This document shows positions 1-64,000 of a stretch of 64,000 nt of DNA, piece by piece. The first letter of the stretch is position 1. Each line of letters starts with the position of its first letter. The notes beneath the pieces were generated by a model that was not told the DNA's origin, did not search any database, and saw nothing but the letters and a program-made list of their open reading frames with translations. The position numbers were made by a program, and so were the translations under genes. Source of the stretch: Allonocardiopsis opalescens (lineage in GTDB: Bacteria > Actinomycetota > Actinomycetes > Streptosporangiales > Streptosporangiaceae); assembly GCF_003002095.1 (NCBI RefSeq), contig NZ_PVZC01000001.1:1178001-1242000 (forward strand). Reading direction: 5' to 3'.

Positions 1-754
1 CGGCATCCCGGTCGCCGCCCTGGACGACGCCGCCTTCGCCCGCGCGGCCGAGCGGATCCGCGCCGCGGGCGTCACCGTGGTCGCCGTCGCCGCCAAGATC
101 GGCGACTGGTCGCGGCCCGCCACCGGCGACTTCGCCCTCGACCTGGCCGAACTCGACGTCCTGGCCCGCCGCTGCGCCGCACTGGGCACCCGGCTGGTGC
201 GCGTCATGTCCTACCCCTCGGGCGGGCTGCCCGAGGCCGAATGGGGCCGCCGCGCCCGCACGCGGCTGCGCGCCCTGGCCCGCCGCGCCGAGGACGCCGG
301 CCTGCTGCTCGCGCACGAGAACTGCGCCGGCTGGGCTGCGGACCGGGCCGACCGCATGCTCGACCTGCTGGCCGAGGTGGACAGCCCGGCGCTGCGGCTG
401 CTGTTCGACACCGGCAACGGCGTCGCGCACGGCTACCCGGCCCAGCCGCTGCTGCGCGCCGTCGTCGGGCACGTGGTCCACGTGCACGTCAAGGACGCCG
501 TCACCGCCCCCGGCGGCGGGGTCGGCTACGTTCCGCCCGGCACCGGCGAGGCCGGGGTCGCCGAGTGCCTGCGCCTGCTCGCCGCCCACGGCTACCGCGG
601 CGCCCTCTCCCTCGAACCCCACGTGCGCCTGCGCCCGCACGCGCCCGACGCCGGCCGCGGCGACCGGGCCGCCTTCGTCGGCTGCGGCCGCGCCCTGGAG
701 CGGCTGGCCGCCGAGGTCACGGCCGCGAACCGGCCCGAGGCGGCGGCCCGGTGA
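1..754 (+). CDS. sugar phosphate isomerase/epimerase-like TIM-barrel protein (5' partial)
   Basis: The frame is open to the left edge, so the N-terminus lies outside the window; about 250 codons remain. The sequence looks like the xylose isomerase-like/AP endonuclease 2 TIM barrel. The metal-ligand motifs are in order: HENC, FDTGNG, HVHVKD and LEPH near the C-terminus. Such enzymes isomerise or epimerise keto sugars and inositols, or dehydrate sugar-derived acids. It starts a run of plus-strand genes that includes an Ldh2-type and a Gfo/Idh/MocA dehydrogenase, which suggests handling of a polyol or sugar-like intermediate. The substrate is unknown. An internal GTG at 77 is not the start, because conserved barrel sequence continues upstream of it. 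Confidence 0.8.
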   Translation, partial: GIPVAALDDAAFARAAERIRAAGVTVVAVAAKIGDWSRPATGDFALDLAELDVLARRCAALGTRLVRVMSYPSGGLPEAEWGRRARTRLRALARRAEDAGLLLAHENCAGWAADRADRMLDLLAEVDSPALRLLFDTGNGVAHGYPAQPLLRAVVGHVVHVHVKDAVTAPGGGVGYVPPGTGEAGVAECLRLLAAHGYRGALSLEPHVRLRPHAPDAGRGDRAAFVGCGRALERLAAEVTAANRPEAAAR

Positions 755-899
755 GGGCCGGTCCCCGTCCACAAGAGCGCGCGGCGCGGCCGTCGAAGCA
801 GCGGCGCGGCGGTGGCCGCGCCGCCGTCGCGGTCCGCCGCCGCGCGTGCGGGCGGCCGGCCGCCGGTGCCGTGTGCTTCGGGGCCCGGGCGGTGGACGG

Positions 900-2183
900 A
901 TGAGGGCCGGACTCGGCCCCGAGGACCGCGAGCTGCTGCTCCGGCTGCTGCGGCTGCCGACCGCGGGGCCGCTGGAGACCGGGCCGGGCGGGCCGCGGCC
1001 GCGGCTGCGCGAGGCGCTGGCCGAGTACGCGCGGGCGGCCGGGGCGATCGGCTTCCGCACCGTGCACCACGGCTGTGCCGAGCCCGCCGAGCTGGACCGC
1101 GACGACGTCCCGGCCCCGGTGCGCGAGGCGCTGGGAACGCCCGGCTTCCTGGCCGACCAGCCGAGCCTGGTGCTCCGGCTCGGCCCCGCGCTGCCGAAGG
1201 CGCGCACGGTGATGTTCAACGTGCACCTGGACACCGTCGCCGGGGAGCAGCCGGCCGGCTTCGACGGGGCGCGCTTCCGCGGGCGGGGGGCGATCGACGC
1301 GAAAGGGCCCGCGGTGGCGCTGCTGGCCGGGGTGCGGGCCGCGCGGGCGCTGCGGCCGGCGATCGGCCGCGACGTGGCGGTGCTGGTCCAGGCGGTGGCC
1401 GGGGAGGAGGGCGGCGCCATGGGCGTGCTCGGCACCCGGCCCCTGGTCGAGCGCGGCTTCACCGGGCGGCTCAACGTCTTCTGCGAGCCCACCCGGCTGC
1501 GCTTCCTGCCGCGCAGCACGGCGGCGATGACCGCGCGGGTGGTGGTCGACGGCGACGGCGCCGTCGACGACCGGCCGGGCACCGGGCACAACGCCAGCGT
1601 GCTGCTCGGCTTCCTGGCCCAGCACCTCGGCCGCGCACTCGACCCGCACGCCGCCGCCGGCGCCGTCTGCCTGGCCGGGCTGCACACCGGCACCCTGCAC
1701 AACCGGGTGTACGGCACCGGCTCGCTGCTGCTCAACCTCTCCTACGCCTCGGCGGCGGCCGGGCGCGCCCTGGAACGGGCGGTGCGCGAGGCCCTGGACG
1801 ACGGGCTCGCCGCCTTCACCGCCGCCTTCGGCGGCACCGCCCTGTTCGGCCGGACCGCCGCCGAGGCGCGCGCCGTCACCCGGCTGGAGTGGCGCAAGCG
1901 CGGACTGCCCGTCCTGGACGACCGCGACCCCTGGGGCCACGCCCTGCTGCGCTCGGCCGGCATCGAGCCCTGGCCGCCCGGCGAACCCGCCTTCACCTGC
2001 GACGCGATCTGGATGGCAGGCGTCGCCGACGCCTGCGCCGTCGTCCTGGGCCCCGGCGACCTCGCCGCCAACAGGGCCCATGCCGACGGCGAGTACGCCC
2101 GCGCCGACGAACTCGACGCCTTCGCCGCCGGGGCGGCGCGGCTGCTGACGGCCTTCACCGACGACGTGAACGGAGGACCGTGA
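900..2183 (+). CDS. M20-family metallopeptidase/deacylase
   Basis: This is a 427-residue protein beginning at ATG 900 behind a GGACGG-like ribosome site. M20 features include an HLDT motif (metal-binding His and Asp) near residue 105, a GAIDAKGP segment (bridging Asp) and an AGEEGG motif (catalytic Glu). These fit a di-zinc hydrolase that cleaves an amide or N-acyl bond. Its position among aminotransferases and ligases suggests deprotection or trimming of an intermediate rather than general peptide degradation; that is inference. Its stop overlaps a GTG at 2180 that is in frame with the next gene. Its last nine codons and stop are imperfectly repeated 162 bp downstream. Confidence 0.82.
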   Translation: MRAGLGPEDRELLLRLLRLPTAGPLETGPGGPRPRLREALAEYARAAGAIGFRTVHHGCAEPAELDRDDVPAPVREALGTPGFLADQPSLVLRLGPALPKARTVMFNVHLDTVAGEQPAGFDGARFRGRGAIDAKGPAVALLAGVRAARALRPAIGRDVAVLVQAVAGEEGGAMGVLGTRPLVERGFTGRLNVFCEPTRLRFLPRSTAAMTARVVVDGDGAVDDRPGTGHNASVLLGFLAQHLGRALDPHAAAGAVCLAGLHTGTLHNRVYGTGSLLLNLSYASAAAGRALERAVREALDDGLAAFTAAFGGTALFGRTAAEARAVTRLEWRKRGLPVLDDRDPWGHALLRSAGIEPWPPGEPAFTCDAIWMAGVADACAVVLGPGDLAANRAHADGEYARADELDAFAAGAARLLTAFTDDVNGGP

Positions 2184-2217
2184 ACCCTTCCGCCGCCGTC
2201 GCGCCGCCGGATCGCCG
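2154..2217 (+). repeat. imperfect direct repeat, copy 1 (M20/Ldh gene junction)
   Basis: This 64-bp copy holds the end of the M20 gene, the GGAGGACC ribosome site, a GTG start and the first codons of a Val-Asn-Pro-Ser peptide. It matches 2316-2379 at about 54 of 64 positions by eye. The offset of 162 bp is a multiple of three, so both GTG codons are in the same frame. Confidence 0.85.
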
Positions 2218-2315
2218 TGGTACCCGCGCCGTCGTGCCGGGCCCCGTGACGCCGCCGACCGGGCCCCTGCGGACGGAGAGTCCGCCCGCGCCGACGCTGC
2301 CGACGATTGACCGCT

Positions 2316-2379
2316 TTCACCGACGACACGGACGGAGGACCGTGAACTCACCCGCCCCCATCGCGCCGCCGGACCGCGG
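2316..2379 (+). repeat. imperfect direct repeat, copy 2 (M20/Ldh gene junction)
   Basis: This is the second copy of the junction. It contains a ghost of the M20 C-terminus (FTDDTDGGP then stop, against FTDDVNGGP in copy 1), the same GGAGGACC site and the GTG at 2342 used here as the dehydrogenase start. Differences cluster just before the ribosome site and just after the start codon, so the copies have diverged while the ribosome site stayed intact. Confidence 0.85.
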
Positions 2380-3493
2380 CGCGGCGCCGGCCGACCCGGC
2401 GAGCGTGCGCGTGCCCCATGACGGACTGCTCGCCTTCACCGCCGCCGTCTTCGCGGACCGGGGCCTGCCGCCCGGGCGGGCCGGCGCGGCGGCCCGGGCG
2501 CTGTGCCATGGCGACCTGACCGGGCTGCGCACCCACGGGCTGGCCAACCTGACCCGCCTCTACCTGCCGCTGCTGGACGAGGGGCGGGCCGATCCGCGCG
2601 CCGAACTCCGCGTTCTCGCCGACCGGGGCGCGGCCGTGCTACTGGACGCCGGCCGGGCCCTGGGACTGTGGGCGGCGGGCGCCGCCATGGACCTGGCGGC
2701 CGAGCGCGCGGCCGCGTACGGGATCGGGCTGGCGGCGGTGCGCGGCGGGACCCATCTGGGCTGCGCCGGGCACCACGCGCTGCGCGCGGTCGCTCGCGGC
2801 ATGGTGGGGCTGGTCGCCAGCAACTGCGGCCGCCAGCGGATCGCCCGCCCGCCGGGCGGCGCGGTGGCGATGCTGGGCACCAACCCGCTCAGCGTCGCGG
2901 CCCCGGCGGGGGAGAACCCGCCGTTCGTCCTGGACATGAGCACCACCGCCGCGCCCACCGGCCGGGTCCGCCAGGCCGCCCGCGAAGGCCGCGCGCTGCC
3001 CGAGGGGCTGCTGTGCGACGACCGGGGCGCCCCCGTCACCGACCCGGCCGCCTTCGACGCCGGGCGGGCGCACCTGATGTGGCTGGGCGGCGAGGCCGGC
3101 CGGTACAAGGGCTACGGGCTCGGGCTGACGGTGGAGGTGCTGGCCGCGCTGGTGCCCGGCGCCGGGCTCGGCCCGCACCCCGACGCGCTGGCCGGCGACG
3201 GCGGCCCGCACGGGCGCGACGACGACATCGGCTACTTCGTCGCCGCGGTCGACCCGGGCGCGCTGCGCGAGGGGGCGGGCGCCGACGCCGAGGGCCTGTT
3301 CGGCGCGCTGCTCGCCTGCCCGCCCGCCGACCCGGCCGAGCCGGTGCGCTACCCCGGCTGGCACGAGCACCACCGGGCGCAGGAGTGCCGCCGCCGGGGC
3401 GTCCCGCTGGCCGCCGATCTCTACGACGAGCTGCTCGGCGTGGCCGCGCGCACCGGCCTGACGGCCCCGCCGGTGCTGGAGGAGGGGCGGTGA
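2342..3493 (+). CDS. Ldh2/malate dehydrogenase-type NAD(P)-dependent oxidoreductase
   Basis: This is a 383-residue member of the Ldh_2 family (malate/L-lactate/ureidoglycolate dehydrogenase fold), which is unrelated to classical Rossmann dehydrogenases. Visible family features are a THLGCAGHH segment, the LGTNPLSVAAP segment, an FVLDMSTT motif and a lysine-glycine segment (YKGYGLGL) late in the protein. It should oxidise a 2-hydroxy acid or reduce the keto form. GTG 2342 is chosen because GGAGGAC lies directly upstream and the length then suits the family. GTG 2180, in the same frame with an equally good ribosome site, would add 54 low-complexity Pro/Arg-rich residues. Its stop overlaps the next GTG by 4 bases. 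Confidence 0.85.
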   Translation: MNSPAPIAPPDRGAAPADPASVRVPHDGLLAFTAAVFADRGLPPGRAGAAARALCHGDLTGLRTHGLANLTRLYLPLLDEGRADPRAELRVLADRGAAVLLDAGRALGLWAAGAAMDLAAERAAAYGIGLAAVRGGTHLGCAGHHALRAVARGMVGLVASNCGRQRIARPPGGAVAMLGTNPLSVAAPAGENPPFVLDMSTTAAPTGRVRQAAREGRALPEGLLCDDRGAPVTDPAAFDAGRAHLMWLGGEAGRYKGYGLGLTVEVLAALVPGAGLGPHPDALAGDGGPHGRDDDIGYFVAAVDPGALREGAGADAEGLFGALLACPPADPAEPVRYPGWHEHHRAQECRRRGVPLAADLYDELLGVAARTGLTAPPVLEEGR

Positions 3494-4413
3494 CGGCGCC
3501 GCTGCGGGTCGGGCTCGTCGGCCTCGGCGTCATCTCGCGCTTCTACCTGGCCGCGCTGCGCGCCGCGCCGACGCTGTGCCTGGCCGCCGTCTGCGACCGC
3601 GACCCGGCCGTGCTGGCCCGGCACGCGGGAGCCGTCGCCTGCTACTCCGACCACCTGCGGATGCTGGACGAGGCGGCCGTGGACGCCGTGGTGGTCACCG
3701 CGCCCAATGACGCGCACGCCCCGATCTGCGCCGACGCGCTGCGGCGCGGAGCGGCGGTCTGCGTGGAGAAGCCGCTCGCGCTGGACCTCGCCGAGGGGGA
3801 GGCGCTGGCGGAGCTGGCCCAAGAGCGCGGTGTGCCGCTGTTCACCGCCTTCCACCGCCGCTACAGCTCCGCCGTCGCGCGGCTGCGGGCCGCCATCGCG
3901 GGGGAGCGCGTCGAGGAGCTGACCGTGCGCTACCTGGAGCGGATCGAGGAGCACGCGGGCGCCGACAGCTGGTACCTGGACGCGCGCCGCTGCGGCGGCG
4001 GATGCGTCGCCGACAACGGGCCCAACGCCTTCGACCTGGTGGAGCTGCTGCTGGGCCCGGCCGAGGTGGAGTCGGCGCGGATCGCCCGCGACATCGCGGG
4101 CACCGACCGCTGGGCCGACATCGGACTGCGGGCGGAAGGGGCGCGGGCCCGGGTGCTGCTGGACTGGTCCTACCCGGGCGAGTGCAAGGACCTGGCCGTC
4201 CGGCTGGCCGACGGGCGGACGCTCACCGCCGACATGCTGGCCGGCCACCCCGGGTTCAAGGACTCGCTGTGGCACGAGTACGCCGGCGTGCTGGCCGCCT
4301 TCGAGCGGCGGGTCCGCTCGGGCGCGGTGGGCGACGGCGGCGGCCTGTCGGCGCTGCGGCTGGTCGGGGCGGCCTACCGGGCGGCGGAGCCGGTGGCGGG
4401 GGAGGCGCGGTGA
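3490..4413 (+). CDS. Gfo/Idh/MocA family oxidoreductase
   Basis: This is a 307-residue protein starting at GTG 3490. The N-terminal Rossmann signature GLVGLGVIS binds NAD(P), and the family hallmark EKPLALD lies near residue 95, where the lysine is the usual catalytic residue. The C-terminal half has the expected substrate domain with an NGPNAFDLVELLLG segment. Members oxidise or reduce sugars, inositols and related alcohols. It is translationally coupled on both sides by 4-base overlaps and very likely acts on the same intermediate as the TIM-barrel and Ldh2 enzymes upstream. The substrate cannot be read from the sequence. Confidence 0.85.
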   Translation: MTAPLRVGLVGLGVISRFYLAALRAAPTLCLAAVCDRDPAVLARHAGAVACYSDHLRMLDEAAVDAVVVTAPNDAHAPICADALRRGAAVCVEKPLALDLAEGEALAELAQERGVPLFTAFHRRYSSAVARLRAAIAGERVEELTVRYLERIEEHAGADSWYLDARRCGGGCVADNGPNAFDLVELLLGPAEVESARIARDIAGTDRWADIGLRAEGARARVLLDWSYPGECKDLAVRLADGRTLTADMLAGHPGFKDSLWHEYAGVLAAFERRVRSGAVGDGGGLSALRLVGAAYRAAEPVAGEAR

Positions 4414-4886
4414 ACCCGGTCGAGGACGGGCCGAAGCGGGCGGTGACCGCGACCCTGGTGAAGGTGCTGGTGCACCGGCGCACCGACCGCGGCATGCGCC
4501 TCGAAGCGCACGCCAGCCGGTGCGTGCGCGCGGGCGAGGTGCACGAGCTGGTCGCCACCGACCACACCGAGACGGCCGAGGGCGCCAGGATCGACCGGGT
4601 GGGCTTCCTCGGCTTCGCCGAGATCACCTCGGCCGGGGTGCTGGACCGGGGCGACGAGCTGTGGATCGGGGCGCGCAGGGTCGGCACCGTGCTGGGCTTC
4701 GACGGCTGCCACCTGCCCAACCACTACAACGTGCTCGTGCACGCCGACCCCGCGCCGACCGGGGGCGAGCTGGAGCTGGTCCCGGGCGAGCCGCTGGTCT
4801 TCCGCCAGGGGCGCCCTGCCGGCGCGGGCGCGGGCGCTGGATACGGGCCTGATGTCCGGATCGCAGTGAATTCCCCATTGCCGTGA
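4410..4886 (+). CDS. conserved-looking small protein of unknown function
   Basis: This 158-residue protein starts at GTG 4410, overlapping the previous stop by 4 bases. I cannot assign a characterised family. It has no signal peptide or membrane segment. It looks like a compact all-beta fold, with alternating hydrophobic strands and a conserved-looking DGCHLPNHYNVLV stretch near residues 98-110. It ends in an Ala/Gly-rich tail. Strict coupling to the dehydrogenase genes suggests a dedicated role in the same pathway, perhaps a small enzyme or binding protein. Confidence 0.7.
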   Translation: MNPVEDGPKRAVTATLVKVLVHRRTDRGMRLEAHASRCVRAGEVHELVATDHTETAEGARIDRVGFLGFAEITSAGVLDRGDELWIGARRVGTVLGFDGCHLPNHYNVLVHADPAPTGGELELVPGEPLVFRQGRPAGAGAGAGYGPDVRIAVNSPLP

Positions 4887-5068
4887 CAATTGTCGGCGCC
4901 TGGAAAATGCGGAGCGTTTGGTTTTTCCGATCCGTCGACCGGGAACAACCGACCTCGGTAATATGACGGTGCGGGAATCGGTGGGACTGGGTAATCCCCG
5001 TCGAGTCCGTGTTCAAATAGCGCACCTCCTTTATTTAGGCTGTCCAGGTTTCCTGAAGGGAATTGAAA

Positions 5069-5596
5069 ATGGTTGCTGCCGCCACCGTGTCCGACCGCCT
5101 CGCCCAGCGCTTCCGGCTCTGGGACGTCGACGGGAACGGCGTGGTCGAGCGCTCGGACTTCGAGGCCGAGGCCGAGCGCATCATCACCGCCCTGGACGCG
5201 CAGGGCACACCGCAGGGCGACGAGCTGCGGCGCTCGTACCTGGAGATGTTCGACGGCCTCTCCCGGGCCGCGGGCACCGACCGGATGACCGCCGAGCAGT
5301 TCGAGAAGGTCGCCGAGAAGGAGATCATCAGCAAGGGCGACGCGGGCTTCTCCCGCGTGCTCGGCCCGACCATCCAGTCGATCGTGCAGGTGCTCGACAC
5401 CGACAGCGACGGGGAGGTCAGCCGGGTGGAGATGCAGAAGTGGTTCATGGCCATCGGGCTCCAGGAGGAGGAGGCCGACGCGGCCTTCGCGGAGCTGGAC
5501 ACCGACGGCAGCGGCCGGCTGTCCACGACCGAACTGGTCGACGCGGTGCGCGACTACCACCTCGGCCGCAACGACATCCCCCTGCTCGGCCGCTGA
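5069..5596 (+). CDS. EF-hand calcium-binding protein, calerythrin-like
   Basis: This is a 175-residue acidic protein. ATG 5069 follows GAAGGG with 8-base spacing. Three canonical EF-hand loops begin at Asp19 (DVDGNGVVERSD), Asp110 (DTDSDGEVSRVE) and Asp144 (DTDGSGRLSTTE). The second of four expected positions, near residue 70, is degenerate. Length and layout fit calerythrin/sarcoplasmic calcium-binding proteins of actinomycetes, which act as cytoplasmic calcium buffers or sensors. There is no signal peptide. A 182-bp gap with lower GC precedes it, so it may have its own promoter. Its place inside a biosynthetic-looking run is unusual. Confidence 0.9.
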   Translation: MVAAATVSDRLAQRFRLWDVDGNGVVERSDFEAEAERIITALDAQGTPQGDELRRSYLEMFDGLSRAAGTDRMTAEQFEKVAEKEIISKGDAGFSRVLGPTIQSIVQVLDTDSDGEVSRVEMQKWFMAIGLQEEEADAAFAELDTDGSGRLSTTELVDAVRDYHLGRNDIPLLGR

Positions 5597-5710
5597 CCCG
5601 GCCGTAGCGGACCGCGGCGGCGGACGCCGGACAACGGCCGCACGCCGCCGCGGCCCGCGCGCCTCCCCCGGGGCGCGCCCCCGCCGATCCGGCGCACAGG
5701 AACGGAACCC

Positions 5711-6922
5711 GTGGAGAAAACCCTCTCACCCCCCGCGGACGCCCCTGCGCGGAAAGCGCCGGCGTCCACCGAGATCCCATTCTTCAGCCAGGCCGCCGAA
5801 TTCGAACGGCTGTGGCCGCGCATCCGGAACGAATGCGTGCGCGTACTGGACCGCGGCAAGTTCTCGCACGGCGCGATGGTCGCCGAATTCGAGCGCGAAC
5901 TCGCCCGCTGGACCGGTGCCCGGCACGTCGTCGGCGTCAATTCCGGCACCGACGCGCTGGTGCTGCTGCTGCGCGCCGCCGGGCTGCGCCCCGGCGACGA
6001 GGTCATCGTGCCCGCCTACACCTTCGTCGCCACCGCGAGCGCGGTGGTGCTGGCCGGGGGCGTCCCGGTCTTCGCCGACATCGAGCGGCGCGGGTACGGC
6101 GTCGACCCGGCGTCGGTGGCCGCCGCGGTCGGCCCGCGCACCCGCATGGTCATGCCGGTGCACCTGTTCGACCGCCTCGCCGACATGGCGGGCGTGCACG
6201 AGGTCGCCCGGCGGCACGGCCTGACCGTGCTGGAGGACAGCGCCGAGGCGATCGGCATGCGGCTCGACGGCAGGCACGCCGGGCTGCTGAGCACCGGCGG
6301 GGTGCTGTCGTTCTTCCCCGCCAAGACCCTCGGCGCGATCGGCGACGCGGGGGCGCTGCTCACCGATGACGACGGCATCGCCGAGACCGCGCGGCGGCTG
6401 CGCCACCACGGCCGCGCCGGGCGGACCCTGGACGACTTCCCCGGTATCGCCAACCCCACGGTCGTCTCCGGCTGCAACAGCAAGATGGACGACCTCCAGG
6501 CCGCCGTCCTGCTCGCCAAGCTGGCCGGGCTCGACGCCGCGATCGCCCGGCGGGCCGAACTGTCGGCCCGCTACGACGCCCGGCTGCGCGGCCTCCCCGG
6601 CGTGCGCGCCGTGCCCGGCGAGGTGCCGCCGCACCCCGGCGGCGGCCGGGTCGTGTACGTGCACCTGATCGAGGCCGACCGGCGCGACGCGCTCGTCGCG
6701 CACCTGGCCGCCCGGGGCATCGGGACCGAGACCTACTACCCGCTCCCGCTGCACCTCCAGCCCTGCTTCGCGCACCTGGGCCACGCCCCCGGCGACTTCC
6801 CGCGCGCCGAGGCGGCCTGCGCCTCGGCCGTCGCGCTGCCGCTCTACCCCGACCTCACCGACGCGCAGGCGGACCGGGTCTGCGACGCGATCGAGGACTT
6901 CTGCACCAGGAGACGACGGTGA
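5711..6922 (+). CDS. DegT/DnrJ/EryC1/StrS family PLP aminotransferase 1
   Basis: This 403-residue enzyme starts at GTG 5711 behind AGGAACGGA. Family features include the SGTDALVLLL phosphate-binding segment, the VLEDSAEAIG motif (pyridine-ring Asp) and the SFFPAKTLG motif, where Lys205 should form the Schiff base with PLP. Such enzymes transaminate keto sugars and cyclitols; a subset, like AHBA synthase, aromatise. Its stop overlaps the next aminotransferase by 4 bases. Two different family members side by side suggest a doubly aminated product or successive transaminations. The gap before it (5597-5710) shows no gene. Confidence 0.9.
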   Translation: MEKTLSPPADAPARKAPASTEIPFFSQAAEFERLWPRIRNECVRVLDRGKFSHGAMVAEFERELARWTGARHVVGVNSGTDALVLLLRAAGLRPGDEVIVPAYTFVATASAVVLAGGVPVFADIERRGYGVDPASVAAAVGPRTRMVMPVHLFDRLADMAGVHEVARRHGLTVLEDSAEAIGMRLDGRHAGLLSTGGVLSFFPAKTLGAIGDAGALLTDDDGIAETARRLRHHGRAGRTLDDFPGIANPTVVSGCNSKMDDLQAAVLLAKLAGLDAAIARRAELSARYDARLRGLPGVRAVPGEVPPHPGGGRVVYVHLIEADRRDALVAHLAARGIGTETYYPLPLHLQPCFAHLGHAPGDFPRAEAACASAVALPLYPDLTDAQADRVCDAIEDFCTRRRR

Positions 6923-8088
6923 CCGCCCCGACCCCCGCCACCCCCCGTACCGCCCCGCCCATCCCCTTCTTCCCGCCCGACCTGTTCGAGGCCGACCGCG
7001 AGGCGCTGCTGGACACGGTGCACGCCGTGGGCACCGGCGCCGCGCAGAAGTTCATCCTCGGCGGGCACACCGCCGGCTTCGAGCAGGCCCTGCGCGAGAG
7101 CCTGGGCGCGGCCGAGGTCGTCGCCTGCTCAAGCGGCACCTCCGCGCTCACCCTCGTGCTGGCCGCGATGGGCGTGGAGCCCGGTGACGAGGTGGTGGTG
7201 CCCGCCTTCGGCTGCGCGCCGCTGGCCGCCACCGTCGCCAACCTCGGCGCCCGGCCCGTCTTCGCCGACATCGACCCGGTCTCGCTGACCATCGACCCCG
7301 ACGCCGCCGAGCGGCTCATCACCCCGCGCACCGCCGCCCTGATGCCCGCGCACCTCTTCTCGGTGATGGCCGACATGCCGCGCTTCCGCGAACTCGCCGA
7401 CCGGTACGGGCTGCGCCTGGTCGAGGACTCCGCCGTCGCCCAGGGCGGCGTGCTGCGGGGCCGCCCGGCCGGGCGCTGGGGCGACGCCGGGGTCTTCTCC
7501 TTCGTCCAGGTCAAGACCTTCGGCATGCCCGGCGAGGGCGGCGCCGTCGTCACCGACGACCCCGCGCTGGCCGGCCGGGTGCGGATGCTGCGCAACCACG
7601 GGCAGGACGGCGCGCGGCGCTTCGTGCACCACGTCGTCGGCCACAACAGCCGCTTCGACGAGCTTCAGGCCGCCTTCCAGCTGCACCGGCTCCCCGGCCT
7701 GCCGGAGCGGCTGGCGCGCCGGGCCGAGATCGCCCGCCGCTACTCCGCCCGCTTCGCGCCGCTGGCAGGGGCAGGGATCACGGCGCCGCAAGCCGGCGGG
7801 GACGGCCGCTGCCACTACGTCTACACGGTGCTGGCCGAGCGGCGCGACGCGCTGCGGGCCCACCTGGCCGCCAAGGGCGTGGACACCCACGTGTACTACC
7901 CGCGCACCCTGCCCGCGCAGCCCGCCTTCGCGCACTTCGCCCCGCCCGGGGCGCGCTGGCCGAACGCGGAGTCGGCGGCGGCGCGCAACCTCTCGCTGCC
8001 GCTGTACCCGCACCTGACCGACGAACAGGTGGAGCACATCGCCGACACCGTGTGCGCCTTCGCCGACCGGACTGGAGAGGTCCGATGA
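6919..8088 (+). CDS. DegT/DnrJ/EryC1/StrS family PLP aminotransferase 2
   Basis: This 389-residue enzyme starts at GTG 6919, coupled to the first aminotransferase. It has the SSGTSALTLVL phosphate segment, LVEDSAVAQGG, and FSFVQVKTFG with Lys199 as the predicted PLP lysine. It differs strongly from its neighbour around the lysine (QVKTFGMPGEGG against PAKTLGAIGDAG), so it is a distinct subfamily and not a recent duplicate. It should use a different keto substrate or act at a different step. It is coupled by a 4-base overlap to the UbiA-type gene. Confidence 0.9.
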   Translation: MTAPTPATPRTAPPIPFFPPDLFEADREALLDTVHAVGTGAAQKFILGGHTAGFEQALRESLGAAEVVACSSGTSALTLVLAAMGVEPGDEVVVPAFGCAPLAATVANLGARPVFADIDPVSLTIDPDAAERLITPRTAALMPAHLFSVMADMPRFRELADRYGLRLVEDSAVAQGGVLRGRPAGRWGDAGVFSFVQVKTFGMPGEGGAVVTDDPALAGRVRMLRNHGQDGARRFVHHVVGHNSRFDELQAAFQLHRLPGLPERLARRAEIARRYSARFAPLAGAGITAPQAGGDGRCHYVYTVLAERRDALRAHLAAKGVDTHVYYPRTLPAQPAFAHFAPPGARWPNAESAAARNLSLPLYPHLTDEQVEHIADTVCAFADRTGEVR

Positions 8089-9062
8089 CCGACCAGATCA
8101 CCCGCCCGGCCGCCGCGCCCGCGGCGGGCGCCCGCGGCCGCGCCGCCGCCTACGCGCGGCTGGCCAAGCTCGACATCTACGACTACTACATCGGCCTGCC
8201 GCTGGTGTGGGCGGCGCTGCCGCCCGCGCTGCGCTGGGAGCCGGGGACGCTCGGCCTGCTCGTGCTGATCCTGGCCGCCGAGGTCGCCACGGTGGCGGCC
8301 ATGGTCGCCTTCGACGACGTCACCGGCTACCGCGACGGCAGCGACGCCGCCAACTACGGCTCGGACGCCGCCCGGCGCAGACTGGCCAGGAAACCGCTGG
8401 TGGCGGGGACGCTGACCGAGGCGCAGGCGCTCCGCTTCGCCTGGGCGGCCACCGCCGCGGCCGCGGCGCTGTGGGCGCTGGCCGTGGCGGCCGCCCCGCA
8501 CCGCCCGCTGTGGGCGGTGCTACTGGCGGCCGGCTGCCTGGCGGCGTCCGTCCAGTACTCCTGGGGGCTGAAGATCAGCTACCGGGGCTGCCAGGAGGTC
8601 TTCCTGATCGGCCTGGGCATCGGCTGGGTGCTGGTGCCCTACGCCCTGCTCGCCGGGGAGGCGCCCGCCTTCATCGCGGTGCAGGCGGTGCTGTTCGGCT
8701 TCGGGCCGATGCTGTTCGGGCTGTACTCCAACACCCACGACATCGACGGCGACCGCGGCGCCGGGCGGATCACCGTCGCGGCCACGGTGCCGCCCCGCCT
8801 CAACACCGCCTTCGTAGTAGCGCTGACCGCCGCGGAGAGCCTGCTCATCACCGGCGCCACGCTCACCGGCGCCGCGCCGTGGTGGTTCTCGGCCGTGCTG
8901 GCGCCGGTCTTCGTGCTGCGCCTCCGCCAGCTGCACACCGGCTTCGTGCGCGGCGACATCCTGCGGGCCCGCCGGACCGCCATCCGCACCCACCGGCTCA
9001 CCGTCGCCCTGCTGTTCGGCGCGAACCTGGCCGCGCCGGTCATCGCCGGAGCGCTCGGATGA
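8085..9062 (+). CDS. UbiA-type membrane prenyltransferase
   Basis: This 325-residue integral membrane protein has about eight or nine hydrophobic segments. Both UbiA metal-diphosphate motifs are visible: D77-D78 in DDVTGYRDGSD, and NTHDIDGDRG with D219 and D223. The family transfers an allylic or phosphoribosyl diphosphate-derived group to an acceptor in the membrane. No prenyl diphosphate synthase is encoded nearby, so the donor must come from elsewhere. Start ATG 8085 overlaps the previous stop, and its own stop overlaps the next ATG. MenA or UbiA housekeeping roles are less likely because no quinone genes accompany it. Confidence 0.85.
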   Translation: MTDQITRPAAAPAAGARGRAAAYARLAKLDIYDYYIGLPLVWAALPPALRWEPGTLGLLVLILAAEVATVAAMVAFDDVTGYRDGSDAANYGSDAARRRLARKPLVAGTLTEAQALRFAWAATAAAAALWALAVAAAPHRPLWAVLLAAGCLAASVQYSWGLKISYRGCQEVFLIGLGIGWVLVPYALLAGEAPAFIAVQAVLFGFGPMLFGLYSNTHDIDGDRGAGRITVAATVPPRLNTAFVVALTAAESLLITGATLTGAAPWWFSAVLAPVFVLRLRQLHTGFVRGDILRARRTAIRTHRLTVALLFGANLAAPVIAGALG

Positions 9063-10444
9063 GCCCCGGCCTGGACGTCGCCGTCGTCGGGGCGGGCCCC
9101 GCCGGGCTGGCCACCGCCTACGCGCTGGGCGAGGCGGGCCTGGCCGTGCGGGTGCTGGAGGCGGCCGACGCCGTCGGCGGCCGGATGCGCACCCTGCGCG
9201 AGCACGGCTTCCTGATCGACACCGGCGCCGAGATGCTGCCGCCCGCCGCGGGCTACCCGGCGACCTGGCGGCTCGTCCGCGAACTGGGCCTGGACGCCCC
9301 CGGCGCGGTGCCGCGGGTGCCCGGCGCGCTCGCCGTGTGGCGCGGCGGGCGGGCGCGGCCGCACGCCGGCCGGCCGCTCGGGCTGCTCACCGGCGCGGGC
9401 CTGCCGCCGCGCGCCCGCCTGGACCTGGTCCGGCTCCAGGCGGCGCTGGCCGCGCGGGCCAGGGCCGGCGGGCTGGACGCCGACCGCCCCGAGCGTTCCG
9501 CGCTGGGCGCGGCCACCGCCGCGCAACTGCTGGCGCCCTACCACCGCGAGCTGCGCACCCGCCTGCTCGGTCCGCTGGCCGCGGGCTTCTTCGGCTGGGA
9601 CCTGGCCGAGGCGGCGGCCGCGCCGCTGGCCGCGCACCTCGTCGCGGCCGGCGGCACCGCCGGCTGGCGCACCTACCGCGACGGCATGGACGCCTTCGCC
9701 CGCGCGCTCGCCACCCGGCTCGACGTGGCCACCGGGCGGGCCGTCACCTCGGTGGCGGCCGTCGCCGGCGGGGTGCGGCTGGAGACGGCCGCCGGCGCCG
9801 TCACGGCGCGCGCCGCCGTGCTCGCGGTGCCCGCGCCGGTGGCGGCCCGGCTGCACCCGGACGCGCCGCCCGTCGAACGCGACTACCTGGCGGCCTGCGG
9901 CTACGCGCCGATGCTGCGGGTGTCGCTGCTGCTCGACCGGCCGATGGCGCCCGCCGGGGCCGAGCGCGGCTTCGCCGTCCTGGTCCCCGCCGCGGAGGAC
10001 CCCGTGATCAACGTGATCACGGCCGAGCACAACAAGCACCCCGGGCGGGTGCCCGCCGGGCGCGGGCTGCTGTCGCTCGTCACCTCGCCGCGCGGCACCG
10101 CCGAGCTGATCGACGCGCCCGACGACGAGCTCGCCGAGCGGCTCACCGCCCGCGCCGAGCGCTTCGTCCCGGGCCTTTCGGCGCGGATCGACTCCGTCCG
10201 CGTGCACCGGTTCCGGCACGGGCTGCCGCTGGCGACCCCCCGCGCCCTCGCGGCGCGCGCCGCCTTCGCGGCCCGCCCCGCCTCGCCGGTGGAGTACGCC
10301 GGCGACTGGACGGCACTCCGTCCGTGCAGCGAGGGAGCGGTCTCGTCGGCCGCCACGGCCGCCGAGCGGCTGCTCGCGCAGCTTTCCCCGGGCGGCGTCG
10401 GGCGGCCGGGAGACCGCCTGGCCGCCGCCCTCGACTTCGAGTGA
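9059..10444 (+). CDS. FAD-dependent oxidoreductase of the amine oxidase/protoporphyrinogen oxidase superfamily
   Basis: This 461-residue flavoprotein carries an N-terminal dinucleotide motif (VVGAGPAGLATAYAL) followed by LEAADAVGGRMRT, the arrangement of amine oxidases, phytoene desaturases and protoporphyrinogen oxidases. The C-terminal FAD-closing segment reads YAGDWTALRPCSEGAV. It has no signal peptide. It is coupled to the UbiA-type gene, so a role in oxidising or desaturating a prenylated intermediate is a reasonable guess. Oxidation of an amine made by the DegT enzymes is the alternative. Confidence 0.82.
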   Translation: MSPGLDVAVVGAGPAGLATAYALGEAGLAVRVLEAADAVGGRMRTLREHGFLIDTGAEMLPPAAGYPATWRLVRELGLDAPGAVPRVPGALAVWRGGRARPHAGRPLGLLTGAGLPPRARLDLVRLQAALAARARAGGLDADRPERSALGAATAAQLLAPYHRELRTRLLGPLAAGFFGWDLAEAAAAPLAAHLVAAGGTAGWRTYRDGMDAFARALATRLDVATGRAVTSVAAVAGGVRLETAAGAVTARAAVLAVPAPVAARLHPDAPPVERDYLAACGYAPMLRVSLLLDRPMAPAGAERGFAVLVPAAEDPVINVITAEHNKHPGRVPAGRGLLSLVTSPRGTAELIDAPDDELAERLTARAERFVPGLSARIDSVRVHRFRHGLPLATPRALAARAAFAARPASPVEYAGDWTALRPCSEGAVSSAATAAERLLAQLSPGGVGRPGDRLAAALDFE

Positions 10445-10452
10445 GGAGCCCC

Positions 10453-12060
10453 ATGACGCTCTTTCGCACCCCCATCGAGCTGGGCACCCTCTTCGAGGAC
10501 CTGGCCGGGCGCGGCAGCGCCACCACCGTCCACCTGAGCAGGCCGATGGACATCGCGCCCGGCCTCGGCACCGAGCTGGCCCTGCCCCGGCTGGCCCGGC
10601 TGGCCGCCGAGGCGTCGGGCTGGCTGGCCTCGGCCGGGACCCGGCCGGGCGACCGCGTCGCGATCGCCAAGCGCAACCACTGGGACTACGTCGTGCTGTC
10701 GTGCGCCGCGGCCCGCATCGGCGCGGTGCCCGTGTCGCTCTCGGCCCACCTGGCGCCCGACACGCTGGCCGTGCTGCTCAAACGGCTCGACCCGGCGCTG
10801 CTGGTCACCGACGCCGCCCTGCTGGCCGCCGGCCGCGAGGCGGGCGCCGATCCGTCCGCGCTCGCCGCCCGGACGGTCCTGGTGGACGGCACCGCCGAAG
10901 GCGTGCTCGGCCTGGACGACGTGCGCGGCGGCGCGATCCCCGCGCCCCGCCGCGCCGCCCCCGACGCGCCGCTGGCGATCATGCACACCTCGGGCACCAC
11001 CGGCGTGCCCAAGCTCGTCGTGCACTCCAGCCGCACGATCATGCGCCGGCTGGCCGGCTTCGAGGCGCACCGCTGGCCCGTACTGGGCAGCCGCCCCGAC
11101 GACACCGTCGCCGGCGCCGTCTCCTTCGCGCACGGCCGCGCGCTGGCGTGGACCGCGAGCGTGCTGTGGCTGGAGCCCGCGCGGCTGCTCGCCGTCACCT
11201 CCGGCGACTGGGCCGAGGCGGGACCCTTCCTGCTCCGGCACCGCCCGACCACACTCGAGGCGCTGCCCGCCACCTACGTGCGCTGGCAGCGGCGCACCCA
11301 GGAGCCCGGCCACCCCTTCGAGCGGGTGCGGCTGTTCATCAGCACCTTCGACGCCATGCACCCGCCGACCGTCCGCGCCTTCCTCAACGGCACCCGCCAC
11401 CGCAGGCCGGTGTGGATGCAGGGCTGGGGCCAGAGCGAGACCGGGCCGCTCACCTTCCGCTTCCTGACCCGCCGCGCCATGGCCCCCGAACACGGCCGCC
11501 ACCCCACCACCCGCGACCTCGGCCGCCCGGTGCCGACCCGCACCCGGCTGCGCGTGGTCGACGCCCGGACCCTGCGCCCGGTCCCGCGCGGCACCCCGGG
11601 CCTCGTGCTCTGCCGCACCAAGGCGCTCTGCCTCGGCTACGTCGGCGAGCAGGAGCGCTGGCGGGCCAAGCGCACCGGCGGCTGGTGGAACACCGGCGAC
11701 ATCGGCGTCCTCACCCGCACCGGCCGCCTGCTGTTCGTCGACCGCGAACTGGACGCCATCCCCGAAGGCAGCTGCGTCGAACTCGAAGACGTCATCGACG
11801 ACCGCGTCCCCGAGGTGCAGGAGTGCGTCGTCCTCAGCGTCCCCGGCCGGCCCTCCCAGCCCGTCGTCGTCACCGAGGACGGCGCCCTGGACCCCGCCGC
11901 CTGGCGGCGCGCCGTCGCCGACCTCCCCCCGCTCGCCGACCCCGTCGTCACCACCTGGGACACCCTGCCCAGGACCGGCACCGGCAAGGTCCGCCGCACC
12001 GTCCTGCGCGACCTCCTCGGCCACCGCTCCGACCCGTACGGAACCGGCCGGTGGACCTGA
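10453..12060 (+). CDS. AMP-dependent acyl-CoA synthetase/ligase 1
   Basis: This 535-residue adenylate-forming enzyme has ATG 10453 with GAGGAG upstream. Motif A3 reads HTSGTTGVPK, A5 reads GWGQSETG, the A7 region reads NTGDIG, and the C-terminal lysine motif is RTGTGKVRR. The usual A8 hinge is altered (VDRELDAIPEGSCVELED rather than a GR-D-IKxxG form), so substrate or thiolation behaviour may be unusual. It should activate a carboxylic acid as an adenylate and possibly form a CoA thioester for the following CaiB-type protein. Confidence 0.85.
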   Translation: MTLFRTPIELGTLFEDLAGRGSATTVHLSRPMDIAPGLGTELALPRLARLAAEASGWLASAGTRPGDRVAIAKRNHWDYVVLSCAAARIGAVPVSLSAHLAPDTLAVLLKRLDPALLVTDAALLAAGREAGADPSALAARTVLVDGTAEGVLGLDDVRGGAIPAPRRAAPDAPLAIMHTSGTTGVPKLVVHSSRTIMRRLAGFEAHRWPVLGSRPDDTVAGAVSFAHGRALAWTASVLWLEPARLLAVTSGDWAEAGPFLLRHRPTTLEALPATYVRWQRRTQEPGHPFERVRLFISTFDAMHPPTVRAFLNGTRHRRPVWMQGWGQSETGPLTFRFLTRRAMAPEHGRHPTTRDLGRPVPTRTRLRVVDARTLRPVPRGTPGLVLCRTKALCLGYVGEQERWRAKRTGGWWNTGDIGVLTRTGRLLFVDRELDAIPEGSCVELEDVIDDRVPEVQECVVLSVPGRPSQPVVVTEDGALDPAAWRRAVADLPPLADPVVTTWDTLPRTGTGKVRRTVLRDLLGHRSDPYGTGRWT

Positions 12061-14000
12061 CGGAGCGGACGGCGGACACCGCCGGGGGACAGGGGCGACC
12101 GGCCGAGGGCGGCGCGGTCGGTACGGAGTCGCGTGCGCCTGCCACCAGGCCCGAGCCGAGAGGCCGACCTGGCGTGGGCGGGGCCGTAGGGGAGCGGGCG
12201 TCCGGCGCGGTCCCAGGTCGCGCGGACGCGGCGGCGTGGTGGACGGGGGATGCCGCCCGGCCCCTGGCCGGGACGGCGGCGCGCGTGCTGGGCGGGTCCA
12301 CGGCGGCGCGCGTCGCGGCGGCGCGGCTGCGGGCGATGGGCTGCGCGGTCGAGCGGGTGGACGGCCCGCCGCCAGGAGAGGCCCCGGCCGGGTGGATCGA
12401 GGCCACCTCGATCCCGGCGGCCGGAGGCGGTCCGCTGCCCGGCTGCGCGATCGGCTGGTCCGGGCCGGTCGGCGCGGTGCTGGCCGGCGAGCGCGATGTG
12501 CAGGCCGCGTGCGGGATCGCGCAGGTGCACGGACGGGCCGCCGGCGGGCCGCGCGAACTGGGCGTGGACTACGCCTCGGTGTGCGCGGGGGTGCTCGCCG
12601 CCCAGGCGCTCGCCGCCTCGGTGCTGGCGCTGCTGCGCGGCGGCCCCGTCCTGCGCGCGGCGACCTCGGTCGCCCAGGCGGCGCTGCTCGCCGTCACGCA
12701 GTACGTCGCGGCCGCGACCGCGTCCGGCGGAGGCGGCTCTACCGGGGACGATGCCGCGCCCCCCGGCACCGGCCCCGGCGACGCCTCCGAGCGCCGGGAG
12801 CGGACGCCGCCGTTCCGGTCGGCGGACGGAGTGCGCTTCGAGATCGAGACGCTGGACGCGGAGGCGTGGCTGCGCTTCTGGACCGCGCTGGGCGCCCCCC
12901 GCGCGGCGGTCGCCGCGGGCTGGCCCGCCTTCCAGTCGCGCTTCGCCACCGCCGTCTGCCCACTGCCGCCCGAACTGGCGGCCTGCGCCGCGGCCCTGCC
13001 GTACCGGCGGCTGCTCGACGCCGCCACCGCCGGCGGCGTCAGCGCGGTACCGGTCCGGGGGGCCGACGCGCCCGCCCTGCCCGTCCCCGCGTCGGAGTGG
13101 CGGCTGGGCCGGACCTCCGCCGGACGGGACCGGTGTGACGGCGCGTCCGGGGGGCGGGCGTACGGGGAGTCCGGGGCGCCGGAGCACCCCCTGCCGCCGC
13201 TGCCCCCGGACGGACGGGCGCCGCTGGCCGGCCTGCGGGTGGTGGAGGCGACGACCCGGGTGCAGGGGCCGCTCGCGGGCCACCTGCTCGGGCTGCTCGG
13301 CGCCGAGGCGGTGCGGCTGGAGCCGCCCGGCGGCGACCCGATGCGCGGGGTGCCGCCGTTGGTAGGCGACCGCTCGGCCCGCTTCCTGGCGCTCAACCGG
13401 AACAAGGGCGCCGTCGAGGCCGACCTGAAGACAGCGGCGGGGCGCCGCGCCGCGCTGCGGCTGATCGCGTCGGCGGACCTGTTCCTGCACAACTGGCCGC
13501 CGGGGCGGGCCGAGCGCCTCGGCCTGGGCAGCGCCCGGCTCGCGGCCGTCCGCCCTTCGCTCGTCCATGTGCACACCGGCGGGTGGGCCGACACCATGCC
13601 GCATCCGCAGCCGCTCGGCACCGACTACCTGGTGCAGGCGCACAGCGGCCTGGGCGCCCTGGTCGGCGCCCCCGGCGAGCCGCCCGCGCCCTCGCTGATG
13701 ACGCTCACCGACGTGCTGGGCGGCATCATCGGCGCGGAGGCGGCGGTCGCCGCCCTGCTCGCCCGCGCCCGCACCGGCGCGGGCGTCCGCGCGGAGACCG
13801 CCCTCGTCGACGCCGCCCGCCTGCTGCGCGCGCACGCCCGCACCACCGGCCGGTCCGCCGCCGTGCCCGCCGCGACCGAGCTGGCCGCGCTGGCCGCCGA
13901 CCCCGCGTTCGCCGCCGCCTTCGCCACCGAGGGCGCCACCCGCTTCGCCCGCGCCCCGTGGAGCTTCGCCCCGGCCGCGCGCACGGAGGGGGCGCGGTGA
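12051..14000 (+). CDS. double-domain CaiB/BaiF (class III) CoA-transferase-like protein
   Basis: GTG 12051 overlaps the previous stop by 10 bases and gives 649 residues. The C-terminal half (from about residue 385) is a recognisable class III CoA-transferase: LAGLRVVEATTRVQGPLAGH, then NRNKGAVEADL, then Asp525 in GTDYLVQAHSGL at the position of the catalytic aspartate. The N-terminal half (about 60-330) resembles a second CaiB domain but lacks an obvious catalytic Asp motif. It contains Gly/Ser-rich linkers near residues 225-250 and 360-385. A normal subunit is about 400 residues, so this is probably an intramolecular pair with one degenerate half. It likely moves CoA between acids made or used in this cluster. 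Confidence 0.75.
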   Translation: MDLTERTADTAGGQGRPAEGGAVGTESRAPATRPEPRGRPGVGGAVGERASGAVPGRADAAAWWTGDAARPLAGTAARVLGGSTAARVAAARLRAMGCAVERVDGPPPGEAPAGWIEATSIPAAGGGPLPGCAIGWSGPVGAVLAGERDVQAACGIAQVHGRAAGGPRELGVDYASVCAGVLAAQALAASVLALLRGGPVLRAATSVAQAALLAVTQYVAAATASGGGGSTGDDAAPPGTGPGDASERRERTPPFRSADGVRFEIETLDAEAWLRFWTALGAPRAAVAAGWPAFQSRFATAVCPLPPELAACAAALPYRRLLDAATAGGVSAVPVRGADAPALPVPASEWRLGRTSAGRDRCDGASGGRAYGESGAPEHPLPPLPPDGRAPLAGLRVVEATTRVQGPLAGHLLGLLGAEAVRLEPPGGDPMRGVPPLVGDRSARFLALNRNKGAVEADLKTAAGRRAALRLIASADLFLHNWPPGRAERLGLGSARLAAVRPSLVHVHTGGWADTMPHPQPLGTDYLVQAHSGLGALVGAPGEPPAPSLMTLTDVLGGIIGAEAAVAALLARARTGAGVRAETALVDAARLLRAHARTTGRSAAVPAATELAALAADPAFAAAFATEGATRFARAPWSFAPAARTEGAR

Positions 14001-14124
14001 TCGGGTACCGAGCGGCCGTCCCGAAACGCGGTTCCGGCCCATGTGCCCTCCGACGTGCCGCCGGTGCCACTGGGTGGGGTCCGGCGCCGGTCGCGGTCCG
14101 GCCGCAGATGCGCCGGGAGGCGCG

Positions 14125-16887
14125 ATGACCTGGGTCTCCGCCAATGGCGTCGTCGTGGCCGACCACGTCCCGCGGCGGCTGCGGGACCAGTGGACGGCGC
14201 GCGGGTGGTGTCCGGGGCGCGGGGTGTACGAGCTGTTCGCCGCGTGGGCGCGGGCCGTGCCGGGCCGGGCGGCGGTGGCCGAGGTGGACGGGGTGCTCGA
14301 CTACGCGGGCCTGGACGGTGCGGTGCGTCGGTCCGCGGCGGCTCTGGCGGGGCGGGGGGTCGGCCCCGGCGACATCGTCGGGATCCTGCTGCCCAACGGC
14401 CGGGCCGCGGTCGTCGCCGAGCTCGCGGTGGCGGCGGTGGGCGCGGTGTCGCTGCCGGTCCCCGACGGGCGCGCCGAGCGCGACGTGGTGGGCCTGCTGG
14501 GCCGGTCCCGCGCGGGTGCGCTGGTCACCGCGCCGGACGCGGCGGGACGGTACCTGGGCCGTGCCGACCTGCCCTATCTGCGCGAGGTCTGGATCACCGG
14601 GGCTGCCCGGTCCGGCGGGCGCTCCGAGGAGGGCGCGTCCCGGTCCGGCGAGCGTGCCGACGGCGCGCTCCCGCCGGGCGTGCGCTCCCTCGACGAAGCG
14701 GATCCGGCGCGGGTGCGGGCCTGGCGGCCCGCCGAGGTCGACCCCGAAACGCCCGCGCGGGTGCTCGTCTCGTCGGGCTCCGAGGGCGAGCCCGCGATGG
14801 TCGCCTACTCGCACAACGCCATGGCGGGCGGCCGGGGCAACTACCTGGCGGCGCTGCACACCGGACCAGGGCCGATGCGCAACCTGGTGCTCGTCTCGCT
14901 CGCGTCGTCCTTCGGCTCCTGCGGGGTGCCGGTGACGCTGGCCCGGCACGGCGGCACCCTGGTGGTGCTGCCGCGCTTCGACGCCGCCGACGCGCTGCGC
15001 GCGATCGAGCGGCACCGGCCCACCCACCTCATCGGCGTGCCGACGATGCTGCGCCGCATCGCCGAGCACCCCGGCGCGTCCGGCGCCGACCTGTCGTCGC
15101 TGCGGATGCTGGTCGCCAGCGGCGCCCCGCTGCACCTGGAGGCCAGGGACGCCTGCGTCCGCCGCTTCGGCCGCCCGGTGGTGAACGTCTACGGCTCCAC
15201 CGACGGCGTCAACTGCCACACCGGCCGCGACCCGGCCGCCTGGGTGCCGGGCCTGGCCGGGCGGCCCGCACCCGACGTCGCCGAGCTGGCGATCCGCGAT
15301 GCCGAGGGGCGCCCCGTGCCCGACGGCGAGCCCGGCGAGATCTGGGCGCTCGGCCCGATGACGCCGCTGGGCCACGTCGCCGCCCCGGAACTCGACGCCG
15401 CCCGCCGCGCGCCCGGCGGCTGGGTGCGCACCGGGGACCTCGGCCGGATCGACGCCGACGGCGCCCTGTGGGTGCTCGACCGGATCCGGCGGGTCGTGAT
15501 CAGGGGCGGCGTGAACCTGTACCCGGGCGAGGTGGAGCGCGGGCTCGCCGCCCACCCGGCCGTCGCGGACGCCTGCTGCGTGGCGGTGCCCGACCCCGAC
15601 CTCGGCGAGCGCATGTGCGCCTGCGTGTCCTGGCGGCCCGGCGCCGTCCCCGCCGCGCCGAGCGAGCTGACCGCCTTCCTGCGCGAGGCGCGCGGCCTGG
15701 ACCCGCGCACCCTGCCCGAGTACGTCCTCCACCTGCCCGAACTCCCGCTCGGCCCCACCGGCAAGGTCTGCGGCGCGACACTGGCCCGCACGGCCGCCGA
15801 GGCCGTCCGCACCGGCACCGCGCTCCCGGCCACCGCGACGGAGCCGCCCGGGAGCGGCGGTGCCGCGCCCCCGGCGCCGGTCGGCGCCGATCCGGCCGCC
15901 GCCCTCGATACGGCGGCTTCCGCGGCGCCGCCCCGTTCGGGGACCGGGTCGGGCGGCAAGGACATGCCGCCCGCGCGAAGGTCGTCGGTTCGGGTGGCTG
16001 CGGCCGCTGAGCGGAGCCGCCGCGATCCCGGCGACGCGCCCCGGCTGTCCCTCCGCGCCGCCGCGGACACCACCCACCCGTCCGATCCGAAGGAGGAGAC
16101 CATGCGGTACGTCTTCGACAACCACAGCGCGCACGCCGGTGACCAGCACCGGTTCCTGGCGGCGGCCTACGATCCGATGACCGTCGAGCGGCTGGCCGCC
16201 ACCGGGGTGGGGCCGGGGTGGCGGTGCCTGGAGGTGGGGGCGGGCGGCGGGAGCGTCGCGCGCTGGCTGGCGGAGCGGGTGGCGCCCGGGGGGCGGGTGC
16301 TGGCCACCGACATCAAGCCGGAGCTGATCCCGGCGGCGCCAGGGCTGGAGGTGATGCGGCACGACATCGTCCGCGACCCGCTGCCCGACGCCGCGTTCGA
16401 CCTGGTCCACGCGCGGCTGGTGCTGCTGCACCTCCCCGAGCGGCTCGCGGTGCTGGACCGGCTGGTGCGGGCGCTCAAACCCGGGGGCGTGCTGCAGCTG
16501 GACGAGTTCGACATCACCTACGGGCCCGGGCTGCTGATGCCCGACCCGGAGGCGGCGAAGCTCTACGACGTCTTCATGGAGGCCAAGATCCGGGTGATGA
16601 CGCGGGCGGGCGCCGATCCCGCCTGGGGGCGCAAGGCGCCCGCCGCGATGCGGGCCGCCGGGCTGACCGGCATCGACCCGGTGCCCCGGCTGGAGCTGTG
16701 GAACGCGGACTCGCCCGGGGTGCACCTGGTGGCGCACCACACCCGGCACCTGCGCGACGCCTTCGTGCGCGAGGGCATGACCGACCGGCGGCTCGCCGAG
16801 GTGCGCGCGCTGCTGGCCGACCCGGGCTTTTGCGCCTGCTCGTGCGCCGTCTACTCCGTCCAGGGCCGCCGGCCGCAGGCGGGGTGA
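14125..16887 (+). CDS. AMP-dependent ligase 2 fused in frame to a SAM methyltransferase
   Basis: One uninterrupted frame of 920 codons starts at ATG 14125. Residues 1 to about 560 form an adenylate-forming enzyme: A5-like VYGSTDG, A7 RTGDLG, A8-like IRGGVNLYPGEVE and C-terminal PTGKVCG. Motif A3 is degenerate (SSGSEGEPAM, no lysine after the proline). Residues from about 660 are a class I methyltransferase with motif I CLEVGAGGGS and ATDIKPE. The roughly 100 residues between are Ala/Pro/Arg-rich. A very strong ribosome site and ATG at 16102 lie exactly at the methyltransferase start. The locus may therefore make a fusion, a separate 261-residue methyltransferase, or both. Confidence 0.75.
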   Translation: MTWVSANGVVVADHVPRRLRDQWTARGWCPGRGVYELFAAWARAVPGRAAVAEVDGVLDYAGLDGAVRRSAAALAGRGVGPGDIVGILLPNGRAAVVAELAVAAVGAVSLPVPDGRAERDVVGLLGRSRAGALVTAPDAAGRYLGRADLPYLREVWITGAARSGGRSEEGASRSGERADGALPPGVRSLDEADPARVRAWRPAEVDPETPARVLVSSGSEGEPAMVAYSHNAMAGGRGNYLAALHTGPGPMRNLVLVSLASSFGSCGVPVTLARHGGTLVVLPRFDAADALRAIERHRPTHLIGVPTMLRRIAEHPGASGADLSSLRMLVASGAPLHLEARDACVRRFGRPVVNVYGSTDGVNCHTGRDPAAWVPGLAGRPAPDVAELAIRDAEGRPVPDGEPGEIWALGPMTPLGHVAAPELDAARRAPGGWVRTGDLGRIDADGALWVLDRIRRVVIRGGVNLYPGEVERGLAAHPAVADACCVAVPDPDLGERMCACVSWRPGAVPAAPSELTAFLREARGLDPRTLPEYVLHLPELPLGPTGKVCGATLARTAAEAVRTGTALPATATEPPGSGGAAPPAPVGADPAAALDTAASAAPPRSGTGSGGKDMPPARRSSVRVAAAAERSRRDPGDAPRLSLRAAADTTHPSDPKEETMRYVFDNHSAHAGDQHRFLAAAYDPMTVERLAATGVGPGWRCLEVGAGGGSVARWLAERVAPGGRVLATDIKPELIPAAPGLEVMRHDIVRDPLPDAAFDLVHARLVLLHLPERLAVLDRLVRALKPGGVLQLDEFDITYGPGLLMPDPEAAKLYDVFMEAKIRVMTRAGADPAWGRKAPAAMRAAGLTGIDPVPRLELWNADSPGVHLVAHHTRHLRDAFVREGMTDRRLAEVRALLADPGFCACSCAVYSVQGRRPQAG
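16090..16104 (+). promoter_or_regulatory. internal ribosome binding site and ATG for the methyltransferase part
   Basis: AAGGAGGAG is followed after a short spacer by ATG 16102, inside the open frame of the ligase-methyltransferase gene. It is among the strongest Shine-Dalgarno matches in the window. Its in-frame translation (Pro-Lys-Glu-Glu-Thr-Met) is not conserved-looking protein sequence, so it most likely serves ribosome binding. No stop codon separates the two parts. Confidence 0.75.
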
Positions 16888-17324
16888 CCGTGCCGCGCAT
16901 CGACCCGGGCGCCACGGCGCCGCACGTCTACGCCGCCATGGCCACCTTCGACGCGGCCGCGCGCCAGGGCCTGGACCGGCGGCTGGCCGAACTGGTCCGC
17001 ATCCGCGCCTCCCAGCTCAACCGCTGCGACTTCTGCCGGGACACCCACGTCCGCGCGGCCAGGGACGCGGGCGAGGACGAGCGGCGGCTGCGGGCGCTGG
17101 AGACCTGGCGGGACAGCGCGCTGTTCACCGCGGCCGAGCGCGCCGCGCTGGCCCTGACCGAGTCGATGACCCTCATCTCCGACTCCGGCGTCCCGGCCGA
17201 GGTCTTCGCCGCCGCCGCCGAGCACTTCGATGCCGCGCGGCTGACCCGCCTGGTCTGGACGATCGCCGCCATCAACACCTGGAACCGGGTCGCGGTCGCC
17301 TCCGCGCTCGCCCCTCCGGGGTGA
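16884..17324 (+). CDS. AhpD-like/carboxymuconolactone decarboxylase family protein
   Basis: This 146-residue protein has the AhpD core: a CDFCRDTHV motif (CxxC followed by His) near residue 46 that gives thiol-disulfide or peroxidase chemistry. The length suits single-domain alkylhydroperoxidase-like proteins. GTG 16884 overlaps the methyltransferase stop by 4 bases; GTG 16890 is an alternative start. It is the last gene of the left-hand run and may protect or oxidise a pathway intermediate. Confidence 0.82.
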   Translation: MTVPRIDPGATAPHVYAAMATFDAAARQGLDRRLAELVRIRASQLNRCDFCRDTHVRAARDAGEDERRLRALETWRDSALFTAAERAALALTESMTLISDSGVPAEVFAAAAEHFDAARLTRLVWTIAAINTWNRVAVASALAPPG

Positions 17325-17704
17325 CGGACGGCCGAGCGGCGCGGCGCCCTCGGCACACGGAAGGCTGACGGACGGCCGCCCCCGACGCCGTGGACCGGGC
17401 GCCGGCCGGCGCCCGCACCCGCCCGCCGCGTACGCACCGTGAGCCACCGCCGCCACTCTGGACGCGGCGGGGTGAACGTCCGATGATGTGATCATGAACC
17501 GTCCACCGCCGCCGCCCGGCGCGCGCTCGGCCGGCTACGCAGGGTCGAGCCTTGCGCACCGGCCGTGCCGCCCGCCGCGCCGGACGCGCTCCGCCGCGCC
17601 GGTGCCCGCCACCGGGGCGGTAGCGCCGCACCCCGAGTAGCACCCCGGCCGAGCCGGGCCCGGCTCGGCCTCCCACCGCCGTACGAACGCGTTTGGGGAA
17701 GCCT
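17325..17704. other. 380-bp gap between the left cluster and the propeller-amidohydrolase gene
   Basis: No convincing gene was seen. A 48-codon frame from ATG 17494 to about 17640 is Pro/Arg/Ala-rich with no recognisable fold and was not called. A weak hairpin (GCCGAG with CTCGGC around 17331-17354) could end the upstream operon. The promoter of the next gene should lie here but no clear -10/-35 pair was recognised. Confidence 0.5.
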
Positions 17705-20700
17705 GTGAACAGTCCCGTCCCGTCCGACGACACCCCCGGCTCCACCATCTCCCCAGCGGCCCCCATCTCCCGGCGCAGACTCCTGCAGGCGACGGCCGCG
17801 GCCGGCGCGGTGGCCGCGGTCGCGGGCGCGCCGGCCGCGGCCGCGGCCCGCTCGCGGACCGTGCCGCTGTCCTTCACCGCCGCCACCAACGGCTCCGCGA
17901 CCCTGTCGCCCTCGGGCGACCGGCTCATCGCCGAGGTGCAGAACGTGCTGTGGTCGGTCCCCGGCGACGGCGGCGACGCGGTCGCGCTCACCCCGGCCGA
18001 CCTCGAACCCAACCGGCCCCAGTTCTCGCCCGACGGAAGCCGGCTGGTCGTGTGCGCCTACCGGGGCGGCGGCTTCCACCTGTGGACGCTGCGGCCCGAC
18101 GGCTCCCAGCTGCGGCAGCTCACCGAGGGGCCCTGGGACGACCGGGCGCCGAGCTGGTCGCCCGACGGCACCCGCGTCGCCTTCGCCTCCGAGCGCGCGG
18201 GCGATCCGGTGGCCGGCGGCCCGTACCGGATCTGGGTGCTCGACACCGGCTCCGGCGAGCTGGTCCAGCTGACCGGGCTGCCCGGCCAGGAGGGGCCCGG
18301 CCAGGACGGCGCCTGGGAGGACTTCGACCCCGCCTGGTCGCCCGACGGCGAGCGGGTGCTGTTCGTCCGGGCGACCGTCACCGAGGCGGGCGCGCTCGCG
18401 GCCCGCACCGTCGCCTCCGTGCCCGCCGGCGGCGGAGCCGTGCGCGCCGAGCACGCCGACGACTCCGGGGCGCAGCTCATGGTGCCGGCCGTCTCGCCGG
18501 GCGGGCGCCTCGCCTACCTGCGCACCACCCCGGCGCCCGCCGCCTCGTGCACGCTGGTCGTGGACGGCGCCGCCGTCGACGCGGGCGGCGACGTGGCGCC
18601 GGTGCCGGTCCGCTGGGTCGGCGAGGACGAGCTGCTGCTCAACGTCGACGGCCGCTTCCGGGTGCTCCGCCCCGGCGCGCCGGCCGGCGGGCGGGAGATC
18701 CCGTTCACCGCGGGCCTGCCCGTCGAGCGGCCCCGCTACCGGGTGAAGCGCTACGACTTCACCGGCGGCGGCAGCCGCCGGGTGCGCGGCATCCACCTGC
18801 CCGCGCTCTCCCCGGACGGCCGCACGGTGGCCTTCGCCGCCCTCAACGCGCTGTGGACGGCGCCGGTGTCCGGCGGCGCGCCCCGCAGGGTCGTGCGCGC
18901 CGAGCCCACCCGCTACCTGCTGGCCCCGTCGTGGACTCCCGACGGGCGCGGCCTGGTCTACGCCGACGACCGCGACGGCCTGCTCGCGGTCCGCCGCCGC
19001 GACCTGGCCTCCGGCGAGGAGACCGTGCTGGCCTCCGGCGGCCGCGTCTTCCCGGCGCTCTCGCCCGATGGGCGGCGGCTGGCGGCCCTGGACATGCTCG
19101 GCAATCTGGTCGTGCGCGAGCTGGAGTCCGGCGAGGAGCGGGTGCTCGCCGCGCCGCTGGGCGGCGGCGGGCTGCCCGGCGGTCCCAGCTGGTCGCCCGA
19201 CGGCCGCCGCGTCGCGCTGTGCGACCGCAACCGGCTCAACATGCGCTTCCGCGAGGGCTACAACCTGATCCGGGTGGTCGACACCGAGACCGGCGACTCC
19301 GCCCTGCACGCCGCCGGACCGCACGTCTCGCTCTCCGACCGCTACGCCTCGGGGCCCGCCTGGTCGCCGGACGGCCGGTGGATGGCGCTGGTGACCGAGT
19401 CGGCGCTGTGGGTGCTGCCGGTGCGCTCCGACGGCAGCCCCGACGGCGAGCCGCGCCGGCTCACCTCGGAGGCGGCCGACCACCCCTCCTGGTCGGGCGA
19501 CTCCCGCACCCTGCTCTACCTGTCGTCGGGCCGGCTGCGCACGGTGGGCGTGGACGGCGGCCGGGCCCGCACCGTGCCCGTGGCGCTGGACTACCGGCGG
19601 CCGCGCGCCGCCGACACGGTCGTGCGGGCCGGCCGGCTGTGGGACGGCACCGGCGAGACCGTCCGCGAGGACGTCGACGTGGTGGTGCGCGACGGGCGGA
19701 TCGCCGCCGTCGAGCCGCACCGGCCCGGCCGCGCGGCCGCCCGCCGCGTGGACGCCTCGGACCGGACGGTGATCCCCGGGCTGTGGGACAGCCACATCCA
19801 CCCGTGGCAGAGCACCTACGGCGGGCGGCAGACCGCGCTGCAGCTGGCGTACGGGATCACCACCGCGGTCTCGCTCGGCGGCTTCTGCTACGAGCAGGCC
19901 CGGCTGCGCGAGGCGGTCAACAGCGGGGAGCTGGCCGGGCCGCGGCTGCTGGCCACCGGCGAGCTGCTGGACGGCGCCCGCGTCGCCTACAGCATGGGCC
20001 GCGCGCACGCCACCCGCGCGGGGCTGCGCCGCTCGCTGGCGCGGGCCGCCGCGCTGGACTGGGACTTCGTCAAGACCTATGTGCGGGCCCCCGGCTGGGT
20101 GATGGCCGAGGCGGCGGCCTTCGCGCACGACCGCCTCGGCGTGCGCACCGGCAGCCACCTGTGCTCGCCCGGCGTGCAGCTGGGCCAGGACCTCACCACC
20201 CACCTGCAGGCGACGCAGCGATTGGAGTACGGGCACGCCACCTCGGCCACCGGCCGCGCCTACGGCGACGTCGAGGAGATCTACACCGCCGCGGACTTCC
20301 GGCTGGTGGCCACCCCGTTCACGGCGGGCCCGCTGCTGGGCGCGGACCCGGCGCTGGCCGAGGACCCCCGGGTGACCGCGCTGATGCCGCCCTGGGACGC
20401 CACCGCCGTGCGCGACCAGGCGGCCGCGCCGCCGACCGAGGCGCAGCTGGCCACCCTGGACATCGAGACGGCGGTGTACCGCCGCATCCTGGCCGGGGGC
20501 GGGGTGGTCGCCCTCGGCACCGACCAGCCGCTGGTGCCGGTGGGCCTGCACCTGCACCTGGCGCTGCGGGCGCTGCACCGGGCCGGGTTGTCGGTGGCCG
20601 AGACCCTGCGCACGGCGACCGTGCTGCCGGCGCGCGCCTTCGGCGCCGAGGACCGGCTCGGCACGGTGGAGGAGGGCAAGCTGGCCGACCTGACCATCGT

Positions 20701-20899
20701 GGCGGGCGACCCCTTCGCGGACCTCGCCGACCTGGTCCGCACCGAGTCGGTGCTGCGCGGCGGGGTGCCGTTCACCCAGGCCGAGCTGGTGGAGTCCTTC
20801 AGCGGCACCGCCGATCCGATGCTCGCCGCCGCCCATGACGACCACTGGCGGGAGGTGGGCGGGCAGCTGCGCCGCGACGGCTGCTGCGACGGCTCCTGA
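17705..20899 (+). CDS. Tat-exported TolB-like beta-propeller/amidohydrolase
   Basis: This is a 1064-residue two-part protein. The N-terminus has a twin-arginine signal (SRRRLLQA near residue 20, then an Ala-rich hydrophobic stretch ending in AAAAA). Residues of about 50-640 contain repeated SPDG/WSPDG blades of a TolB/WD40-like propeller. Residues of about 640-1050 are an amidohydrolase with VIPGLWDSHIHPW (first metal-binding His pair), a HLCSPG segment, and LGTDQPL with the late metal Asp. Members act as secreted imidazolonepropionase-like or prolidase-like hydrolases. GTG 17705 has a GGGGAAG site with short spacing; TTG 17693 is an alternative. Confidence 0.85.
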   Translation: MNSPVPSDDTPGSTISPAAPISRRRLLQATAAAGAVAAVAGAPAAAAARSRTVPLSFTAATNGSATLSPSGDRLIAEVQNVLWSVPGDGGDAVALTPADLEPNRPQFSPDGSRLVVCAYRGGGFHLWTLRPDGSQLRQLTEGPWDDRAPSWSPDGTRVAFASERAGDPVAGGPYRIWVLDTGSGELVQLTGLPGQEGPGQDGAWEDFDPAWSPDGERVLFVRATVTEAGALAARTVASVPAGGGAVRAEHADDSGAQLMVPAVSPGGRLAYLRTTPAPAASCTLVVDGAAVDAGGDVAPVPVRWVGEDELLLNVDGRFRVLRPGAPAGGREIPFTAGLPVERPRYRVKRYDFTGGGSRRVRGIHLPALSPDGRTVAFAALNALWTAPVSGGAPRRVVRAEPTRYLLAPSWTPDGRGLVYADDRDGLLAVRRRDLASGEETVLASGGRVFPALSPDGRRLAALDMLGNLVVRELESGEERVLAAPLGGGGLPGGPSWSPDGRRVALCDRNRLNMRFREGYNLIRVVDTETGDSALHAAGPHVSLSDRYASGPAWSPDGRWMALVTESALWVLPVRSDGSPDGEPRRLTSEAADHPSWSGDSRTLLYLSSGRLRTVGVDGGRARTVPVALDYRRPRAADTVVRAGRLWDGTGETVREDVDVVVRDGRIAAVEPHRPGRAAARRVDASDRTVIPGLWDSHIHPWQSTYGGRQTALQLAYGITTAVSLGGFCYEQARLREAVNSGELAGPRLLATGELLDGARVAYSMGRAHATRAGLRRSLARAAALDWDFVKTYVRAPGWVMAEAAAFAHDRLGVRTGSHLCSPGVQLGQDLTTHLQATQRLEYGHATSATGRAYGDVEEIYTAADFRLVATPFTAGPLLGADPALAEDPRVTALMPPWDATAVRDQAAAPPTEAQLATLDIETAVYRRILAGGGVVALGTDQPLVPVGLHLHLALRALHRAGLSVAETLRTATVLPARAFGAEDRLGTVEEGKLADLTIVAGDPFADLADLVRTESVLRGGVPFTQAELVESFSGTADPMLAAAHDDHWREVGGQLRRDGCCDGS

Positions 20900-20961
20900 C
20901 CGGCGGCTTCGGCCGCGACCCCGCCTACCGGGGTGGCGCGGCGGGGACCGGGCGCGCCGCG

Positions 20962-20976
20962 GCCGCCTGAGGCGGC
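20962..20976. terminator. small GC hairpin between convergent genes
   Basis: GCCGCC-TGA-GGCGGC forms a 6-bp stem in the gap between the propeller-amidohydrolase gene and the convergent arsR-arsN gene. There is no T-run. It is a weak candidate for a bidirectional terminator. Confidence 0.35.
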
Positions 20977-21002
20977 GGTCGCGCGTGCCCGCCCCGCCCC
21001 GG

Positions 21003-21869
21003 TCAGCAGGCCGGCCCGCAGCCGCCGGTGTCGGCGCGGCGGCGCTCCAGCAGGACGGTGTCGTGCCAGCGCCCGTGGTGCAGGGCGACGCGGTCGCGCA
21101 CGCCGAGGGTGCGGAAGCCGGCCATGCGGTGCAGGGCCAGGGCGGCCTTGTTCTCCGGCGCCAGGGTGGTCTGCAGCGTCCACAGGCCGCCGGCGTCGGC
21201 CGCGGTGACCTGGCGGTGGATCAGCGCCTTGCCCACGCCCCGGCCCCGCGAGGCCGCGGCGACGTAGACGGAGGTCTCGGCGAGCCCGGCGTAGGCGGGC
21301 CGGGCCGAGACGGGCGCGGCGGCCGCCCAGCCGACCGGCTCGCCGTCGATCTCGGCCACCCAGCGGTGGTCCGGCAGCCACTCGGCGTCCAGTTCGGCCG
21401 CGCCGGGCGCCTCGGTGGCGAAGGCGGCGTCGCCCGAGGCCGCGCCCTCGGCGTACATCGCGCGGACCGCGCCGAGGTCGGCCGGCTCCATGGCGCGCAC
21501 CGCGACGTCCTCGGGCAGGTCGGTCGGGCAGCACGGGCGGGCGGCGAGCAGGCCCATCACCGCGTCGGCGGCGTGCGGCAGGCCGGTGCAGCAGGCGGGG
21601 TTGATCGCCACCCGGGTGGAGGTGCCGTCCTTGGTCAGGGTGACGAAGCCGACCTCGGCGAGCTTGCGCAGGTGGTGGGAGACGGTGGGCTGGCCGATGC
21701 CGAGCGCCGCGGCCAGCTCCCCGACGCTGGTGGTGCCCGGCCGGGAGGCGACGGTGTGCAGCAGCCGGACGCGGGTGGGCTCGGCCAGGCAGGCGAACCA
21801 GCCGGCGTAGGTCTCGGCGTCGGCGACCGGCAGCGCGGCGGGCGGGGCGGCGGGCGTCGTCGTGGTCAT
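21003..21869 (-). CDS. ArsR-family repressor fused to an ArsN-type GNAT N-acetyltransferase
   Basis: This is a 288-residue fusion. Residues of about 20-100 are a winged-helix ArsR domain (FACLAEPTRVRLL, then IGQPTVSHHLRKL recognition helix). Cysteine pairs follow in the linker (PACCTG, RPCCPTD) and may bind As(III). Residues of about 125-275 are a GNAT acetyltransferase of the phosphinothricin/arsinothricin type, with the acetyl-CoA loop SRGRGVGKAL and the LALHRMAGF segment. Family members (ArsN1) detoxify arsinothricin by N-acetylation. The start is taken at ATG 21869; GTG 21887 is a possible leaderless alternative. It is divergent from the arsO-like gene, with three ATCGA-type dyads between them. 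Confidence 0.85.
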   Translation of the reverse strand: MTTTTPAAPPAALPVADAETYAGWFACLAEPTRVRLLHTVASRPGTTSVGELAAALGIGQPTVSHHLRKLAEVGFVTLTKDGTSTRVAINPACCTGLPHAADAVMGLLAARPCCPTDLPEDVAVRAMEPADLGAVRAMYAEGAASGDAAFATEAPGAAELDAEWLPDHRWVAEIDGEPVGWAAAAPVSARPAYAGLAETSVYVAAASRGRGVGKALIHRQVTAADAGGLWTLQTTLAPENKAALALHRMAGFRTLGVRDRVALHHGRWHDTVLLERRRADTGGCGPAC

Positions 21870-21874
21870 GCCCT

Positions 21875-21950
21875 CATTATCGACCACGATCGATGCTTGC
21901 GTCCATCGACATCCGTCGATAATGTCGCCCTTGATCGACAGATATCGATG
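21875..21950. promoter_or_regulatory. three operator-like ATCGA/TCGAT dyads in the arsR-arsN/arsO-like divergent promoter
   Basis: Three dyads lie in 76 bp: 21875-21895, 21904-21924 and 21931-21950. The first two are mirror images of each other, with CATTATCGAC and TCGATG ends in opposite order. The third joins a GATCGA arm to an ATCGATG arm. They are AT-rich relative to the surroundings and sit between the two start codons. They are probably binding sites of the ArsR domain encoded alongside. Confidence 0.7.
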
Positions 21951-21964
21951 AAAGGGGCGGAGTC

Positions 21965-23314
21965 ATGGCCGACGGACATCCCGTGGTGGTGGTCGGTGCG
22001 GGCCCGGTGGGGCTGGCCGCGGCGGCGGAGCTGGCGGAGCGGGGCGTACCCGTGCTGGTCCTGGAGCGGGGCGCCGCCGCCGGCGCGGCGGTGCGCGAGT
22101 GGGGGCACGTCCGGCTGTTCTCGGCCTGGCGGGAGCTGGTCGACCCGGCCGCGGCGCGGCTGCTGGCGAGCGCGGGCTGGACGCGGCCGGCCGACGAGCG
22201 CTACCCCACGGGGGCCGAGTGGGCCGGGTCCTACCTGGCGCCGCTCGCCGCGGCCCTGGGGGAGCGGGTCCGCTTCGGGGCCGAGGTGGTCGGGGTGAGC
22301 CGGCAGGGCCGGGACCGGGTGGTGGACGCCGAGCGGGCCGGGCTGCCGTTCACCGTGCGCGTCCGCCGCGCCGGCGGCGCCGAGGAGCGGATCTCGGCCC
22401 GCGCCGTCGTCGACGCCTCGGGCACCTGGGGCGCGCCCAATCCGCTGGGCGCCGACGGGCTGCCCGCGCTCGGCGAGGCGGCCGCGGCGGACCGGATCTC
22501 CTACCGCGTCCCCGACCTGGCCGACCCGGCCGTGCGGGCCCGGTACGCGGGGCGGCGCACGGCGGTGGCCGGCAGCGGGCACTCGGCGCTGACGGCGCTG
22601 GTCGCGCTGGCGCGGCTGGCCGAGGAGGAGCCCGGCACCCGGGTGCTGTGGGTGCTGCGCCGGGGCGAGGTGGGCGACGCCTTCGGCGGCGGGGCGGCCG
22701 ACCAGCTGGCGGCGCGCGGCGCGCTGGGGGAGCGGGCCCGCCAGGCCGTGCGGGCCGGTCAGGTGGAGGTGGTGGCCGGCTTCCGCACCGCCGAGGCGCG
22801 TGCCGGGTCCGGCGGCGTGGTGCTGGTGGACGACACCGGCCGCGCGCTGGACCCGGTGCACGAGGTGCTGGCGCTGACCGGCTTCCGCCCCGAGCTGTCG
22901 TGGCTGTCGGAGATCCGGCTCGGACTGGACCCCGCCCTCCAGGCCCCGGTGGCGCTGGCGCCGCTGATCGACCCGAACACGCACTCCTGCGGCACCGTCT
23001 ACCCGCACGGCGCCGCGGAGCTGGCGCATCCGGAGCCCGGCTTCTACCTTGCCGGGATGAAGTCCTACGGCCGCGCCCCCACCTTCCTGGCGCTGACCGG
23101 CTTCGAGCAGGTCCGCAGCATCGCCGCCGCCATCGACGGCGACCACGAGGCGGCCGCCCAGGTGGAGCTGGTGCTGCCCGAGACCGGGGTCTGCTCCGGC
23201 CCCGGCCTCGCCGACGACGCTCCGGCCGCCGCCGTCACCGCCGGCGGCTGCTGCGGAGGCGGCGGGCCCGAGCCGGTCGAGCTGGTCCGTCCGGGCGCCG
23301 CCGCGCCGCGCTGA
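21965..23314 (+). CDS. ArsO-like flavin-dependent monooxygenase/oxidoreductase of the ars island
   Basis: This 449-residue protein starts at ATG 21965 behind AAAGGGGCGGAG. The N-terminal FAD motif is VVVGAGPVGLAAAAEL. A second dinucleotide motif (AVAGSGHSALTALVAL) lies near residue 200, as in flavin monooxygenases, and a LTGFRPEL ATG-like segment lies near 305. Comparable genes occur as arsO in actinomycete ars operons; the exact reaction in arsenic handling is not settled. The C-terminal tail is Cys/Gly-rich (GGCCGGGG) plus an extra Cys about 25 residues earlier, which could bind a metalloid. It is divergent from the arsR-arsN fusion and convergent with acr3. Confidence 0.72.
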   Translation: MADGHPVVVVGAGPVGLAAAAELAERGVPVLVLERGAAAGAAVREWGHVRLFSAWRELVDPAAARLLASAGWTRPADERYPTGAEWAGSYLAPLAAALGERVRFGAEVVGVSRQGRDRVVDAERAGLPFTVRVRRAGGAEERISARAVVDASGTWGAPNPLGADGLPALGEAAAADRISYRVPDLADPAVRARYAGRRTAVAGSGHSALTALVALARLAEEEPGTRVLWVLRRGEVGDAFGGGAADQLAARGALGERARQAVRAGQVEVVAGFRTAEARAGSGGVVLVDDTGRALDPVHEVLALTGFRPELSWLSEIRLGLDPALQAPVALAPLIDPNTHSCGTVYPHGAAELAHPEPGFYLAGMKSYGRAPTFLALTGFEQVRSIAAAIDGDHEAAAQVELVLPETGVCSGPGLADDAPAAAVTAGGCCGGGGPEPVELVRPGAAAPR

Positions 23315-23319
23315 CCCGG

Positions 23320-23356
23320 GCCGGGGCGGGCGGCCCCCTCCGCCGTCCGCCCCGGC
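23320..23356. terminator. bidirectional hairpin terminator between arsO-like gene and acr3
   Basis: Perfect 10-bp arms, GCCGGGGCGG at 23320-23329 and CCGCCCCGGC at 23347-23356, flank a 17-base loop. The hairpin fills the short gap between two convergent genes and its last base abuts the acr3 stop codon. There is no T-run, which is usual in very GC-rich actinomycetes. Confidence 0.6.
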
Positions 23357-24448
23357 TCAGGCGGCCGGGGGTGCGGCGGCCGCCGGCGCGGGCGCGGGGA
23401 AGAAGCGCCGCGCCCACAGCGAGACGTACACGAGTCCGACCAGCACGGGCACCTCGATGAGCGGGCCGACGACGCCGGCCAGCGCCTGCCCGGAGGTGAC
23501 GCCGAAGACGCCGATGGCCACCGCGATGGCGAGTTCGAAGTTGTTGCCGGCGGCGGTGAAGGCGAGGGTGGTGGAGCGCTGGTAGGACAGCCGGATCGCC
23601 CGGCCGAGCAGCATGGACAGGCCCCACATCAGCGCGAAGTAGACCAGCAGCGGCACGGCGATGCGCGCGACGTCCAGGGGCCGCGAGGTGATCGCCTCGC
23701 CCTGGAGCGCGAACAGGATGACGATGGTGAACAGCAGGCCGTACAGGGCGGCGGGGCCGATACGGGGGAGGAACCGCTCCTCGTACCAGCTCCGGCCCCG
23801 GGCGCGCTCGCCCAGCAGGCGGGTGAGGTATCCGGCCGCCAGCGGGATGCCGAGGAAGATCAGCACGCTCTGGGCGATCTCCCAGCCGGACACCTCGATG
23901 CCGCTGCGCTCCAGGCCCAGCCAGCCGGGAAGCAGGTCGAGGTAGAACCAGCCGAGGACGCCGAAGGCGAGCACCTGGAAGACGGAGTTGAGCGCCACCA
24001 GCACGGCCGCCGCCTCGCGGTCGCCGCAGGCGAGGTCGTTCCAGATGATCACCATCGCGATGCAGCGGGCCAGCCCCACGATGATCAGCCCGGTGCGGAA
24101 CTCCGGCAGGTCGGCCAGGAAGATCCAGGCGAGGGCGAACATCACCGCCGGCCCGACCAGCCAGTTCAGCACCAGCGAGGAGACCAGCAGCCGCGCGTCG
24201 CCGGTGACGGTGTCCAGCCGGTCGTAGCGGACCTTGGCCAGCACCGGGTACATCATCAGCAGCAGGCCGAGCGCGATCGGCAGCGACACCCCGCCGAGCT
24301 GGACCGCCTCCAGCGCGCCGCCCAGGCCGGGCACCAGCCGGCCCAGGCCGAGCCCGGCGGCCATCGCCAGCCCGATCCACACCGGCAGCAGCCGGTCCAG
24401 GGCGGACAGCCGGGGCGGCGCGCTCGCGCCGGGGGTGGGCGGGGCCAT
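23357..24448 (-). CDS. acr3: Acr3-family arsenite efflux permease
   Basis: This is a 363-residue membrane protein with about ten hydrophobic segments, the usual Acr3 size. The family segment LARCIAMVIIWNDLACGD is present; Cys129 matches the conserved membrane cysteine needed for As(III) transport. The late segment FTAAGNNFELAIAVAIG is also typical of Acr3. ATG 24448 is preceded by GGAGGG. It exports arsenite using the proton gradient. It is divergent from arsC across a region with two ATCAA-N6-TTGAT-like sites, so both are probably controlled by the small ArsR at 25027-25344. Confidence 0.93.
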   Translation of the reverse strand: MAPPTPGASAPPRLSALDRLLPVWIGLAMAAGLGLGRLVPGLGGALEAVQLGGVSLPIALGLLLMMYPVLAKVRYDRLDTVTGDARLLVSSLVLNWLVGPAVMFALAWIFLADLPEFRTGLIIVGLARCIAMVIIWNDLACGDREAAAVLVALNSVFQVLAFGVLGWFYLDLLPGWLGLERSGIEVSGWEIAQSVLIFLGIPLAAGYLTRLLGERARGRSWYEERFLPRIGPAALYGLLFTIVILFALQGEAITSRPLDVARIAVPLLVYFALMWGLSMLLGRAIRLSYQRSTTLAFTAAGNNFELAIAVAIGVFGVTSGQALAGVVGPLIEVPVLVGLVYVSLWARRFFPAPAPAAAAPPAA

Positions 24449-24496
24449 CGCGGGTGTCCCTCCGTCGTGGGTGGTGCGCGGACGGGAACACGTTAC

Positions 24497-24528
24497 ATCA
24501 ATATGGATTGATATCAATATGGGCTGAT
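24497..24528. promoter_or_regulatory. two abutting ArsR operators between acr3 and arsC
   Basis: ATCAATATGGATTGAT (24497-24512) and ATCAATATGGGCTGAT (24513-24528) lie head to tail. They match the classical ArsR half-site form ATCAA-N6-TTGAT (the second has one arm weakened). The sequence is markedly AT-rich against the surroundings and lies between divergent acr3 and arsC. Confidence 0.8.
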
Positions 24529-24597
24529 AGGTTGTCGGTGGGCGGAGCGGCCACCGGGCCGCGCCGCGGCAGCTCCCTTGCGGAAGAGGTGGTCCCC

Positions 24598-25011
24598 GTG
24601 TCGGACAAGCCCAGCGTGCTGTTCGTCTGCGTGCACAACGCCGGCCGCTCCCAGATGGCCGCCGGCCTGCTGGCCCACCTGGCCGGAGACCGGGTGGAGG
24701 TGCGCTCGGCCGGGTCGGAGCCGGCGGAGTCGGTGAACCCGGTGGCGGTGGCGGCGATGGCCGAGATCGGCATCGACATCACCGGCGAGCGGCCCAAGGT
24801 CCTCACCGCCGACGCCGTCCGGTCCAGCGACGTGGTCATCACCATGGGCTGCGGCGACGCCTGCCCGGTCTTCCCCGGCAAGCGCTACCTGGACTGGGAG
24901 CTGGACGACCCCGCCGGGCAGCCCATCGAGAAGGTGCGCCCGGTGCGCGAGGAGATCCGCCGCCGGATCGAGGGCCTGCTGGCCGAACTCGGCGTGCCCG
25001 TGCGCGGCTGA
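24598..25011 (+). CDS. arsC: arsenate reductase, low-molecular-weight phosphatase type
   Basis: This 137-residue protein has the active-site loop CVHNAGRS (CX5R, Cys11-Arg17), a later GCGDACP pair and the LDWELDDP segment of thioredoxin- or mycothiol-coupled ArsC. It reduces As(V) to As(III), which Acr3 then exports. GTG 24598 is chosen with GAGGTGG upstream; the frame is open further but without a better site. It is convergent with arsR at 25027, leaving 15 bases between the stops. Confidence 0.92.
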   Translation: MSDKPSVLFVCVHNAGRSQMAAGLLAHLAGDRVEVRSAGSEPAESVNPVAVAAMAEIGIDITGERPKVLTADAVRSSDVVITMGCGDACPVFPGKRYLDWELDDPAGQPIEKVRPVREEIRRRIEGLLAELGVPVRG

Positions 25012-25026
25012 GCCCCGGGCGCAGCC

Positions 25027-25344
25027 TCAGCACGGGCGGTAGTGCCCGCCCGCCCGCTCGGCGCGGTCGGCCAGCCCGCCCAGCGCGTCGGCGAGTTCGG
25101 CGACCGCCTCGGCGCGCAGCCGGTAGTAGGTGAACCGCCCCTTCGGCTCGGTGTCGACCAGCCCGGCCTCGCGCAGCACCCTCAGGTGGTGGCTGACGGT
25201 GGGCTGGCGCGCCCCGGTCTCCTCGATGAGGTGGCAGGTGCACATCTGCTCGGTGGCCAGCAGCGCCACGATCCGGGCCCGCAGCGGATCGCCGAACAGC
25301 GCGACCGCGGCCTCCGCCACCGGATCCCGCGCGGATATCAGCAT
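25027..25344 (-). CDS. arsR: ArsR/SmtB-family metalloid-responsive repressor
   Basis: This 105-residue winged-helix protein is a single ArsR domain. The classical arsenic-sensing pair Cys35/Cys37 lies in EQMCTCHLIEE, and the recognition helix reads RQPTVSHHLRVL. It should dimerise, bind DNA without As(III) and release on binding it. An operator copy overlaps its own start codon, so it is autoregulated. It differs from the ArsR domain of the 21003-21869 fusion in both sensor cysteines and likely DNA site. Confidence 0.92.
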   Translation of the reverse strand: MLISARDPVAEAAVALFGDPLRARIVALLATEQMCTCHLIEETGARQPTVSHHLRVLREAGLVDTEPKGRFTYYRLRAEAVAELADALGGLADRAERAGGHYRPC

Positions 25345-25352
25345 GGGTTGAT
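25337..25352. promoter_or_regulatory. ArsR operator at the arsR start
   Basis: ATCAGCATGGGTTGAT resembles the two sites at 24497-24528 and covers the ATG of arsR (minus strand, ATG at 25344). Its position suggests autorepression by blocking the promoter or the translation start. Confidence 0.65.
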
Positions 25353-25406
25353 GTCACCACGCGCCCGCGGCGGCGTCAAACCGGCCCGGCGGCCCCGCCC
25401 CGCCGG

Positions 25407-27359
25407 TCAGCCGCCCGCGCCCGCGGGCTCCGGGACGGCCGGGCCGCGCACCGGCAGCCGGACGGTGAAGAGCGCGCCGCCGCCCGGTGCGGTGCGCACC
25501 GTCGCGCTTCCGCCGTGCAGCTCGGCGATGTTGCGGACGATCGCCAGGCCGAGGCCGCTGCCGCCGGTGCGCCGGTTGCGCGACTTGTCGGCCCGCCAGA
25601 AGCGGTCGAACACGTAGGGCAGGTGCTCGGGGGCGATGCCGGTGCCGGTGTCGGCCACCTCGATCAGCACGTCCTCGCCGTCGCCGCGGGCGCGCACCGT
25701 CACGGCGCCGGCCGCCGGGGTGTGCCGGATCGCGTTGCCGACCAGGTTGCCGACGGCCTGCAGCAGCCGGGCCCGGTCGGCGACCGCGCGCAGGCCCGGC
25801 TCGGCGTCGGCCGTCAGCCGCACCCCGGCCGCCTCGGCGGTCAGGGAGTGGCTGGCCGCGGCCTGGGCGAGCAGGCGGCCGAGGTCGACCGGCTCCAGCG
25901 CGAGGTCCAGCCGCCCGGCGTCGGCCATGGCCAGGTCGCGCAGGTCGTCGATGATGCGCTGCAGCAGCAGCGTCTCCTCCACCAGCATGGCGGTGCGCTC
26001 GGGGCTCAGGTCGGCCACCCCGTCCTGGGCCGCCTCCAGCCAGCCGCGCAGATTGCTCAAGGGCGTGCGCAGCTCGTGCGAGACGTCGCTGATCATGGCC
26101 TTGCGCTGCCGCTCCAGCCGGACCAGGTGCTCGGCCATCTCGTTGAAGGCCGCGGCCAGCCGGCCGATCTCGCCGGAGTCGCGCACCTCCACCAGGCGGA
26201 CGCCCTCGCCCGCCCGCATCCGCTGCACCGCGTCGGTGAGCGAGCGCACCGGCCGCACCAGCCGGGTCGACACGGCGACGCTCACGCCCACCGTCAGCAC
26301 CAGCACCAGCGCCCCGGCCCCCGCGATCCGCAGCCAGCCGTCGCGGGAGAGGGAGAGGCCGCCCGCGCCGTCGGCGGGGTCGTCGATGAACAGCAGCGCG
26401 CTCGGCGCCACGTACGGGTCCAGCTGCGCGCGGCGGCTCGTGTCGGCGCAGGACGCGACGCGCGGATCGACACGGGGCCGCGCGACCGGGTCGGCGTTCG
26501 GGCCCGGCGCGGCGACCGGCGGCTCCGGCGCGGCCGGGAGCGGCTCCGCCTCCTGCGGCGGTGCGGCGGGCTCGCCCGGCACGTCGGAGACCGGGGTGAG
26601 GGCCGCGGCGCCGGTCGCGGGGTCGATCGCGAAGCGCGCCTGCAGTCCCGCCGGTTCCAGGCACTCGGCGAGCAGCCCGTTCAGCTCCGCCAGCGCGGCC
26701 CGCTCGGTCTCGGTCGGCTCCAGCAGGATCTCGCGCGCGCACTCCGCGGCGTACGGGGAGCCGCTGTCGGACATCTCGACGAAGGGCCGCCCGCTCGGCG
26801 CCCGCTCCACCGACGCCGTCAGTCCGGTGGCGGTCTCGAAGCAGGCGGCGACCTGCTCCGCCAGCTGCTCCAACTCCGCCCCCTCCTCCTCGGGCAGCGC
26901 GAAGGGGCCGACCGCACGCGGGTCGATGCGGCCGGCGCCGTCGGCGGCCGAGGAGACGTCCACCGCCAGCGGGTCCACGGCCGAGGACGCGCGGATCCGG
27001 GCCGGCAGCGGCGCTCCGCCGTCGGCGGAGTCGGCGATCGGCACCCGGTTCTCCGTGGTGAGCACGATGCGCCGCCCGGTCTGCTCGGCCAGCGCGTGCA
27101 CGGTGGGCCCCACCCCGCTCCAGTCGGCGTGCTGCGCGGCGTAGCCGAGGAGGGTGTCGTTGATGCGGGTGTCGACGGCCAGCGTCTCGCCCTGCGCGAC
27201 GCTGATCGACTCCGACGCGCCCTCCGCCGCCAGCCAGGCGGTGGCCGTGATCGAGCAGGCCGCGACCAGCACCGAGCTGGCCAGCAGCCGCGCCAGCAGG
27301 CTGTGCCGCAGCGCGACGCCGGTGCGGCGCGGCCGCCTCCTACGCCGGGCGGCCGTCAC
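25407..27359 (-). CDS. sensor histidine kinase with large extracytoplasmic domain
   Basis: This is a 650-residue kinase. A first membrane segment (about residues 20-42) is followed by a long external region (about 43-335) rich in Pro, Glu and Ala, with several scattered cysteines. A second membrane segment lies near 340-360, then HAMP, a HisKA box SHELRTPLSN with phosphate-accepting His428, and an ATPase domain with the GSGLGLAIV box near the end. GTG 27359 overlaps the response regulator stop by 20 bases. The external region matches no sensor domain I recognise. The adjacent L,D-transpeptidase suggests cell-envelope sensing, which is inference. Confidence 0.9.
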   Translation of the reverse strand: MTAARRRRRPRRTGVALRHSLLARLLASSVLVAACSITATAWLAAEGASESISVAQGETLAVDTRINDTLLGYAAQHADWSGVGPTVHALAEQTGRRIVLTTENRVPIADSADGGAPLPARIRASSAVDPLAVDVSSAADGAGRIDPRAVGPFALPEEEGAELEQLAEQVAACFETATGLTASVERAPSGRPFVEMSDSGSPYAAECAREILLEPTETERAALAELNGLLAECLEPAGLQARFAIDPATGAAALTPVSDVPGEPAAPPQEAEPLPAAPEPPVAAPGPNADPVARPRVDPRVASCADTSRRAQLDPYVAPSALLFIDDPADGAGGLSLSRDGWLRIAGAGALVLVLTVGVSVAVSTRLVRPVRSLTDAVQRMRAGEGVRLVEVRDSGEIGRLAAAFNEMAEHLVRLERQRKAMISDVSHELRTPLSNLRGWLEAAQDGVADLSPERTAMLVEETLLLQRIIDDLRDLAMADAGRLDLALEPVDLGRLLAQAAASHSLTAEAAGVRLTADAEPGLRAVADRARLLQAVGNLVGNAIRHTPAAGAVTVRARGDGEDVLIEVADTGTGIAPEHLPYVFDRFWRADKSRNRRTGGSGLGLAIVRNIAELHGGSATVRTAPGGGALFTVRLPVRGPAVPEPAGAGG

Positions 27360-28047
27360 CGGCGGTCCCGTTCAGCTTGTAGCCGACCCCGAAGACCGTG
27401 ACCAGCCACCGGGGCGAGCGGGGGTCCGGCTCGATCTTGCGGCGCAGGTTCTTCACGTGCACGTCGATGCTGCGCTCGGTGATGAAGCGGTCGATGCCGT
27501 GCACGTGCTCCAGCAGCCGGGCCCGGGTGAACACGTGGCCGGGCCGGGCCGCCATCGCCGCGAGCAGCTGGAACTCGCCCGGTGTGCAGTCCACCGGCGC
27601 GCCGTCGACCAGCACGGTGTGCCGGTCGGGGTCGACCGCGAGCGGCCCGGCGCGCAGCACCCGGTCGGGCGGGGCGGCGCGGCGGGCCCGGCGGAGCAGG
27701 GCGCGCACCCGGGCGGTCAGCTCGCGCGGGCTGTAGGGCTTGGTGACGTAGTCGTCGGCGCCCAGGTCCAGGCCGTCGAGCATGTCCTCCTCGGTGGACC
27801 GGGCGGTGAGCATCAGCACGGCGACCTCGTCGGAGGCGGCGCGCAGCGCCCGGCAGGTCTCCCGGCCGTCCAGCACCGGCATCATCACGTCCAGGATCAC
27901 CAGTTCGGGCCGGTCGCGGTGGAAGGCGTCCAGGGCGGTCCGGCCGTCGTGCACGACGAGGACGGTGTGGCCGTCGTGCTCCAGGTAGCGCCGGACCAGC
28001 TCGGCCTGGTTGCCGTCGTCCTCGGCGATCAGCACATGCGCGCACAC
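27340..28047 (-). CDS. OmpR/PhoB-family response regulator
   Basis: This 235-residue protein has a receiver domain with acidic pair Asp10-Asp11, phosphorylation site Asp53 (VILDVMMP), Thr in LMLTAR and Lys in TKPYSP. The C-terminal winged helix is of the OmpR type (ERSIDVHVKNLRRKIE, FGVGYKL). GTG 28047 follows GAGGAGG. It is transcribed before and overlaps the sensor kinase gene. It is divergent from the L,D-transpeptidase gene, a plausible target. Confidence 0.93.
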   Translation of the reverse strand: MCAHVLIAEDDGNQAELVRRYLEHDGHTVLVVHDGRTALDAFHRDRPELVILDVMMPVLDGRETCRALRAASDEVAVLMLTARSTEEDMLDGLDLGADDYVTKPYSPRELTARVRALLRRARRAAPPDRVLRAGPLAVDPDRHTVLVDGAPVDCTPGEFQLLAAMAARPGHVFTRARLLEHVHGIDRFITERSIDVHVKNLRRKIEPDPRSPRWLVTVFGVGYKLNGTAGDGRPA

Positions 28048-28307
28048 TCCGCGACCTCCTCGCCGTCACTCCCGCGCGTCGGGGCCGCGCCCGGCGCGGC
28101 CCGCTCGATCGTAGGCCACGCCCAGCCGCCGGAGCCGCCGTGCCGCCGCGGGGCCCGGGGGCGACACAGCATCCACACGCGGGGCTCACGACTTCCACAC
28201 ATCCGTCGGCCAGGGTTCGTATCCGTCCGGCGCGGGCCACGCGCCGGGCCCGCCCCCCGCCGACCCGGCCGGTCCTCCCGGCCACGGACACGAAGCCGGA
28301 CGAGCCC

Positions 28308-29081
28308 ATGCGCCCAAGCCCGCCGACCCCGAATTCCGCACGCCCGACCGGCCTGCTGCGGCCGCTCGCCGCGGCCGCCGCGCTCGCCGCGCTCACGGCG
28401 TGCGGACCCGCCGCCGGCGACACGGGGGCCGCCGGGCCGGAGGCGGCCGGTACGCAGGCGGCCGGCACGGGGGCGGCGACGGAGGCGCAGGAGCAGATCG
28501 CCACCGTCGTCGGCGACGGCATCGAGATCCGCGACGAGCCGGACGGGGAGGTGGTCGAGACGCTCGCCAGCCCGAACGACCTCGGCGCCGACCGGGCGTT
28601 CCTGGTCGAGCGGGACGAGGGCGAGTGGCTCGAGGTGCTGCTGCCGGTCCGGCCCAACGGCAGCACCGGCTGGATCAGGCGCGACGAGGTGGAGCTGACC
28701 ACCACCAGCCTGCGGCTGGAGGTGGACATGGGCGACTTCGCGTTCGCCGTGTTCGACGGCGAGCAGGAGCTGCGGTCCGGCCGGATCGGCATCGGAGTGG
28801 AGGACACCCCCACGCCGCCCGGGCGGTACTACTTCACCGAGCTGCTCCAACCGCCGGCCCCGGACGGGCCCTACGGCGCCTACGCGTTCGGCCTCAGCGG
28901 CTTCTCACCGACGCTGGAGACCTTCGCGGGCGGCCCCGGGCAGCTCGCCGTGCACGGCACCGACGACGAGGCCGCCCTGGGCACCCAGGTCAGCCACGGG
29001 TGCGTGCGCGTCTCCAATGCCGACATCACCTGGATGGCGGAGAACCTGCCGATCGGCACCCCGGTGGAGATCACCGAGTGA
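28308..29081 (+). CDS. L,D-transpeptidase lipoprotein
   Basis: This 257-residue protein has a lipobox LTAC with Cys32. An SH3-like region follows (about residues 65-130), then a YkuD catalytic domain with the HGTDDEAALG segment and the SHGCVRVSN motif holding the catalytic Cys. It should form 3-3 peptide crosslinks in peptidoglycan or attach proteins outside the membrane. No ribosome site is obvious before ATG 28308. A 260-bp gap separates it from the divergent response regulator and must hold promoters for both; no clear sites were recognised there. Confidence 0.88.
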   Translation: MRPSPPTPNSARPTGLLRPLAAAAALAALTACGPAAGDTGAAGPEAAGTQAAGTGAATEAQEQIATVVGDGIEIRDEPDGEVVETLASPNDLGADRAFLVERDEGEWLEVLLPVRPNGSTGWIRRDEVELTTTSLRLEVDMGDFAFAVFDGEQELRSGRIGIGVEDTPTPPGRYYFTELLQPPAPDGPYGAYAFGLSGFSPTLETFAGGPGQLAVHGTDDEAALGTQVSHGCVRVSNADITWMAENLPIGTPVEITE

Positions 29082-29134
29082 CGGCCGGCGCCCGGTCCCT
29101 CCGCCCGACCGAGAAACGACAAGGAAGGCACACC

Positions 29135-29407
29135 GTGCGATTCAAGAAGCTGATGCTCAGCGCCGCCGTCGCGGCCGCCGTCGCCACCGGCGCCGTCCCG
29201 GCCCTGGCCGCGGACGACCCCACCCAGACGCCGGCCCCGACGGAGCCGGCGCCCCCCGCCGAGGCCGACCCGGCCGCGCCGCCGGAGGCCGTCCCGGCCG
29301 ACCCGGCCGAGGAGGAGCAGCGGGAGCGGGAGCGGGAGGCGGAGCGTGCGGCGCAGGAGGCGGCCCCCGCCGAGGCGCTGCCGGGCGAACCGGCCTACAC
29401 CGGCTGA
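29135..29407 (+). CDS. small exported Pro/Glu/Ala-rich protein
   Basis: This 90-residue protein starts at GTG 29135 with AAGGAAGG upstream. A Sec signal (KK then AAVAAAVATGAVPALA) should be cleaved near residue 25. The mature part is almost only Pro, Glu, Ala and Asp, with a central acidic/Arg-rich helix-prone stretch (EEEQRERERE). No fold is recognised; it may be an extended cell-wall or periplasmic spacer. It lies 53 bases after the L,D-transpeptidase gene and is followed by strong hairpins, so the two probably form an operon. Confidence 0.75.
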   Translation: MRFKKLMLSAAVAAAVATGAVPALAADDPTQTPAPTEPAPPAEADPAAPPEAVPADPAEEEQREREREAERAAQEAAPAEALPGEPAYTG

Positions 29408-29411
29408 CCGG

Positions 29412-29476
29412 CGCCCGCCGGACCGCTCGCGGTCCGGCGGGCGTGCCGACGGCCCGGACGCGCACGCGTCCGGGCC
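29412..29476 (+). terminator. tandem strong hairpins after the transpeptidase operon
   Basis: Two perfect dyads follow the small exported protein. The first has 14-bp arms at 29412-29425 and 29430-29443 around a CTCG tetraloop. The second has 12-bp arms at 29451-29462 and 29465-29476 around CA, effectively an 11-bp stem with a tetraloop. They fit a GC-type intrinsic terminator pair. Confidence 0.75.
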
Positions 29477-29588
29477 GTCCGGGCGTCCGGGGACGGGATC
29501 CGGCTCGTCAAGGACGCGTCAATACGGCGGCCGCGCGCCCGCCGGAGCCCGTGCGGCGAGGACGATGGGGGCCGGAAGGGAGCACGCC

Positions 29589-30395
29589 ATGGACACGGAC
29601 CGCGTCGACTTCACCGGGGTGAAGTGGGGCGGGGTGGAGTGGACCAACCTCGTCACCCTGTACCTGCGCGCGATGGAGAGCCGCTCGCCGCACTCCCTGC
29701 TGCGCGACCGCGCCGCCGACGAGGCGCTGGCGCGGATCGACTACGACTTCGAGCGGGTGCGGCGCATCTCGCTGCCGGCGGCCAACAAGTTCCTGGTCGC
29801 GCTGCGCGCCAAGCGGCTGGACCGGTGGGCCGCCGACTTCCTCGCCCGCCACCCCGGCGCGGTCGTGCTGCACCTGGGCTGCGGCCTGGACAGCCGGGCC
29901 TTCCGGATCGAGCGGCCCGCCGGTACGGACTGGATCGACCTGGACCTGCCCGAGGTGATCGCCCTGCGCCGCCGGCTGTACTCCGAGGGCGAGGGCTACC
30001 GGATGGTCGGCGCCCCCGTCACCGACCCCTCCTGGCTCGCGGCGGCGCCTTCGGGGCGCCCCGGGCTGGTCGTCGCGGAAGGGCTGCTGATGTACCTGGC
30101 CGAGAGCGAGGTCCGGGAGCTGCTGCGGCGGCTGGTGGCGCACTTTCCCAGCGGGGAACTGCTCTTCGACGCCATGGCTCCGTGGATCGCCGGGGCGTCC
30201 CGCCTGTACCGGTGGGGTATGGGCGACCCGCACGAGGTCGAGCGCTGGGAGCCGCGGCTGAAGCTGCTGGCCGCGGTGCCGCTCGTCTCGAACCACCCCG
30301 ACATCCCGGTGCGGGGCCTGCGCGCCGTGTACCGGCTGATGAACGCCGTGCCGGTCACCCGGGACATGATGCGGCACTGCCGCTACGCCTTCTGA
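29589..30395 (+). CDS. LCMT/PPM1-type O-methyltransferase
   Basis: This 268-residue class I SAM methyltransferase belongs to the leucine carboxyl methyltransferase-like family common in actinomycetes. Motif I reads VLHLGCGLDSRAF, followed by the acidic WIDLDLPEVI and the late VAEGLLMYL segment. ATG 29589 follows a GGAAGGGAG site. It is flanked by strong hairpins on both sides, so it is probably monocistronic. Relatives methylate carboxylates of polyketides or small acids; the substrate here is unknown. Confidence 0.88.
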   Translation: MDTDRVDFTGVKWGGVEWTNLVTLYLRAMESRSPHSLLRDRAADEALARIDYDFERVRRISLPAANKFLVALRAKRLDRWAADFLARHPGAVVLHLGCGLDSRAFRIERPAGTDWIDLDLPEVIALRRRLYSEGEGYRMVGAPVTDPSWLAAAPSGRPGLVVAEGLLMYLAESEVRELLRRLVAHFPSGELLFDAMAPWIAGASRLYRWGMGDPHEVERWEPRLKLLAAVPLVSNHPDIPVRGLRAVYRLMNAVPVTRDMMRHCRYAF

Positions 30396-30400
30396 GCCGG

Positions 30401-30436
30401 GCCGCCGCCCCTCCCGGTGGGCGGAGGGGCGGCGGC
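30401..30436. terminator. bidirectional hairpin terminator between convergent genes
   Basis: GCCGCCGCCCCTCC (30401-30414) pairs perfectly with GGAGGGGCGGCGGC (30423-30436) across an 8-base loop. It fills the gap between the plus-strand methyltransferase and the minus-strand FAH-family gene and should end both transcripts. Confidence 0.75.
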
Positions 30437-30456
30437 GGACCGGGCGCGGGTGCCGG

Positions 30457-31329
30457 CTACCGGCGGCCGGGAGCGCCGTCGACGACCGGGTTGGCCAGCT
30501 CGCCCACACCGGGGATGACGCAGCCCGCGGTGTCGCCGGGGCGGATGTGCACGGCGCCCGGGGTGCCGGTCGACAGCAGGTCGCCGGGGAACAGCGGCAT
30601 GACGCGGCTGTGGAAGGAGACCAGGAACTCCGGCGAGTAGCGCATCCGCGCCACCGTGTTGGTCCGCTCGGCCCTGCCGTTGAGCAGGGTGCTCACCTCC
30701 AGCTCGGCCAGGTTCGGCACCGATTCCAGCAGGTGCGGCACCGGCACGATGGCCGGGCCGAAGGACAGGAAGCCGGGGAAGTTCTTGCTGCGGGTCAGGA
30801 AGCGGGGGTTCTTGGCCAGGATGTCCTCGGCCGTCTGGTCCAGCACGGTGCACACCCCCCACACGTGGTCCAGGGCGCGATCCTCGGCCACGTCCTGGCA
30901 GAGCGGGCCGATCACCAGGCCCAGCTCGGCCTCGGCCGTCACCCGCTCGCTCTGCGCTGGCAGCGGGATGGGCTCGTCCGGGGCGATGATCGTGTGGTCG
31001 CCCTTCATGAAGGAGGCCGGCTCCTCGGGCACGGACTCGGTCAGGTCGGAGGCGTGCTCGACGTAGTTGAGCCCGATGCCCCAGATCTTGCGCGGGTGCC
31101 GGTACGGCGCGCCGAAGCGCAGGCCGTCCAGCGGGCGGAACGCGGAGTCGGGCGCGGCGCGCACCGCCGCGGTGAAGTCGGCGCTGGGCACCGACGCGAT
31201 GACGGCCATGGCGTCGCCGGGCGCGCCGGGGATCAGGTCGGCCACCGCGGCCGCCCGCGCCGCGCCGCCCCGTTCGTCGACCGCCACCGCGGTCGTTTCG
31301 TCGCCGTCGTGGATGGTCGCCAGGTACAT
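30457..31329 (-). CDS. fumarylacetoacetate hydrolase (FAH) family protein
   Basis: This 290-residue protein has the FAH core: KIWGIGLNYVEHA, FMKGDHTII, the metal-binding Glu pair in TAEAELGLVIG, and MRYSPEFLVSFHSRV followed by GDLLSTGTPG. The family hydrolyses, hydrates or decarboxylates beta-diketo or keto acids; several members cleave 2,4-diketo-3-deoxy sugar acids. It is the last gene of a minus-strand trio with an SDR and an enolase-superfamily dehydratase. That set matches the chemistry of an oxidative deoxy-sugar-acid route (dehydrate, oxidise, hydrolyse). Its exact substrate is inferred. Confidence 0.88.
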   Translation of the reverse strand: MYLATIHDGDETTAVAVDERGGAARAAAVADLIPGAPGDAMAVIASVPSADFTAAVRAAPDSAFRPLDGLRFGAPYRHPRKIWGIGLNYVEHASDLTESVPEEPASFMKGDHTIIAPDEPIPLPAQSERVTAEAELGLVIGPLCQDVAEDRALDHVWGVCTVLDQTAEDILAKNPRFLTRSKNFPGFLSFGPAIVPVPHLLESVPNLAELEVSTLLNGRAERTNTVARMRYSPEFLVSFHSRVMPLFPGDLLSTGTPGAVHIRPGDTAGCVIPGVGELANPVVDGAPGRR

Positions 31330-31369
31330 GCACTCTCCTCGGTCGGTGTCGGTCGGAGCGGGAGCGGGG

Positions 31370-32161
31370 TCAGGGCAGCGTCGGCACCAGGCCGCCGTCC
31401 ACCAGCAGGCTCTGCCCGGTGAGGTAGCCGGCCTCCTCGGAGGCCAGGAAGCGCACGGCGGCGGCCAGTTCCTCGGGGCGCCCGTAGCGCCCCGCCGGGA
31501 TCGAGCGCTCCGACGCGGCCCGCACCTGCGCGGCGGTGCCGCCGGTGCGCTCGGCCGTGCGGGCGTCCAGGGCGCGCACCCTTTCGGTGTCGATCCGGCC
31601 GGGCGAGACCATGTTCACCGTGATGCCCTCGGCCGCCAGGTCGACGGCGAGCGACTTGACCAGCCCGGCCAGCGCGGGCCGGAACACGTTGGACAGCACC
31701 AGCCCGCCCAGCGGACGCCGCACGCTGGATGAGCCGATCACCACGATCCGGCCGAAGCCGCCCGCGCGCATCGCGGGCAGCGCCGCCCCGATGGCGGTGA
31801 CCGCGCTGCGCAGGGTGAGCCGGTAGGCGGCGTCCCACTGCTCGGGGCCGACGTCGCCGAAGTCGCCCGGCGGCGGGCCGCCGGCGTTCACCACCAGCAC
31901 GTCGAGCCGGCCGAAGCGCTCGACGGCGCCGGCGACCAGCCGCTCGACCTGCTCGGCCTGCGACACGTCGGCGCGCTCGCCCGCGACGGCGGTGCCGTGG
32001 GCGCTCAGCTCGCGCACGGCCTCGTCCAGGCGCGCGGGATCGCGCCCGCAGACGGTCAGCCTGTGCCCGGCCTCGGCCAGGGCGTGCGCGCAGGCGCGGC
32101 CCAGGCCCTGGGTGGCCGCCATGACGACGGCGGATCGCCGGTCCGGTTCGCTCGGTGGCAT
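31370..32161 (-). CDS. short-chain dehydrogenase/reductase (SDR)
   Basis: This 263-residue classical SDR starts at ATG 32161 with GAGGAG upstream. The cofactor motif is ATQGLGRA and NAG is present. The catalytic Ser is in VVIGSSSVRR. The usual YxxxK is altered: the region reads VFRPALAGLVKSLA, with Phe where Tyr is expected and no YxxxK match, though the downstream Lys remains. The C-terminal TGQSLLVDGG is normal. It could be a divergent SDR such as the 3-ketoacyl-reductase-like group that uses another acid, or a reduced-activity enzyme. It lies between the MR-type dehydratase and the FAH gene, suggesting oxidation of a 2-keto-3-deoxy acid. Confidence 0.85.
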   Translation of the reverse strand: MPPSEPDRRSAVVMAATQGLGRACAHALAEAGHRLTVCGRDPARLDEAVRELSAHGTAVAGERADVSQAEQVERLVAGAVERFGRLDVLVVNAGGPPPGDFGDVGPEQWDAAYRLTLRSAVTAIGAALPAMRAGGFGRIVVIGSSSVRRPLGGLVLSNVFRPALAGLVKSLAVDLAAEGITVNMVSPGRIDTERVRALDARTAERTGGTAAQVRAASERSIPAGRYGRPEELAAAVRFLASEEAGYLTGQSLLVDGGLVPTLP

Positions 32162-32211
32162 GGGTGCGGGCTCCTCGGTGTCGCGGTCGGGGGACGGGGG
32201 CCGGCGCCGGG

Positions 32212-33378
32212 TCAGGCCGTGACGGTCGCCGGGGTGCCGGGGACGGTGTGGCGCTCGACCGCGTCGGCGTCGAAGCCGAAGCCCAGCCCGGGGCCGGCCG
32301 GCAGCACCAGCCGCCCGTCGCGGACGGCGAGCTGGGTGTCGACCAGGGTGCGGAAGTTGAGCACCGAGTCGTCGGCGAAGAACTCGGTGAAGGTGCAGTT
32401 GGGAGTGGCCGCGACCAGATGGGCGTGCAGGTCGTGGAACCAGTGCGGGGCCAGCGGCACGCCGAAGGAGGCGGCGGTGGCGGCGATGCGGCGGAACTCG
32501 GTGATGCCGCCGCACACGGCGGCGTCGGTCTGGAGCACGGCGGCGGCGCCGCGCTCCAGCAGCTCCTTGTGCCGCCAGCGGCCGGCCTCGATCTCGCCGG
32601 TGGCCACCGGTACCCGGATGGCGGCGGCCAGCCGGGCGTGGTTGTCGATGTCGTCGGGGCCGAAGGGCTCCTCGATCCAGTACGGGTCGTAGCGGGCCAG
32701 CCGGTCCATGGTGCGCAGCGCCGTGGGCAGGTCGGACCAGGCGTTGTTGGCGTCCAGCATCAGCAGCACGCCGTCGCCGACGGCGCGGCGCGCGGCCGCC
32801 ACCCGCTCCTCCTCTTCGGCGGGGGAGAGCCGGCCGACCTTCATCTTCACCGCCCGGAAGCCCGCCGCGACGTAGGAGGCCAGCTCCTCGCCGAGGTCGT
32901 CGGGGGTCTTGCCGTCCAGGTAGTAGCCGCCGCTGGCGTAGGCGGGGACGGTCTCGGCGCGGAAGCCGCCGAGCAGCCGGTGCAGCGGCAGGCCGAGGGC
33001 GCGGGCGTTGTGGTCCCACAGCGCGATGTCGAGCGCGCTCAGCGCGCGCATCGCCGAACCGGTCCGCCCGTGCAGCAGCGCCTCCTGGTACATGTCCTGC
33101 CAGATCCGCTCGACCCCGAAGGGGTCGCGCCCGGCGACGACCGGGCCGAGCAGCGCCGCGACGGCGGCCGACACCACCTCGCCGCCCGACGCCCCGGCGT
33201 AGCAGAAGCCGCGCCCCTGGACGCCGTCGGCGTCGGTGACGGTGACCAGCACGTAGTCGCGGGCGGACACCTGGCGGGTGGCGAAGGAGGTGACCTGCCG
33301 CAGCGGCACCCGGGCCACCCGGGTCTCCACGGCCGCCACCGGTGCGGCCGTCCGGGCGCGGGCGGGCTCTCGGGACAT
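32212..33378 (-). CDS. mandelate racemase/muconate lactonising enzyme-family dehydratase
   Basis: This 388-residue enolase-superfamily protein starts at ATG 33378 with AAGGGGAG upstream; an upstream GTG at 33408 is less likely. Residues seen: KxK at Lys178/Lys180 (AVKMKVG), metal ligands Asp209 (LMLDANNAW), Glu236 (WIEEPF) and Glu262 (VATGE), and His312 in APHWFH as a candidate base. Such enzymes abstract the alpha proton of a carboxylate; acid-sugar dehydratases are the commonest members. It is the first gene of the leftward trio and is divergent from the GntR-type regulator. Sugar acid dehydration is more likely than racemisation given the SDR and FAH neighbours. Confidence 0.88.
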   Translation of the reverse strand: MSREPARARTAAPVAAVETRVARVPLRQVTSFATRQVSARDYVLVTVTDADGVQGRGFCYAGASGGEVVSAAVAALLGPVVAGRDPFGVERIWQDMYQEALLHGRTGSAMRALSALDIALWDHNARALGLPLHRLLGGFRAETVPAYASGGYYLDGKTPDDLGEELASYVAAGFRAVKMKVGRLSPAEEEERVAAARRAVGDGVLLMLDANNAWSDLPTALRTMDRLARYDPYWIEEPFGPDDIDNHARLAAAIRVPVATGEIEAGRWRHKELLERGAAAVLQTDAAVCGGITEFRRIAATAASFGVPLAPHWFHDLHAHLVAATPNCTFTEFFADDSVLNFRTLVDTQLAVRDGRLVLPAGPGLGFGFDADAVERHTVPGTPATVTA

Positions 33379-33460
33379 CGGATCTCTCCCCTTCTCGGCT
33401 CGTGTCACGCGATCTTGGTGAGCGTCCTGCCTGGTCAGCGGGGTCTGTGGTCCTGGTATT

Positions 33461-33477
33461 TGGAATTTGGTATTCCA
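33461..33477. promoter_or_regulatory. palindromic operator for the GntR/FCD regulator
   Basis: TGGAAT-TTGGT-ATTCCA is a perfect 6-bp inverted repeat with 5-bp spacer in an AT-rich island. It lies between the divergent dehydratase (ATG 33378) and regulator (ATG 33521) genes. A related TGGTATT element occurs twice here, starting at 33453 and 33467. The site is well placed to control both operons of the hydroxyacid island. Confidence 0.65.
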
Positions 33478-33520
33478 TATGCCCTTGTTGTGATCTGGAA
33501 CGCAATGTACCGTGCGTCAC

Positions 33521-34225
33521 ATGGACGCGCTAGCCCCCATGCGGGCCCAGGGGCCGCTGAGGACGCTCCGGATGAGCGAGACCGCCTACGAGGCCATCGA
33601 AGGCGCCATCGTCCGCTGCGAGCTGGCCCCCGGCACCCCGCTGGTGGACCGGCAGCTCTCGGAGGTGCTGGGGGTGAGCCGCACCCCCATCCGCGACGCC
33701 ATGCAGAGCCTGGAGGCGGCGGGGCTGGTCGTGCGCACCCGGGGCCGCTACTCCGTGGCCGGCTTCGACCTCGACGACGTCCGCGAACTGTTCGAGATGC
33801 GGCGGCTGCTGGAGCCGCCGGGCCTGGAGCGGCTGGCCGCCGACTGGGACCCGGCGGTGGTCGAGGAGCTGGCCACCTTCTTCGACGGCGCGCCCGAGCC
33901 GGGGCCGCCCGGCCCCTACGAGGAGTACCTGGCCCGCGACCACGCCTTCCACAAGAGGATCGTGGCGCTGTCGGGCAACTCCAGGCTGATCCGCTTCTAC
34001 GCGATCGCGGAGAAGCAGATCAACCGCATCCGGCACTACCTCGCCCCGGGCTACGAGGGCCGGATGAAGGAGGTCGTCAACGAGCACCGCGACGTCTGCG
34101 AGGCGATCGCCGCGCACGACCTCGACGCCGCCCGCGCCGCCCTGATCAGCCACCTGGAGGCGGGCGAGGCGACGATGGCGAAGTACCTGGCACAGCAGCA
34201 GGAGAAGGAGAACCCAGGCGGATAG
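33521..34225 (+). CDS. GntR-family regulator, FCD (FadR-C) subfamily
   Basis: This 234-residue protein has an N-terminal winged helix (about residues 20-85: PLVDRQLSEVLGVSRTPIRDAMQSLEAAGL) and an all-helical FCD effector domain (about 90-225) with the metal-binding pattern of Asp/His in RDHAFHKRIV, NEHRD and a late ISHLEAG. FCD regulators usually bind organic acids and repress catabolic genes. No strong ribosome site precedes ATG 33521; GTG 33512 is an alternative and leaderless translation is possible. It heads the rightward operon of transporter and nickel-pincer genes. Confidence 0.9.
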   Translation: MDALAPMRAQGPLRTLRMSETAYEAIEGAIVRCELAPGTPLVDRQLSEVLGVSRTPIRDAMQSLEAAGLVVRTRGRYSVAGFDLDDVRELFEMRRLLEPPGLERLAADWDPAVVEELATFFDGAPEPGPPGPYEEYLARDHAFHKRIVALSGNSRLIRFYAIAEKQINRIRHYLAPGYEGRMKEVVNEHRDVCEAIAAHDLDAARAALISHLEAGEATMAKYLAQQQEKENPGG

Positions 34226-34329
34226 CGCTTATCCGCGAAGACGGGACCCCGGTCCCGCCCCGGCGCGCGGCATCGCCGCCGCACACCCTCATACCGGCGT
34301 GTCGCTTCTACAGGAGGCGAGATTCTGAC

Positions 34330-35385
34330 ATGCCAAAAAAGGATGTAGAACACACACGATATCTTTCGCACCCCGACCGGCGGCGGTTCCTGCGGACCGC
34401 GGGCTTCGGCGTCGCGGGCCTCGCCCTCGGCGGCTCCGCGCTGAGCGGCTGCGCCGACAGCGCCCAGGCCGGCGCCTATCCCCAGCGGCCGATCCAGATG
34501 ATCGTCGCCTACGAGCCCGGCGGCGGCACCGACGTCGGCGCGCGCATCCTGCAGCCGGTCCTGGAACGGGCCCTCGGCGGCGAGATCCAGATCGTCAACC
34601 GCCCCGGAGGCGGCGGCTGGGCCGGCTGGAACGACCTCGCACGCGCCGAGCCCGACGGCTACACGCTCGGCTTCATCAACACGCCGAACTTCATGACCGG
34701 CTACCTCGATCCGCGGCTGGGCCGCACCGACATCGACGCCGGCTCCTTCACCCTGATCGCCAACCAGGTGACCGACTACGGCGCCATCGCGATCAGCCCG
34801 GACGACCAGCGGTTCACCGACGTCCGCGGCTTGCTGGAGTACGCCGCCCGCGAGCGCCTGATCGTCACCTCCACCGGTGTCGGCAGCGACGACCACTTCT
34901 CCGCGCTCTCCCTCGCCGACCGCTTCGGCCTGCGCTTCGACGTGCTGCACAACGAGGGCGCCGCCGACAGCGTCACCGACCTGCTCGGCGGCAATGTCGA
35001 CGCGGTCTTCGCCAATGTCGGCGAGCTGACCGCCCAGCACCAGGACGGCGGCGTCAAGGTGGTCGCGGTGATGAAGGCCGACGAGGAGCGCTCGCCCTAC
35101 CTGCCCGACGTGCCCACCCTCGCCGAGGCCGGCTACCCCGACGTGGAGTCCTGGTCCTCGCGCGGCATCGCCGGACCGGCCGGACTGCCCGCGGGGGTGG
35201 TCGAGCGCCTGGTCGCCGCCTGCCGCACCGCGATCGAGGACCCCGCGCACGTCGAGCGGCTGGCCACCCAGGGCCTCCAGGTCGACTACCAGGCGCCCGA
35301 CGCCTACGCCGAGATGATCGAGCGCGACGACCGAACCGCCCGCCGCCTGGGCGAGCGCTACATCTGGGGCGCGCAGGGCGGCTGA
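34330..35385 (+). CDS. tctC: tripartite tricarboxylate transporter, solute-binding protein
   Basis: This 351-residue protein has a combined Tat/lipoprotein signal: RRRFL at residues 17-21 and a lipobox ending at Cys41 (ALSGC). The mature part has the Bug/TctC signature YPQRPIQMIVAYEPGGGTDV, then IVNRPGGGGW and a late LPDVPTLAEAGYPDV segment. It captures carboxylates outside the membrane for TctA/TctB. ATG 34330 follows AGGAGG with long (about 12-base) spacing. The ligand is presumably the hydroxy acid degraded by the island. Confidence 0.9.
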   Translation: MPKKDVEHTRYLSHPDRRRFLRTAGFGVAGLALGGSALSGCADSAQAGAYPQRPIQMIVAYEPGGGTDVGARILQPVLERALGGEIQIVNRPGGGGWAGWNDLARAEPDGYTLGFINTPNFMTGYLDPRLGRTDIDAGSFTLIANQVTDYGAIAISPDDQRFTDVRGLLEYAARERLIVTSTGVGSDDHFSALSLADRFGLRFDVLHNEGAADSVTDLLGGNVDAVFANVGELTAQHQDGGVKVVAVMKADEERSPYLPDVPTLAEAGYPDVESWSSRGIAGPAGLPAGVVERLVAACRTAIEDPAHVERLATQGLQVDYQAPDAYAEMIERDDRTARRLGERYIWGAQGG

Positions 35386-35569
35386 GCCGCCGCGGCCGCC
35401 GCGCACCCCCGGCACGGCCGCCGCCCGCACCCCTTCCGTACCGAAGCGAATGACCGCGCCCCCACCGCCACGCGACCGGGCACCCGTCCGCCGCGCACTG
35501 CACGGTCCCCGCGACCCTGCCGCCGCGCCCGGTGGACCGCCGGTGCCCATCCGAGGAGTTGACCCACCG

Positions 35570-36094
35570 ATGCCGGTCGAACCCGACGAACGCTCACGAA
35601 CCACCGCGCTGCGCTCACCCGACGCCGTACTCGGCCTGAGTCTGATCGCGATCTCCGTCGTCTTCCTCGCCTGCACCCTGCCGCTGTCGGCGGCGGCCGC
35701 CGCCTGGCCGCGTGCGGTGCTGGCGCTGCTGCTGTTCCTCGGCGCCGCGATCACCGTGCGCGCCGTCCGCGCCGCCGCGGCCGGGAGGCCGGCCGCCGAA
35801 CCCGCTGCCGCCGACGCCGTCCCGGACGAGGAGGAGGGCGCCTCAGGCGAGTGGAGCCCGGCCGTGCTGCGCCGTCCCGCGCTGACCATGCTGATCGTGA
35901 TCGGCTACGTGGCGCTGCTCGACGTCATCGGCTTCTTCCCGGCCACCGTGCTGTACCTGGTCGGCCACCTGTGGTTCGGCGGCTCGCGCGACCTGCGCGT
36001 CGTGGCCGGGGTGACGGCCGGGCTGTGCGGGCTCGTCTACCTGCTGTTCGTGCACGAGTTGAGCGTTCCGCTCCCGACCGGGCTCTTCGGTTAG
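35570..36094 (+). CDS. tctB: tripartite tricarboxylate transporter, small membrane subunit
   Basis: This 174-residue protein has four hydrophobic segments (about residues 18-40, 46-65, 105-130 and 140-160) split by an acidic Ala/Pro-rich cytoplasmic or external loop, as in TctB. It follows the binding protein gene and lies 13 bases before tctA. ATG 35570 with GAGGAG upstream is chosen; ATG 35450 in the same frame would add 40 Pro/Arg-rich residues. The 184-base gap before it otherwise shows nothing. Confidence 0.85.
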   Translation: MPVEPDERSRTTALRSPDAVLGLSLIAISVVFLACTLPLSAAAAAWPRAVLALLLFLGAAITVRAVRAAAAGRPAAEPAAADAVPDEEEGASGEWSPAVLRRPALTMLIVIGYVALLDVIGFFPATVLYLVGHLWFGGSRDLRVVAGVTAGLCGLVYLLFVHELSVPLPTGLFG

Positions 36095-36107
36095 GGGGCC
36101 GGGCGCA

Positions 36108-37643
36108 ATGGACACCCAACTGCTGCTCAGCGCGCTGGACAACCTCTTCACCTGGGAGGTCATGCTCGCCATCACCGCCGGAGTCGTCGGCGGCATCATC
36201 ATCGGCGCGCTCCCCGGCCTCAGCGGGACCATGGGCATCGCGCTGCTGATCCCCATCACCTTCGGGATGGACGCCGTCGCCGGTCTGTCGATGCTGGCCG
36301 CCATCTACGCCGCGGCCACCTACGGCGGGTCGGTCTCGGCCATCCTGATCAACACACCGGGCACACCGGCCGCCGCGGCCACCGCGCTGGACGGCTACCA
36401 GCTCACGCTCCAGGGCAAGGGCGCCAAGGCGCTGGCCGTCTCGGCGATCGCGTCGATGGTCGGCGGCCTGGTCAGCGCCTTCGCACTGCTGCTGCTCGCG
36501 CCGCCGCTCGCCCAGGTCTCACTCGCCTTCTCGGCGCCCGAGTACTTCCTGATCGCGGTCTTCGGACTGCTCATCATCGGCAGCCTGGCGGCCGGCTCGC
36601 TGCTCAAGGGCTTCGCCGCCGGGACGCTCGGCCTGCTGGTCGCCACCATCGGCATCGACATCCTCACCGGCTTCCCGCGCTTCACCTTCGGCACGACCGC
36701 GCTGCAGTCCGGTATCGAACTGGTCCCGGCGCTGATCGGCCTGTTCTCGCTCTCCCAGGTGCTGGTGCTCGCCGAGGGGCGCGGCGGCGGAGGGACCGCG
36801 ATGGCGCACGCGCTCAAGGGCCGGGCCCTGCCGACGCTGCGCGAGCTGAAGAGGATCACCGCCACCATCGCCCGCTCGTCGGGGATCGGCGTCTTCGTCG
36901 GGGTACTGCCCGGCGCCGGCGGCGACATCGGGTCCTGGATCGGCTACAACGAGGCCAAGCGCTTCTCCAAGGGCGCCGACCGCGAGGAGTTCGGCAAGGG
37001 CTCCCTCAAGGGCGTCGCGGCCGCCGAAGCCGCCAACAACGCCGTCACCGGCGGGGCCATGGTGCCGATGCTGACGCTCGGCATCCCGGGCAGCTCCGCG
37101 ACGGCGGTGATCATGGGCGGGCTGCTCATCCACGGCATGCAGCCGGGCGGCCGGCTCTTCACCGAGCAGGCCGACACCACCTACGCGATCATGCTCGGCT
37201 TCCTGCTGGCCAACGTCCTGATGGGCGTCCTGGCCATCGCCGGGGCGCGCTACTTCGTGCTGGCCACCAGGGTGCCGATGAAGGTGCTGGTGCCGATCAT
37301 CGTCGCGCTGTGCGTGGTGGGCACCTACGCCGTCAACAACAGCATGGCCGACGTGTGGGTGATGATCGTCTTCGGCGTCATCGGCTACCTGCTGCGCAAG
37401 GTCGGGGTGCCTCCGGCGCCCATCGTGCTCGGGCTGATCCTGGGCGCCCTCGCCGAGAAGGGGCTGCGCCAGTCCTTCGTGATGGCCCAGGGCGACCTGA
37501 TCGGCTACTACCTGTCCCGCCCGCTGTCGGTGGTCCTGCTGCTGCTGATCGTGCTGTCGCTGGCCGCGCCGCCGCTGGCCGCCCGGATGCGCAGGCGGAT
37601 GGCGGCCCAGGCCGCCACCGCCAAGGAGAGGGAGGACGCGTGA
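36108..37643 (+). CDS. tctA: tripartite tricarboxylate transporter, large permease subunit
   Basis: This 511-residue permease has about twelve membrane segments. The TctA signatures GALPGLSGTMGIALLIP near residue 35 and YGGSVSAILINTPGTP near residue 75 are clear. A second GIPGSSATAVIMGG repeat lies near residue 330, reflecting the internal duplication of the family. It imports carboxylates with sodium or proton coupling. Its stop overlaps the GTG of the LarA-family gene by 4 bases, tying transport to the nickel-pincer enzyme. Confidence 0.93.
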   Translation: MDTQLLLSALDNLFTWEVMLAITAGVVGGIIIGALPGLSGTMGIALLIPITFGMDAVAGLSMLAAIYAAATYGGSVSAILINTPGTPAAAATALDGYQLTLQGKGAKALAVSAIASMVGGLVSAFALLLLAPPLAQVSLAFSAPEYFLIAVFGLLIIGSLAAGSLLKGFAAGTLGLLVATIGIDILTGFPRFTFGTTALQSGIELVPALIGLFSLSQVLVLAEGRGGGGTAMAHALKGRALPTLRELKRITATIARSSGIGVFVGVLPGAGGDIGSWIGYNEAKRFSKGADREEFGKGSLKGVAAAEAANNAVTGGAMVPMLTLGIPGSSATAVIMGGLLIHGMQPGGRLFTEQADTTYAIMLGFLLANVLMGVLAIAGARYFVLATRVPMKVLVPIIVALCVVGTYAVNNSMADVWVMIVFGVIGYLLRKVGVPPAPIVLGLILGALAEKGLRQSFVMAQGDLIGYYLSRPLSVVLLLLIVLSLAAPPLAARMRRRMAAQAATAKEREDA

Positions 37644-38923
37644 GTGCCGGGGACGGCGTCATGCGCCGGGTGCCGCTGCACCGGATCCGCCGCGCCCTGC
37701 CCTCGGCGGCGCTGCCCGACCCCGTCGAGACCGCCTACCGCGAGACCGCGGGGCTGCTCGCCCGCCGCGGGCTGCCCGCCGGGGCGCGGCTGGCGATCAC
37801 CGCGGGCAGCCGCGGCATCGACGGGATCGCCGGGCTGCTGCGCGGCGCGGTGCGCGCCGCCCGCGACGCGGGCGCCGAGCCCTTCCTGTTCTCGGCCATG
37901 GGCAGCCACGGCGGCGGCACCGGCCCGGGCCAGCGCGCGATCCTGGACTCCCTCGGCGTCACCGAGGAGAGCACCGGCGCGCCGGTCAGCTGCTCGGACC
38001 GGGTGGTGCCGCTCGGCGAGACCGCCGGCCCGCTGCCCGGGCTGCCGGTGTACTTCGCCGAGGAGGCGGCGCAAGCCGACGCGATCCTCGCCGTCAACCG
38101 GGTCAAGCCGCACACCTCCTTCCACGGGCCGCACGAGAGCGGGCTGCTGAAGATGCTCACCGTCGGCGCCGGCCGCGCCGACGGCGCGGCGATGGTGCAC
38201 CGCCTCGGCTGGCACCGGATGGTCCCGGCGATCGAGGCCATCGCCGCCGTGGTCGTGGACCGGCTGCCGGTCCTCGGCGGCCTGGCCGTGGTCCAGGACG
38301 CGCACGAGCGGCCCGCCGCCGTGGCGGCGGTGCCCGCCGAGGAACTGGCCGCCCGCGAGGCCGAGCTGCTGGAACTGGCCAGGCGGCTGCTGCCCCGGCT
38401 GCCGGTGGACCGGCTGGACGCGCTGGTGGTGCGGCTGATGGGCAAGGCCTTCAGCGGCTGCGGCATGGACACCAACGTGATCGGCCGGCTGCGCCTAGAG
38501 GGCATGCCCGAGCCCGAGACGCCGAGCATCCGCTGCCTGGGCGTGCTCGACCTCGACGAGGGCTCGCACGGCAACGCCACCGGGGTGGGCCTGGCCGACC
38601 TCACCACCGAGCGGCTGGTCCGCGGGATGGACCGCACCGCCACCTACCTCAACTGCCTGACCAGCGGCGGGCCCCAGCGCGCCGCCGTGCCCATGACGTT
38701 CCCCGACGACGCCGCGCTGGTCGACGCGATGGGGCGGCTGCTCAAACCCGATCCCGGAGAGGAAGGCGAGGTCCGCATGGCGGTCATCGACAACACCCTT
38801 CACCTGGAGACCCTGTGGGTCTCGGCGGCGCTGCTGCCGGAGATCCGCGCGAACGAGGACGTCGAACTGCTGGAGTCGCGGCCGGGCCCGGCCTTCGACG
38901 CGGCCGGAAGGCTGGTGCCGTGA
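37640..38923 (+). CDS. LarA-family nickel-pincer nucleotide enzyme (2-hydroxyacid racemase/epimerase)
   Basis: This 427-residue protein is a LarA homologue (DUF2088-type N-terminus). His90 lies in MGSHGGGT. Further candidates are His158, His162 and His165 in the segment before Lys171 (LLKML), and then His187 (AMVH). The Lys171-His187 spacing of 16 equals that of Lys184 and His200 in Lactiplantibacillus plantarum LarA, which anchor the cofactor and bind nickel. LarA homologues interconvert the configuration at C2 of 2-hydroxy acids, including sugar acids. The sequence is divergent from true lactate racemase and sits among sugar-acid enzymes, so an aldonate-type substrate is more likely. LarE, LarB and LarC are encoded downstream. 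Confidence 0.85.
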   Translation: MSAGDGVMRRVPLHRIRRALPSAALPDPVETAYRETAGLLARRGLPAGARLAITAGSRGIDGIAGLLRGAVRAARDAGAEPFLFSAMGSHGGGTGPGQRAILDSLGVTEESTGAPVSCSDRVVPLGETAGPLPGLPVYFAEEAAQADAILAVNRVKPHTSFHGPHESGLLKMLTVGAGRADGAAMVHRLGWHRMVPAIEAIAAVVVDRLPVLGGLAVVQDAHERPAAVAAVPAEELAAREAELLELARRLLPRLPVDRLDALVVRLMGKAFSGCGMDTNVIGRLRLEGMPEPETPSIRCLGVLDLDEGSHGNATGVGLADLTTERLVRGMDRTATYLNCLTSGGPQRAAVPMTFPDDAALVDAMGRLLKPDPGEEGEVRMAVIDNTLHLETLWVSAALLPEIRANEDVELLESRPGPAFDAAGRLVP

Positions 38924-39600
38924 TGGGGGTCGGCAACCGGGTGCTGCCCCGCGCCGAGTCGGTGGCGGCCGAGACCCTGGAGCGCTTCCGCGCCGCCGCC
39001 TTCCCGGTGGCGAACGTCGCCGACGCGATGGGGCGCTTCGGCGCGCTGCGGGGCCTGCGCCGGATGGCGCCCGCCCCCTACCTCGTCGGCACCGCGCTCA
39101 CCGTGCGCACCCGCCCGTCGGACAACCTGATGGTGCACAAGGCGCTCGACCTGGCCGGGCCCGGCGACGTCCTGGTGGTGGACGCGTGCGGCGGCGCCGA
39201 CTACGCGATCGTCGGCGGACTGATGTGCCGCTACGCGCGGCGGCGCGGGCTGGCCGGGCTGGTCGTGGACGGCATGGTCCGCGACGACGACGAGCTGACC
39301 GAGCTGGGCCTGCCCGTCTACGCCGCCGGGATCAGCCCCAACGGCCCCTACAAGGACGGCCCCGGCGAGATCAACGTACCGGTGAGCTGCGGCCGCACCC
39401 CGGTGCTCCCCGGCGACCTGGTGCTGGGCGACGCCGACGGCGTGGTCGTGGTGCCGCGTGCGGACGCCGAGCAGGTCCGGCGCGAGGCCGAGGCCGTGCG
39501 CGGCAACGAGCGCGGCGTGGTGGCGGCCATCGAGCGCGACGGCTGGGACCGGGCCTGGATCGACCGGAAGCTCGCCGCGAACGGGTGCGCCGATGGCTGA
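38923..39600 (+). CDS. RraA-like/HMG-aldolase family protein
   Basis: This 225-residue protein has the RraA fold signature: VADAMGRFG, GDVLVVDACG, LVVDGMVRDDDEL (substrate Arg and metal Asp) and PVSCGRTPVLPGDLVLGDADG. Metabolic members are class II aldolases or decarboxylases acting on 4-hydroxy-2-oxo acids; others regulate RNase E, which is unlikely here. ATG 38923 overlaps the LarA stop; GTG 38920 is equivalent. It could cleave a 2-keto acid formed by the dehydratases to pyruvate and a smaller product. Confidence 0.86.
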   Translation: MGVGNRVLPRAESVAAETLERFRAAAFPVANVADAMGRFGALRGLRRMAPAPYLVGTALTVRTRPSDNLMVHKALDLAGPGDVLVVDACGGADYAIVGGLMCRYARRRGLAGLVVDGMVRDDDELTELGLPVYAAGISPNGPYKDGPGEINVPVSCGRTPVLPGDLVLGDADGVVVVPRADAEQVRREAEAVRGNERGVVAAIERDGWDRAWIDRKLAANGCADG

Positions 39601-40714
39601 GCCGACCGAGCCGGCGGGCGTCCCGCACGGGCCGCTGCGCGAACTGGTGCGGCAGGTCTTCACCGCCGCCGGACTGACCGGGCAGGACGCGGGCGCCGTC
39701 GCCGAGCACCTGGTCCTGGCCGACCTGCGCGGCGTCGGCTCGCACGGGGTGAGCCGCACCGCCATCTACGTGGAGCGGATCGGGCAGGGGCTGGTCGACC
39801 CGCGCCCGCGGATCCGGGTGCTGGCCGAGACCCCGGTCAGCGCGCACCTGGACGGCGGCAACGGGCCCGGCGTGGTGGTGGCCGGGCACGCCATGCGCAC
39901 CGCCGCCGCCAAGGCGCGGGAGAGCGGGATCGGCGCCGTCGCGGTGCGCGGCTCCAACCACTGCGGCATGCTGGCCCACTACACCGGCGAGGCGGCGGCG
40001 GCCGGGCTGATCGGCTTCGCCACCACCAGCGCCCCCGCGTCGATGGCGCCCTGGGGCGGGGCGCGGGCGTACTTCGGCACCAACCCGCTGTCCTACGCCG
40101 TGCCGGTGCCCGGCGGGCGCCCCGACATCGTCTTCGACATGGCGACCAGCACCGTCGCGCGGGGCAAGATCATCATGGCCGAGAAGCGCGGCGAGCGGAT
40201 CCCGGCCGGCTGGGCGCTGGACGTCGACGGCAAGCCCACCGAGGACGCCGCGGCCGGGCTGGCCGGCACCATGCTGCCGCTGGGCGGCGCCAAGGGCTCC
40301 GGCCTGGCGCTGCTGGTGGACGTGCTGTCGGGTGTGCTGAGCGGGGCCGAGTACGGCCCGCACATCCCGCCGCTGTACGGCAACCCCGACCGCGCGCAGA
40401 ACGTGGGCCACTTCTTCCTCGCGCTGCGCCCCGACCTGTTCGGCCCGGCCGAGGACTTCGCCCGGCGCATGGGCGCGCTGGCCGAGGAACTGGCCGCGCT
40501 GCCCACCGCCGCCGGGCACACCCGGGTGTACCTGCCCGGCGAGCCGGAGGCCGAACGGGAGGCGGAGCGGCGCGCCCGCGGCCTCCCCCTCCCGGCCGAG
40601 GTGCGGGCCGAGCTGGCCGCGGTGGCGCGCTCGCTCGGCCTGCCCGAGCAGGCGCTGGCCTGCCTGGGCGCGGACGCCGGGACGCCGGCCGGCAGCGGGG
40701 AGGCGCGGCCATGA
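39593..40714 (+). CDS. Ldh2/malate dehydrogenase-type oxidoreductase of the hydroxyacid island
   Basis: This 373-residue Ldh_2 member overlaps the RraA gene by 8 bases. Family segments are LRGVGSHGVSR near the N-terminus, SNHCGMLAHY, FGTNPLSYAVP, DMATS and the GGAKGSGLAL lysine segment. It should oxidise a 2-hydroxy acid with NAD(P). It is only distantly similar to the Ldh2 enzyme at 2342-3493. Pairing with a LarA-family epimerase suggests that the epimerase converts an unusable stereoisomer into the one this dehydrogenase, or a dehydratase, accepts. Confidence 0.88.
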   Translation: MAEPTEPAGVPHGPLRELVRQVFTAAGLTGQDAGAVAEHLVLADLRGVGSHGVSRTAIYVERIGQGLVDPRPRIRVLAETPVSAHLDGGNGPGVVVAGHAMRTAAAKARESGIGAVAVRGSNHCGMLAHYTGEAAAAGLIGFATTSAPASMAPWGGARAYFGTNPLSYAVPVPGGRPDIVFDMATSTVARGKIIMAEKRGERIPAGWALDVDGKPTEDAAAGLAGTMLPLGGAKGSGLALLVDVLSGVLSGAEYGPHIPPLYGNPDRAQNVGHFFLALRPDLFGPAEDFARRMGALAEELAALPTAAGHTRVYLPGEPEAEREAERRARGLPLPAEVRAELAAVARSLGLPEQALACLGADAGTPAGSGEARP

Positions 40715-41541
40715 CGGAGCCGATCGACCGGCTGCGCGAGCGGCTGGCCCGGGAGCGGCGGATCGTGGTCGGCTACTCCGGCGGCGCCGACTCCGCCCTG
40801 CTCGCCTACGTCGCGGCGCGCACCCTCGGCGAGGGCGCCCTGGCCGTCACGGCGGTCTCGCCGAGCCTGGCCGCCGCCGAGCGGCGCCAGGCGCGCGCCT
40901 TCGCCGCCGAGCACGGCATCGCGCACCTGGAGGTCTGCACCGACGAGGGCGAGCGGCCCGAGTACGCCGCCAACGGCGCCGACCGCTGCTTCCACTGCAA
41001 GAGCGCGCTGTTCGAGGCGATGGGACCGCTGGCCCGGATGCTCGGCGCCGCGATGGCCGTGGGCACCAACCTCGACGACCTGGGCGACTACCGCCCCGGC
41101 CGGCGGGCGGCCGCGCAGCGGGGCGTGCTCACCCCGCTGGCCGACGCGGGCTTCGACAAGGCGGCGGTGCGCGCGGCGAGCCGCGCGCTGGGGCTGCGCA
41201 CCGCCGCCAAGCCCGCCGCGCCGTGCCTGGCCTCGCGGGTCGCCTACGGTGAACCCGTCACGCCCGAGGTCCTGGCCAGGATCGAGGCGGCCGAGCAGGC
41301 AGTGCGCGAGCTGGGCTTCACCGAGGTGCGGGTGCGCGCCCACTCCGGTGGCACGGTGGCGCGGGTGGAGCTGCCCGACGCCGAGGCCGAGCGCGCCGTG
41401 GCGCTGCGCGCGCGGCTGGACGCCGGCGTGCGGGCCTGCGGCTTCACCTTCTGCGCGCTCGACCTGGGCGGCTTCGCCAGCGGGCGGCTGAACGCGCTGC
41501 TGCCGCTCTCGGTCACCTCGCGCGGCGGGGCGGCCCGGTGA
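40711..41541 (+). CDS. larE: LarE, sacrificial sulfur transferase for nickel-pincer cofactor
   Basis: This 276-residue PP-loop protein has the ATP motif VVGYSGGADSALL. A CFHCKSALF pair and the conserved PCLASRVAYG segment follow, with Cys172 at the position of the cysteine that single-sulfur LarE enzymes give up to the cofactor. It adenylates pyridinium-3,5-biscarboxylic acid mononucleotide and adds sulfur to make the bisthiocarboxylic form. ATG 40711 overlaps the dehydrogenase stop by 4 bases. The order larE-larB-larC follows. Confidence 0.93.
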   Translation: MTEPIDRLRERLARERRIVVGYSGGADSALLAYVAARTLGEGALAVTAVSPSLAAAERRQARAFAAEHGIAHLEVCTDEGERPEYAANGADRCFHCKSALFEAMGPLARMLGAAMAVGTNLDDLGDYRPGRRAAAQRGVLTPLADAGFDKAAVRAASRALGLRTAAKPAAPCLASRVAYGEPVTPEVLARIEAAEQAVRELGFTEVRVRAHSGGTVARVELPDAEAERAVALRARLDAGVRACGFTFCALDLGGFASGRLNALLPLSVTSRGGAAR

Positions 41542-42245
41542 GCGGCGCGGCGGCCGGTCCGGACCCCGGCTACACCGACCTCGGCTTCGCCCGGGTCGAC
41601 ACCGCCCGCGAGGCGCGCCAGGGCGTCGCCGAGTGCGTGTACGCCCCGGGCAAGCGGACCGGGCACATCACCGCGATCGTGGCGGAGCTGCTGGACCGCT
41701 CCGACGGGCCCGTCCTGGTCACCCGGGTCGAAGCGGAGCCCGCGCGCACCGTGCTGGCCGCGCACCCGGGCGGGAGCCACGACCCGGCGGCGCGCCTGCT
41801 GGCCTGGCGGCCCGCGCCGCCGGACGGCTTCCGGCTGGCGATCCTCACCGCGGGCACCGCCGACGAGCCGGTGGCGGCCGAGGCGGCGGCGGTGGCCCGC
41901 GCCGTCGGCCTGGAGGTGACGCTCTTCCGCGATGTCGGGGTGGCCGGCCTGCACCGGCTGCTGGACTGCGCCGAAGAGGTCGCGGCGCACGACGCCGTCG
42001 TCGTGGTGGCCGGGATGGAGGGCGCCCTGGCCAGCGTGGTCGGCGGCCTGGTGGCCTGCCCGGTCGTCGCGGTGCCCGTCTCCACCGGCTACGGCGCCGG
42101 ACTGGACGGCGTCACCGCGCTGCTGGCCATGCTCAGCTCGTGCGCGGCCGGGCTGACCGTGGTCAACATCGACTCCGGCTTCGGCGCCGCCATGGCCGCG
42201 CACCGGCTGGCCATGGCCGTCCGCTCGCGGAGGGGGCCGGGATGA
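41538..42245 (+). CDS. larB: LarB, nicotinic acid adenine dinucleotide carboxylase/hydrolase
   Basis: This 235-residue protein has a PurE-like core. Features are FARVDTAREARQGVAECVY near the N-terminus, the AILTAGTADEPVAAEAA segment, FRDVGVAGLHRLL, and VVVAGMEGALASVVGGLV with STGYGAG. LarB carboxylates the pyridinium ring of nicotinic acid adenine dinucleotide and hydrolyses it, starting cofactor synthesis. GTG 41538 and the stop both overlap neighbours by 4 bases, so it is translationally coupled to larE and larC. Confidence 0.93.
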   Translation: MSGAAAGPDPGYTDLGFARVDTAREARQGVAECVYAPGKRTGHITAIVAELLDRSDGPVLVTRVEAEPARTVLAAHPGGSHDPAARLLAWRPAPPDGFRLAILTAGTADEPVAAEAAAVARAVGLEVTLFRDVGVAGLHRLLDCAEEVAAHDAVVVVAGMEGALASVVGGLVACPVVAVPVSTGYGAGLDGVTALLAMLSSCAAGLTVVNIDSGFGAAMAAHRLAMAVRSRRGPG

Positions 42246-43465
42246 TCCTCTTCCTGCACCCCTTCGCCGGGATCTCCGGCGACATGCTGCTCGGCGCGCT
42301 CATCGACCTCGGCGCGCCGGTGGCGGGCATCGAGGCGGCCGTCCGCTCCACCGGGCTGGACGGCTGGCGGCTGACCGCCGTCCGCGCCGCCAAGGGCGGC
42401 CTGATGGCGACCCGCGCGCAGGTGCGCGTCGACGACGACGCCACCGCGCGCCCCGCCGCGCGGCTGCTCGAACACGTCGCCCGGGCCGAGCCCGAGCCGG
42501 TCGCCCGGCTGGCCGCGACGGCGGTCCGGCTGCTCGCCGAGGCCGAGGGCGCCCTGCACGGCGTGGACCCCGGCGAGGTGCACCTGCACGAGATCGGCGG
42601 CCTGGACACCGTGGTGGACACCGTCGGCACCGCCGCCGCGCTGCACCTGCTCGGCGTCGAGCAGGTGGTGTCCGCGCCGGTGGTGCTGGGCCGCGGCACC
42701 GTCGCGACCGCGCACGGGCGGCTGCCCGCCCCGGCCCCGGCCACCCTGGCGCTGCTGCGCGGCGCCGAGGTGAGCTGGGCCGCCATCGCGGCCGAGACCG
42801 TCACCCCCACCGGGGCCGCGCTGCTGGCCGCGGCGGGGGCGTCCTACCGCCCGGCGCCGCCGATGACGGTGCGCGCCACCGGCTACGGCGCGGGGAGCCG
42901 CGAGCTGCCCGACCGGCCCAACGTCCTCCAGGCGACGCTGGGCGAAGCGCTCGGCGCCGGCGCGGCCGGCTCCGGCGCGTACACGGTGCTGGAGACCAAT
43001 GTCGACGACACCACCGGCGAGGTGCTCGGCCACCTGATCGGCGCGGCCCTGGACGCCGGGGCGGCCGACGCCTGGATCACCCCCGCCGTGATGAAGAAGA
43101 ACCGGCCCGCGCACACCGTGCACGTGCTGTGCCGCGCCTCCGACGCGCCTGCGCTGGAGACCCTGGTACTCGCGCACACCGGCAGCCTCGGCCTGCGCCG
43201 CACGGCCGTCGACCGGGTCGCGGTGGAGCGCGCGGGCACCACCGTGCACGTGTCCGGCCACCCGGTCCGGATCAAGTACGGGCCCTGGCAGGCCAAGCCC
43301 GAGCACGACGACGTGGTGCGGGCCGCCGCCGCCCTGGGCGTACCGCCGCGCACCGTGGCCGAGGAGGCCCGGCGGCTGGCGCCGTCGGCCCTCGGCGGCG
43401 ACTGGCCCGTGGCCCGGCCCGGCCGCACCGACCGATGCCCCCCAGCCCGAGAGGACGCGACGTGA
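42242..43465 (+). CDS. larC: LarC, nickel insertion cyclometallase
   Basis: This 407-residue LarC starts FLHPFAGISGDMLLGAL. It contains VHLHEIGGLDTVVD with paired His/Glu, and a C-terminal ferredoxin-like domain (ETNVDDTTGEVLGHL, TPAVMKKNRPAH). It inserts nickel into the sulfurated mononucleotide to complete the pincer cofactor. Unlike the split larC1/larC2 of L. plantarum, which needs a ribosomal frameshift, this is one uninterrupted frame. It overlaps larB and the dehydratase gene by 4 bases each. Confidence 0.93.
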   Translation: MILFLHPFAGISGDMLLGALIDLGAPVAGIEAAVRSTGLDGWRLTAVRAAKGGLMATRAQVRVDDDATARPAARLLEHVARAEPEPVARLAATAVRLLAEAEGALHGVDPGEVHLHEIGGLDTVVDTVGTAAALHLLGVEQVVSAPVVLGRGTVATAHGRLPAPAPATLALLRGAEVSWAAIAAETVTPTGAALLAAAGASYRPAPPMTVRATGYGAGSRELPDRPNVLQATLGEALGAGAAGSGAYTVLETNVDDTTGEVLGHLIGAALDAGAADAWITPAVMKKNRPAHTVHVLCRASDAPALETLVLAHTGSLGLRRTAVDRVAVERAGTTVHVSGHPVRIKYGPWQAKPEHDDVVRAAAALGVPPRTVAEEARRLAPSALGGDWPVARPGRTDRCPPAREDAT

Positions 43466-45177
43466 CGCAGCAGCGCAGGAGTGCGGAGTTCTTCGCCGAG
43501 GACGGGGTCGCCGGCTTCACCCACCGCGCGATGACCAAGGCGACCGGCCTGGACGACACCAGCCTCAAGGGCCCGCTGATCGGGATCTGCAACACCTTCA
43601 GCGAGCTGAACAACTGCCACTCCAACTTCCGCACCCTGTGCGAGGCGGTCAAGCGCGGGGTGTGGCAGGCGGGCGGCACCCCGGTGGAGTTCCCCACCAT
43701 CTCGCTGGGCGAGACCTTCCTGGCGCCCACGTCCATGCTGCACCGCAACCTCGCCGCCATGGACACCGAGGAGATGATCCGCGCCCAGCCCATCGACGGC
43801 GTGGTGCTGCTGACCGGCTGCGACAAGACCACGCCCGCCGCGCTGATGGGCGCGGCCAGCGCCGACCTGCCCGCGATCATGCTCAGCGGCGGACCCCAGA
43901 TCAACGGGCACTTCCGCGGCGAGACCCTGGGCGCCTGCACCGACTGCCGGCGGCTGACCGCCGAGCACCGCGCCGGGGAGATCGACGACGACACCTACCG
44001 GGCGCTGGAGGACGGCATCGTCCGCGGCCCGGGGCACTGCATGGTGATGGGGACGGCGTCGACGATGGGCGCCCTCACCGAGGCGCTCGGCATGGCGCTG
44101 CCCGGCAATGCCGCCATCCCGGCCGTGGACGCGCGCCGCCTCCAGCACGCGCAGGCCGTGGGGCGGCGCATCACCGCGATGGCCGCCGAGGACCTGCGGC
44201 CCTCGCGCATCCTCACCCGGGCCGCCTTCGAGAACGCCGTCACCGTGCTCAGCTCGCTGGGCGGCAGCACCAACGCCGTCGTGCACCTGCCCGCCATCGC
44301 GGGCCGGGCCGGGGTCGAGCTGCCGCTGGAGCTGTTCGACCGGATCGGGCGGCGCACCCCGATCCTGGCCGACATGCGCCCGGCCGGGCGCTACCAGATG
44401 CAGGAGCTGTACCACGCGGGCGGCGTGCCCGCGCTGATGCGGCGGCTGCTGCCGCTGCTGCACGGCGACGCCCTCACCGTCACCGGCCGGACCCTCGCGG
44501 AGGAGGTGTCGACGGCGCGGATCGAGAACGACGAGGTCATCCGGCCGCTGGAGAACCCGGTGTGGCCGCACGGCGGCATCGCGGTGCTGCGCGGCAACCT
44601 CGCCCCGGACGGCGCGGTCATCAAGCACGTCGCCGCGCCCCGCGAGCGCTGGCGGCACCGGGGCCGCGCCGTGGTCTTCGACGGCGTCGACGACCTCAAG
44701 GCGCGCATCGACGACGAGGACCTGGACGTCGACGCCGACAGCGTGCTGGTGCTGCGCAATGCCGGCCCGGTCGGCGGCCCCGGCATGCCGGAGGTCGGCA
44801 ACCTGCCGATCCCCAAGCGGCTGCTCCGCCAGGGCGTGCGCGACATGGTGCGCGTCTGCGACGGCCGGATGAGCGGCACCGCCTTCGGCACCGTCGTCCT
44901 GCACGTCGCCCCCGAGGCGGCCGTCGGCGGCCCCCTCGCCCTGGTCCGCGACGGCGACGAGATCGAACTCGACGTCCCCGGCCGCAGCCTGCACCTGCAC
45001 GTGGACGAGGCCGAACTGGAGCGCCGCCGCGCCGAGTGGACCCCGCCCGACCCGGCCTACCGGCGCGGCTACGGCCGCATCTTCCTCGACCACGTCGAGC
45101 AGGCACCGCTGGGCTGCGACTTCGACGTGCTGCACGGCCGCGACCCGGCCGGCTCCTACCGGCAGCCGAAGTTCTGA
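43462..45177 (+). CDS. IlvD/Edd-family iron-sulfur dehydratase (sugar-acid type)
   Basis: This 571-residue dehydratase starts at GTG 43462. Candidate cluster cysteines are Cys52 (SELNNCHSN), Cys120 (LLTGCDKTTPA) and Cys193 (GPGHCMVMG). Their spacing and the LNxCHxN context fit the [2Fe-2S] arabinonate/xylonate dehydratase branch better than housekeeping IlvD. The late GRMSGTAFGTVVLHVAPE segment is typical. It should convert an aldonate to a 2-keto-3-deoxy acid. It ends the rightward operon, and no branched-chain amino acid genes accompany it. Confidence 0.9.
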   Translation: MTQQRRSAEFFAEDGVAGFTHRAMTKATGLDDTSLKGPLIGICNTFSELNNCHSNFRTLCEAVKRGVWQAGGTPVEFPTISLGETFLAPTSMLHRNLAAMDTEEMIRAQPIDGVVLLTGCDKTTPAALMGAASADLPAIMLSGGPQINGHFRGETLGACTDCRRLTAEHRAGEIDDDTYRALEDGIVRGPGHCMVMGTASTMGALTEALGMALPGNAAIPAVDARRLQHAQAVGRRITAMAAEDLRPSRILTRAAFENAVTVLSSLGGSTNAVVHLPAIAGRAGVELPLELFDRIGRRTPILADMRPAGRYQMQELYHAGGVPALMRRLLPLLHGDALTVTGRTLAEEVSTARIENDEVIRPLENPVWPHGGIAVLRGNLAPDGAVIKHVAAPRERWRHRGRAVVFDGVDDLKARIDDEDLDVDADSVLVLRNAGPVGGPGMPEVGNLPIPKRLLRQGVRDMVRVCDGRMSGTAFGTVVLHVAPEAAVGGPLALVRDGDEIELDVPGRSLHLHVDEAELERRRAEWTPPDPAYRRGYGRIFLDHVEQAPLGCDFDVLHGRDPAGSYRQPKF

Positions 45178-45191
45178 GCGGCCCGCCGCGC

Positions 45192-46049
<858 letters not shown>

Positions 46050-46418
46050 GAGACGAGACCTTCCCCGCGCCCGACGACAAGCCCCCGGACCCCACCGCCC
46101 GGAACCGCGGCCCCATGCTCGCACAGCCGGAATCCCTGATTTCGTTCTATTTACGGATGTTCCGGGCATAATGCGCCGACCGTTCCGAATTGTGATTCGG
46201 GTGGAACGGGGCGAACGGCGGCAGAATGAGGCGCGGGCGCGCGGCCGGCCGTGCTGACCTTCGGCGCGGTCGGCGCCCTGTCGCCGGCCGGGATCGCGCC
46301 GCCCGCGCCCGTCCCGCACGCCATCATGGCCGCGGCGGTCACGCTGTTCACCGTCCTGCCGCCCTCCGGGTGGCCGCGGTGACGGCCGCGCCGCCCGTGC
46401 CGGCGCGGCCGGTCCGGT
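46050..46418. other. 369-bp gap with a dyad and a doubtful short frame
   Basis: The part near 46130-46210 is AT-rich and should hold the promoter of the NmrA-like gene. A dyad CCGAAT-TGTG-ATTCGG lies at 46185-46200, with outer CCGTT/AACGG arms, possibly an operator or hairpin. A 43-codon frame from GTG 46251 to 46382 encodes a mildly hydrophobic peptide with no recognisable fold; it may be a gene remnant and was not called. Confidence 0.45.
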
Positions 46419-48023
46419 TCACTCCGCCAGCACGCGGGTGTGGATCGCGGTGACGGCCTTGCGGGCGGAGGCGAAGGCGCCGTGCTGCCAGGCGATGGCG
46501 TGGCTGAGCCAGTCGCCGGCGAAGTGGACGCGGCCGGCCGGGCGGTCGAGCAGGCGGTACTCGGGGCCGGTCTGGGAGGGCCAGTCGACCCAGGCGCCCT
46601 CGATGAAGGGGACCTTGTGCCAGGCGACGCTGAAGGAGGCGGCGAGTTCGGTGCGGTACTTGGCGCCGTGGACGCGGACACCGCGGCTGAGCGCCCGCTC
46701 CAGGCGCTGGGCGTGCGGGAGGGCGCCGTAGGCGAGCGCGTTCTCGCCGAAGTTGTAGTAGCCGATGATCGTGCCGCGCCGGCCGTGGTAGCCGTGGGAC
46801 GGGTACCAGATGGTGGCGAGATCGGTGTCGGTGGGGGTGATGCCGCCGTAGATCTGCTCGTCCGTCTCCCACCAGCGGCTGCGGTACTCCAGGCCGATCT
46901 TGCCGACCGGGGCGGGGACCGGGTGGCGCAGCGCCGCCGTGACGTCCGCGCCCAGGTTGTGCCGCAGCCGCGCCATGATCATCGGTGGGATGGCGGCGAC
47001 GGCGAAGTCGGCCTCATCCGTGCGGACGCGGCCGCGGTGGTCACGCCAGGTCACCTCGACGCCGTCCGCCCGGTCGTGCACCCCGGTGACCTCGGCCCGG
47101 TAGGTGATCCGGTGCGCGCCGACGGCCTCGGCCAGGGCGCGCGGGATGGCGTCCATGCCGCCGACCGGCTGGAACATCATCATCGCCTGGTCGTAGCCGA
47201 ACTCGAAGGAGAAGCGCCGCCCCAGCCCGGCGGCGAGCACGTCCGGCAGCGAGGGCGGCGGCCCGAGCACGGTGCCCTCCTCCAGCCCCGCCCCCGGCTC
47301 GGTCGCGTAGCCGCGCCGGCTGCCGCCGGTGTAGGCCCAGCCGTCGGCGCGGCCGCCGATGGAGCCGAAGTCGCGCAGGAAGGACAGCAGCCGCTCGCGG
47401 TCGGCGGCGGTGAGCCGTTGGTCCAGCGCGCCCTGGTCGGTCGCCTGGGCCAGCAGTTCGGCGACGTAGCCGTACATGTCGGCCTTTGCCGTGCGCCACC
47501 GCACCGGCCGTCCGGCCAGCGTCCCGCCGCCGTTCTCGTGGTAGATGTACGCGTTGGCGTTCTGGTTGGCGAACACCTCCACCGGCACGTCCAGCTCGCG
47601 GCAGTACTCCAGGCTCAGGTGCGACTGCGGCAGCCGCGCGGGGCCCGCGTTCATGTACTGGCCCTCGGAGAAGGCCGCCGTCTGGGTGCGGCCGTCGAGG
47701 TCGGTCTCGCGGGTGCCGCCGCGCACCGTCCAGTTGCGCCCGCCCGGGCGGTCCTTGGCCTCCAGCACGTGGCAGCGGTACCCGGCCTTGCCCAGTTCGT
47801 AGGCGGCGGCCAGGCCCGCGATCCCGGCCCCCAGCACCAGCACCCGCCCGCCGCGCCGCCCGGTGGCGGCGAGGTCGCCGGCCCGCGGCGGCCGGTAGGC
47901 GTCCGCGTGCGCCTCGGGGACGGGGGCCAGGCCGAGCGCGCTCATCGTGGAGTACAGCACCCCGGCGCCGCCGGCCATCCCGACCGACCTCAGGAAGTCC
48001 CGACGCGATCCCGTCATCGCCAT
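46419..48023 (-). CDS. Tat-exported flavin amine oxidase (monoamine/L-amino acid oxidase-like)
   Basis: This 534-residue protein starts at ATG 48023 with GAGGAG upstream. The twin-arginine motif SRRDFL (residues 6-11) heads a signal ending near AHA at about 40. FAD-binding VLVLGAGIAGLAAAYEL and LEAKDRPGGRNWT follow, and the C-terminal RVHFAGDWLSHAIAWQHGA closes the flavin site as in amine oxidases. It should oxidise an amine or amino acid outside the membrane, releasing ammonia and hydrogen peroxide. It is divergent from a spermidine-synthase-like gene. Confidence 0.9.
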   Translation of the reverse strand: MAMTGSRRDFLRSVGMAGGAGVLYSTMSALGLAPVPEAHADAYRPPRAGDLAATGRRGGRVLVLGAGIAGLAAAYELGKAGYRCHVLEAKDRPGGRNWTVRGGTRETDLDGRTQTAAFSEGQYMNAGPARLPQSHLSLEYCRELDVPVEVFANQNANAYIYHENGGGTLAGRPVRWRTAKADMYGYVAELLAQATDQGALDQRLTAADRERLLSFLRDFGSIGGRADGWAYTGGSRRGYATEPGAGLEEGTVLGPPPSLPDVLAAGLGRRFSFEFGYDQAMMMFQPVGGMDAIPRALAEAVGAHRITYRAEVTGVHDRADGVEVTWRDHRGRVRTDEADFAVAAIPPMIMARLRHNLGADVTAALRHPVPAPVGKIGLEYRSRWWETDEQIYGGITPTDTDLATIWYPSHGYHGRRGTIIGYYNFGENALAYGALPHAQRLERALSRGVRVHGAKYRTELAASFSVAWHKVPFIEGAWVDWPSQTGPEYRLLDRPAGRVHFAGDWLSHAIAWQHGAFASARKAVTAIHTRVLAE

Positions 48024-48533
48024 ATCCGCTCCTCGCCGCGGCCCCAGAGCGCAGGCCCGAGCCGCCAGTGGACAACGACCCGGCCGCCGAGAACGGAGTT
48101 GTTATGGCCGGTTTGATCGTGAAAAGGCTGCTATGGGGCTGTTTCGCACCCGTATCGGACCGGTGTCCGGACCGTGACGTTCCCTGCGCCGAAAAGGCCC
48201 GGACCGCGCCCGGCCACCGCGCGAGCGTCCCCCCTGACGCGTCCGCGCGCTGCGTCCACTATCGCCGGAAGCGGGCCGGACGAGCGGGAACGGGCGGGGC
48301 GGGACGCCACCGCCCCGGCTGCCCGCCGGCCCGCTCCGCCGCCCGATTCCGGCGACCGGCCCGAAGCCCCGCGCCCTCGCGCTCTCCGTTTCGGTCCGGC
48401 GCACCGGCCCGGGCGGCGGCGGGGTCTGCCCGCCGAGCCGTCCGCGGTCGCCGCGAACCTCCCGAATGGGCCTGGGCCGCGGCGGCGGGACGGGATGAGA
48501 GAGTGGGATGACCGCACGAGGATCGGGGATCAG
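48024..48533. other. 510-bp divergent intergenic region
   Basis: The region separates the exported amine oxidase from the spermidine-synthase-like gene and should hold both promoters. The segment 48095-48140 is relatively AT-rich (GTTGTTATGG, TTGATCGTGAAAAGG), the likeliest place for them. The plus-strand frame is open from 48174 but is Arg/Pro/Ala-rich with no family features before about 48495, so it was not included in the gene. No RNA gene was recognised. Confidence 0.5.
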
Positions 48534-49253
48534 ATGAGCGCCCGCTTCGAAGAGCTCGATTGGCGCCCCACCGCCATGGGGTCGGTGAGCCTGCGCCGCC
48601 GCCGCGACCCCGTGGTCGGCGAGGACGTGTACGAGATCAAACTCGACGACGACTTCCTGATGTCCAGCCTGTTCACCGCCGCCGAGGTCGAGGCGGCGCG
48701 GCTCGCGCTGGCCGGGATGCCCGGCCCCGGCCTGGACGTCGCGGTCGGCGGGCTCGGCCTCGGCTACACCGCGCGCACGGTGCTGGAGAACCCGGCCGTG
48801 GGCTCACTGGTCGTGGTGGACGCCCTCGGCGAGGTGATCGAGTGGCACCGCCGCGGGCTCATCCCGTCCGGGACCGAGCTGGTCTCCGACCCCCGCTGCC
48901 ACCTCGTGCAGGGCGACTTCTTCGCGCTGGCCGCCGCCGCGCGGCTCGACCCCCGCGCCCCGGGCCGCCGCTTCCACGCCGTCATCGTCGACATCGACCA
49001 CTCGCCGCGCCACCTGCTGCACCCCGACCACGCCGCCTTCTACCAGCCCTCGGGCCTGCGCCACCTCGCCGCCCAGCTCCACCCCGGCGGCGCCTTCGCC
49101 CTGTGGTCCAACGACCCCCCGGACGACGGCTTCATGTCCGTCCTCACCGAGGTCTTCCCGCAGGCCGCGGCCGAAGTCGTCACCTTCCCCAACCCCTTCC
49201 AGGAGCGCCCGGCCTCCAACACGGTCTACGTCGCCCGGACGGCGGAGGAGTAG
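48534..49253 (+). CDS. spermidine synthase-like (PABS fold) protein
   Basis: This 239-residue protein has a Rossmann SAM/decarboxy-SAM-type core: DVAVGGLGLGYTARTVL, then VVVDALGEVIEWH, and HAVIVDIDHSPRHLL. It resembles the spermidine-synthase-like proteins found widely in actinomycetes, many of which lack proven polyamine activity. ATG 48534 is chosen with GGGG 6 bases upstream; ATG 48495 would add 13 residues and also has a purine-rich site. The divergent amine oxidase hints at an amine-related role; this is only contextual. Confidence 0.8.
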   Translation: MSARFEELDWRPTAMGSVSLRRRRDPVVGEDVYEIKLDDDFLMSSLFTAAEVEAARLALAGMPGPGLDVAVGGLGLGYTARTVLENPAVGSLVVVDALGEVIEWHRRGLIPSGTELVSDPRCHLVQGDFFALAAAARLDPRAPGRRFHAVIVDIDHSPRHLLHPDHAAFYQPSGLRHLAAQLHPGGAFALWSNDPPDDGFMSVLTEVFPQAAAEVVTFPNPFQERPASNTVYVARTAEE

Positions 49254-49301
49254 GCGAGGTGCCGCGCCCGGGCGGCCCGACGGTGCCGCCGGCGGCGTCT
49301 C

Positions 49302-50111
49302 TCAGCGTCCCTTGGACCACCAGGTGGACTCGGCCACGCGGGTGAAGCCCAGGGAACGGTAGAGCGGTTCGCCCGCCGCGGTCGCGCACAGGGCGAGCGG
49401 CAGGTCGGGTGAGCGGGCGATGGCGGCGGCCATGATGGCGCGGCCGACGCCTCGGGAGCGGTGCTCGGGGAGGGTGGCGACCCAGTAGACGCCGGTGGCG
49501 CCCGCGGTGCGCAGCAGGAGGCAGCAGCCGGCGTCGGCGCCCTCGCGGCGGGCGGACAGGAAGGCGCAGGCGGCGTCGCCGAGCAGGGCGCCGGGCAGCA
49601 GCCGGCCGGGGGAGTAGGGCTGGAAGGGCGGTACCGGGAAGCCGTCGACGATGATGCGCTCGACCGTGCGCAGCTCCTCGGCGCCGCGCGCCTCGCGCAC
49701 CTCGGTGCCGGTGCCGCGGGCGCCGCCGTTCGCCGGGCCCGGCTCGCGGACCATGACCGGGAGGGTACGGGGGGTGAAGCCCGGCAGGTCGTCGGCGGTC
49801 AGCGCGCCGGAGTGGTCCTCGACCACCGCCGGACCGGCCGAGGCCGCCGCGAGCGCGGCGATGGCTGCGGCCTCGGCCGGTCCGGGCGGGGTGCGGCCGA
49901 CCAGGACGCGCAGTCCGCCCAGCTCCGGGCCGCCGTCGACGGCCAGGTAGCACGGGTGCGCCCGCACCGGCAGGCCGCGCGCCCGCCCCAGCCGCGTCCA
50001 CAGCTCCCGGGCGTTGGCGACCGCCGGCTCGTGGCGGTCGCGGGCCGGCGGCCCGGGGGCGTCCGCCGGGTCCGGTCCGCGCACGGGGGCGGCTGTGTCC
50101 GCTCTGTCCAT
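49302..50111 (-). CDS. GNAT-family N-acetyltransferase
   Basis: This 269-residue protein has ATG 50111 with AAGGAAC upstream. The C-terminal half (about residues 140-265) is a GNAT domain with YWVATLPEHRSRGVGRAIM carrying the acetyl-CoA loop and a YRSLGF segment near the end. The N-terminal 130 residues are more diverged and may be a decayed second GNAT-like half. The substrate is unknown. It is convergent with the spermidine-synthase-like gene, so polyamine acetylation is possible but unsupported beyond position. Confidence 0.85.
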   Translation of the reverse strand: MDRADTAAPVRGPDPADAPGPPARDRHEPAVANARELWTRLGRARGLPVRAHPCYLAVDGGPELGGLRVLVGRTPPGPAEAAAIAALAAASAGPAVVEDHSGALTADDLPGFTPRTLPVMVREPGPANGGARGTGTEVREARGAEELRTVERIIVDGFPVPPFQPYSPGRLLPGALLGDAACAFLSARREGADAGCCLLLRTAGATGVYWVATLPEHRSRGVGRAIMAAAIARSPDLPLALCATAAGEPLYRSLGFTRVAESTWWSKGR

Positions 50112-50244
50112 TCTGTTCCTTCCGTCCGCCTCCGATCATGGTGGACCCGCGCGGCGGCTGTCGACCGGGTTCCGCCTCCGCCGCGGCGGCGGGCGTGCGG
50201 ATCGGACCGGAGGGGAGTGCGGACGCGCTCGGCGGCGCCCCGGG

Positions 50245-51087
50245 CTAGGCCCCGAGAGGCTGGGTGCCGATGACGGCGAGCAGGGCGAGCCGGTCGGCGT
50301 CCTCGGTGTCGGGCTCGGCGGTGTAGGGGACGATGCGCAGATCGCTGCCGGCCACCGTGAGCACGTCGCAGTCCAGAGTCATCGGGCCCACCTGCGGGTG
50401 GTCGATGGTCTTGCGGGCCGCCCGGTGGGTGCCGACGACGCCGGAGTCCCACAGCCGCGCGAAGTGGGCGCTGCGCGTGCGCAGCTCGGCGACCAGCCGC
50501 CGCAGCCGCTGGTCGGCCGGGTAGCGGGCCGAGGCCGTGCGCAGGTCGGCGACGAGCGCGGTCTCGAAGGCGATCGCCTGCTCGGGCGTGTACCGCACCC
50601 GGCCGAGCCCGCCGTTGATGAAGTGCTGCCAGGCGATGTTGCGCTCGTTGCCGCGCAGCGGGGACGGGTCGCCCGACACGGCGACGTGCAGCGCGTTGGC
50701 GGTGAGCAGCGTCCAGGACGCGTCGAAGACCGCGACGGGGGTGCCGGCCAGCCGGTCCAGCAGCCGCTGGACGCTGGGCGTGATCTGCGCCGGCACCAGC
50801 TCAGGCCGGGGCGGGGCCAGCCCGGCCGTGCGGAACAGGTGGGCGCTCTCGTCCTCGGACAGCCGCAGCGCGCGGGCCAGCGCCGTCACGACCTGCGCCG
50901 ACGGGCTGGTGGCCCGGCCCTGCTCCAGGCGGGTGACGTAGTCGACGGAGATCCCGGTCAGCCGGGCCAGCTCCTCGCGGCGCAGTCCGGCCGCGCGGCG
51001 GCGGCCGCCCGCGGGCAGCCCGGCCGCCTCGGGCCGCACGCGGTCGCGCCAGCGCCGCAGTGCCCGGCCGAACTCCTCCGTCGTCAT
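50245..51087 (-). CDS. XRE-family regulator with MmyB-type ligand domain
   Basis: This 280-residue protein has an N-terminal helix-turn-helix (about residues 30-85: GLRREELARLTGISVDYVTRLEQG) of the type shared by many actinomycete regulators. A MmyB-like PAS-type domain follows (FDASWTLLTANALH, then NIAWQHFING and LWDSGVVGTH). Such regulators commonly sit divergent to an SDR or oxidoreductase they control, and here an SDR gene begins at 51189 on the other strand. MmyB domains bind fatty-acid-like ligands in one studied case. Confidence 0.9.
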   Translation of the reverse strand: MTTEEFGRALRRWRDRVRPEAAGLPAGGRRRAAGLRREELARLTGISVDYVTRLEQGRATSPSAQVVTALARALRLSEDESAHLFRTAGLAPPRPELVPAQITPSVQRLLDRLAGTPVAVFDASWTLLTANALHVAVSGDPSPLRGNERNIAWQHFINGGLGRVRYTPEQAIAFETALVADLRTASARYPADQRLRRLVAELRTRSAHFARLWDSGVVGTHRAARKTIDHPQVGPMTLDCDVLTVAGSDLRIVPYTAEPDTEDADRLALLAVIGTQPLGA

Positions 51088-51188
51088 AGGGCCAGTCTGC
51101 CCGATCCGCGCCCGAATTGCCTGGTACCGGCAGTCCTACGAAGACGGGACGCCTGGTTGGCCGCGGCGCCCGGACCGAGCCTGGCGCC

Positions 51189-51881
51189 ATGACGACGACA
51201 CTGATCACCGGATCGAACAAGGGTCTCGGCTACGAGACCGCGCGCCGGCTCATCGCGGCCGGCCACACCGTCTACCTGGGCGCCCGCGACCCCGGGCGGG
51301 GCCGCAGGGCCGCCGAGGAGCTGGGGGCCAGACCGCTCCTCATCGACGTGGCCGACGACGCGTCCGTCGCGGCGGCGGCCAAGGCCGTCGAGGCCGACGG
51401 CGGGCTCGACGTCCTGGTCAACAACGCCGCCATCACCGGGGAGTTCATCGGCGTCGCCGAGGCGACCGCCGAGCACCTGCGCGCACCGTACGAGACGAAC
51501 GTCCTCGGCGTCGTGCGGGTGACGCACGCCTTCCTGCCGCTGCTGCGCCGCTCCGCCGCGCCGGTCGTGGTGAACGTCAGCAGCGGCCTGGGCTCCATGA
51601 CCCGGGTGACCACGCCCGAGGCGCTCGAATCGCGCTTCCCCGGCCTCGGCTACCAGTCGTCGAAGGCGGCGGTCAACATGCTCACGGTGCAGTACGCCAT
51701 GGCCTTCCCCGGGATGCGCGTCAACTGCGTGGACCCCGGGTACACCGCGACGGACCTCAACGGGCGCACCGGCACCCAGACCGTCGAGGAGGGCGCGGAG
51801 ATCATCGTCCGGATGGCGCTGCTCGGACCGGACGGCCCGACCGGCGGCTTCTTCAACGCCGCCGGGCCCGTGCCCTGGTAG
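51189..51881 (+). CDS. short-chain dehydrogenase/reductase next to the XRE regulator
   Basis: This 230-residue classical SDR has TGSNKGLGYE cofactor motif, NNAA, the catalytic Ser in NVSSGLGS and YxxxK as YQSSK. The C-terminal part includes VDPGYTATDLNG. It resembles the carbonyl-reductase-like SDRs frequently paired with XRE/MmyB regulators. The 101-bp divergent gap should hold the shared promoter region; no clear palindromic operator was recognised there. The substrate is unknown. Confidence 0.9.
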   Translation: MTTTLITGSNKGLGYETARRLIAAGHTVYLGARDPGRGRRAAEELGARPLLIDVADDASVAAAAKAVEADGGLDVLVNNAAITGEFIGVAEATAEHLRAPYETNVLGVVRVTHAFLPLLRRSAAPVVVNVSSGLGSMTRVTTPEALESRFPGLGYQSSKAAVNMLTVQYAMAFPGMRVNCVDPGYTATDLNGRTGTQTVEEGAEIIVRMALLGPDGPTGGFFNAAGPVPW

Positions 51882-51900
51882 GCCCGCCCGCCCCCGCCGC

Positions 51901-52803
51901 CTACCGCCCCCGCAGGTGGTCGCGGAGGCGGCGGGCCACCCGCGCCATCAGCGCCTCGGCGCCCGGCTGGCTGATGGCGGGCACGCGCGACTCGGTGAGC
52001 ACCGCGATGGCGAAGCTCTGGCCGTCGGCGTGCTCGACCACCCCCATCTCGTGCCGCAGGTTGAGCAGGGTGCCGGTCTTGGACGACCAGCGCGACGCGT
52101 CGGAGCTGAAGTCGGGGGCCAGCCGGTGCCGCAGCACGTTGTCGGCCATCAGCCCCCGGACGCGCCCGGCCACCCAGGGGTCGATCGCCGACGGGGTCCA
52201 CAGCGCCCGCAGCAGCCCGGCCAGCTCCCGCGCCGAAGCGGCGTTCGCGCGGGTGACGTCGAGCTGCGGCACCGGGTGCCCGCGCCCCGCCGTGCCCGCC
52301 CCGATGGCCAGGGAGTGCGCCAGGTGCGCCTCGGCGGTGCCGAAGCGGTCCGCCGGGGTGTCGTTCAGCTCGCGCATCGTGTGCCGGACGCTGATGCCCG
52401 GCAGCCCGAGCGCCCGCATCGACGCCGCGACCTCGGCGGGCGGGACCAGCTCGAACAGCGCGTCGGCCGCGCTGCTGTCGCTCAGGCAGGTGCTGAGGTA
52501 GAGCAGGTCGTCGACGGCGACCGTAGCGGGGTGCCGGAAGCGGGTGAGCCCGATGGGGCCCGGCGTGGTCACGCCGCCGGGCGGCACCAGCAGCCGCTCG
52601 GCGCCGTCGAGCGCGCCCGTCCTGATCCGGTCGAGTACGGCGATGGCGAGCGGCACCTTGACCAGCGAGGCGATCGGGAAGCGCAGCTCGGGCTCGATGC
52701 CGATCTCGTCCCCGGTGCGCAGCTCGGACACCAGGAAGGACCCGCGCAGGCCGCCGTCGTCCAGCTCGCGGCGCAGCTCGCGGACGAGCGCGTCGGCGCT
52801 CAC
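51901..52803 (-). CDS. blaB: BlaB-like cytoplasmic serine beta-lactamase-fold regulator
   Basis: This 300-residue protein has class A beta-lactamase-like motifs: S46-L-V-K49, S108-D-S and a C-terminal KTG in SSKTGTLLN. It has no signal peptide. GTG 52803 overlaps the stop of the LysR gene by 4 bases. In Streptomyces cacaoi, blaA (LysR) and blaB (a penicillin-recognising-fold protein) lie together and divergent from the beta-lactamase gene they activate; the arrangement here is the same. It is therefore more likely a regulatory partner than a resistance enzyme, though hydrolytic activity cannot be excluded. Confidence 0.75.
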   Translation of the reverse strand: MSADALVRELRRELDDGGLRGSFLVSELRTGDEIGIEPELRFPIASLVKVPLAIAVLDRIRTGALDGAERLLVPPGGVTTPGPIGLTRFRHPATVAVDDLLYLSTCLSDSSAADALFELVPPAEVAASMRALGLPGISVRHTMRELNDTPADRFGTAEAHLAHSLAIGAGTAGRGHPVPQLDVTRANAASARELAGLLRALWTPSAIDPWVAGRVRGLMADNVLRHRLAPDFSSDASRWSSKTGTLLNLRHEMGVVEHADGQSFAIAVLTESRVPAISQPGAEALMARVARRLRDHLRGR

Positions 52804-53723
52804 GGCGCGGCCCCGTCCGCCGGGGCGCCCAGGCAGCGGGCGATGCCGTGCCGCAGCAGGGTCCGCAGCCGCTCGCCCTCGTCCCCGTCGGCGGCCAGGT
52901 CGTAGCCGCGGGCGAGCTCGGTCTCGCCGATCGGGCGCCAGTGCAGGCCCAGCTCCTCGGCCTGCCGCGCCGAGCACAGCAGCAGGTCGGCCGAGCCGTA
53001 GGCCTCCGCCGCGGCGGAGGTGAGAGCCGGGGCGACGGCGACCTGCGCCGGCTGGAGGCCGACGGCGTCCCTGACCCGCATCAGGCGGTCGCGGACGTGC
53101 GGCACGTCGTCCTCGGGCTGGACCCAGATCCGGCGCCTGGGCGCCGGGTCGGCGCGGCCCACCCGCAGCGTCTCGACGTACACGGCGCCCGCGCCGGGCT
53201 CCGACAGGCCCGCCAGGCCCAGCGGCACGGTCCAGTGCCCGTCGTCGGACGGCACCGCGGCGACGGCGGCCCGCACCTGCCGCGCGTGCAGCAGTTCGGC
53301 CCGCTCGGCCGGAGTAGCGGGGCGGAAGTCCAGGTAGACGCCCTGGCGGCGCGCGTCCGCGTCCAGCAGCGCCAGCTCGCGGGCGGCGCAGATGTCGGGC
53401 ACGGCGATGCGCAGCGGTGTGAGCCTGGCCCGCTCCGCGTCGTGCTCCATCGCGTCGGCCAGCTGGACCAGGCGCTTGGCCGACGGCAGCATGTCGCGGC
53501 CGAACGGGGTGAGCGCGGCCCGCCGCGCCGACCGGTCGAACAGCCGCCCGCCCAGATGCCGCTCCAGCGCCGCGATCCGGCGGCTGGCGACCGGCTGCGG
53601 GATGCGGGTGGCGGCGGCGCCGAGGGTGAAGCTGCCCCGCTCGCTCACGTTCACGAAGGCCCGGCAGGCCCCGACGATGTCCACGGCGGACAGACTATGC
53701 CGATCGCGCATGTGAATGGTCAT
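52800..53723 (-). CDS. blaA: LysR-family regulator, BlaA-like
   Basis: This protein of about 307 residues has an N-terminal LysR helix-turn-helix (FVNVSERGSFTLGAAATRIPQPV, slightly cut in quoting, then SRRIAALERHLG) and a C-terminal effector domain. The start is uncertain: ATG 53723 has a weak GAAG site, ATG 53741 and 53711 lack one, and GTG 53684 would best match usual LysR N-termini if leaderless. It overlaps the blaB-like gene and is divergent from the class A beta-lactamase gene, so it probably activates that gene in response to beta-lactams. Confidence 0.8.
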   Translation of the reverse strand: MTIHMRDRHSLSAVDIVGACRAFVNVSERGSFTLGAAATRIPQPVASRRIAALERHLGGRLFDRSARRAALTPFGRDMLPSAKRLVQLADAMEHDAERARLTPLRIAVPDICAARELALLDADARRQGVYLDFRPATPAERAELLHARQVRAAVAAVPSDDGHWTVPLGLAGLSEPGAGAVYVETLRVGRADPAPRRRIWVQPEDDVPHVRDRLMRVRDAVGLQPAQVAVAPALTSAAAEAYGSADLLLCSARQAEELGLHWRPIGETELARGYDLAADGDEGERLRTLLRHGIARCLGAPADGAAP

Positions 53724-53903
53724 TTGTGTCTTCGACAGCATCGCGGCACGCCGCGAGACTGCACTACGGGCTCACGGCGGCGCTCCGGGGCGGAGCGCGG
53801 CGCCGCCCGGTGACGGCCCGTCGCCCCCTCGGCGCCGCCCGTGAGCCCGCCGGCAGCACAAGACCTGCGATCCATCCCGGAACGAAAGGGCGGATGACCG
53901 ACC

Positions 53904-54839
53904 ATGCCGATCCAGCTGAACCGACGCGCCGCGGCCGCGGCCCTGCTCGCTCTCGTACCGCTCGCCGGCTGCGCGGGCGGCGGCGAGCCCGCCGCCTCCG
54001 CCCCGGCGTCCGCGGCCCCGTCGGCCTCCCCGCCCGCCGCGCAGCCGATCGACCCGGCCGCCTTCGAGCCGCAGTTCCAGCAGCTGGAGAGCGAGTACGA
54101 CGCCCTGCTCGGCGTCTACGCCGTGGACACCGGCACCGAGCGGACCATCTCCTACAACGCCGACCAGCGCTTCGCCTACGCCTCCACCTTCAAGGCCCTC
54201 GCCGTCGGCGCCGTGCTGCAGCAGAACACCATCGAGGAGCTGGAGGAGGTCATCACCTACACCAGCGACGACCTGGTCAACCACACGCCCATCACCGAGC
54301 AGCACGTCGACACCGGGATGACGCTGCGGGAACTGTGCGACGCCGCCATCCGCTACAGCGACAACACCGCCGCCAACATGCTCTTCGAGGAACTCGGCGG
54401 CCCGAGCGGCCTGGACGCCGCCCTGGAGGGCATCGGCGACGACGTCACCCACGTGGACCGGATCGAGCCGCACCTGAGCGACTACGAGCCAGGCGACATC
54501 CGCGACACCAGCACCCCGCAGGCGATGGCCACCAGCCTGCGCGCCTACACCCTGGGCGAGGTGCTCCCCCCGGACGAGCGGGCCATCCTCGTCGACATGC
54601 TGCGCGGCAACACCACCGGCGACGAGCTGATCCGCGCCGGCGTCCCCGCCGACTGGGAGGTCGGCGACAAGACCGGCTCCGGCAGCTACGGCACCCGCAA
54701 CGACATCGCCATCCTGTGGCCCCCGGACCGCGAGCCCATCGTCGTCGCCATCATGACCAGCAACGACGACCCCGACGCCGAGTACGACAACGCCCTCATC
54801 GCCGACGCCGCCACCGTCATCGCCCAGACGATGGCCTGA
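53904..54839 (+). CDS. bla: class A beta-lactamase, lipoprotein
   Basis: This 311-residue protein has a lipobox LAGC (Cys23) and a Ser/Ala/Pro linker. Catalytic motifs are S94-T-F-K97, S152-D-N, the omega-loop E188-P-H-L-S192 and K256-T-G. The omega loop has Ser where the usual ExxLN has Asn, which may affect deacylation. It should hydrolyse beta-lactams at the outer face of the membrane. ATG 53904 lies after AAAGGGCGGATG. It is divergent from the blaA-blaB pair, whose products likely control it. The 180-bp gap should contain LysR-type sites; none was defined. Confidence 0.93.
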   Translation: MPIQLNRRAAAAALLALVPLAGCAGGGEPAASAPASAAPSASPPAAQPIDPAAFEPQFQQLESEYDALLGVYAVDTGTERTISYNADQRFAYASTFKALAVGAVLQQNTIEELEEVITYTSDDLVNHTPITEQHVDTGMTLRELCDAAIRYSDNTAANMLFEELGGPSGLDAALEGIGDDVTHVDRIEPHLSDYEPGDIRDTSTPQAMATSLRAYTLGEVLPPDERAILVDMLRGNTTGDELIRAGVPADWEVGDKTGSGSYGTRNDIAILWPPDREPIVVAIMTSNDDPDAEYDNALIADAATVIAQTMA

Positions 54840-54857
54840 CCCCCGCCCCCGAACCCA

Positions 54858-54895
54858 CGGCGCGTCCACCGGCGGAGACCGGACCGGACGCGCCG
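54858..54895 (+). terminator. hairpin after the beta-lactamase gene
   Basis: CGGCGCGTCC (54858-54867) and GGACGCGCCG (54886-54895) form a perfect 10-bp stem. The 18-base loop itself contains CCGG repeats. It lies 18 bases after the bla stop and before the convergent MFS gene. Confidence 0.55.
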
Positions 54896-54931
54896 CGGCC
54901 GGGCGCGGGCCCGCCCTTGTGCACCGGCAGA

Positions 54932-54949
54932 GCCGGGCTTCAGCCCGGC
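54932..54949 (-). terminator. short perfect hairpin at the end of the MFS gene
   Basis: GCCGGGCTTCAGCCCGGC forms a 7-bp stem with a TTCA tetraloop (8 bp if fully paired). It spans the stop codon of the minus-strand MFS gene and may act for both convergent transcripts. Confidence 0.5.
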
Positions 54950-56157
54950 GGCTCGGAGGACGCGGGTGGGCCGGCCGGCGCCGTGCGGGGGAGACCGAGG
55001 ACGAACAGCGGGGCGAGGGCCGCGGCCGACGCGATCAGCAGCGCGGCGCCGCCGGGACCCAGCTGGGCCAGCAGGGCGCCGCAGCCGGCCGCGCCGGCGG
55101 CGGCGCCGACGTTGTAGGACGCGCCGATCCACACATTGGCCTCGGTCTGGCGGTGCGGCAGGTGGGCGTCGACGAGCAGGTAGCCGATGACGAACAGGGG
55201 CGTCATCGCCAGCCCGACGGCGAACACCCCGACCGGCGCGACGGCCGTCCCCAGCGCGGGGGCCAGTGCCGCGGTCGTCACCGCCAGGCAGAGGCTCATG
55301 GCCAGGTAGCGCCGGCGAAGCCCCACCGTCCACTCCCGCCGGGCGTAGACGAGGCCGCCCACCACCCCGCCCGCGGAGAAGAGCGCCAGCAGGTACCCGG
55401 CCGAGCTGATCTCGCCCCGCTCGGCCATGGACGCCGGCAGGAGGACCCCCAAGGAGCCGCCGACCAGGCCCAGCGCGGCGATCGGCACGACGATGCCGCG
55501 GCCGACCGCCGAGGCGGCGATCGGCGCCCGCCGCCGCTGCGCCGCACCGCGCGGCCGGCCGCCGCCGGCACGCACACCGGCGCCGCGCTCCACGGCCAGC
55601 GCGACGGCGGCCAGCGGAATCCAGCCCACGACCGCGATGCCGACCGGACCGGAGAGCACCACCAGCACGGCGGTGGTCACCAGCGGCGCCGTGACGAAGG
55701 TCAGCTCCTCCACGATCGAGTCCAGCGTGTGCACCCGCTGGAGGTCGTTCTTCTCCGGCAGCAGCCGCGACCAGCGGGTCCGGATCGCCGCGGTGATCGG
55801 CGGCCCGCACCCGCTCGCCGCGGTGAGCACGGCGATCACGGCCCATGCCGGCGCGGCGCCGACGATCACCGCGGCGGTCGTCGCAAGAGTTCCGTACAGC
55901 AGGGCGGCGCCGACGAGCGCCGGATTGCCGTACCGGTCCGCGAGCCGCCCCCGCAGCGGCCCGGTCACCGCCGCCACCAGCAGGGTCGCGGCCGAGGCGA
56001 TCCCGGCCGCCGAGAACCCGTGCTCGGACGCCACCGTCGCCACCACCGCGAACGGCAGCATCCCCGCCGCCAGCCGCGCCGCCACCCCGGCCGCCAGCCC
56101 CCGCGCCACCCCGGGCGTCAGCACGATCGCCCGATACGGCCTGCTGCGCGTCGTCAT
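54940..56157 (-). CDS. MFS-family transporter
   Basis: This 405-residue protein has about twelve hydrophobic segments. The MFS cytoplasmic motif appears as GPLRGRLADRYG after the second segment. ATG 56157 is chosen, since upstream codons in the open frame are Arg/Pro-rich. The central loop (around residues 190-215) is Arg-rich. Relatives export drugs or small molecules; position beside the beta-lactamase gives no firm substrate. Its transcript probably starts in the AT-rich stretch near 56230-56300. Confidence 0.87.
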   Translation of the reverse strand: MTTRSRPYRAIVLTPGVARGLAAGVAARLAAGMLPFAVVATVASEHGFSAAGIASAATLLVAAVTGPLRGRLADRYGNPALVGAALLYGTLATTAAVIVGAAPAWAVIAVLTAASGCGPPITAAIRTRWSRLLPEKNDLQRVHTLDSIVEELTFVTAPLVTTAVLVVLSGPVGIAVVGWIPLAAVALAVERGAGVRAGGGRPRGAAQRRRAPIAASAVGRGIVVPIAALGLVGGSLGVLLPASMAERGEISSAGYLLALFSAGGVVGGLVYARREWTVGLRRRYLAMSLCLAVTTAALAPALGTAVAPVGVFAVGLAMTPLFVIGYLLVDAHLPHRQTEANVWIGASYNVGAAAGAAGCGALLAQLGPGGAALLIASAAALAPLFVLGLPRTAPAGPPASSEPPG

Positions 56158-56467
56158 CCCCGGACACCTGCCGGTCCAGCGGCGCGAGCGCCGGTGCGGA
56201 ATTCGCGGTAGCGGCCGGTGCGGAGCCGAAATGATCACCTATTCATCGCGAATGATCGGCAAGCTCCCACCGTACGGCCTTGAATGCGTTTTGAGGATAG
56301 CGGAATGCGTGTGCGAGCCTACGCCGTTCGCGGCCGAATCCGTGCGAATGCCAGAAAGGCGGCAGACCGAATATCGGGATACCGGAAGCGTGGAATGGCC
56401 GCAGCCGCCGCGGCCGAAAGCCCGGTCCCGCCCGTTCGGGGGAGGGCGGGACCGGGCCGGGGGATGG
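56158..56467. other. 310-bp gap with MFS promoter region and pectate lyase terminator
   Basis: The AT-rich part (56225-56310) is the probable promoter of the MFS gene and includes a weak dyad ATTC-N5-GAAT at 56241-56253. The right part carries the hairpin at 56420-56457. No gene is seen in between. Confidence 0.5.
56420..56457 (-). terminator. strong hairpin terminator of the pectate lyase operon
   Basis: GCCCGGTCCCGCCC (56420-56433) pairs perfectly with GGGCGGGACCGGGC (56444-56457) around a 10-base loop. It starts 10 bases after the stop of the last pectate lyase gene on the minus strand. Confidence 0.75.
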
Positions 56468-57508
56468 TCAGTGGCCGATGGTGCCGGTGCCGGCGCCCTG
56501 GGTGACCAGGTCGGGGATCTGCTGGGGGTCGTCGACGGTGTAGGTGTAGTAGTCGGCCGGGTCCTCGACGGTGCCGCCGACGACGGGGTCGCCGGTCTCG
56601 CCGACGAAGACGTTGTCGCGCTGGACGATGGCGCCGTCGGGGCCGGAGTAGCTGTTGGTCATGGGTTCTTCGACGTCGTCGAAGTAGTTGGCCTCGATGA
56701 AGCAGCCGGAGTCGGCGTTGCAGGCGGGGCCGGTGTCGCTGTTGTCCAGGAAGTAGTTGTTGAAGATGTGGACCGGGTCGCCGAAGCGGGTGCGCGGGTT
56801 GCGCTGCGGGGTGCGGTCGAACCAGTTGTGGTGGTAGGTCACCTTCAGGTTGCCGACGTCCTGGGCGGCGTTGTCGTCGTCGTGGCCGAGCAGCATGTTC
56901 TTGGTGTGGTCGTGGGTGTGGTTCCACGAGACGGTGACGTAACTGGCGCCCCGCTTGATGTCGATCAGGCCGTCGTAGCCGTCGGCGAGGTCGTTGTGGT
57001 CGATCCAGATGTGGTGGGAGAACATCTGCACGTTGATGGAGTCGTCGCTGGCGTCCCGGAAGTTGAGGTTCCGGATGATGACGTTGTGCACGGCGTTCGC
57101 CGGCGCCTCGGTGATGCCGTCGTCCACCGGGAGGCCGATGTTCAGGCCGCCGCCGGTGATGCCGGAGTCGGCGCCGACGCCGATGATCGTCTTGTCCGAG
57201 GCGACGTCGTACATGCCGTCGGGCAGGGTGATCATGCCGTTCACGCGGACGATCAGCCGGCCGGGCGAGTCGATGGCGGCGATGAAGTCGGCGGCGTCGG
57301 TGACGGTGACGGTCGGACCGCCGGTGCCGCCGGTGGTGCCGTTCTGGCCGAGCGCGTTGACGCTCGCGAAGCCGATCGGGGACGACTCCGCGGTGGGGGC
57401 GGGCGCGGTGCCGGCCGCGGGGGCGGCGGTCGCGGTGGTGGGGACGGCGGCGGAGAGGACGAGCGCGGACAGGGCGGCGGTGAGCAGCAGGGTGCGCTTG
57501 CGGTGCAT
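56468..57508 (-). CDS. pectate lyase family 1 (Sec-secreted), operon gene 4
   Basis: This 346-residue secreted lyase has a Sec signal (RKR then LLLTAALSALVLSA, cleavage near TATA at about 28). PL1 features: HHIWIDHND (wIDH calcium-site region), DGLIDIKRGASYVTVSWNH with Asp ligands, GHDDDN, VTYHHNWFD and the RTRFGDPVHIFNNYF region containing the catalytic Arg. It beta-eliminates polygalacturonate. A CNADSGCF insert adds two cysteines that may form a disulfide absent from its paralogues. It is most similar to operon gene 1 (59558-60625) in its NALGQNGTTGG and PANAVHNVIIRN segments. Confidence 0.93.
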   Translation of the reverse strand: MHRKRTLLLTAALSALVLSAAVPTTATAAPAAGTAPAPTAESSPIGFASVNALGQNGTTGGTGGPTVTVTDAADFIAAIDSPGRLIVRVNGMITLPDGMYDVASDKTIIGVGADSGITGGGLNIGLPVDDGITEAPANAVHNVIIRNLNFRDASDDSINVQMFSHHIWIDHNDLADGYDGLIDIKRGASYVTVSWNHTHDHTKNMLLGHDDDNAAQDVGNLKVTYHHNWFDRTPQRNPRTRFGDPVHIFNNYFLDNSDTGPACNADSGCFIEANYFDDVEEPMTNSYSGPDGAIVQRDNVFVGETGDPVVGGTVEDPADYYTYTVDDPQQIPDLVTQGAGTGTIGH

Positions 57509-57523
57509 CGGGTGCTCCAGGGC

Positions 57524-58537
57524 TCAGGCGATCCGGCCGACGCCGGCTCCGGCGCGGACGGCGGCGGGGACGTTCGCGGCCGGTTCGGGGGTGTAGGAGT
57601 AGTAGGTGCGCGGTTCGACGACGGTGCCCAGCGTCTGCGGCGTCCCGGAGTCGACGTAGACGTTGCCGCGCTCCACGACCCGGCCGGGGCCGCTGGAGTC
57701 GTAGCCCGAGTAGATCGGGTGGGCGACGTTCTCGAAGTAGTTGTTCTCGACCAGGACCCCGGCGTTCTCGGTGGAGGCGACGCCGTACAGCGCGTTGTCC
57801 CGGTAGTAGTTGTTGTAGACGTGCACGGGCTCGGCGAAGCGCACCCGGGGGTGGCGCTGGTCGGTGCCGTCGAAGAAGTTGTGGTGGTAGGTCACCCGCA
57901 GCCGGCCCCGGTCGGCGGTGTAGCCGTCGCTGTGGCCGAGCAGGCAGCTCTTGCTGTGGTCGTGGAAGTGGTTCCACGAGACCGTCACGTAGTCCGACTC
58001 CCGCTTGATGTCGAGCAGGCCGTCGTAGCCCTGCGAGAAGTCGCAGTGGTCGATCCAGACGTGGTGGGCGCGGTTGGTGACGCTGACGGAGTCGTCGGAC
58101 GCCCCGGTGAAGCGGATGTTGCGGATGATGACGTTGTTTCCCGGCCGGGTGGTGGAGCCCAGCTGGAGCCCGCCGCCGGTGATCTCCGCGGTGCTCCCGA
58201 CGCCGAGGATGGACTTGTCGGCCACCACGGTGAGCAGGTCGTCCACCTCCAGGCGGCCGGAGACCAGGATGACGAAGGGCGAGTTGCGGTTGACGTAGTC
58301 GGCGAGCTGCGCGCCGGTGGTCACCGTGACGGTGGGGCCGGCGATGCCGCCGGTGGTGCCGGACAGGCCGAGCGCGGGCACTCCGGCGAAGCCGTCGGCG
58401 GTCTGCGCCGCCGCGGCGGCGAGCCGGGCCGGGCGGGGGGACGCCCAGGCGCCGGCGGCGGTGCCTCCGGCCGGCAGTGCGGAGGCGGCGGTGCCCGCGA
58501 GCAGGCCCCGGCGCGTGATCGGGGGGAGTTCAGGCAT
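57524..58537 (-). CDS. pectate lyase family 1 (Tat-type signal), operon gene 3
   Basis: This 337-residue lyase begins with a Tat-like signal (TRRGLLAGTAAS near residue 8). PL1 motifs are HHVWIDHCD, DGLLDIKRESDYVTVSWNHFHDHSK, GHSDG, VTYHHNFFD and RHPRVRFAEPVHVYNNYY. The Asn of the usual DHND is Cys here (DHCD), shared with operon gene 2. Only 15 bases separate it from gene 4. It should cleave pectate outside the cell. Confidence 0.92.
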   Translation of the reverse strand: MPELPPITRRGLLAGTAASALPAGGTAAGAWASPRPARLAAAAAQTADGFAGVPALGLSGTTGGIAGPTVTVTTGAQLADYVNRNSPFVILVSGRLEVDDLLTVVADKSILGVGSTAEITGGGLQLGSTTRPGNNVIIRNIRFTGASDDSVSVTNRAHHVWIDHCDFSQGYDGLLDIKRESDYVTVSWNHFHDHSKSCLLGHSDGYTADRGRLRVTYHHNFFDGTDQRHPRVRFAEPVHVYNNYYRDNALYGVASTENAGVLVENNYFENVAHPIYSGYDSSGPGRVVERGNVYVDSGTPQTLGTVVEPRTYYSYTPEPAANVPAAVRAGAGVGRIA

Positions 58538-58548
58538 GGGGCTTCCTC

Positions 58549-59544
58549 CTAGATCCTGCCGACGCCGACGCCGGCCGGGATGGTGCGGGGGAGGGACGCG
58601 GGGTCGTCCAGGGTGTAGGAGTAGTAGGCGCGCGGCTCCGCGACGGTGCCCAGGGTCTCGGGCGCGCCGCTGCGCACGTAGACGTTGCCGCGCTCGACCA
58701 CCCGGCCGGGGCCGCTCTCGTCGTAGCCGGAGTACACCGGGTGGGCGACGTCCTCGAAGTAGTTGCCCTCCACCAGCACGCCCGCGTCCTCGGTGGAGGC
58801 CACGCCGTACAGGCCGTTGGCGCGGAAGTAGTTGCTGTAGACGTGCACGGGCTCGCCGAAGCGCACCCGGGGGTGGCGCTGCTCGGTGCCGTCGAAGTAG
58901 TTGTGGTGGAAGCTGACCCGCAGGTGGCCGCGGTCCTGGGAGCCGTTGGCGTCGGAGTGGCCGATCAGCATCGTCTTGCTGTGGTCGTGGAAGTGGTTCC
59001 AGGACACCGTCACGTAGTCGGCGCCGCGCACGATGTCGATCAGCCCGTCGGCGCCGGTGCTGAAGTCGCAGTGGTCGATCCAGATGTGGTGCGAGGACTG
59101 CTGGACGCTGATCGCGTCGTCCTCGGCGCCGGTGAAGCGCAGATTGCGGATGATCACGTTCTGCCTGCGGTACATGTCCAGGCCGCCGCCGCTGATCTCG
59201 GCGTCGGTGCCCAGGCCGATGATTGTCTTGTCGGAGCGGACGCCCTGCTTGCTGGTGATGTGCATGGTGCCCGACACCTGGATCACGTACGGCTCGTTGC
59301 GGTCGCAGTAGTCCAGGAAGCTGTCGGCGTCGGTCACCGTGACGGTGGGGCCGGCGATGCCGCCGGTGGTGCCGGACAGGCCGAGCGCGGGCACGCCCGC
59401 GAAGCTGTCGGCGGTCTGCGCCGCGGCGGCGGCGCGGGCGGGGGACGGGGACGCCCAGGCGCGGCCGGCGCCTCCCGCCAGCAGGGCGGCGGTGGCGGCG
59501 GTGCCCGCGAGCAGGCCCCGGCGGGTGAGTGGACGGTCGGGCAT
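58549..59544 (-). CDS. pectate lyase family 1 (Tat-type signal), operon gene 2
   Basis: This 331-residue lyase starts at ATG 59544 behind GAGGGAGCGAG, with a TRRGLLAGTAAT Tat-like signal nearly identical to that of gene 3. PL1 motifs are HHIWIDHCD, DGLIDIVRGADYVTVSWNH, GHSDAN, VSFHHNYFD and RHPRVRFGEPVHVYSNYF. In the DIKR motif Lys is replaced by Val (DIVRG). Close similarity to gene 3 across the whole length implies a fairly recent duplication. It lies 11 bases upstream of gene 3. Confidence 0.92.
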   Translation of the reverse strand: MPDRPLTRRGLLAGTAATAALLAGGAGRAWASPSPARAAAAAQTADSFAGVPALGLSGTTGGIAGPTVTVTDADSFLDYCDRNEPYVIQVSGTMHITSKQGVRSDKTIIGLGTDAEISGGGLDMYRRQNVIIRNLRFTGAEDDAISVQQSSHHIWIDHCDFSTGADGLIDIVRGADYVTVSWNHFHDHSKTMLIGHSDANGSQDRGHLRVSFHHNYFDGTEQRHPRVRFGEPVHVYSNYFRANGLYGVASTEDAGVLVEGNYFEDVAHPVYSGYDESGPGRVVERGNVYVRSGAPETLGTVAEPRAYYSYTLDDPASLPRTIPAGVGVGRI

Positions 59545-59557
59545 GGTGCTCGCTCCC

Positions 59558-60625
59558 TCAGATCCGTCCGACGCCCGCGCCGGCCGGTACGACGGTCGGG
59601 ACCTGGGACGCCTGGTGCCGGGTGTAGGAGTAGTAGCTGTTCGGCTCGACCACCGAGCCCCGGGTCTCGATCTCGTGGTTGCAGTCGACCAGGATGTTGT
59701 CGCGCGCCACCAGGCGGCCGAGGTCGCCGCTGAAGTCGACCCGGGCCGGGTTGTTGACACTGGAGAAGTAGTTGCCCTCCAGCACCACCCCGGCGTCCAT
59801 GGTGGAGGCGACGCCGTAGCTGTTGTCGTCGAAGAAGTTGTTGTAGACGTGCACGGGCTCGCCGAAGCGCACCCGGGGGTGGCGCTGGTCGGAGCCGTCG
59901 AACCAGTTGTGGTGGTACGTCACCCGCAGCCGGCCGTCGTCCTGGGCGGAGTTGTCGTCGTCGTGGCCGAGCAGCATCGACTTGTCGTGGTCGTGGAAGC
60001 GGTTCCACGAGACGGTGACGTAGTCGGAGCCGCGCTTGATGTCCAGCGCGCCGTCGTCGCCGTTGGAGAAGTCGTTGTGGTCGATCCAGATGTGGTGCGA
60101 GAACATCTGCACGTTGATCAGGTCGTCGGTGGCGCCGTCGAAGGAGATGTTGCGGATGATGACGTTGTGCACGGCGTTCGCCGGCGGCGCGGTGATGTCG
60201 TCGTCCACCGGCAGGCCGATGTTCAGCCCGCCGCCGGTCAGCCGGGCGGTGGAGCCCAGGCCGATGATCGTCTTGTCCGAGGCGACGGAGTGCATGCCGT
60301 CGCTGGAGCCGGTCGGCAGGGTGATGGTGCCGCTGACCTGCACGGTCAGCGGTTCGGGGCGGGAGATGTAGTCCAGGAACTGGGCGGTGCCGGTGGCGGT
60401 GACGGTCGCCCCGCCCGCGCCGCCGGTGGTGCCGTTCTGGCCCAGGGCGCTGACGCTCGCGAAGCCGTCGGCCGTGTTGAGCGGGACCGGGTCGGCGGTC
60501 GCGGCCGCGGGCGCGGTGCCCACCAGCGCGGCCGTGAGCGTGACGGCGAGCAGCCCGAGCCGGGCCGGACCGGGCCGGCCGGGTGTGCGCCGCGGTAAGC
60601 GCGGGGGTGGTGCGGGTGTGCGCAT
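59558..60625 (-). CDS. pectate lyase family 1 (Sec-secreted), operon gene 1
   Basis: This 355-residue lyase starts at ATG 60625 with GGAAGG upstream and has an Arg/Pro-rich N-terminus before a Sec hydrophobic core (LGLLAVTLTAALVG). PL1 motifs are HHIWIDHND, DGALDIKRGSDYVTVSWNR, GHDDDN, VTYHHNWFD and RHPRVRFGEPVHVYNNFF. It is the first gene of four pectate lyase genes spaced by 11-15 bases. The tandem AAGCGCTT operators upstream suggest control by a LacI-family regulator encoded elsewhere. Confidence 0.93.
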   Translation of the reverse strand: MRTPAPPPRLPRRTPGRPGPARLGLLAVTLTAALVGTAPAAATADPVPLNTADGFASVSALGQNGTTGGAGGATVTATGTAQFLDYISRPEPLTVQVSGTITLPTGSSDGMHSVASDKTIIGLGSTARLTGGGLNIGLPVDDDITAPPANAVHNVIIRNISFDGATDDLINVQMFSHHIWIDHNDFSNGDDGALDIKRGSDYVTVSWNRFHDHDKSMLLGHDDDNSAQDDGRLRVTYHHNWFDGSDQRHPRVRFGEPVHVYNNFFDDNSYGVASTMDAGVVLEGNYFSSVNNPARVDFSGDLGRLVARDNILVDCNHEIETRGSVVEPNSYYSYTRHQASQVPTVVPAGAGVGRI

Positions 60626-60716
60626 GTTCGGTGACCTTCCGTGGCGGTTTCCGGGCATGGCGGAGTGGGGGACGCCATGGGTGCGCTGCGCGGTCCGGAG
60701 GTCCGACTCACTCCGG

Positions 60717-60751
60717 GAAAGCGCTTTCACACGGACGGTAAGCGCTTTCCG
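60717..60751. promoter_or_regulatory. tandem LacI-type operators upstream of the pectate lyases
   Basis: GAAAGCGCTTTC (60717-60728) is a perfect 12-bp palindrome. A second AAGCGCTT core with one good flank (GGTAAGCGCTTTCC) is centred 21 bp away, about two helical turns. AAGCGCTT-centred palindromes are typical of LacI-family sugar regulators. The location about 100 bp upstream of the first pectate lyase start suits transcriptional control. Confidence 0.75.
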
Positions 60752-61014
60752 AAAAGCCGTCAACCGTTCTCGGACAGGAGTTGTTCGGCTTGTGTTCAGG
60801 CGGCGCGCCGTCCCATCCAGCGGAAACCCGGTGGCACGGCGGGCCCGGCCGGGGAGCGCGACGGGCCGGACGGCCGGTGTGCCGCGCTCGGCCGGCTCCG
60901 CACCGGACCTCGGCCCGGCGCCGCGACGGCGGCGCGGGGCGGCGGCCGGCCCGGGCGGCGGGGCCGCTGACCGGCGGCTCCTCGCCTGGTCGGCGGAAGA
61001 TTGCCGCGGTGTTA

Positions 61015-61030
61015 CGGGAAACTTTTCCCG
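61015..61030. promoter_or_regulatory. palindrome CGGGAAACTTTTCCCG
   Basis: Seven-base arms CGGGAAA and TTTCCCG are separated by CT. It is a near-perfect 16-bp dyad in a GC-rich setting, located between the ABC transporter operon end and the pectate lyase promoter. It could be an operator or a small hairpin. Confidence 0.4.
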
Positions 61031-61084
61031 AGGCTCCCCGTCCGCGCGTCCGGCCGGACCGCCCGCCCGCGCCCGGCTCCGGGC

Positions 61085-62830
61085 TCAGACCCGGTCGGTC
61101 CGCACCAGCCCGGCCACCACGCCGAGCAGGCCGAGGCCCGCGGCCGGGACCGCGACCGTCCACGGCGCCCGCTCGACGTAGCCGATCACCTCGGCGAGCA
61201 TCGCGCCCCACTCGGGGGAGTCGTGCCCGGCGCCCAGGCCCAGGAAGCTGAGCCCGGCCAGGGCCAGGGTGTTGTGCGGCACCCGGACCAGCGCGTGCCG
61301 GGCGACGCCGGGCAGCACCGAGGGCAGCAGGTGCCGCCGCAGCAGCCGGCCGCGGCCGGCGCCCCCGGCCACCGCAGCCTGGAAAAAGCCGGCGGCCCGC
61401 ACCTCGGCGGCCAGCGTCCTGGCGTGTACGGCCAGCGGGATCCAGGCCACTAGCGCCACCGCGGCCGCCGCGCCGAGCGGGCCGGGGCCGGTGACCGAGG
61501 CGACCAGTACGCCCATCAGCACCGGCGGCACCGCGTTGAGCACATCGCCCGCGCCCGCGCGGGCCCGCGCGGCGGCGAGCCCCACCAGCAGCCCCACCAC
61601 CAGCGCGACCGCGCTCACCGCCACCCCGGTGCCGACGCTGAGCAGCGCGCCGTGCCCGAAGCGGGCCAGCAGGTCGCGGCCGACGGCGTCGGTGCCCAGC
61701 GGGTGGGCGAGCGAGGGCGCGGCCAGCCGGTCGGCGAGCGAGGTGGCGGCGGGGTCCCTGAGCAGGCCGGCCGCCACCGCCGCGAGCAGCACGGCGGCCA
61801 CCAGCGCCGGGGCGAGGTCGTGCCGCCGCCGGCCGCGCGGCACGGCCGGGGCGAGCGCGCCCGGGACCAGCGCGGGGCCCATCAGCAGCCGGTGCGCGAT
61901 GACGCCCGCGCCGCCGACGGCCAGGCCCATGGCGACCAGGGCGGTGACGCAGCCCTGCACCAGCGGGAGGTCCTGGGCGAGCACCGCGGACAGCGCCGTG
62001 TCGCCGAGGCCGGGCACGGCGAACACCGTCTCCACCGTGACGGCGCCGCCGAGCAGCCCGATGAACAGCAGCAGCACCTGCGGCAGCGCGACCGCCAGTG
62101 CCCGGCGCAGCAGCGCGACCGCCAGCGTCCAGCGGCCGAAGGCGGCCGCCCGCCAGGTGCGCACCCAGCCCTCGGCGGCGGCCGCGTCCAGCGCGCCGGC
62201 CAGCACGCGGCTGAGCAGTCCGCCGGCCGGCAGGCCGAGGGCGAGCGCGGGCAGCGGCACATTGGCGGGGCCCGACCAGCCCGAGGTGGGCGCCAGCCCC
62301 CAGCGCACCGCGACCACCGCGAGCAGTACCGCCGCGAGCAGGAAGTCGGGCACCGATCCCAGCAGCGCGCCGGTGGCGGCGGCGCCGTCGCCGCCGGCGC
62401 GCCCGGTGCGGGCGGCCCGCCACAGCGCGGGCGCCAGTACGGCGACCGCGGTGGCCAGCGCGACCAGCGCCGCGCAGGCGGCCAGGCCCGCCGAGACGCC
62501 CGTGGCGCCGAGCACGGTGGGCGCGACCGGCGCGCCGGTCACCCAGGAGGCGCCGAGGTCGCCGCGGAGGGCGCCGCCGAGCCAGCCGAGCGTGCCGGCG
62601 ACGGGGTCGGCGGGCAGGTCGAGTTCGGCCCGGACCGCCGCGAGCGCGGCCGGGTCGGGCTCGCGCTCGGCGGAGCGGGCCCGCAGCACGGTGTGGGCGG
62701 GGTCCTCGCCGCTCAGCCAGGGCAGCGCGGCGACCGCGAGGACGAGGGCGGCACAGGAGCCCGCCAGTACCGCGGGGCCGCGCAGCAGCCGGGCGCCGAG
62801 CAGCAGCGGCCCGGGGAGCGCGGCGCTCAC
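61085..62830 (-). CDS. fused oligopeptide-type ABC permease (DppB-DppC in one chain)
   Basis: This 581-residue membrane protein holds two permease domains in sequence. The first (about 1-310) resembles DppB, with the late VETVFAVPGLGDTALSAVLAQDLPLVQG segment (in parts). The second (about 335-580) resembles DppC, with HPLGTDAVGRDLLARFGHGA and LAGLSFLGLGAGHDSPEWG. Normally these are two genes of about 320 and 290 residues. GTG 62830 overlaps the stop of the binding-protein gene by 4 bases. Peptide, nickel or nickelophore import are all possible for the family; ATPase genes are not in the window. Confidence 0.88.
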   Translation of the reverse strand: MSAALPGPLLLGARLLRGPAVLAGSCAALVLAVAALPWLSGEDPAHTVLRARSAEREPDPAALAAVRAELDLPADPVAGTLGWLGGALRGDLGASWVTGAPVAPTVLGATGVSAGLAACAALVALATAVAVLAPALWRAARTGRAGGDGAAATGALLGSVPDFLLAAVLLAVVAVRWGLAPTSGWSGPANVPLPALALGLPAGGLLSRVLAGALDAAAAEGWVRTWRAAAFGRWTLAVALLRRALAVALPQVLLLFIGLLGGAVTVETVFAVPGLGDTALSAVLAQDLPLVQGCVTALVAMGLAVGGAGVIAHRLLMGPALVPGALAPAVPRGRRRHDLAPALVAAVLLAAVAAGLLRDPAATSLADRLAAPSLAHPLGTDAVGRDLLARFGHGALLSVGTGVAVSAVALVVGLLVGLAAARARAGAGDVLNAVPPVLMGVLVASVTGPGPLGAAAAVALVAWIPLAVHARTLAAEVRAAGFFQAAVAGGAGRGRLLRRHLLPSVLPGVARHALVRVPHNTLALAGLSFLGLGAGHDSPEWGAMLAEVIGYVERAPWTVAVPAAGLGLLGVVAGLVRTDRV

Positions 62831-64000
62831 GGCCGCCGGGTCTCCGCCGTGATCAGGGCGCGCTCGTAGGGGTCCTCGGCGACGCCCTCCACGCCGGGGG
62901 CGACACCGAGCCGGGTGCGCTCATTGGCCAGCGGAACGACCGCGGCGCTCGCCAGGATCCGCGCCTCGATCTCCAGCGCGGCGGCGTTGCGCTCGGCGGG
63001 CTCGGTCAGCGCCGCCGCCTCGCTGATCGCCTGGTCGACGTCCTCGTCGCAGAAGCGGGCCAGGTTGTAGCTGCCCTCGCAGCTCCAGTCGGCGGCCAGG
63101 TAGCCGATCGGGTCGCCGGTGTCCAGCAGGTAGGAGCGGGCGCCGATGACGGCGTCGAAGGCGCCGGCCAGCATGTCGGTCTCCAGGGCGCCGAACTCGC
63201 GCACGATCACCTCCACCTCGAAACCGGCCGCGCGCAGGTCCTCGGCCACCACGCTCGCCGCCTCGGGCAGCTCGGGCCGGTCGGAGTAGGTGGCCAGCGT
63301 GATCGCGGTGCCGCCGGGCTCGGCGGGCTCCGGTCGCGGCGAGGGCTCGGGCCGCTCGGCCGCCCACGGGCTGGCCGGGCCGTAGACGCCCTCGGCGGTG
63401 TCGGCCCGCCCCTCGTAGATGCCGGCCACGATCGCGGCGGCGTCGACGGCGGCGGCCGCGGCGGCGCGGGTGCCCGGGTCGGCGAAGGGGCCGTCGGAGG
63501 TGTTGAGGAGCAGGCCGACCAGCCGGGGCAGCGGCACCTCGACGATCTCCTGCTCGGTGATGTTGGGCAGCTGCGCCACCGCGACGGAGTCGATCACGTC
63601 GACCTCCCCGGCGCGCAGCGCGCCGGCGCGGGCGGCGGCGTCGGGGATGAAGCGCACGTCGACGCCGGTGGCGGCGGGGGCGCCCGCCCAGTGCTCGCCG
63701 AAGGCCGCCAGCGTGGCGGTGCTGTCGCCGCCGAGGCCGGTCAGCTCGAAGGGGCCGGTGCCGGTGCCGACGGGGTCGGGGGAGGCGGGGTCCTCGGCGT
63801 AGGCGGCGGGGGAGAGGACGACCAGCTCGGGGGAGGACAGCCGCTGCGGCAGGATCGGGTCGGGCTCGGCGGTGGTGACCTCCAGGGTGTGCTCGCCCGC
63901 GGCGGCGGCGGTCAGCTCCACCCCGGCCAGCGCGCGCGGCACGGGGGCGGCCGCGGCGGCGTGGTTGAGTGCGGCTGCGGCGTGCTCGGCGGTGAGCGCG
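62827..64000 (-). CDS. ABC transporter solute-binding protein, family 5 (5' partial)
   Basis: About 390 codons are visible and the frame stays open to the right edge, so the signal peptide lies outside. The edge segment ALTAEHAAAALN matches the position of the LTAEDV segment of family 5 (DppA/OppA/NikA-like) proteins. Further features are PVGTGTGPFEL, a VDVIDS segment and VPLANERTRLG near the C-terminus. It captures peptides or similar ligands for the fused permease downstream. An internal GTG at 63942 is not the start. Confidence 0.87.
   Translation of the reverse strand, partial: ALTAEHAAAALNHAAAAAPVPRALAGVELTAAAAGEHTLEVTTAEPDPILPQRLSSPELVVLSPAAYAEDPASPDPVGTGTGPFELTGLGGDSTATLAAFGEHWAGAPAATGVDVRFIPDAAARAGALRAGEVDVIDSVAVAQLPNITEQEIVEVPLPRLVGLLLNTSDGPFADPGTRAAAAAAVDAAAIVAGIYEGRADTAEGVYGPASPWAAERPEPSPRPEPAEPGGTAITLATYSDRPELPEAASVVAEDLRAAGFEVEVIVREFGALETDMLAGAFDAVIGARSYLLDTGDPIGYLAADWSCEGSYNLARFCDEDVDQAISEAAALTEPAERNAAALEIEARILASAAVVPLANERTRLGVAPGVEGVAEDPYERALITAETRRP

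Follow-up and report, generated by a model that had tools for sequence, protein, structure and literature searches.

The gene at 14125-16887 of the stretch of Allonocardiopsis opalescens DNA analysed here (64,000 nucleotides in all, hereafter the window) joins an ANL-type ligase and a class I methyltransferase in one reading frame, and it probably represents one outcome of a recurrent in-frame fusion of translationally coupled cistrons in which the internal start of the second cistron has been retained. Two products are predicted, namely the fusion protein and a free methyltransferase. We infer both from the sequence, and the claim concerns these products rather than any benefit that the link might bring.

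On the plus strand, a single frame without a stop runs from the ATG at 14125 to the TGA at 16885-16887 (920 codons), and formally the open frame around 14125 extends back to an ATG at 14041. It comprises the ligase module lig2 (14125..15840; ANL-superfamily acyl/aryl-AMP (CoA) type), a low-complexity linker (15841..16101) and a class I SAM-dependent methyltransferase (16102..16887; 261 codons from its own ATG), with the last having the same frame and stop as the ligase. A Pfam search of the 920-residue translation placed AMP-binding at residues 38-412 (PF00501, 201.8 bits, E 2e-59) and, in the order of ANL enzymes, AMP-binding_C at 469-547 (PF13193, 43 bits, E 9e-11), followed by Methyltransf_11 at 702-790 (PF08241, 57 bits against a cut-off of 21.2, E 3.1e-15). 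This bears out the sequence-only reading, which had described a ligase frame that stays open through low-complexity codons into a methyltransferase. The linker has 87 codons (113 if counted from the PTGK motif of the ligase), is 81% GC, and consists mostly of A/P/G/T/S/R/E/D. Solved relatives of the methyltransferase are only distant (best E 1.3e-8), and a structure model of the fusion, made from a two-row alignment, had a mean pLDDT of 29.6 and was set aside as useless.

The GC content by codon position is regular in both domains (mostly 0.95-1.00 at the third position and mostly 0.4-0.7 at the second), and it flattens in the linker (0.80/0.82/0.85 at positions 1/2/3 over 15841-16020), a pattern that fits an unconstrained linker as well as a former spacer. 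The rarity implied earlier for such an open linker did not survive simulation: an in-frame stop was lacking in 50% of linker copies made by mononucleotide shuffling and in 61% of those drawn from a first-order Markov model. In fact, stop-free runs of at least 300 codons number 123 over the six frames of the 64 kb window. As evidence in itself, the open linker was discarded, since about half of random linkers of equal composition (~80% GC) are stop-free. On the minus strand, a 1007-codon open frame (13726-16749) lies antisense to the ligase gene; plausibly an effect of the ~80% GC, it warns against equating open frames with genes in such GC-rich DNA.

A scan of genome contigs gave as the first relative Nocardiopsis sp. 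NRRL B-16309 (L001), in which both domains occupy one frame, with 72% identity in the best segment. Moreover, a methyltransferase search of the family matched 59 of 341 genomes at E<=1e-85; these matches were only partly fetched at length, and the adjacent pairs counted below were chosen from the best of them. The first 40 loci together with the window made 41 rows, of which 38 carry the ligase directly upstream of the methyltransferase, two have no ligase (L114, L115) and one has a partial ligase match (L118), these last three being left out of the pair counts. Nine rows show a single frame (the window, G178, G200, G172, G174, G182, G196, G087, and G083), with G196 and L001 taken to be the same genome and counted once. 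Separate genes were found in 29 of the 38 pairs, and none of these 29 shares the methyltransferase frame. A further 20 loci, 18 from the family and two from another family of the class (sample of 394 genomes), added two more separate pairs (L122, L140), and 16 had no ligase match in the stretch fetched. Overall, the comparison with two-gene relatives that the earlier reading had proposed places the ligase and methyltransferase in one frame in 9 of 40 adjacent pairs, the window included, and as two neighbouring genes in the same order in 31 of 40, the pattern that marks a gene fusion. In 18 of the 20 further loci, the methyltransferase occurs without this ligase directly upstream; it can stand alone.

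We consider it very unlikely that an error of sequencing or assembly cost the window a stop or shifted its frame, since the one-frame arrangement recurs in eight other genomes, where the linkers are different. The regular codon-position GC on both sides of the linker also argues against such an error, though the window genome (G000) is a draft of 22 contigs and DNA of ~80% GC is in principle hard to sequence. As a separate observation, the ligase match in L118 (G303), which lies on an 8.4 kb contig, is partial and changes frame before its end, possibly through a sequencing error or as a broken gene. Beyond these loci, a scan of viral contigs by patterns gave no relative. Among plasmid records, those of Streptomyces sp. 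BHT-5-2 and Burkholderia multivorans have a ligase homologue next to a CaiB homologue, with this methyltransferase not found in the ~19 kb fetched.

Within lig2, the A3-like (SSGSEGEPAMV), A5 (YGSTDG), A7 (GD), and A10 (PTGK) motifs of ANL enzymes are present. The PTGK lysine and the GD aspartate are each present in 38 of 38 rows. The canonical A3 loop of ANL enzymes reads (S/T)SGTTGxPKG, and it is not matched by lig2; across the 38 rows, the commonest letters are SSGSEGEPKMV, with the lysine in only 14, and the alanine that replaces it in the window is also found in L001. The degenerate A3 motif noted earlier is therefore real, but we rejected decay as its cause, the loop being mostly a subfamily trait. 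The odd loop would thus be a subfamily variant, for the most part common to the subfamily, and the domain match stands. Among solved sequences, those best matching the ligase are a fatty acid CoA ligase (6sq8) and then a salicylate-AMP ligase (5wm2). While lig2 resembles such ANL ligases in domain make-up and sequence, it departs from them in an A3 loop that reads SSGSEGEP(K/A)MV and in sharing one frame with a methyltransferase.

The fused gene lies in an operon (5711-17324, plus strand throughout) that is probably biosynthetic, as judged from its enzyme types. Upstream are two DegT/DnrJ/EryC1/StrS aminotransferase genes (gene 1, 5711..6922; degT2, 6919..8088; both PF01041), a UbiA prenyltransferase gene (8052..9062; PF01040), a flavin amine-oxidase/HpnE-like oxidoreductase gene (9059..10444; PF01593, with the HpnE model below its cut-off), a first AMP-binding ligase gene, lig1 (10453..12060; PF00501), and a CaiB/BaiF family III CoA-transferase gene (12261..14000; PF02515, core only, the true start not being fixed). 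Downstream follows an AhpD/carboxymuconolactone decarboxylase-like gene (16884..17324), whose GTG start is read as overlapping the methyltransferase stop. The operon is largely conserved in the fetched loci: 35 of 41 rows have ubiA, the oxidase gene, lig1, caiB, lig2, and the methyltransferase together (the remaining six are contig ends, partial, or without the operon), degT2 is also present in 29 rows, and the AhpD-like gene lies downstream in 11. Just upstream of the operon, 5063-5596 encodes a small protein with EF-hand matches. In two loci from another family of the class (L123 in G523 and L124 in G613), the methyltransferase occupies another position in the operon, flanked by lig1 and caiB. 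A search of the open-licence literature found no paper on the operon or its product.

To place the fused genes among their relatives, we built a tree from the concatenated ligase and methyltransferase alignments (38 rows, 798 columns, LG+G4), which is a gene tree and not a species tree. On this tree the fused state changes five times, with at least three of the changes forced by starred branches; under shuffled labels the mean was 8.3 changes, and 2 of 500 shuffles were as low as five. The fused state is clustered on the tree, yet not single. One clade for the fused genes, a group chosen beforehand by fused state, was rejected by the AU test (p-AU 4.05e-6), and also without G083, and we discarded a single origin of the fusion on this gene tree. 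A clade of the window, G196, G200, and G172 was not rejected (p = 0.0575), and there may have been about three events rather than five. Fusion is only likely to be the derived state, and losses are possible, because the rows named as outgroup, none of them fused, were not gathered on a single side of any branch; the change counts read the same for gain as for loss of the stop.

From the PTGK motif to the methyltransferase core, the fused genes span 42 to 113 codons. Between G200 and G172, differences at codon positions 1/2/3 number 6/7/8 in the linker, against 25/22/85 in the ligase and 9/7/36 in the methyltransferase, where the third position is in excess. Moreover, codons with non-synonymous differences outnumber synonymous ones in the linker in 6 of 6 pairs of fused relatives (rows are shared among pairs, which are not independent). 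These spread and mostly non-synonymous differences lend no support to the linker as a conserved functional element, and no amino-acid constraint was seen in the related fused pairs. The fused group is defined by having the linker in frame, and the letters of the linker seem to be without visible constraint.

At the junction of the separate pairs, stop and start lie at most 10 nt apart in 23 of 28, and 16 of these have the 4-nt overlap that is typical of coupled genes; this count excludes L116, whose start could not be placed, and L118, with its partial ligase match. L116 is kept among the 29 for the stop-loss and energy counts. In 26 of these 29 separate pairs, if one stop codon were lost, the ligase would be read on, in a frame other than that of the methyltransferase, beyond the point where the methyltransferase core begins. 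Out-of-frame overruns of the methyltransferase start were nonetheless found in 0 of 38 pairs, against nine in-frame overruns. If a lost stop lands in any of the three frames, the probability that 3 to 5 independent events would all be in frame is ~0.04 to 0.004, by post hoc arithmetic. At other junctions of the operon, out-of-frame overlaps of at least 30 nt do occur, and include oxidase-lig1 in L090, methyltransferase-AhpD-like in L107, and degT2-ubiA in 17 of 29 rows, the last count depending on the ubiA start chosen. More conspicuously, fusions number 9 of 38 at the lig2-methyltransferase junction and 1 of 183 at the six other junctions (rows without either gene are omitted, and L095 is outside the caiB-lig2 count). 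The sole other fusion joins caiB and lig2 in L094 (G195), at ~7236 in operon orientation, with the methyltransferase separate there.

These counts bear on whether the link was favoured at all. The chances seem to us evenly divided on a neutral accident of GC-rich, stop-poor DNA, in which the extra domain does the ligase no harm and the link is neither favoured nor used. This reading concerns benefit and not products, and it is compatible with the recurrent fusion that we propose. The chance openness of half of such linkers, the spread of linker differences over codon positions with non-synonymous ones in excess in six pairs, and the several changes of the fused state all agree with it. Set against it are the lack of out-of-frame overruns, even though just one stop prevents them in most separate pairs, and the overlaps at other junctions, so that losing the stop in frame may be the favoured or the better tolerated outcome. 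We would raise only tentatively, as a rather improbable extension, the idea that the ligase stop acts as an evolutionary switch, whereby lineages would repeatedly trade translational coupling for in-frame fusion and keep or strengthen the internal site to offset the lost restart, so setting the ratio of tethered to free methyltransferase. Were this true, selection and not chance would explain why all overruns in the 38 pairs are in the methyltransferase frame.

As for the internal start, the ATG at 16102 lies in the ligase frame and is preceded by the Shine-Dalgarno site AAGGAGGAG (16090..16098, plus strand; computed duplex energy -12.2 kcal/mol) and then ACC. The sequence-only reading had put a ribosome site and this ATG at the methyltransferase boundary, and we could confirm both. 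In the window gene, a site as strong was found for none of the 62 other in-frame ATG/GTG/TTG codons in the two domains, neither of the 2 other linker starts, and none of 20 forty-codon domain blocks (taking the best start in each); the ribosome site at 16102 is stronger than chance gives. At the internal start, no RNA structure beyond chance was detected (z 0.73). Taking as the junction start of each gene whichever start has the best site in the 40 codons that precede the methyltransferase core, we found that 9 of 9 fused genes keep a start codon and ribosome site at the place where the methyltransferase begins in separate relatives, though three of the sites are weak. A conserved site and start inside a longer frame is the pattern of in-frame dual coding.

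Across the fused genes, 7 of 418 other in-frame domain start codons match the strength of their own junction. Since picking the best of several starts favours the junction, a fairer control is the best start per forty-codon block, and here 7 of 172 blocks reach the strength of their own gene's junction, all seven in the three weak-site genes (G178, -9.0; G196, -7.9; and G083, -7.9; matched by 3, 3, and 1 own-gene blocks, respectively). The median duplex energy is -11.6 kcal/mol for fused (n=9) and -9.3 kcal/mol for separate genes (n=29), with a Mann-Whitney p of 0.018, or 0.023 without L116, kinship being ignored in both tests. Five separate pairs with a spacer above 10 nt (-9.3, -9.3, -12.2, -11.9, and -11.5) have about the strength of the fused sites, and the stronger fused sites may reflect spacing or uncoupling and not fusion.

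A simpler view is that the fusion protein is the only product made, or the only one of importance, with the internal start an unused remnant of the former separate gene. The window start falls exactly at the domain edge, where a site could be left over. GAGGAG also encodes Glu-Glu, through which the ribosome site could partly persist, and the weakness of three of the nine fused sites fits this view as well. Yet the site and start are kept in all nine genes despite linkers whose letters look unconstrained, and the fused genes do not form one clade. Moreover, the caiB-lig2 fusion in L094 has no comparable start from -30 to +10 codons of the ligase core start (the best is -4.4, 28 codons upstream), which is what one would expect of a junction that has no need of an internal start. 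On this evidence we hold the remnant to be distinctly unlikely and favour a fusion with a working internal start. The earlier reading had offered a fusion by stop loss or a nested gene with two products as alternatives; as such they fall, for both are supported at once, with most relatives having two genes and every fused gene keeping its internal start.

In the history that we favour, adjacent and translationally coupled ligase and methyltransferase genes would have lost the ligase stop in the methyltransferase frame, either more than once or with later regain. A ribosome finishing the ligase would continue into the 920-residue fusion, and as the ligase frame is without a stop, no free ligase is expected. 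Other ribosomes would start at 16102 and give a free 261-residue methyltransferase. The former coupling by stop and restart would thereby be replaced with physical linkage and independent initiation, while the linker would serve as a passive tether, with no constraint on how its letters change. A practical warning for annotation is that gene prediction may report a single protein of 920 residues and overlook the free methyltransferase, or do the opposite. The operon offers a natural series, from the 4-nt overlap and the short spacer to the in-frame fusion that has an internal start and, at the next junction in L094, a fusion that lacks a comparable one. Close relatives can therefore be compared for how coupled genes become a bifunctional enzyme.

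Glucose-6-phosphate dehydrogenase (G6PD) has reportedly undergone multiple independent fusions with pathway enzymes, and the ligase-methyltransferase case is alike in that neighbouring pathway enzymes would have been fused more than once. With respect to linked cistrons, the GeneTack survey treats translational coupling and the fusion or fission of adjacent prokaryotic genes (PMC3711429). Its cases resemble the present one in that stop and restart link neighbouring genes whose homologues are fused elsewhere, but they are transitions between different frames, whereas in the window the frames coincide with no stop between. For the start within a frame, riboproteogenomics in Salmonella gives experimental support for bacterial N-terminal proteoforms (PMC11005335). 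There, alternative in-frame initiation likewise yields long and short proteins, while the long form predicted for the window would be a two-enzyme fusion. A further parallel is that of two-polypeptide phage endolysins, which are in-frame overlapping genes with an internal start, a shared stop, and two products shown experimentally (PMC9430671). Like these, the window gene has two in-frame starts and one stop, consistent with a full-length and a C-terminal product; however, the endolysin products are isoforms of one endolysin, whereas the short product predicted for the window would be a complete second enzyme, one that has a gene to itself in relatives.
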